A DNA stretch of 19,934 bases from Candidatus Nomurabacteria bacterium RIFCSPLOWO2_02_FULL_42_17 (GTDB lineage: Bacteria > Patescibacteriota > Minisyncoccia > Phycocordibacterales > MFVN01), in NCBI GenBank assembly GCA_001786095.1, contig MFVN01000034.1, positions 1 through 19,934 on the forward strand, given 5' to 3'. The notes under the pieces were generated by a model. It searched no databases and was not told where the DNA came from. It saw only the letters and a list, made by a program, of their open reading frames with translations. Of this stretch, positions 1 to 19,934 are shown in pieces (the stretch's first letter is position 1; the number at the start of each line of letters is the position of its first letter). Both the position numbers and the translations under genes were made by a program.

Positions 1-2
1 AT

Positions 3-1043
3 AATTACACGATTCTGTCCGGCTCAACGGCTGACACAATAATTGTTACCGCGACCACCTTAACGGTTACTACGACAGGCAGTTCTATTTTCACTTTTCG
101 CTCGGCTGATCGCTACCAGCTCAACAACAACGGAAATATAAACACAACTTGCGCCGCGACTTACAGCGAGGTTATTGTGTCCGGCGCTTACACCAGCTTA
201 GTTATCACCCCTGCGGCTACTGTTTGTAGTGGAGGTGGGGGCGGAGGAGGAGGTGGTGGGGGATCATCTGATACAACCCCACCAACAAGTACAACTATTT
301 CTATTGCCGCAGGAGCATCGTCAACCGCTTCTCTTGGTGTTACCTTGACACTTTCAGCTGTTGACGCCTCAACTATGCAGTTAAGTAATCTATCAAACTT
401 TTCCGACGCGATCTGGGAAACCTACGCTACAACTAAATCTTGGACACTTACTTCCGGAGAAGGAACTAAAACGGTCTATGCGCGTTATCGCGACTCGGCC
501 CTTAATGTTTCCACGGCCGTTTCCGACACAATCACGCTTTCGGCAAGCGGAACAACAACTGGCACAACGACTACCACCACTCTTCCCGCCGGATGTAATG
601 CCGGCGACCTCTTCAGCGGAACGACCGGCGCGGCTTGCGTGGCTACCACTACAACAACTACCACCACGACTCTTCCGGCTGGATGTTCAACAGGGGACTT
701 ATTTAGTGCGACGACCGGGACAGCTTGCGTGGCTACAACCACAACTAGCGGAGCGGGTACTTTAACTTCACTTACTCAAACTATGAAATTAGGAAGCAAG
801 GGTACGGAGGTCAAAACTCTTCAGATGATGCTTAATATGGCTACCGACACCGCAGTCGCTTCAACCGGCGTTGGTTCTGCCGGCAAAGAAACTACCTATT
901 TCGGCTCTCTAACCAAAGCCGCCGTGATTAAATTCCAGAACAAGTACAAGAGTGAAGTGTTGACTCCCATCGGCCTTACTTCCGGGACCGGCACCGTCGG
1001 CGCCATGACTCGCGCTAAACTGAACGCCCTCTACGGCAAGTAA
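3..1043 (+). CDS. Secreted Thr/Gly-rich protein with C-terminal peptidoglycan-binding domain (5' end outside window)
   Basis: The reading frame is open from base 3, so the start lies upstream of the window; the in-frame GTG at 177 is internal. The visible part runs from a beta-strand-like Ser/Thr region to an 11-residue glycine run (about 230-265), an Ig-like segment (about 285-545), and two tandem modules of the form LPAGC-x2-GDLFS-x-TTG-x-ACVA joined by long threonine runs (about 575-745). The last ~90 residues (from about 768) contain [12 protein letters not shown] and [13 protein letters not shown], typical of the PG_binding_1 fold. Each module has two cysteines that could form a disulfide. 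The Gly and Thr runs look like flexible linkers. Proteins of this build are common on Parcubacteria surfaces (family knowledge). The function is inferred as cell-wall attachment of an extracellular protein; the N-terminal activity cannot be seen. Confidence 0.8.
575..745 (+). repeat. Two tandem copies of a ~90-bp Thr-rich LPAGC module
   Basis: The coding sequence repeats a 21-residue motif (LPAGC ... ACVA) followed by a threonine run of 9 and then 4 residues. The two copies differ at four of the 21 residues and at many third positions, so the duplication is not recent. The strand complement reads as a long Val-rich ORF, which is only a shadow. Confidence 0.75.
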
Positions 1044-1047
1044 TTCT

Positions 1048-1068
1048 TGTTGAGATTTGATTTCAACA
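1048..1068. repeat. REP-1 palindrome (RAYT 1 family), single copy
   Basis: A 21-nt inverted repeat with 8-bp arms TGTTGAGA / TTTCAACA (one G.T pair) around TTTGA, just after the stop of the surface protein. It matches the elements at 1543, 1778 and 2313 around and inside the transposase at 1609. Confidence 0.75.
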
Positions 1069-1071
1069 GAA

Positions 1072-1115
1072 CCCCCTGCCCCTTTTAGGGGCAGGGGGGT
1101 GGAGTTGATTTTTTT
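1072..1115 (+). terminator. Intrinsic terminator-like hairpin
   Basis: An 11-bp GC stem, CCCCCTGCCCC (1072-1082) with its complement (1088-1098) around a TTTTA loop. The T tract (1109-1115) starts 10 nt after the stem, so termination may be imperfect. It separates the surface protein from the gene at 1143. Confidence 0.55.
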
Positions 1116-1133
1116 ATTCCCGTTTTATATAAT
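1105..1133 (+). promoter_or_regulatory. Sigma-70-type promoter for the 1143 gene
   Basis: TTGATT (1105-1110), 17-bp spacer, TATAAT (1128-1133). The -10 box ends 9 nt before the ATG at 1143, leaving room for little or no leader. Confidence 0.7.
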
Positions 1134-1142
1134 ATTCACTCT

Positions 1143-1502
1143 ATGTCTAAAAGAAACATAATTATAACCATAATCGTTGTTTTGATTGTCGCGGTTGTTA
1201 TAACAATAACAGCTAACTTTTTAGCCCGTCAGGGAAGCTCCGAATACTCGCTTGTTAAGCTTACCACCGGCGAGCTCTATGTCGGCCGGCTTTCTTGGTT
1301 TCCGCGCCCGGCTATGAGAAACGCCCACCTCTTTCAAATCACCGCCGACCCGGAGGACGCAACTAAGCAAAATCCCCAACTGATGCCCGTGAGCGAATCT
1401 CTTTGGGCGCCTAAGGTGATTTATTTTAATCCCGAGCAAATTGTCATACGTGGCCACATCGGCAAAGACAGCGCCATCGCCAAAACCCTCCGGGGCAAAT
1501 AA
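1143..1502 (+). CDS. Small single-pass membrane protein, unknown function
   Basis: 119 residues. A short basic start (MSKRN) is followed by one very hydrophobic helix (residues about 5-28) and a soluble domain of ~90 residues that would face outward. The soluble part begins with SLVKLTTGELYVGRLSWFP, a beta-rich opening seen in small Parcubacteria membrane proteins, and has no cysteines or recognisable catalytic motif. The start is fixed by the -10 box just upstream; there is no Shine-Dalgarno sequence. It has its own promoter and is followed by the REP-1 dimer, so it is probably monocistronic. No function is assigned. Confidence 0.75.
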   Translation: MSKRNIIITIIVVLIVAVVITITANFLARQGSSEYSLVKLTTGELYVGRLSWFPRPAMRNAHLFQITADPEDATKQNPQLMPVSESLWAPKVIYFNPEQIVIRGHIGKDSAIAKTLRGK

Positions 1503-1542
1503 GCCAACTTTCCGGTTTTCCGGACGAGGAATTCTGGAATTC

Positions 1543-1586
1543 TGTTGAAATCAAACCTCAACAGCTGTTGAGGTTTGATTTCAACA
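1543..1586. repeat. REP-1 inverted dimer (BIME-like) upstream of RAYT 1
   Basis: A 44-nt perfect palindrome: two 21-nt REP-1 units in opposite orientation joined by GC. Each unit can also fold on itself (TGTTGA ... TCAACA). It lies 22 nt before the transposase start, and the downstream unit supplies the TTGATT -35 box. Between the 1143 gene and the dimer there is only a small TCCGG / CCGGA hairpin (1511-1524). Confidence 0.85.
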
Positions 1587-1602
1587 AAAGGTTTGTTAAA
1601 AT
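1575..1602 (+). promoter_or_regulatory. Promoter of RAYT 1, -35 inside the REP
   Basis: TTGATT (1575-1580) lies inside the palindrome; 16-bp spacer; TAAAAT (1597-1602). The GTG start follows 6 nt later, so the message would be leaderless. Confidence 0.55.
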
Positions 1603-1608
1603 TAAAGC

Positions 1609-2349
1609 GTGAGAAAAGAGCCTTTTGGTGAAAATTCAATAATCCATGTTTTTAACAGAGGTAATCGTAAGCAGAAAATTGTAAACGATGAAGGCGATCG
1701 CTGGCATTTTTTGCAGATGCTTTTTTATTTCAACGATAAATTTGCTCCAACCAATACATTTCGTACCCTCAAGGAGCTGTTGAGATTAGATCTCAACAGT
1801 CGGTTAATTTGGCCGGATGAGTGGTCAACAAGAGAAAATTTAGTAAAGATAATCGCTTTTTGTCTTCGGGATAATCACTTCCACCTCATTCTTCAAGAAA
1901 TAAAAGAGGGCGGAGTTACAAAGTTTATGCAAAAATTAGGCGTTGGAATGACGAATTATTTCAATACAAAACACAAGGAAACCGGACGGCTCTTTCAGGG
2001 TTCATACAAAGCTCGGCTTGTGGATACGGATAATTATCTAAAATATTTGAGCGTTTATATTCAGGTAAAAAACGTCTTAGAATCTTATCCGGGCGGTGTG
2101 GAAAACGCACTTTTAAATTTTAACGATGCGTATCAATTTGCCCTAGATTATAAATATGGAAGTCTTGGCGCGCAAATTTTTAAAAATTTGGAAACAAATA
2201 AAATTATCGATAATAAAATTCTAACGGATTTTTTTGAGAATGATGAGTATAAAAATTTTGCGAGGGATTGCTTGTCTCGCGTATCTTTTGATGAAAGCCA
2301 ATCTAAGCTCATTGTTGAAATCAAATCTCAACAGCTTGTTGAGATTTGA
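1609..2349 (+). CDS. REP-associated Y1 (HUH) transposase, RAYT 1
   Basis: 246 residues, GTG start chosen because it follows the -10 box by 6 nt and aligns with the N termini of the two other transposases here (basic start, then an H-x-F/Y-x-RG motif: IIHVFNRGN). The metal-binding HUH motif is H90-F-H92 in DNHFHLILQE. The segment that normally carries the nucleophilic tyrosine reads GVGMTNYFN: the expected Tyr is Met114, and the nearest tyrosine is Y117. The downstream GRLFQGSYKARL motif is intact. Such enzymes nick single-stranded DNA at REP hairpins (family knowledge). Codons 57-64 are made from an internal REP-1 palindrome and the last ~12 codons from the 3' REP pair. It may be inactive or a divergent subgroup. 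Confidence 0.85.
   Translation: MRKEPFGENSIIHVFNRGNRKQKIVNDEGDRWHFLQMLFYFNDKFAPTNTFRTLKELLRLDLNSRLIWPDEWSTRENLVKIIAFCLRDNHFHLILQEIKEGGVTKFMQKLGVGMTNYFNTKHKETGRLFQGSYKARLVDTDNYLKYLSVYIQVKNVLESYPGGVENALLNFNDAYQFALDYKYGSLGAQIFKNLETNKIIDNKILTDFFENDEYKNFARDCLSRVSFDESQSKLIVEIKSQQLVEI
1778..1798. repeat. REP-1 palindrome inside the RAYT 1 coding sequence
   Basis: A 21-nt perfect palindrome, arms TGTTGAGAT / ATCTCAACA around TAG. It is read in frame as residues 57-64 (about ELLRLDLN), between the N-terminal part and the HUH motif. The other two transposases have unrelated sequence at this point. Confidence 0.8.
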
Positions 2350-2357
2350 TTTTAATA
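2313..2357. repeat. REP-1 inverted pair forming the 3' end of RAYT 1
   Basis: A first 21-nt unit (2313-2333, TGTTGAAAT ... CTCAACA) is joined by GCT to an inverted second unit (from 2337) whose far end has decayed. The stop codon TGA of RAYT 1 lies in the second unit, so the protein ends in REP-encoded residues. The pair mirrors the upstream dimer at 1543-1586. Confidence 0.8.
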
Positions 2358-2366
2358 TGATATAAT
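2339..2366 (+). promoter_or_regulatory. Promoter for the 51-aa ORF, -35 inside the REP
   Basis: TTGAGA (2339-2344) inside the REP-1 unit, 16-bp spacer, TATAAT (2361-2366). The ATG at 2373 follows after 6 nt. Confidence 0.55.
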
Positions 2367-2372
2367 AAAAAA

Positions 2373-2528
2373 ATGTTCAACAAACATTTTTTCAAGATTT
2401 TGGTGACTTTCGCGGTAATTATTTTAATCGGACTGATTAGTTTGTATTTAGCAAACCGCTTAGACGAAACTGATACCGCGGGCCAAACCCTTGTGGTGGG
2501 GAATTGCCAAGAAAAGAGATTGTGTTAA
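2373..2528 (+). CDS. 51-aa single-pass membrane protein
   Basis: ATG at 2373 opens a 51-codon frame ending TAA at 2526-2528. It begins with basic MFNKHFFK, then a hydrophobic helix (about residues 9-26), then a short polar tail with two cysteines (GNCQEKRLC). There is a good -10 box 6 nt before the start and no Shine-Dalgarno sequence. Its 3' end overlaps the likely rplJ promoter and ends just before the L10 leader. No function is recognised. It could be a truncated relative of the small membrane proteins in this genome. Confidence 0.5.
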   Translation: MFNKHFFKILVTFAVIILIGLISLYLANRLDETDTAGQTLVVGNCQEKRLC

Positions 2529-2531
2529 TAT
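2504..2531 (+). promoter_or_regulatory. Probable rplJL promoter
   Basis: TTGCCA (2504-2509), 16-bp spacer, TAATAT (2526-2531). It lies in the last codons of the 51-aa ORF. Transcription would start at about 2538, directly before the L10-binding leader, which supports the call. Confidence 0.5.
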
Positions 2532-2537
2532 ACCGAT

Positions 2538-2640
2538 GTAAGGCCAAAGACAGCGGGCAATCTAAAAAATATAAGCCCCGCTTAGGTCATCTGTCCGCTT
2601 TTAGCGTACGGAATGATTCGACCGGCCAAGGTCGATTTTT
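2538..2640 (+). promoter_or_regulatory. Ribosomal protein L10 leader (autoregulatory mRNA element)
   Basis: The segment GGCCAAAGACAGCGGG (2542-2557) pairs with CCCCGCTTAGGTC (2576-2588) to give the internal-loop helix of the L10 leader family: a GC-rich helix flanked by AAAGACA on one side and TTAGGTC on the other. L10(L12) complexes bind this element and repress their own operon (family knowledge). It sits between the promoter and rplJ and is followed by an attenuator-like hairpin. Confidence 0.75.
2618..2640 (+). terminator. Attenuator-type terminator in the rplJ leader
   Basis: Stem TCGACC / GGTCGA (2618-2623 with 2630-2635), loop GGCCAA, then five Ts (2636-2640). It lies between the L10-binding element and the rplJ start, so autoregulation may act through premature termination as well as translation. 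Confidence 0.6.
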
Positions 2641-2678
2641 GTTTTACACTTATACATTAAAACCTAGAACCTATTAAC

Positions 2679-3203
2679 ATGGCATTAAAAAAAGAACAAA
2701 AAACAAATCTAATAAAAGAATTCAGCCAGTTGCTTAAAGATTCAGCCAGTGTGGTTTTTGTGACCTTCAAGAACATAGGTGTAAATGACACGAATTCCTT
2801 ACGCCGTAAACTTAAAGATCAAAGCGTGGGTTATCGTGTTGTCAAAAAAACATTATTGGGTCGCGCGCTCGCCGAGCTCGCGCCAACAGGTGAGACGCCT
2901 GCTTTAACGGGCGAAGTGGCTTTGGCTTACCTGCCTCCTGCTCGCGCAGGCGGGGCGCAGGCAGGTGGTCATGATAGTTTGGCTCCAGCGCGTGAAATTC
3001 AAGGCCTAATAAAAGAACATAAGGATAAACTTTCTATTTTGGGCGGTATATTTGAGGGAGTTTTCAAAAACTCAACAGAGATGATTGAATTGGCGCTCAT
3101 TCCGTCGCGCGAAGTTCTCTTAAGCCGATTGTTATATCTTTTCAATTCACCTATGCAACGATTAGCAATCGCGATTTCTGAGGTGGCAAAAACCAAGAAT
3201 TAA
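2679..3203 (+). CDS. rplJ: Ribosomal protein uL10
   Basis: 174 residues. L10 anchors the L7/L12 stalk to 23S rRNA and so helps recruit translation factors. The N terminus ([47 protein letters not shown]) fits the family well, and the C-terminal helix that binds L12 is present. Residues 84-96 ([14 protein letters not shown] region) are encoded by a compound GC-rich palindrome and have no counterpart in ordinary L10; without them the sequence would read [17 protein letters not shown], as expected. rplL follows after 32 nt; rplK and rplA are not upstream, where a RAYT region lies instead. There is no clear Shine-Dalgarno sequence. Confidence 0.95.
2929..2966. repeat. REP-4 compound palindrome inserted in rplJ
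   Basis: Outer arms ACCTGCCT (2929-2936) / AGGCAGGT (2959-2966); inner hairpin CCTGC-TCGC-GCAGG (2937-2950). Its reverse complement matches 30 of 32 bases of the element at 14666-14697 in the PAP2 gene. It is read in frame and adds about 13 residues to L10. Confidence 0.85.
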
Positions 3204-3235
3204 GAAATTTTAAATTAAAAATAAAAATTAAAAAT

Positions 3236-3616
3236 ATGGATGAACAAAATCAAAAATTTTCCGATATAATTTCCAAGATTGAAAAAATGTCGGTAATTGA
3301 ATTAAATGAATTAGTTAAAGTAATTGAAAATAAATTCGGCGTGTCGGCGCAAGCGATTGCCGCAGGACCTGTTGCTGGTCCGGCCGCTGACGCGGCCGAG
3401 GAGAAAGAAGCTTTCACTGTGCACCTAGTTTCAGCCGGCGAGAGTAAAATTCCCGTGATGAAAGTCGTGAAAGAAGTGCTCGGTTTGGGTTTGAAAGAAG
3501 CCAAAGATCTTGTTGACGGCGCGCCCTCGCTTTTGAAAGACGGAATGAAAAAAGCTGAAGCCGAAGAGTTTAAGAAAAAAATAGAAACGGCCGGCGGTAA
3601 AGTTGAATTGAAATAA
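3236..3616 (+). CDS. rplL: Ribosomal protein bL12 (L7/L12)
   Basis: 126 residues, the usual length. The N-terminal dimerisation domain (about 5-33, [19 protein letters not shown]) is followed by an Ala/Pro/Gly hinge (about 38-55) and the factor-binding C-terminal domain, with [20 protein letters not shown] and [14 protein letters not shown] closely matching the family. It forms the mobile stalk with L10. The 32-nt gap after rplJ is almost pure A/T and has no Shine-Dalgarno sequence, so initiation may rely on an unstructured AT-rich region. Confidence 0.97.
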
Positions 3617-3636
3617 TATGATACAATTAAAGGCAT

Positions 3637-4275
3637 ATGATAGATGCCCTATCTAAACTCCTAGGTTCTGAAGCGCGAGTGAAGCTTTTGCGTTTGTTTC
3701 TCCAAAATCACGGGCAAGGTTTTGATTTGGAAAAATTAACCAGCCGAACTAAAATCACTGCCCGTTCTCTTCGCCCGGAACTTAAATTACTGGAATCGGT
3801 TGGTTTTATTCGGCGCAAAAAGTTTTTTATTGAAGTTACCAAAAAACACAAACACAGACCGCCACTCATACATAAGAAAAGAGTTCAGGGTTGGTTTTTC
3901 GAAGAATCTTTTCCGTATGCCCGCGCGTTTAAAGCATTGGTTGTTGATTCGGCTAAAGTCGTTGGGTCGGATTTGTCGCGTTTATTCCGTCATGTCGGCC
4001 GGTTGCGTTTGTTAGTAGTCGGCGGAACGTTTTTGAATGATGAAGTTGCACGGTTGGATCTTATGTTGGTGGCCGACGGGCTTAAACAGGCGGAGGTTGA
4101 ACGCTCTATGCGCGAACTGGAGGCAGAAATGGGTCGCGAGCTTAATTACGCGGCTTTTGACACGAAGAATTTCCGCTATCGGGTGGAAATGTTCGATCAT
4201 CTGATATCCGAGGTGCTGGCCGGCCCCCATAAAAAGCTTGTGGATAACTTAAATTTCCGTTTGCCGGGAAATTGA
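3637..4275 (+). CDS. Winged-helix DNA-binding protein with degenerate nucleotidyltransferase-like domain
   Basis: 212 residues. Residues 1-65 form a winged helix: LLGSEARVKLLRLFL, then ITARSLRPELKLLESVGFIRR as recognition helix and wing. A linker with a basic stretch (about 69-82, KKHKHRPPLIHKKR) follows. Residues 122-205 resemble a minimal nucleotidyltransferase fold: RLRLLVVGGTFL, then ARLDLMLVAD, where active enzymes have a G-S/G motif and a D-x-D pair. Only one acidic residue (D141) remains there, so catalysis is doubtful. A TACAAT box (3622-3627) ends 9 nt before the ATG. Probably a transcription regulator; its target is unknown. It follows rplL after 20 nt and may be co-transcribed. Confidence 0.7.
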   Translation: MIDALSKLLGSEARVKLLRLFLQNHGQGFDLEKLTSRTKITARSLRPELKLLESVGFIRRKKFFIEVTKKHKHRPPLIHKKRVQGWFFEESFPYARAFKALVVDSAKVVGSDLSRLFRHVGRLRLLVVGGTFLNDEVARLDLMLVADGLKQAEVERSMRELEAEMGRELNYAAFDTKNFRYRVEMFDHLISEVLAGPHKKLVDNLNFRLPGN

Positions 4276-4340
4276 TATAATTAGGGGGTTGTTAATTAAG
4301 AGGTCGAGTAAAATTATAATCATAATTTAAAGAGCTTAAT

Positions 4341-5027
4341 ATGGATTTACAATCATGGGGCGGTATATTTACGACATCACTTCAGGATTTCTGGGGAGGA
4401 TTCATAAGTTTCGTCCCAAATTTTATTTTTGCTATTTTGGTTTTTATTGTCGGTTGGCTCATTGGGTCGCTTATAGGTAAGACCGTAGGTCAGCTTATCT
4501 CGGCTTTGAAAGTTGATAAACTTTTCCAAAGCGCCGGCGCGGATCAAATGTTGTCGCGCGCGGGTTTGCGGCTTGACGTGGGTGGTTTCATTGGTTGGCT
4601 GGTCAAGTGGTTCATCATAATTGTTTTCTTGATGACCTCGCTTGATATGCTCAATTTAACCCAAGTTAGCACTTTTCTTAGAGAAGATGTTTTGGGCTAT
4701 ATTCCACAGGTGGCCATTGCCGCTTTAGTGTTGGTTATTGGGGGTCTCATAGCTGAAATTTTCTCGAAGTTTATGGCTTCAACAGTCAAAGCCGCGAGTA
4801 TGGAAACCGCCAATATGGTTGGCACAATCAGCCGTTACGCGGTTTGGATCTTTACTGTCATTATCGCGTTAGATCAGTTAGGCGTCGCGCAGGGTTATAT
4901 GCAAACCCTTTTCACGGGAGTGATTGCCATGCTAGCGCTGGCTGGGGGTTTGGCTTTCGGTTTGGGTGGAAAAGAATCTGCCAGTCGTTGGTTGGATAAG
5001 GTTCGTAGCGAGATGATGCATCACTAA
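4341..5027 (+). CDS. MscS-like / TM-helix repeat membrane protein
   Basis: 228 residues with about five membrane segments (near 21-47, 82-101, 119-143, 162-178, 186-210). The first and third resemble the conserved TM_helix repeat (PNFIFAILVFIVGWLIGSLI and IPQVAIAALVLVIGGLIAEI). The last helix, LALAGGLAFGLGGKESASRW, matches the pore-lining helix of small-conductance mechanosensitive channels. The cytoplasmic beta domain of a full MscS is missing; the protein ends ~18 residues after the helix. Likely a small tension-gated or structural membrane protein. It has weak -10 candidates upstream (TATAAT 4315-4320) and a strong terminator after it. Confidence 0.75.
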   Translation: MDLQSWGGIFTTSLQDFWGGFISFVPNFIFAILVFIVGWLIGSLIGKTVGQLISALKVDKLFQSAGADQMLSRAGLRLDVGGFIGWLVKWFIIIVFLMTSLDMLNLTQVSTFLREDVLGYIPQVAIAALVLVIGGLIAEIFSKFMASTVKAASMETANMVGTISRYAVWIFTVIIALDQLGVAQGYMQTLFTGVIAMLALAGGLAFGLGGKESASRWLDKVRSEMMHH

Positions 5028-5050
5028 ATTATCTTTTAGCGGACTTACGC

Positions 5051-5086
5051 AAAAACCTCCCCGACCCAGGTCAGGGAGGTTTTTGT
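5051..5086 (+). terminator. Strong intrinsic terminator
   Basis: Stem AAAAACCTCCC (5051-5061) / GGGAGGTTTTT (5074-5084) with an inner GACC-CA-GGTC hairpin. The A and T ends make it work in both directions. It closes the ribosomal-stalk transcription unit. Confidence 0.85.
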
Positions 5087-5091
5087 CATCC

Positions 5092-5114
5092 ACGGCAAGG
5101 ACCGTCCTTGCCGT
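5092..5114. repeat. REP-2 palindrome upstream of RAYT 2
   Basis: 23-nt palindrome, arms ACGGCAAGGAC / GTCCTTGCCGT around one base (C). Identical arms occur at 5808-5830 and 6887-6909. Confidence 0.85.
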
Positions 5115-5136
5115 AAACTGGTGTTTAGTATAAAAT
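5108..5136 (+). promoter_or_regulatory. Promoter of RAYT 2, -35 inside the REP
   Basis: TTGCCG (5108-5113) is part of the palindrome's right arm; 17-bp spacer; TAAAAT (5131-5136). ATG at 5143 follows after 6 nt. Confidence 0.5.
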
Positions 5137-5142
5137 TAAAAC

Positions 5143-5832
5143 ATGTTAAGAAAAACATCTTTTACTAAAGGTGAAAACTATCATTGCTATACTCGAGGCA
5201 CAGACAAAAGAAAAATTTTTCTAGATAAGGGGGATTATATCCGTTTTATTGTTCTTTTGTATATCTGTAATAGCACACAGCCGATTCATATAAGTAACTT
5301 CGAGTCCAAAAAACTTATGGAGTTTTTTGATTTAGAAAAAGAACGGTCACTTGTGGCCATAGGGACTTATTGCTTAATGCCAAATCATATACACTTACTA
5401 CTTCAAGAAGTAGAAAAAGGTGGCCTCAGTTTGTTTATGAAAAAATTACTGACGGCTTACAGTATGTATTTTAATAAAAAGTACCAGCGAAAAGGGGTTT
5501 TATTTGAGGGTTGTTTTAAGGCCGAGCATATCAATGAAGACAGATATCTTAAATATCTTTTCTCATACATTCACCTAAATCCGGTAAAATTGATTGATTC
5601 AAAATGGAAAGAACGCGGATTGAAGAATTTAAAACAAGCCAAGGGTTTTTTGAGAAATTATGAATACTCAAGTTATTTGGACTACTTAGGTATTGAACGG
5701 CCGCAAAATAAAATTTTAAATCTATCCGCCTTTCCCAATTATTTTGAAAATATAAAAGATTTTTGGTCCGAAATTTTCGAATGGCTTTCTTTTGGAGAAG
5801 ATTTTTCACGGCAAGGACCGTCCTTGCCGTAG
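5143..5832 (+). CDS. REP-associated Y1 (HUH) transposase, RAYT 2
   Basis: 229 residues. The N terminus has the family pattern (ENYHCYTRGTDKRKIF). The HUH motif is H82-I-H84 in MPNHIHLLLQE, and the catalytic tyrosine is probably Y106 in LTAYSMYFNKKY. The following VLFEGCFKA and SYIHLNPVKLIDSKWKE motifs are shared with RAYT 3, so these two are close relatives while RAYT 1 is distant. All key residues are present, so it may be active. The stop codon TAG (5830-5832) uses the last base of a REP-2 palindrome, and the final ~7 residues are REP-encoded. REP-2 copies lie on both sides. Confidence 0.9.
   Translation: MLRKTSFTKGENYHCYTRGTDKRKIFLDKGDYIRFIVLLYICNSTQPIHISNFESKKLMEFFDLEKERSLVAIGTYCLMPNHIHLLLQEVEKGGLSLFMKKLLTAYSMYFNKKYQRKGVLFEGCFKAEHINEDRYLKYLFSYIHLNPVKLIDSKWKERGLKNLKQAKGFLRNYEYSSYLDYLGIERPQNKILNLSAFPNYFENIKDFWSEIFEWLSFGEDFSRQGPSLP
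5808..5830. repeat. REP-2 palindrome overlapping the RAYT 2 stop
   Basis: The same 23-nt palindrome as at 5092, in the last codons of the transposase; its final T is the first base of the TAG stop. The two copies enclose the gene. Confidence 0.85.
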
Positions 5833-5929
5833 GCGTCCTTATTAAAGGTAATAAAACATTTTGTCGTTGTATTAATTTAGATAAAGCATTGAGTTTATTA
5901 AACAAGAATAAAAAACCTTATCAACAAAC

Positions 5930-6661
5930 ATGGACAAAATAATGGAAAATACCAACAAACTATCTCCGCCGGCGGTGATTTTGATAGTAAGTGTTATTTT
6001 TGCGATTGGTTTTGTTGTAGTGGATATAAAACAAGATGCACAGAAACTTGAAAAAAGCAAGTTGGAAACAAAACTTAAACAAGCGCTAGTAGAGGCGGCC
6101 AGTGCAAAAGCCGAAGCGGAAAAAGTCCAAAGAGAAGTAGGAGAAGTTTCTTTTAATCCTCCTGCAAACTCCGTTTTATGCAACGGCAAATACTGGACGC
6201 CCACATGCCCCACCGGGCAAACTTACTACTGCCCTCCGGCCGGAGACGCGCAGTGCATTGTAGAAAACACCCAACCATCTTCTGGGCTGCAGAATTTAAA
6301 AACTTGTATGGAACAGGCCATACAAGATTACCAAAAGATGGCGGCACGCGCAAAGATTGAGCAAGAACAATGCGAAAAAGAGGCCACCAGCCCGTTGGGT
6401 TCCATCGCCTGCTCAATACGGCATAGTCCACCCACTTTATCTATTTCACATTGCACAAGCGGTGGGACGTCAAATAATCAACCAACATATTCACCACCGC
6501 CAACTTATTCACCACTCGCACCGTCTGGGCCGTCGGCATTTGATGAAGCCCGTAGCGCTTTGGACAAAATTGAGCAAGAAAGACGCTTGAAAGATTTAGA
6601 GGACGCAGAGTTTAAACGCCAGATTGAGTGCCTGCAAAGCGGTGGAAGCCCCTGCTTTTAG
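5930..6661 (+). CDS. Membrane-anchored coiled-coil, Cys/Pro-rich protein of unknown function
   Basis: 243 residues. A single hydrophobic helix (about 14-32) is followed by a charged coiled coil rich in K/E/A (about 36-72). Then comes a cysteine-rich segment (about 84-109, CNGKYWTPTCPTGQTYYC) and a second group of cysteines near 126-175. A Pro/Ser/Tyr stretch (about 185-203) leads to a C-terminal coiled coil (about 205-232). Seven or more cysteines in an exported protein suggest disulfides. ATG at 5942 is an alternative start. No Shine-Dalgarno sequence or convincing promoter is visible in the 97 nt after RAYT 2. I do not recognise the family. Confidence 0.65.
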   Translation: MDKIMENTNKLSPPAVILIVSVIFAIGFVVVDIKQDAQKLEKSKLETKLKQALVEAASAKAEAEKVQREVGEVSFNPPANSVLCNGKYWTPTCPTGQTYYCPPAGDAQCIVENTQPSSGLQNLKTCMEQAIQDYQKMAARAKIEQEQCEKEATSPLGSIACSIRHSPPTLSISHCTSGGTSNNQPTYSPPPTYSPLAPSGPSAFDEARSALDKIEQERRLKDLEDAEFKRQIECLQSGGSPCF

Positions 6662-6664
6662 TAT

Positions 6665-6811
6665 ATAAGGAAGACAATCCCTGTAATTTTGTTTTGGGGT
6701 TTTTGGATTCTCTTTGTCTGGTGGTTGTTGGCGCAAAACAATAACGCACCAGATTATAGTGTTCCAAACAATGGACAGACGGAAAATATCTGCGTCAATG
6801 GTTACCGGTAA
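6665..6811 (+). pseudogene. Remnant of a small membrane protein gene (no standard start)
   Basis: In the same frame as the preceding gene, right after its TAG stop, codons read RKTIPVILFWGFWILFVWWL and then LAQNNNAPDYSV...ENICVNGYR to a TAA at 6809-6811. A basic N-terminus, a hydrophobic helix and a polar Asn-rich tail look like real coding. The only codon in the right place for a start is ATA (6665); TTG (6689) would cut off the basic residues. After the TAA the frame continues plausibly (CAHTYGGFP) to another stop. The C-x-NG-Y/K pattern echoes the Cys-rich segment of the upstream protein, so it may be a decayed duplicate. Weak evidence. Confidence 0.3.
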
Positions 6812-6886
6812 TGTGCACACACATATGGCGGTTTTCCCTAGAATGGGAAAATGGCAATCCATATGGCAAAAACAATTAAGAGGCCT

Positions 6887-6909
6887 ACGGCAAGGACGGT
6901 CCTTGCCGT
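6887..6909. repeat. REP-2 palindrome, third copy
   Basis: Same 11-bp arms as at 5092 and 5808, central base G instead of C. It lies 24 nt before the terminator at 6933, with no transposase beside it. Confidence 0.85.
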
Positions 6910-6932
6910 AAGCGCCCAGTTAGTGATTTGAC

Positions 6933-6965
6933 AAAAAGCCCTCCCGGCTTGTGGGAAGGCTTTTT
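6933..6965 (+). terminator. Bidirectional intrinsic terminator
   Basis: AAAAAGCC (6933-6940) / GGCTTTTT (6958-6965) with an inner TCCC / GGGA stem. It insulates the upstream genes from the rRNA operon. Confidence 0.8.
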
Positions 6966-6981
6966 GGATTTCCACAGCGGC

Positions 6982-7010
6982 TTGCTTTACGGCGAGACCG
7001 GGTATATAAT
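6982..7010 (+). promoter_or_regulatory. rRNA operon promoter
   Basis: TTGCTT (6982-6987), 17-bp spacer, TATAAT (7005-7010), preceded by a terminator and followed by the 23S leader. A GC-rich start region (GCCCG) follows the -10, as in rRNA discriminators. Transcription would begin near 7017. Confidence 0.75.
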
Positions 7011-7022
7011 GCCCGTGTCAGT

Positions 7023-7064
7023 ATGAATACAAATAAAAACACTAAATTGAGGCGGAAAAAGTGA
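7023..7064 (+). CDS. Possible 13-aa leader peptide
   Basis: ATG at 7023 opens 13 codons (MNTNKNTKLRRKK) ending in TGA, 12 nt after the rRNA -10 box and 27 nt before the CCCCGCC hairpin. The peptide is Asn/Lys/Arg only in its charged part. It may be chance; its place before a terminator-like hairpin is the only reason to list it. Confidence 0.2.
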   Translation: MNTNKNTKLRRKK

Positions 7065-7091
7065 CCAGTCGCGTTTTGGCGTCATTTTATC

Positions 7092-7112
7092 CCCCGCCTT
7101 TGGCGGGGTTTT
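7092..7112 (+). terminator. Terminator-like hairpin between rRNA promoter and 23S
   Basis: Perfect stem CCCCGCC (7092-7098) / GGCGGGG (7102-7108), TTT loop, then TTTT (7109-7112). In an rRNA leader this would need antitermination, or it ends a separate ~95-nt transcript. Confidence 0.5.
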
Positions 7113-7767
7113 GCTTCCTAATTAATACTGGCGCTGAACCTTAAAAACTGAAGATGTATTAAGTAAGGGTCAAAAAAATAATGTGGAAAATTAGAAATAA
7201 AAAGAATGTGGTTTTCGGGTTTCCTAATGGGAAACCAAGAGCATACGGTGGATGCCTAGGGTCTTTGAGGCGATGAAGGACGTTGCGTGGCGACGAAAAC
7301 TTCGGGGAGGCGCTTAGCGGCCTTTGATCCGGAGGTCTCCGAATGGGGCAACCCCTTGCTGACAAATCAGCAAGATCCCAATTTCATATTGGGAAGCATA
7401 CCCAGGGAAGTGAAACATCTCATTACCTGGAGGAAAATAGAACAATCTTGCCTGCGCAAGCAGGTGTTATTCCTTTAGTAGCGGCGAGCGAAAAAGGAAA
7501 AGCCCAAACTCAGCTTTAATTCCAGTATACCAATAGTGGTATTTTGGAATTAAGGTTGGGAGTTATAAGGCAGTAGCGCTTTGAATAAGAGGAAGAGTTA
7601 CAAAACGCTTGGTTAGTAGAATCCGTTGGAAAGCGGAGCCAAAGAAGGTGAAAGCCCTGTAAACGAAAACTTTGCGTCTCTTTAGCTGCTGTTCTTGAGT
7701 ACTTCAGGACACGAATGGCCTGGAGGAATTTGCCGGAACTAACCGGTAAGGCTAAATACTTAAAGAC

Positions 7768-7805
<38 letters not shown>

Positions 7806-9064
7806 ACACCCCGGAAGGGGAGTGAAATAGATCTGAAACCGTATGCTTACAAAGAGTCGGAGCCCGATCCGCAAGGGTCTAGGGTGACGGCGTGCCTATT
7901 GAAGAATGAGCCAACGAGTTTATCCCAATCCTTTGTCTAATCCACCTTAGGTGGAGAAGGCGTAGGGAAACCGAGTGTTAATAGCGCGTTCAGGTTTGGG
8001 ATAAGACCCGAAGCCGGGTGAGCTACCCATGAGCAGGATGAACTCCGATGAAAATCGGAGGGAGGTCCGAACCGATAAGCCGTGCAAAACTTTCGGATGA
8101 CTTGTGGGTTGGAGTGAAAAGCTAATCGAACCCGGTAATAGCTGGTTCTCTCCGAAATAGCTTTCGGGCTAGCGTCGAGTGATACCTTTGGGGGTAGAGC
8201 TACTGGATGGATAGAATAGGGAGAAATCTCGTCTGTCTAATCAAACTCCGAATACCAAAGATTTTAACTCGGCAGTCAGACTACGGGGGCAAAGCTCCGT
8301 CGGTCAAAAGGGAAACAGCCCAGATCTCAAGTTAAGGTCCCTAAATTCATGCTAAGTGCGTCTTAAGGAGGTTAGATTTCTCCGACAATGAGGAGGTTGG
8401 CTTAGAAGCAGCCATCCTTTAAAGAAAGCGTAACAGCTCACTCATCGAGAGATTTTGCGCCGCAGATAATCGGGGCTAAGCATGGTACCGAAGCTGAGGA
8501 CTCTTTCTGATTTCGATCAGAAGGATTGGTAGGAGAGTGTTCCACACCGCGTTGAAGTTCTAGCCGCGAGGCGGAATGGAGTGTGTGGAAGTAAGAATGT
8601 TGGCACAAGTAACCACAAGTCCGATGAAAAATCGGACCGCCGAAAGACTAAGGTTTCCTTGGTAATGTTAATCAGCCAAGGGTTAGTCGGTCCTAAGGGG
8701 ATGGCGAAAGCCGCACCTAATGGATACACGGTTAATATTCCGTGACTTCCATGCTTTTCGATGGAGTGACGGAGGAAATAAACGCAAGTACTTTATTGGA
8801 TTAGTACTCCTTGCGAGAGAAGTGTTCGCCATGCAAATCAGGCGGACTGATTTAATTCAAACTTCATTCGTCGGGAAAACTTTGTTCGTTCGCGGACAGG
8901 GAATTTGCGTGAAGAGCCTCCCAAGAAAAACTTCTAAGAATAAAAGCATGGGAACCGTACCGCAAACCGACACAGGTAGTCAGGTCGAGAAGACCAAGGC
9001 GAACGAGTGAGAAGTCCCCAAGGAACTCGGCAAAAAAGCGACCGTAACTTAGGGATAAGGTCTT

Positions 9065-9163
9065 CCCGCACATAACTTACCAAATAACTTTTAAAGTTAA
9101 ACATGTTTTATTTCGTAGAACATTTATTTAATAAAAAAGATTGTTTGTTGAGTTATGTGCGGG
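9065..9163 (+). other. AT-rich expansion of 23S helix 63
   Basis: A 13-bp perfect stem, CCCGCACATAACT (9065-9077) / AGTTATGTGCGGG (9151-9163), closes about 73 nt of very AT-rich sequence. In E. coli this stretch is shorter and unrelated. It lacks splice-site features and looks like an expansion or an excised intervening sequence (IVS). Confidence 0.6.
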
Positions 9164-9372
9164 ACGCAGCGAAAGTATCTCTGGCGACTGTTTATCAAAA
9201 ACACAGCTCCCTGCGAACTCGTAAGAGGATGTATAGGGGGTGACGCCTGACCAATGCCAGAAGGTTAAAATATGTCGGTTTGGGTCGCAAGATTCAAGCT
9301 GAACGTATTAAGCCCTGGTGAATGTCGGCAATAACTATAATTGTCCTAAGGTAGCGAAATACCTTGTCGGGT

Positions 9373-10086
9373 AGGAAACTGCCCATCCCGATGGCGACAT
9401 TGGGATTAAATCCGGCTTATAACGGTGGAATCCTTTTGCACATAATGCGCAAAGTAAAAGGACAATACCGTGGGAAGTCCCAGTTTGATTTATCAAATTT
9501 GGACCCCGTAACGACTTAAGTCGCCTATGTATAGTGGCGACTTGGATAGATTATTGATATAATCTATAACATGCCGGCTCTCAAGAAAAAACGCAATATA
9601 CATGAATATATTTCCGGATATGTAGATGGAGAAGGGTGCTTTAGTGTTTCATTTTCAAAACGAGATAAATTTATCGTCGGCTGGGAAACTAAACCAAGTT
9701 TTTCAGTTAGCCAAAATGAAGATAGAGCACAAACACTTTTCCTAATACAAAAGATATTGAAATGCGGATTTATGCGAAGAGATTTTTCAGATAAAACTTT
9801 GAAATACGAAGTTAGAAGTCTGGAAGATCTAATCAAAAAAGTAATTCCTCATTTTGAAAAGTTTCCAATGGTTTCAAATAAGCAAAAAGATTTCAAATTA
9901 TTCAAGCAAGTTTGTTTCTTGATGCAAAGAAATATGCACAGGAAAAAAAACGGATTGAATAAAATAATGAGTCTTGCGTTTAAAATGAATCCAGGGGGAA
10001 AAAGAAAATATACGAAAGCAGAAATGCAAAAAGCGTTGAGATGAAGATATAGTCTGATACTCCTTGTAAAAGGAGATAACACAGTG
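9373..10086 (+). mobile_element. Group I intron in 23S (L1951 position) with LAGLIDADG gene
   Basis: The exon reads ...TTGTCGGGT | AAGTTCCGAC... when joined, as in E. coli near position 1951 (alignment from memory). P1 is GGGT of the exon with GCCC (9381-9384), ending in the usual U.G at the splice site; AACT just before it can pair with AGTT of the 3' exon (P10). The R-like element (CGTAACGACTT, 9507-9517) and S-like element (AAGATATAGTC, 10044-10054) give P7. P9 is CTCCTT-GTAA-AAGGAG (10060-10075), a GNRA hairpin. The intron ends in G (10086). The endonuclease ORF sits between R and S, in the P8 region. 714 nt. Confidence 0.85.
9571..10044 (+). CDS. LAGLIDADG homing endonuclease (single-motif type)
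   Basis: 157 residues with one LAGLIDADG motif, ISGYVDGEGCF (about 14-24), whose acidic residue D19 is the expected metal ligand; one motif means a homodimer, like I-CreI. The second half has the family's usual FPMVSNKQKDFKLF, a helix with H123, and LAFKMNPGGKRKY. It should cut intron-less 23S genes at the insertion site so the intron is copied in. TATAAT (9558-9563) lies 7 nt before the ATG, but it is also one arm of a palindrome (TAGATTAT / ATAATCTA, 9547-9566), so it may be RNA structure. The frame ends right at the intron's S element. Confidence 0.93.
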   Translation: MPALKKKRNIHEYISGYVDGEGCFSVSFSKRDKFIVGWETKPSFSVSQNEDRAQTLFLIQKILKCGFMRRDFSDKTLKYEVRSLEDLIKKVIPHFEKFPMVSNKQKDFKLFKQVCFLMQRNMHRKKNGLNKIMSLAFKMNPGGKRKYTKAEMQKALR

Positions 10087-10730
10087 AAGTTCCGACGCGC
10101 ATGAATGGCGTAACGACCAGAGAACTGTCTCGGGGACTCGCTCGGTGAAAATACAATACCGGTGAAGATGCCGGTTACCCACAGTTAGACGAAAAGACCC
10201 CGTGAAGCTTTACTACAACTTGATATTGAGCGTGTTTTTTTGTTGCGTAGAATAGATGGGAGACTTTGAAGTTTCGATTCCGGTCGGAATGGAGTCATCA
10301 GTGCAATACCATCCTTTAGAGAGGCACGTTCTAACCAGTACGGCAAAAACGGACTGGAACAGTATCTGGTGGGTAGTTTGTTTGGGGCGAATCCCTCCTA
10401 AAAAGTAACGGAGGGGTCTACCAAGGTTCCCTAGGCGCGAATGGAAACCGTGCCGATAGCGTAATGGCATAAGGGAGCTTAACTGCGAGGCGTACATGCC
10501 GAGCAGATGCGAAAGCAGAGCATAGTGAACCGACCACTCGCATTAGACGCGGTGGAAGATTATCGGACAAAAGCTACTCCGGGGATAACAGGCTAGTTCC
10601 GCCCAAGAGTTCAAATCGACGGCGGAGTTCGGCACCTCGATGTCGGCTCAACATATCCTGGCGGTGGAGAAGCTGCCAAGGGTTTGGCTGTTCGCCAATT
10701 AAAATGTTACGCGAGCTGGGTTCAAACCGT

Positions 10731-11215
10731 TCAGGAGGCAAAAAATTGTCTTTTGAACAGTTTGAACCTAAGAGGCAAAGAACTGTTATAAAACTGAAAT
10801 TAACCAAGTGTATTAAATTACACACACGGCGGCTATATGCAGAAATGTATATAGACAAATCGACTTATATCGGAAAAATCCCAAGTGGACAATTCCGAGG
10901 GAAAAATGTTTTGTGAGTTTCATAGAGGAAAAATTGTTCTTTACTTCGTCCTTTCGTCTAGTGGTTAGGACGTGTCTATGCTTGAATAAAGCTAGATGAA
11001 ACACTGGTTCGATTCCAGTAGGGATGACGAAATTACTTTTTAGTAATTTATTAAATTTTTTTGGGGAAATTAATTTTTCCCCTCTTCTATGAAATTCATA
11101 AAATAACTGCCCGTAGAGACTAAACGTCGATATTCTTGAAAAAGAATGTGTTATAGTCCGATCCCTTCAGTAATGAAGGTTCAGCGTTTGTAGAACGCGG
11201 AAGTAAAACCAAATG
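10731..11215 (+). mobile_element. Group I intron in 23S (L2593 position), no endonuclease, tRNA-like insert
   Basis: Joined exons read ...TTCAAACCGT | CGTGAGACAGGTT..., the I-CreI-type site in the peptidyl-transferase region. Core: P3 ATCGAC (10859-10864) / GTCGAT (11126-11131); P4 CGGAA (10871-10875) / TTCCG (10893-10897); P6 GGG (10899-10901) / CCC (11110-11112); P7 GACT (11118-11121) / AGTC (11155-11158); P8 ATTCTT-GAAA-AAGAAT (11132-11147); P9 CCTTCA-GTAA-TGAAGG (11164-11179); P9-type GCGTT / AACGC (11184-11198); terminal G at 11215. The 208 nt inside P6 hold a tRNA-like cloverleaf and two hairpins (AATTAC / GTAATT and GGGGAAA / TTTCCCC). 485 nt. Confidence 0.85.
10947..11027 (+). tRNA. 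tRNA-Glu-like cloverleaf with abnormal anticodon arm, inside the 23S intron
   Basis: Acceptor: CGTCCTT (10947-10953) / AGGGATG (11020-11026), 7 bp with two G.U. D arm: GTCT-AGTGGTTA-GGAC (10956-10971), with the A14, GG and A21 pattern, almost as in tRNA-Glu. T arm: ACTGG-TTCGATT-CCAGT (11003-11019), perfect, with the TTCGA loop. Variable loop AAAC. The anticodon stem TGTCT / AGATG closes a 16-nt stretch instead of 7; this folds on as A-T, a bulged T, then GCTT / AAGC with loop GAATA, so no normal anticodon loop exists. No CCA is encoded. Probably derived from tRNA-Glu but unable to decode. Confidence 0.6.
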
Positions 11216-11604
11216 CGTGAGACAGGTTAGTCTCCTATCTACTGTGGGCGTTGATTCTTGAGGGGAGTTGCTTCTAGTACGAGAGGACCGAAGCGAACTG
11301 ACCTCTGGTGTATCTGTTGTCCCGCCCGGGGCATTGCAGAGTAGCTATGTCGGGAATGGATAACCTCTGAAAGCATCTAAGAGGGAAGCCAGCCCTAAGA
11401 TTAGGAATCGTTTGAGGGACCTGGGAGATGACCAGGTTGATAGGCGCTAGGTGTAAGTCCTGTGAAGGATTGAGCCGAGGCGTACTAATATCCCGATTCC
11501 TGTTAGGAAATCCGCAAAACACATTCAATTATTATTAATTAATCCACATTACCCTTTCTTTTACATCATGTTAAATTTTGGATATAGATAAAATTCATTA
11601 TTTT

Positions 11605-11715
<111 letters not shown>

Positions 11716-11769
11716 TAAGTAATGAATTTTTTGTATAGGGTGTATTGTATGTCCAAAAACCTTATTTTT

Positions 11770-11778
11770 TGTTATATT
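11770..11778 (+). promoter_or_regulatory. Extended -10 promoter for the 11785 operon
   Basis: TG-T-TATATT (11770-11778) 6 nt before the ATG at 11785; no clear -35 box. Confidence 0.4.
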
Positions 11779-11784
11779 TAAGCT

Positions 11785-12570
11785 ATGAATTGGCGCGCGC
11801 GTCGGCAAATGGCTTATTTGAGTATCTTGCTGGGAATTATTATCCTGATATTGCTTATTTTAATTTTACCGCGTATTACGCGTACGCCAACCTGTTTTGA
11901 CGGCAAACAAAATGGTTTGGAAACAGGCGTTGATTGTGGCGGTGAATGCGTACGTGCCTGTCCGACCGAAGTTAGGGAAATTGCCGTGCTGTGGTCGCGC
12001 GCTTTTCCGGTTACACAGGGCGTTTGGAACGCGATGGCTTATTTAGAAAACCGAAATGTCGGATTAACCGTAAAATCCATGCGTTACCGATTCCGTTTTT
12101 ATGACAAAGATAATGTTTTTATTAGTGAGAGAACAGGGCAAACTTTTTTACCGCCCAACAGTCGTTCGTTTATTTTTGAATCAAGTATGGATATGGGACT
12201 GCGGTTTCCTTATCGCACAGTTTTAGAAATTTCCTCTCCCTCGCTTGAGTGGTTAAGACTCGATTCAAAACGTCAAGACGTGATTAATCAAATAACCGCT
12301 TCAGACAAAGTTTTAGATGATTCTTCGGGTCTGCCTCAGCTTTCTGCCCGTATAAATAATTCTTCTGTTTATGATATACAAAATGTTGAAGTTGCGGCGT
12401 TAATTTATGGTTCAGAAAACATTGTTTTAGCCGCTAGCCGCACTATCCTTGATAGTTTGCCGGCCAATGGATCCGAACCGGTTTTTTTCAGCTGGCCCCA
12501 ACCGTTATCTCAACAATCTGTTCAGATTGAAATTCTGACAAAAATAGACGCCCTCAGTTTAAACCTATAA
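11785..12570 (+). CDS. Membrane-anchored protein with CxDGxxNGxExGxDCGG motif
   Basis: 261 residues. A basic start (MNWRARR) is followed by one strong membrane helix (about 10-30) and an outward domain. Just after the helix comes PTCFDGKQNGLETGVDCGG then ECVRACP: four cysteines with Asp/Asn/Glu residues, a motif found in many surface proteins and likely stabilised by disulfides, perhaps with a bound calcium ion (inference). The remainder is beta-rich, with two segments that resemble FxxL-type Ig-like domains (about 75-150 and 180-250). It overlaps rodA by 1 nt, so it probably works with the cell-wall genes. Function unknown. Confidence 0.75.
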   Translation: MNWRARRQMAYLSILLGIIILILLILILPRITRTPTCFDGKQNGLETGVDCGGECVRACPTEVREIAVLWSRAFPVTQGVWNAMAYLENRNVGLTVKSMRYRFRFYDKDNVFISERTGQTFLPPNSRSFIFESSMDMGLRFPYRTVLEISSPSLEWLRLDSKRQDVINQITASDKVLDDSSGLPQLSARINNSSVYDIQNVEVAALIYGSENIVLAASRTILDSLPANGSEPVFFSWPQPLSQQSVQIEILTKIDALSLNL

Positions 12571-13715
12571 TGACGCGTTCTTTCGGCAAGACTATTGATT
12601 GGTTACTTTTCGCGGCATTACTGCCTATTCTAGGCGCGGGGTTGATTACCATGAAATCTTTCAGTCCCGATCCGTCTTCTGCCGAACTTTTTTTTAATAA
12701 GCAAATTATATGGGTTCTGATATCTTTTGTATTGTTTTTTTCCCTTGCCCATCTGGATTTTCGTTTCTTAAAGCGCACTGATCTACTGGTAGCCCTTTTT
12801 TTTATTTCTTGCGCCATGCTTTTGATATTACTTGTGTCTGGTCATACGGTACGCGGTTCGGCCAGTTGGTTCAGTTTTGGAAGTTTTTCTTTTCAGCCGG
12901 CCGATGCGGCCAAACTGGTTCTAATTTTGATTTTAGCCAAATATTTTTCCCGCCGGCACGTGGAAATCCGAGCGGCCAAACATATTTTAATTTCCGGTTT
13001 ATACGCTTTCTTGCCTCTCGTATTAATATTTTTTCAGCCGGATTTTGGAAGCGCGGCGATAATTTTTTTAATCTGGCTTGGCGTAGCCATAGTCGCGGGT
13101 ATTTCCAAAAAACATCTTTTAGTGATGTTTTTAATCGGCGCGCTTTTATTCGGCGGTTTGTGGTCATTTGTTTTCAAAGATTCTCAAAAAGATCGCATTC
13201 GAACCTTTTTAAATCCTCTGACTGATGTTCATAATTCCGGCTGGAACGCGTATCAATCAATGATTGCGGTCGGTTCCGGGCAGATTTTAGGCAAGGGCGT
13301 CGGTTTTGGCACGCAGTCGCGTTTAAAATTTTTACCCGAATACCAAACAGATTTCATCTTCGCGGCCTTTGCCGAAGAATGGGGTTTCGGGGGCGTAGTT
13401 TTACTTTTGATTTTATATGGAGTCGTAATTTGGAGAATTCTTGCTTCAACCTTAGTTGGTTCCGGTAATTTTGAAATTTTTTTCGGGGTCGGCCTATCTA
13501 TATTTTTAATGTCGCATATAATAATCAATATCGGTATGAATATGGGACTTTTGCCCATTACTGGTATTCCTTTGCCGTTTATAAGTTACGGTGGATCGCA
13601 TTTAGTTATAGAGTTTGCGGCTCTGGGAATACTTGCTAGTATGCGTAATTATAGTCGGGCAACGCATTCTGATGACACACAGAAAGAATTTATTGGATTG
13701 GAAAAAAACACATGA
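12570..13715 (+). CDS. rodA: SEDS-family peptidoglycan glycosyltransferase (RodA/FtsW)
   Basis: 381 residues with about ten membrane helices. Family motifs are present: FQPDFGSAAIIFLIW (about 151-165, the QPD-GTA motif), the DFIFAAFAEEWGF loop (about 260-272), and the C-terminal GMNMGLLPITGIPLPFISYGG (about 322-342). SEDS enzymes polymerise lipid II into glycan strands with a partner transpeptidase. RodA (elongation) is preferred over FtsW from the motif wording, but the two are hard to separate. The start ATG shares one base with the preceding stop; the 3' end overlaps folD by 4 nt. Confidence 0.92.
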   Translation: MTRSFGKTIDWLLFAALLPILGAGLITMKSFSPDPSSAELFFNKQIIWVLISFVLFFSLAHLDFRFLKRTDLLVALFFISCAMLLILLVSGHTVRGSASWFSFGSFSFQPADAAKLVLILILAKYFSRRHVEIRAAKHILISGLYAFLPLVLIFFQPDFGSAAIIFLIWLGVAIVAGISKKHLLVMFLIGALLFGGLWSFVFKDSQKDRIRTFLNPLTDVHNSGWNAYQSMIAVGSGQILGKGVGFGTQSRLKFLPEYQTDFIFAAFAEEWGFGGVVLLLILYGVVIWRILASTLVGSGNFEIFFGVGLSIFLMSHIIINIGMNMGLLPITGIPLPFISYGGSHLVIEFAALGILASMRNYSRATHSDDTQKEFIGLEKNT

Positions 13716-14518
13716 TTATTGATGGTCAAAAAATCGCGAGTGAAATCAATGAAATTTTACGGAAGAAAACTGTTAATTTAGCGCGTCCGCTTTCCATTGG
13801 ACTTATTTATGCCGGTGTGAATCCGATCATTGATCGCTTTATTGCCGTGAAGAAAAAATTTGGAGAAAAAATAGGGGTGCGAGTTGAAGTTTATCGTTTT
13901 GACGAATCTATTTCCCAAGAGGAATTTTATAAAGAAATTAAAAATATAGTCGGTTATCATGATGGTGTCGTTATACAATTACCTCTTCCTGAACATCTTA
14001 ATCAAACTCAATCTCTTTCTGTCATTCCACCAGAGAAAGATATTGATGTGCTTTCCGCAAAATCTTTGGAAAAATTTATACAAGGCGATTCAAAAATGCG
14101 CCCGCCAGTGGCGGGCGCATGCGAAGAAATTCTTGCGCGGGCAGGCGTGGAACTTATGGGAAAGAAAATAACAGTCATAGGTCAAGGGCGTTTAGTAGGT
14201 ATACCGGTTTTGGCGTGGTTGCGTCGGCGGGGAGTGGAGCCAACTACGGTCGGATTAGATTATAAAGGTCTACCAGAACTTCTTAAAAGGTCTGACATAA
14301 TTATTTCCGGCGCCGGCGCGCCCGGTTTGATAAAACCGGATATGATTAAATCAGGCGTTATAATTTTAGATGCTGGCACAAGCGAATCTTTAGGCAGGGT
14401 TGTAGGCGATGCTGAATTGGCTTGTGCCGAACGCGCCGAAGTTTTTACACCCGTGCCGGGCGGTTTGGGGCCGGTGACCGTTGCCGTTTTATTCCAAAAT
14501 CTTTTTGCTAATTTATGA
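13712..14518 (+). CDS. folD: Methylenetetrahydrofolate dehydrogenase / cyclohydrolase
   Basis: 268 residues, slightly short for the family. FolD interconverts 5,10-methylene-, methenyl- and 10-formyl-THF. K47 (FIAVKKK) is the catalytic lysine and Q89 (VIQLPLPEHL) and the KDID segment (109-112) are the other site residues. The Tyr four residues before the lysine is replaced by F43. The Rossmann motif is TVIGQGRLVGIPV (154-166), and the C-terminal FTPVPGGLGPVTVAVL is intact. The PPVAG stretch at 131-135, where many FolD have PCTPxG, is encoded by an 11-bp-arm palindrome. It overlaps both neighbours by 4 nt (ATGA). Confidence 0.93.
   Translation: MIIDGQKIASEINEILRKKTVNLARPLSIGLIYAGVNPIIDRFIAVKKKFGEKIGVRVEVYRFDESISQEEFYKEIKNIVGYHDGVVIQLPLPEHLNQTQSLSVIPPEKDIDVLSAKSLEKFIQGDSKMRPPVAGACEEILARAGVELMGKKITVIGQGRLVGIPVLAWLRRRGVEPTTVGLDYKGLPELLKRSDIIISGAGAPGLIKPDMIKSGVIILDAGTSESLGRVVGDAELACAERAEVFTPVPGGLGPVTVAVLFQNLFANL
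14096..14120. repeat. GC-rich perfect palindrome inside folD
   Basis: Arms ATGCGCCCGCC (14096-14106) / GGCGGGCGCAT (14110-14120) with loop AGT. It encodes residues 129-137 of FolD. The protein length around it is normal, so it is not a simple insertion. Confidence 0.75.
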
Positions 14519-15090
14519 TTTTAAACGAAACATTATTTCGTGCCTTAAATAATCTGGCGGCGCACAGTCCAGCCTGGAGTACTGTGATAATTTTTTTAGC
14601 TACTACTTTCAGCATCATAGTTATAATTATCACTTTAGTTTTTTTGTTTTGGCACAAAGATCGCTTGCCTGCGTCCCGCCTGCGCGGGCAGGAGGCATCG
14701 GGCATAAATGCTTGGAGTATCTTTCGCCGGCGATTTTCCGAAGTGGCCTTGGTTTCTTCTTCGGCCGGAACGGCTTGGGTTTTAACTAAAATTTTGCAAT
14801 ATATTTTTCATCAACCTAGACCGTTTTTGGCCCTAGAAAATATCAATTTACTTTTCCAACACGGTGGTTTTGATTCTTTTCCGTCCGGCCACGCTACCTT
14901 TTTCGCGGCTTTAGCCACAGCTGTTTTTTTACGTCATCGCCGGGCTGGCGCGTTTTTGTGGATATGTGCTCTTTTAATCGGTTTGGCGCGCGTAGCTTCG
15001 GGCGTGCATTTCCCGTCCGATATTATTGCCGGTTTTGTTTTAGGCGCGACTCTGCCGTTTCTGTGGTCGCGAATTTTCCATTCCAGCTAG
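14515..15090 (+). CDS. PAP2-superfamily membrane phosphatase
   Basis: 191 residues. The three PAP2 motifs are KILQYIFHQPRPF (92-104), PSGH (123-126), and ARVASGVHFPSD (158-169, R159, H165, D169). Helices lie near 22-45, 76-95, 128-140, 147-163 and 168-185. With rodA in the operon, dephosphorylation of undecaprenyl pyrophosphate is the likely job (inference); a phosphatidylglycerophosphate phosphatase is possible. Residues 51-61 (LPASRLRGQEA) come from an inserted REP-4 element in the loop after the first helix, far from the active site. No terminator follows. Confidence 0.88.
   Translation: MILNETLFRALNNLAAHSPAWSTVIIFLATTFSIIVIIITLVFLFWHKDRLPASRLRGQEASGINAWSIFRRRFSEVALVSSSAGTAWVLTKILQYIFHQPRPFLALENINLLFQHGGFDSFPSGHATFFAALATAVFLRHRRAGAFLWICALLIGLARVASGVHFPSDIIAGFVLGATLPFLWSRIFHSS
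14666..14697. repeat. REP-4 compound palindrome inserted in the PAP2 gene
   Basis: Outer arms TGCCT (14666-14670) / AGGCA (14693-14697), inner CCCGC-CTGC-GCGGG. It matches the reverse complement of the rplJ element at 30 of 32 positions. Read in frame. Confidence 0.85.
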
Positions 15091-15105
15091 GCAGAACCTA
15101 ATTAT

Positions 15106-15122
15106 CACAAGTCCGACTTGTG
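15106..15122. repeat. REP-3 palindrome upstream of RAYT 3
   Basis: 17-nt palindrome CACAAGTC-C-GACTTGTG. It recurs inside RAYT 3 and just after it. Confidence 0.85.
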
Positions 15123-15126
15123 TTTC

Positions 15127-15155
15127 TTGTGTTTGAATTATACATTTTATATAAT
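15127..15155 (+). promoter_or_regulatory. Promoter of RAYT 3
   Basis: TTGTGT (15127-15132), 17-bp spacer, TATAAT (15150-15155), 6 nt before the ATG at 15162. The -35 lies 4 nt after the REP. Confidence 0.5.
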
Positions 15156-15161
15156 CTCATT

Positions 15162-15860
15162 ATGTCTAACAGAAAAATTCCCTTTATAGATGGTGAATAT
15201 TATCATATATACAGCAGGGGAAATAGTAAACAGAAAATTTTTTTAAGCAAAGAAGATTACGATTATTTTATCAAATGTCTTTATTGTCGTAATACATATA
15301 AAAGTTTCAGATTTAGAGATGATATTGTAAAGTGGGGCATCAATGCTTTTGATTTTGATCGAGGCGAGATAATAGTGTCTATTGGTGCCTGGGTGCTTAT
15401 GCCAAATCATTTTCATATTTATATTACTACTAATCACAAGTCGGACTTGTGGAAAGAAGAAAAAAAGAGCCGAATTTCTGAATTTATGAGAAAGGTTTTG
15501 ACTGCTTATGTTAAGTATTTCAATGCTAAATATAAAAGAACAGGCGGGCTTTTTGAAGGAAAATTCAAATCTACGCACATAAAAAAAGACAATCAAGCTA
15601 AATACCTTTTTTCTTATATTCATTTGAATCCAATTAAGCTTATTGATTCAAAATGGAAAGAACAGGGAATTAAAAATGTTAAAAAAGCGCTAGATTTTTT
15701 AAATAATTATAAATGGAGTAGTTACCACGATTATATTAATCCTGGCCATAGAAAAGAGTCAAAAATTCTGGATATAAAAAACTTTCCAAAGTATTTTGAC
15801 AAAATAAAAGATTTTAATAGGGAAATAATAAGCTGGTTAAGATATAAAGATCAAATCTAA
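15162..15860 (+). CDS. REP-associated Y1 (HUH) transposase, RAYT 3
   Basis: 232 residues from ATG 15162. The frame is open back to a GTG at 15120, but the ATG is preferred because it follows the -10 box by 6 nt and matches the N termini of the other two. N-terminal GEYYHIYSRGNSKQKIF, HUH motif H83-F-H85 (MPNHFHIYITT), catalytic tyrosine probably Y116 (LTAYVKYFNAKY), then GGLFEGKFKSTHI and SYIHLNPIKLIDSKWKE. It is the closest relative of RAYT 2 but has about nine extra residues after the HUH motif, part of which (92-97, HKSDLW) is encoded by its own REP-3. Key residues are intact. Confidence 0.9.
   Translation: MSNRKIPFIDGEYYHIYSRGNSKQKIFLSKEDYDYFIKCLYCRNTYKSFRFRDDIVKWGINAFDFDRGEIIVSIGAWVLMPNHFHIYITTNHKSDLWKEEKKSRISEFMRKVLTAYVKYFNAKYKRTGGLFEGKFKSTHIKKDNQAKYLFSYIHLNPIKLIDSKWKEQGIKNVKKALDFLNNYKWSSYHDYINPGHRKESKILDIKNFPKYFDKIKDFNREIISWLRYKDQI
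15435..15451. repeat. REP-3 palindrome inside RAYT 3
   Basis: CACAAGTC-G-GACTTGTG, identical arms to the flanking copies, read in frame between the HUH motif and the tyrosine helix. Confidence 0.85.
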
Positions 15861-15865
15861 ATCCC

Positions 15866-15886
15866 GACACAAGTCCGACTTGTGTC
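15866..15886. repeat. REP-3 palindrome downstream of RAYT 3
   Basis: The 17-nt core (15868-15884) is extended here to 10-bp arms (GACACAAGTC / GACTTGTGTC), 5 nt after the stop. Confidence 0.85.
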
Positions 15887-15893
15887 TCAGGGT

Positions 15894-15922
15894 TTGATTT
15901 TTTAGGTTGAAAATGCTAGTTT
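15894..15922 (+). promoter_or_regulatory. Possible secD promoter
   Basis: TTGATT (15894-15899), 17-bp spacer, TAGTTT (15917-15922) with an extended TG. ATG at 15930 follows after 7 nt. The -10 is a poor match, but the spacing agrees with other genes here. Confidence 0.35.
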
Positions 15923-15929
15923 ATATCCA

Positions 15930-17291
15930 ATGACTAAAGTTAGAATAACTACGGTTCTTATATTAATTTTAGGGGTTCTGGCCGGCTATTTTATCTTTGC
16001 TTCCGAGCCGTGGGGCGCCGACGCGCCCGGATCGGTCTGGACGAAGAATCATCCTTTTAAATTAGGTTTAGATCTTTCCGGCGGTTCCCATTTAGTTTAT
16101 CGTGCTGATGTTTCCGAAGTGTCGGCCGGCGATATATCTGATTCTATGTCCGCCGTGCGCGATGTGATTGAACGGCGCGTGAACGCGCTGGGCGTGTCTG
16201 AACCGTTAGTACAAGTGCAATCCGGTGGTTTAGGGGCCGCCGGCGAAGAACGATTAATTGTCGATTTGCCGGGTGTTACGGATGTGCAGGAAGCTCAAGC
16301 CAAGATCGGCCAGACGCCTTTTCTGGAATTTCGTTTAGAAGATCCGGACGCGCCCGCGCCCGAAGCTAAAGTTGGTCCCGATGGTACGGTAACGATAGAT
16401 CAAAATGTTCTTTACGCTCGCTACAAAACAACCGGCCTGTCTGGAAAATATCTTAAGCGCGCGGAGCTTGTTTTTGATCAAAACACTAACGAGCCGACGG
16501 TGTCTTTGCAGTTTAACGATGATGGCTCGAAACTTTTTGCCGAAATTACCAAAGAAAATGTCGGGAAAGTCATAGGTATATTTTTAGATAATGTGCCTAT
16601 TTCTTTGCCGGTCGTGCGGGAGGAAATAAAAGGCGGTAACGCGCAAATCAGTGGCGACTTCGATTCTCTGGAAGCGCGCGAACTTGTGCGTAATTTAAAT
16701 TTTGGTGCCCTGCCGGTAAAAATTGAATTGATTTCCACCCAAACCATCGGCGCGGCTTTGGGCGATCGCGCGGTGGCTGACGGCATGCGCGCCGCGCTTT
16801 TTGGTTTCGCGGCGGTGGCTATTTTCCTTATACTATGGTATCGCTTGCCGGGACTTCTAGCGGTTTTGGCGTTGTGCGTGTATGCGGCGCTGGTACTTAT
16901 GCTTTTCAAATTGATTCCAATAGTTTTGACGGCGGCGGGCGTGGCCGGCTTCATTGTTTCCCTAGGCATTGCCGTGGACGCCAATGTGCTTATTTTCGCG
17001 CGCCTAAAAGAAGAACTGGCGGCTGGCCACGCGCCGGACGAAGCTCTATCCTCCGGTTTTAGTCGCGCTTGGTTTTCCATACGCGATTCAAATTTTTCCA
17101 GTTTGATTACCGCGGCCATTCTTTTCTGGTTTGGAACTTCACTTATTCGCGGTTTCGCCATAACTTTCGGATTAGGGGTATTGGTTTCTCTTTTTTCATC
17201 CATGACCGTGAGTCGATTGTTCTTAATGGCGCTGGGTGTGCGTCGTAACACACGCGCGGTTCAATTGCTTTTTGGCAGTGGCTTTAAATAA
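15930..17291 (+). CDS. secD: Protein translocase subunit SecD
   Basis: 453 residues, shorter than the ~600 of E. coli. SecDF uses the proton gradient to help pull proteins through SecYEG. After the first helix (about 5-23) comes GLDLSGGSHLVY (46-57), then the periplasmic domain with VIERRVNALGVSEPLVQ and the LVRNLNFGALPVKIE motif before the membrane region. The C-terminal part has five helices with SLGIAVDANVLIFARLKEEL, the D-x-N-V-L-I motif of SecD. secF follows after 2 nt. No Shine-Dalgarno sequence is seen. Confidence 0.96.
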   Translation: MTKVRITTVLILILGVLAGYFIFASEPWGADAPGSVWTKNHPFKLGLDLSGGSHLVYRADVSEVSAGDISDSMSAVRDVIERRVNALGVSEPLVQVQSGGLGAAGEERLIVDLPGVTDVQEAQAKIGQTPFLEFRLEDPDAPAPEAKVGPDGTVTIDQNVLYARYKTTGLSGKYLKRAELVFDQNTNEPTVSLQFNDDGSKLFAEITKENVGKVIGIFLDNVPISLPVVREEIKGGNAQISGDFDSLEARELVRNLNFGALPVKIELISTQTIGAALGDRAVADGMRAALFGFAAVAIFLILWYRLPGLLAVLALCVYAALVLMLFKLIPIVLTAAGVAGFIVSLGIAVDANVLIFARLKEELAAGHAPDEALSSGFSRAWFSIRDSNFSSLITAAILFWFGTSLIRGFAITFGLGVLVSLFSSMTVSRLFLMALGVRRNTRAVQLLFGSGFK

Positions 17292-17293
17292 TT

Positions 17294-18184
17294 ATGTTTA
17301 TCATAAATAACAAAAAAATATTTATTACCATCTCGGTGATTTTAGTCATAGTGGCGATTATTTCCATTATTGTTTTTAAACCGGTGCTGGGCGTGGATTT
17401 CCGTGGCGGTTCGCTTTTGGAAATTGAATACACGTCCGCGCGGCCGTATCCGGCCGCGCTTAAAGAAGCGCTTAAATCGTCCGGCCTAGAGCCGACCATA
17501 CAGCCGATGGGGGAGCGCGGTTACATTTTAAAAACTCGCGAACTTACGGAAACCGAGCATCAAAGTTTTCTGCAAACATTAAATTTAAATGGTTCGGCTG
17601 AATTAAAAGAAAAAAGTTTTACTTCCATCGGGCCTTCAGTCGGCAAAGAACTGCGCCGTAAAGCCGTGGTTTCTATGATTGTGGTCATTTTAGCAATCAT
17701 CACTTATATTGCTTATGCTTTCCGCAAAGTTTCACGACAAGTGTCTTCGTGGAAATACGGAATAATTGCCGTGATCGCGCTGGTTCACGATGTCATCATT
17801 CCTTCGGGTATCTTCGCGTGGCTGGCGCATTATTATGGCGCGGAAGTAGATACACTTTTTGTCGTGGCCCTGCTTACGATTTTAGGATTGTCCGTTTCGG
17901 ACACCATTGTGGTTTTTGATCGCATACGCGAGAATTTAAATGAAAAGAAATTTCCGACTTTTGAAGAAACCGTGGGGCGTTCACTGGAGCAGACCTATCA
18001 GCGCTCCATAAACACTTCCGTAACTGTCATTTTAGTTTTATTATCTTTGGTTTTCTTTGGTCCCGAATCAACGAAATATTTTGCCCTAACCCTGACCACC
18101 GGCATGTTCTTCGGCACATACTCATCAATTTTTCTGGCCTCTCCGCTCTTGGTCCTGTGGGCCGAGCGGGGGAGGAAGAAATAA
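17294..18184 (+). CDS. secF: Protein translocase subunit SecF
   Basis: 296 residues, usual length. First helix about 9-27, then GVDFRGGSLLEIEY (33-46), a short periplasmic domain, and five helices with LGLSVSDTIVVFDRIRENL, the SecF signature, and FEETVGRSLEQTYQRSINTS. It is made with SecD as a separate partner. Its last ~15 codons are part of a 63-bp direct repeat that recurs at 18534-18596, after the next gene. Confidence 0.96.
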   Translation: MFIINNKKIFITISVILVIVAIISIIVFKPVLGVDFRGGSLLEIEYTSARPYPAALKEALKSSGLEPTIQPMGERGYILKTRELTETEHQSFLQTLNLNGSAELKEKSFTSIGPSVGKELRRKAVVSMIVVILAIITYIAYAFRKVSRQVSSWKYGIIAVIALVHDVIIPSGIFAWLAHYYGAEVDTLFVVALLTILGLSVSDTIVVFDRIRENLNEKKFPTFEETVGRSLEQTYQRSINTSVTVILVLLSLVFFGPESTKYFALTLTTGMFFGTYSSIFLASPLLVLWAERGRKK

Positions 18185-18201
18185 CCAGTTTGTGGTATAA
18201 T
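18139..18201 (+). repeat. 63-bp direct repeat, copy 1 (end of secF plus promoter)
   Basis: Runs from CTCTCCGCTC to TATAAT and matches 18534-18596 at 61 of 63 positions (differences at 18184 and 18187). It contains the secF stop and an extended -10 box. The spacing between copies is 395 bp. Confidence 0.9.
18193..18201 (+). promoter_or_regulatory. Extended -10 promoter for the 18209 gene
   Basis: TG-G-TATAAT ending 7 nt before the ATG at 18209; no clear -35 box. Confidence 0.5.
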
Positions 18202-18208
18202 ATAAACA

Positions 18209-18523
18209 ATGCTTAAAAAGAATTCTAAAAAAAATAAAGAAAACAATGGGACAAAAAGATATCTCGGAGTTTTACAGGAGTATTATAGAGAAAACTTAAA
18301 GACCATTAGAGATGGCTTTGAGGTTGTTAATATAAAACTAGACTCTAACTCAAAGAAATTAGATTCTCATACGGAAATGATCGCTTCTCTGATGGAAAAT
18401 ATAGAGATTATAAAAATGGATATAGCTTTCCTGAAAGGCGCTTTAAAGCAAAAAGTTGATTATGACGAATTTCGGGTGCTAGAGAGACGGCTTTCTTTAG
18501 TAGAATCTAAACTTAGACGCTAA
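18209..18523 (+). CDS. 104-aa coiled-coil protein, unknown function
   Basis: 104 residues, highly charged, no membrane segment and no cysteine. A basic start (MLKKNSKKNKENN) is followed by almost continuous helix with heptads from about 19 to 104 (VVNIKLDSNSKKLDSHTEMI, then LERRLSLVESKLRR). Small proteins of this type are frequent in Parcubacteria. Its base composition (AT-rich) differs from secF and lemA, and it lies exactly between two copies of the secF 3' end, which suggests it arrived as a unit. An antitoxin or partner-binding role cannot be decided from sequence. Confidence 0.65.
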   Translation: MLKKNSKKNKENNGTKRYLGVLQEYYRENLKTIRDGFEVVNIKLDSNSKKLDSHTEMIASLMENIEIIKMDIAFLKGALKQKVDYDEFRVLERRLSLVESKLRR

Positions 18524-18533
18524 CAGTAGTATA

Positions 18534-18596
18534 CTCTCCGCTCTTGGTCCTGTGGGCCGAGCGGGGGAGGAAGAAATAGCCGGTTTGTGGTATAAT
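18534..18596 (+). repeat. 63-bp direct repeat, copy 2 (orphan secF 3' end upstream of lemA)
   Basis: Carries the last secF codons with a TAG in place of TAA, but no secF gene in front. It ends in TG-G-TATAAT, which probably drives lemA. Confidence 0.9.
18588..18596 (+). promoter_or_regulatory. Extended -10 promoter for lemA
   Basis: TG-G-TATAAT in repeat copy 2, 31 nt before the lemA ATG; a leader of about 25 nt would result, with no Shine-Dalgarno sequence. Confidence 0.5.
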
Positions 18597-18627
18597 TAGG
18601 GCGTTATAAATTAATAAATTAAACACT

Positions 18628-19188
18628 ATGTCTACATTTTTTTGGGTTGTTTTGGGTGTATTAGCGGTTATTATTCTATGGTTTGTTGGTGGATACAACC
18701 GTTTTATCAGATTGATTACCAGAACTAAAGAGGCCTGGGCGGATATTGAGGTGCAGATGAAGCGTCGGTATGATTTGATTCCTAATCTAGTCAATTCGGT
18801 CAAGGGCTACGCTACTCATGAAAAAACAGCGTTTGAAAATGTGACCAAAGCCCGCGCCGCGGCGATGGGGGCGCAAAGTATGACCGATCACGCAAAATCT
18901 GAAAATATGCTTACCGGAGCCCTGAAGTCGCTTTTCGCGGTTTCCGAGGCATATCCGGACCTTAAGGCAAACCAAAACTTCCTGCATCTTCAACAGGAAC
19001 TTTCTGACACCGAAAATAAAATTCAGGCCGCGCGACGGTTCTATAACGGCAATGTCCGCGACCTGAACATCAGCGTTGATTCATTTCCATCCAATATCAT
19101 CGCCGGAATGTTTAAATTCCAGAAAAAAGAATTCTTTGACATTCCAGACGAATCTCCCGCCCAAAAACCGGTGGAAGTGAGGTTTTAG
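18628..19188 (+). CDS. lemA: LemA family protein
   Basis: 186 residues, usual length. One N-terminal helix (about 3-22) anchors a helical bundle. The family motifs are clear: YNRFIRLITRTKEAWADIEVQMKRR, in which the motif YDLIPNLVNSVKGYA follows directly, and later LKANQNFLHLQQELSDTENK, ARRFYNGNVRDLN and FPSNIIA. LemA proteins are widespread but their role is unclear; links to membrane stress and peptidase partners are known for some. It forms a run with the next two membrane or exported proteins (8-nt and 3-nt gaps). Confidence 0.95.
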   Translation: MSTFFWVVLGVLAVIILWFVGGYNRFIRLITRTKEAWADIEVQMKRRYDLIPNLVNSVKGYATHEKTAFENVTKARAAAMGAQSMTDHAKSENMLTGALKSLFAVSEAYPDLKANQNFLHLQQELSDTENKIQAARRFYNGNVRDLNISVDSFPSNIIAGMFKFQKKEFFDIPDESPAQKPVEVRF

Positions 19189-19196
19189 AAAATAAT

Positions 19197-19607
19197 ATGA
19201 ATGAAATAATTTTTCCACAATCCAGAATAAAGTTTTTGATAATATTAATTTTGGGTAGTTTATTATTTACATATTTATTTGCAATACCTCGTTTTATTTT
19301 GTTAATTCCCTATAGTTTTTTAATTATCACTTTTGTTTTTTTAGTTTTGATGTTTTTAACTTTCTTTTTTTACAGAAAATTGAAAAAAGGTAAACAGGTT
19401 GGTATAAAATTTCTCTTTCTCCTTTGCATTATTTTATTGATTTTTAATGTAGATTTATTTATTCGTCTTTATAACATAGAATCTTTTTTACCGGGAGCTA
19501 ACTTTTTTATGCTTTTTATGTTTGGATTGCCCCTAGCTGGAGTCAATTTAGTTATTTTAAAAAAATTATATTTTTTAAGAAAACATCCATTTTTTAATAA
19601 AAAATAA
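19197..19607 (+). CDS. Multi-pass membrane protein, unknown
   Basis: 136 residues, four hydrophobic helices (about 11-29, 31-58, 67-87, 100-121) and basic loops (YRKLKKGKQVG, the C-terminal KKLYFLRKHPFFNKK). Very AT-rich, unlike lemA. It starts 8 nt after the lemA stop and ends 3 nt before the next ATG, so it is likely part of the same transcript. No family recognised. Confidence 0.65.
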   Translation: MNEIIFPQSRIKFLIILILGSLLFTYLFAIPRFILLIPYSFLIITFVFLVLMFLTFFFYRKLKKGKQVGIKFLFLLCIILLIFNVDLFIRLYNIESFLPGANFFMLFMFGLPLAGVNLVILKKLYFLRKHPFFNKK

Positions 19608-19610
19608 TTT

Positions 19611-19934
19611 ATGAAAAATAAAATAATAATCTTGCTTCTCATGGTCGCGATAGCTATTCTCGCATACTTCGCTTTTATAAAGCCCCAAAATACGAATGAT
19701 AATTCTCAAATCCCGGCGGGGGATACGGCGAATAAAAAAGATAATTTAGAGATTCTTGGGAACAAAAATGATCTTGTTTCATTTTCGATTGTCCCCGGAG
19801 AAAAAGTTTCCGGTGTACGAAATGTAACTGGTTCAGTTCAGGGTGGATATTTCTTTGAGGGCAACATTATAATTAATATTTTAGACGCAGATAAAAATCC
19901 TCTGCCTTATGGTCCCGGCTACGCTCAAGCGACA
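19611..19934 (+). CDS. Gmad2-domain exported protein (3' end outside window)
   Basis: 108 codons are visible, open to the window end. The start MKNKIIILLLMVAIAILAYF is a signal or anchor helix, followed by an Asn/Asp-rich linker and, from about residue 56, VSFSIVPGEKVSGVRNVTGS then GGYFFEGNIIINILDADKNPL. This P-G-x-x-VSG ... F-x-F/E-x-x-x-x-x-I-x-D pattern is that of Gmad2 immunoglobulin-like domains. Such proteins are often in Parcubacteria with a second sporulation-type domain. It is probably a cell-surface protein; the rest is missing. Confidence 0.7.
   Translation, partial: MKNKIIILLLMVAIAILAYFAFIKPQNTNDNSQIPAGDTANKKDNLEILGNKNDLVSFSIVPGEKVSGVRNVTGSVQGGYFFEGNIIINILDADKNPLPYGPGYAQAT

Follow-up and report, generated by a model that had tools for sequence, protein, structure and literature searches.

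A predicted self-splicing group I intron in a 23S rRNA gene appears to carry, at the tip of its P6 extension, the body of a tRNA that cannot decode. We found this element in a stretch of 19,934 nucleotides (the window) and tRNA-like P6 tips in seven further introns at the same 23S site (29 to 62 bits), with one additional weak case. With modest confidence, we interpret the window element as a captured, non-decoding body of tRNA-Glu type, held at the P6 tip as a self-folding and probably L-shaped module. It is likely that the tRNA body is retained for its fold and not for decoding.

The 5' exon of the intron ends in AAACCGT at E. coli 23S base 2593, the 3' exon begins with CGTGAGAC, and the terminal base of the intron is G11215. 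The features of the intron are listed below; L166, an intron of a Nomurabacteria genome, is the closest relative of the window intron that we found.

10731–11215, plus strand: group I intron at 23S site 2593, 485 nt, with boundaries set by comparison with the 23S genes of relatives.
10859–10864, plus strand: 5' strand of P3, ATCGAC, with its partner GTCGAT at 11126–11131; read from the sequence.
10907–10928, plus strand: 5' strand of the P6 extension stem, pairing with about 11081–11105 in the predicted fold; nearly identical in L166.
10936–10942, plus strand: GTTCTTT motif in the junction strand 5' of the tRNA-like element; from the sequence.
10947–11027, plus strand: tRNA-Glu-like element without a usable anticodon loop; from covariance models and sequence.
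10973–10998, plus strand: anticodon arm of this element, a 10-pair hairpin with one bulge and the loop GAATA; read from the sequence.
11032–11047, plus strand: hairpin ATTACTTTTTAGTAAT in the predicted fold; identical in L166.
11063–11082, plus strand: hairpin GGGG...CCCC on the 3' side of the P6 tip in the predicted fold; several other tips have a hairpin at the same place.
11118–11122, plus strand: 5' strand of P7, GACTA, with its partner TAGTC at 11154–11158; read from the sequence.

The P3/P7 core pairing and the terminal G are those of a group I intron, and relatives share the exon ends and the P7 motif, AGAGACT being common to the related introns in the P7 region. The Rfam model Intron_gpI (RF00028) matched at 23.3 bits, under its cut-off of 50; this model probably covers the subgroup to which these introns belong poorly. 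Endonuclease genes are known cargo of group I introns, and in the related intron L059 an ORF of LAGLIDADG type, recognized by eye from the sequence, lies in the P6 tip. The window intron has no LAGLIDADG gene, no sense-strand ORF of at least 80 aa overlapping 10731–11215. Site 2593 is a known rRNA insertion site in CPR bacteria, according to the available text of Tsurumaki et al. 2024 (PMC11270868).

The same 23S gene contains a second intron-like insertion at window positions 9571–10044, with a LAGLIDADG_1 endonuclease gene (E 9.7e-25), and an AU-rich hairpin-like insertion at about 9068–9162, between CCCGCACATAACT... and ...AGTTATGTGCGGG, which by eye is not a group I intron. Three genes elsewhere in the window (1609–2349, 5143–5832 and 15120–15860) look similar by eye to one another and to transposases of the Y1 (IS200-like) type; Pfam agrees for the first two and returns no family for the third.

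The initial annotation had described a tRNA-Glu-like cloverleaf lacking a usable anticodon loop at 10947–11027 and had called for a covariance search for tRNA. In that search, the Rfam tRNA model (RF00005) matched the element end to end on the plus strand with 39.7 bits (E 6.1e-7 in 561 nt), above its gathering score of 29 and not at background, which bears out the description. A covariance model of 24 tRNAs from the same genome scored the element (locus L031) at 48.0 bits (E 5.7e-12). ARAGORN made no tRNA call within the window, as expected for this element from a 10-pair anticodon arm ending in GAATA, and the element was absent from the output of an Rfam scan of the whole window run with fast filters.

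All seven acceptor pairs are formed (10947–10953 with 11020–11026; two are G-U), the D stem pairs 10956–10959 with 10968–10971 around the D loop AGTGGTTA, and the T arm spans 11003–11019 with the loop TTCGATT. In total, 16 of 16 acceptor, D and T pairs hold, 13 of them Watson–Crick. The elbow signature is complete (T8, A14, G15, GG, A21, C48, TTC and A58), base 26 is G and the variable loop is AAAC. At the 3' end, A73 is followed by an encoded CGA, not CCA. The element has no seven-base anticodon loop with U33, and a functional tRNA-Glu gene in the window intron is ruled out by the missing anticodon loop.

The nearest counterparts of the element are ordinary tRNA-Glu genes from the same order, with a 22-base stretch 95% identical and a 31-base stretch 87% identical, which gives no support to the earlier suggestion of a ribosome-born tRNA fragment. 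The cloverleaf is not the predicted energy minimum: an alternative fold is 3.4 kcal/mol better, retaining the acceptor and T arm and pairing the 5' strand of the D arm with the 3' strand of the anticodon arm as one long arm. For the 24 genuine tRNAs of the same genome, the gap between cloverleaf and minimum ranges from 0 to 4.9 kcal/mol, so the energies neither prove nor exclude the cloverleaf.

In the predicted fold, the P6 tip runs from the GTTCTTT stretch through the tRNA-like element to the two hairpins. The element sits between both strands of the long stem 5' of P7, in agreement with the P6 placement first proposed for it. We also considered a pairing of GTTCTTT with a fixed intron partner, AAAGAAC, and rejected it: by eye, a 7-base partner is present in the window and none in the few other introns inspected.

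We searched 297 genomes of the order, of which 228 matched the intron or its exons, and took stretches from many of them. In all, 116 distinct introns were extracted, a set that also includes loci from later scans; 15 of the 116 have no automatic P6 call, and a listed length of 900 marks a fall-back cut where no intron length was measured. The own-genome tRNA model was run over 126 order-sample loci including that of the window, not every one of which has an intron, with L045, L053, L079 and L114 left out. tRNA-like tips were rare: the model gave three strong in-intron matches among the 126 loci, the window, L144 (50.0 bits) and L131 (48.4 bits), and one weak match, L054 (29.0 bits).

One scan of 84,980 genomes for a T arm with the P7 motif 39 to 99 bases 3' of it returned eight stretches, five from records of Paceibacterota, Adlerbacteria or Nomurabacteria and three from records labelled 'uncultured bacterium'. 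All eight lie in site-2593 introns as judged by the 5' exon; the 3' exon was found in seven, and the locus of L163 ends before it. Seven of the stretches score as tRNA, from 29.4 to 62.1 bits (best E 1.2e-16), and five of these were new: L166 (62.1 bits), L168 (55.7 bits), L163 (50.5 bits), L161 (37.4 bits) and L165 (29.4 bits). The eighth stretch, L164, and L137 are one and the same intron, which carries 23S helix 69 (see below). The strong set therefore comprises eight distinct introns (the window, L131, L144, L161, L163, L165, L166 and L168), and in all of them, as well as in L054, the match is internal to the intron, 5' of P7 and on the sense strand.

A looser order-wide pattern matched in 20 of 397 genomes; six of the places are, from their sequence, in these introns (the window, G021, G206, G272, G335 and G395) and the others look like chance. 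A class-wide pattern search of 383 genomes matched the window's own genome only, and a stricter scan of viral contigs gave a single stretch, a tRNA array and not an intron. Among 30 loci from the family of L166's host, an in-intron tRNA score was obtained for L166 itself and for none of the 29 others, which leaves no graded set of close relatives for comparison. tRNA matches outside introns (L042, two in L035, L048, L057, L037, L391, L389, L395 and L400) were not counted; the placement of the L389 match was judged from the locus data, as automatic calling of its 5' exon had failed. In L048 the tRNA (2014–2164, 45.8 bits) is 3' of the intron and of the 3' exon and has about 80 extra bases in its anticodon arm. 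The P6 tips of L405, L174 and L104 have an acceptor-like stem with GTTCTTT upstream, and those of L405 and L174 also have a T-arm-like hairpin; identified by eye, with no tRNA model score, these are possibly decayed tRNA-like elements and were likewise not counted.

On sequence evidence, then, several introns from different bacteria have a tRNA body in the predicted P6; the body is intact, and the capacity to decode has mostly disappeared. Of the 128 acceptor, D and T pairs in the eight strong elements, 126 are standard; L163 has one mismatch and L165 one deleted base. T8, A14, A21 and A58 are present in all eight and the D-loop GG in seven. The search pattern that yielded the five new elements already contained the T-loop letters, so that agreement in this loop is not independent for these five; it did not include the acceptor, D stem or D-loop letters. 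A seven-base anticodon loop with U33 is found in one of the eight elements, L166, and the anticodon arms are as follows.

Window: 10 pairs, loop GAATA.
L144: 6 pairs, loop CCGACA.
L131: 7 pairs and a three-base loop, together with an insert in the D loop.
L161: 67 bases where the model has 5.
L163: eight-base loop.
L165: extended arm.
L166: canonical TTGATAA loop, the only normal decoding loop of the set.
L168: extended arm with a GAAA tetraloop.

The nearest tRNA types vary as well, from Glu for the window to Gln-like, Ile/Val-like, Asn/Asp-like or unclear for the others, which rules out a common source tRNA for all elements. The initial annotation had proposed that a tRNA was captured and kept for its fold, and this part of its interpretation is supported. 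Similar inserts do keep intact acceptor, D and T stems beside a variable anticodon arm, but most site-2593 introns lack an insert, including those in the family of L166's host. Related introns without the fold had been named as evidence against the proposal; compensatory changes in the stems, named as evidence for it, are present in the closest relative.

These paired changes came from L166. The window intron and L166 are alike in their P6 strands, in the GTTCTTT stretch and in the 3' flank ACGAAATTACTTTTTAGTAAT; around the T arm they agree at 18 of 20 aligned positions. The tRNA body is Glu-like in the window and Ile- or Val-like in L166. Seven of the 16 stem pairs are the same, three are changed on one side and six on both sides, and all are paired in both introns; when as many changes were placed at random, none of 200,000 trials kept all pairs. 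The flanks are far more similar than the stems. Because the flanks are nearly identical, replacement of the tRNA by recombination in the same setting would be at least as likely as stepwise compensating changes, and some paired changes in the window element may predate capture. Both replacement and stepwise change need a reason for the renewed presence of a tRNA fold. Near the 5' end of the L166 intron (about 77–148 of the intron query) there is a CTAG-rich repeat, which also occurs elsewhere in the host genome and in genomes of its family, a small interspersed repeat inside the intron.

P6 tips also carry pieces of rRNA. In a comparison of 49 tips with rRNA and tRNA genes, the L137 tip matched 22 of 22 bases of 23S helix 69 (E. 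coli 1906–1927), and the tips of L385 and L086 matched 24 of 26 and 20 of 23 bases of the same region. The helix 69 hairpin also belongs to the I-CeuI-type homing site. The L034 tip holds a piece of 16S rRNA (23 of 27 bases shared with a CPR 16S gene, around E. coli 410–432). All of these pieces are on the plus (sense) strand; shuffled tips matched in 17 of 490 cases at the same threshold. A helix-69 motif search found four copies in 146 introns, each shortly 5' of P7, and a fifth, looser one among the 49 tips, in L040. Hairpins of the GGCCGTAACTATAACGGTCC type are seen in the P6 tips of L137, L385, L086, L403 and L040, in looser form in the last two. Minus-strand tRNA matches of the L032 and L087 tips were dismissed as chance, being equalled by shuffled tips, and the apparent 23S cargo of L124 was a mis-cut tip containing intron core. 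Other automatic tips mis-cut with core sequence include L070, L073, L075, L089 and L122, and such tips were counted as 'other' in the GTTCTTT comparison below.

We conclude that the P6 tip captures tRNA and rRNA pieces. Random DNA copies would be mostly protein-coding and would come from both strands; sense-only cargo therefore hints at an RNA step in capture or at selection for the sense fold. Our preferred reading is that pieces of mature translation RNAs would be captured at the P6 tip, perhaps through RNA, and would be retained because they fold fast and independently. The captured fold would cap the P6 arm and leave the ribozyme core and the surrounding 23S exons undisturbed. Less certainly, host enzymes that bind tRNA could also use the retained elbow and acceptor to grip the intron RNA. 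The rarity of tRNA-like tips and the existence of tips with unrelated structures count against the preferred reading.

The initial annotation had gone further and suggested a handle for RNase P, tRNA-modifying or CCA-adding enzymes, a synthetase or EF-Tu that would aid folding, release or turnover of the intron. On such a dedicated handle, one of these proteins (modification enzymes of TruB/TrmA type among them) would act, opening the excised intron, chaperoning it or protecting it. This is possible but doubtful. It would fit the retention of elbow and acceptor with loss of the anticodon loop, the anticodon being irrelevant to proteins that bind elbow or acceptor, and the presence in L166 of a different tRNA on the same P6 platform. 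It would also fit an encoded CCA after four of the eight elements, compared with 15 of 150 tRNA genes in six host genomes (Fisher P 0.008, post hoc; a recognizable T arm was required, the hosts of L161 and L165 were unsampled, and the genes read included the intron copy of L166). GTTCTTT points the same way, occurring in six of nine tRNA-bearing tips (L054 included) and in five of 41 others (P 0.002, post hoc); three of those five are decayed tRNA-like folds by eye, without model support. Across whole introns its enrichment is modest (12 introns, against a mean of 4.0 and a maximum of 9 in 200 shuffles). By contrast, half of the elements, that of the window included, have no CCA, and in the predicted fold the ends of L163 and L165 continue to pair outward past position 1/72. 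Moreover, the tRNA type differs between introns, and a few tips have helix 69 or 16S pieces in place of a tRNA, which is thus not always needed.

A more sweeping proposal, which we hold to be quite doubtful, joins both ideas. The P6 tip would be a socket for pieces of mature tRNA, helix 69 and 16S rRNA that arrive via RNA; it would swap its cargo, and non-decoding tRNA bodies would be kept as a means for the host's tRNA enzymes to act on the intron within the maturing ribosome, by folding, modifying or cutting it.

Alternatively, the element may be a neutral passenger, a recently inserted tRNA gene or transcript that is drifting and whose fold persists for lack of time. P6 tips tolerate inserts of many kinds and of very different length, 9 to 449 nt across the 101 introns for which an automatic call was obtained. 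The window copy still resembles tRNA-Glu over the 22- and 31-base stretches, and the 29 other loci of L166's family have no scoring intron. We nevertheless regard this explanation as unlikely, as the stem pairs are almost unbroken in eight elements despite thoroughly changed anticodon arms in most. Compared with the tRNA-Glu genes L311 and L312 of the order, the window element has three and five double changes, respectively (P 0.0002 and 0.00002); random change would be expected to break about 5 of 16 pairs relative to L311 and 8 to 9 relative to L166.

It is very improbable that the intron delivers a working tRNA, processed out of it and used. The canonical tRNA-Ile(GAU)-like element of L166, with its 62.1 bits, would suit such a role, and tRNA-Glu(UUC) was not seen in the window's own assembly, which is 87% complete. 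However, seven of the eight elements have no normal anticodon loop. The Glu pattern recovered a genuine tRNA-Glu(UUC) from only two of eight genomes and missed that of G397, so its silence in the window's genome means little. As for L166, its host has 44 tRNA matches that together serve all 20 amino acids, and these include a separate tRNA-Ile(GAU); the intron copy is therefore a spare that is not needed to decode, and a working intron-borne tRNA-Ile was rejected. Chance resemblance or misassembly, which the single genome and draft assembly of the window element might suggest, is refuted in practice by the same arrangement in independent assemblies of other bacteria and by tRNA scores down to the best E value given above.

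The site-2593 introns of this set carry tRNA bodies and rRNA helices instead of endonuclease genes, in bacteria with very small genomes. Were the fold used, a selfish RNA would here be borrowing the tRNA machinery of its host in a new way. Were it only tolerated, the introns would still record the capture of stable RNA into DNA, perhaps via an RNA step, given the sense strand of all better matches and a CCA that is commoner than in the hosts' ordinary tRNA genes. Either way, the set of introns makes the use of the fold a testable question.

The CPR rRNA insertions of Tsurumaki et al. 2024 (PMC11270868) share the site, the bacterial group and the intron class with the window intron, with or without LAGLIDADG; 'tRNA' occurs 0 times in the main text as available. 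In the accessible part of the open literature we found no earlier account of tRNA bodies in the P6 tips of group I introns. tmRNA and viral tRNA-like structures keep the acceptor and T arm, have a replaced anticodon arm and are located at RNA ends, and many of them can be charged. The window element likewise keeps acceptor and T arm with a replaced anticodon arm; unlike those structures, it is internal, within an intron. The group I intron of coral mitochondrial nad5 has working genes nested inside it. It too hosts other genes, but working ones, whereas the window element cannot decode; this intron measures about 11 kb in the available text of PMC7693180. CYT-18, a tyrosyl-tRNA synthetase, helps group I introns, according to the available text of a review of bacterial group I introns (PMC3984707), in which the term 'tRNA-like' is absent. 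Similar to the introns served by CYT-18, the window intron would meet a tRNA-binding protein via a tRNA-like shape. In the CYT-18 case, the group I intron core itself is viewed as a mimic of tRNA. Unlike those introns, in which the shared core is the mimic, the window intron has a separate tRNA-derived P6 domain with the sequence signatures of a tRNA.
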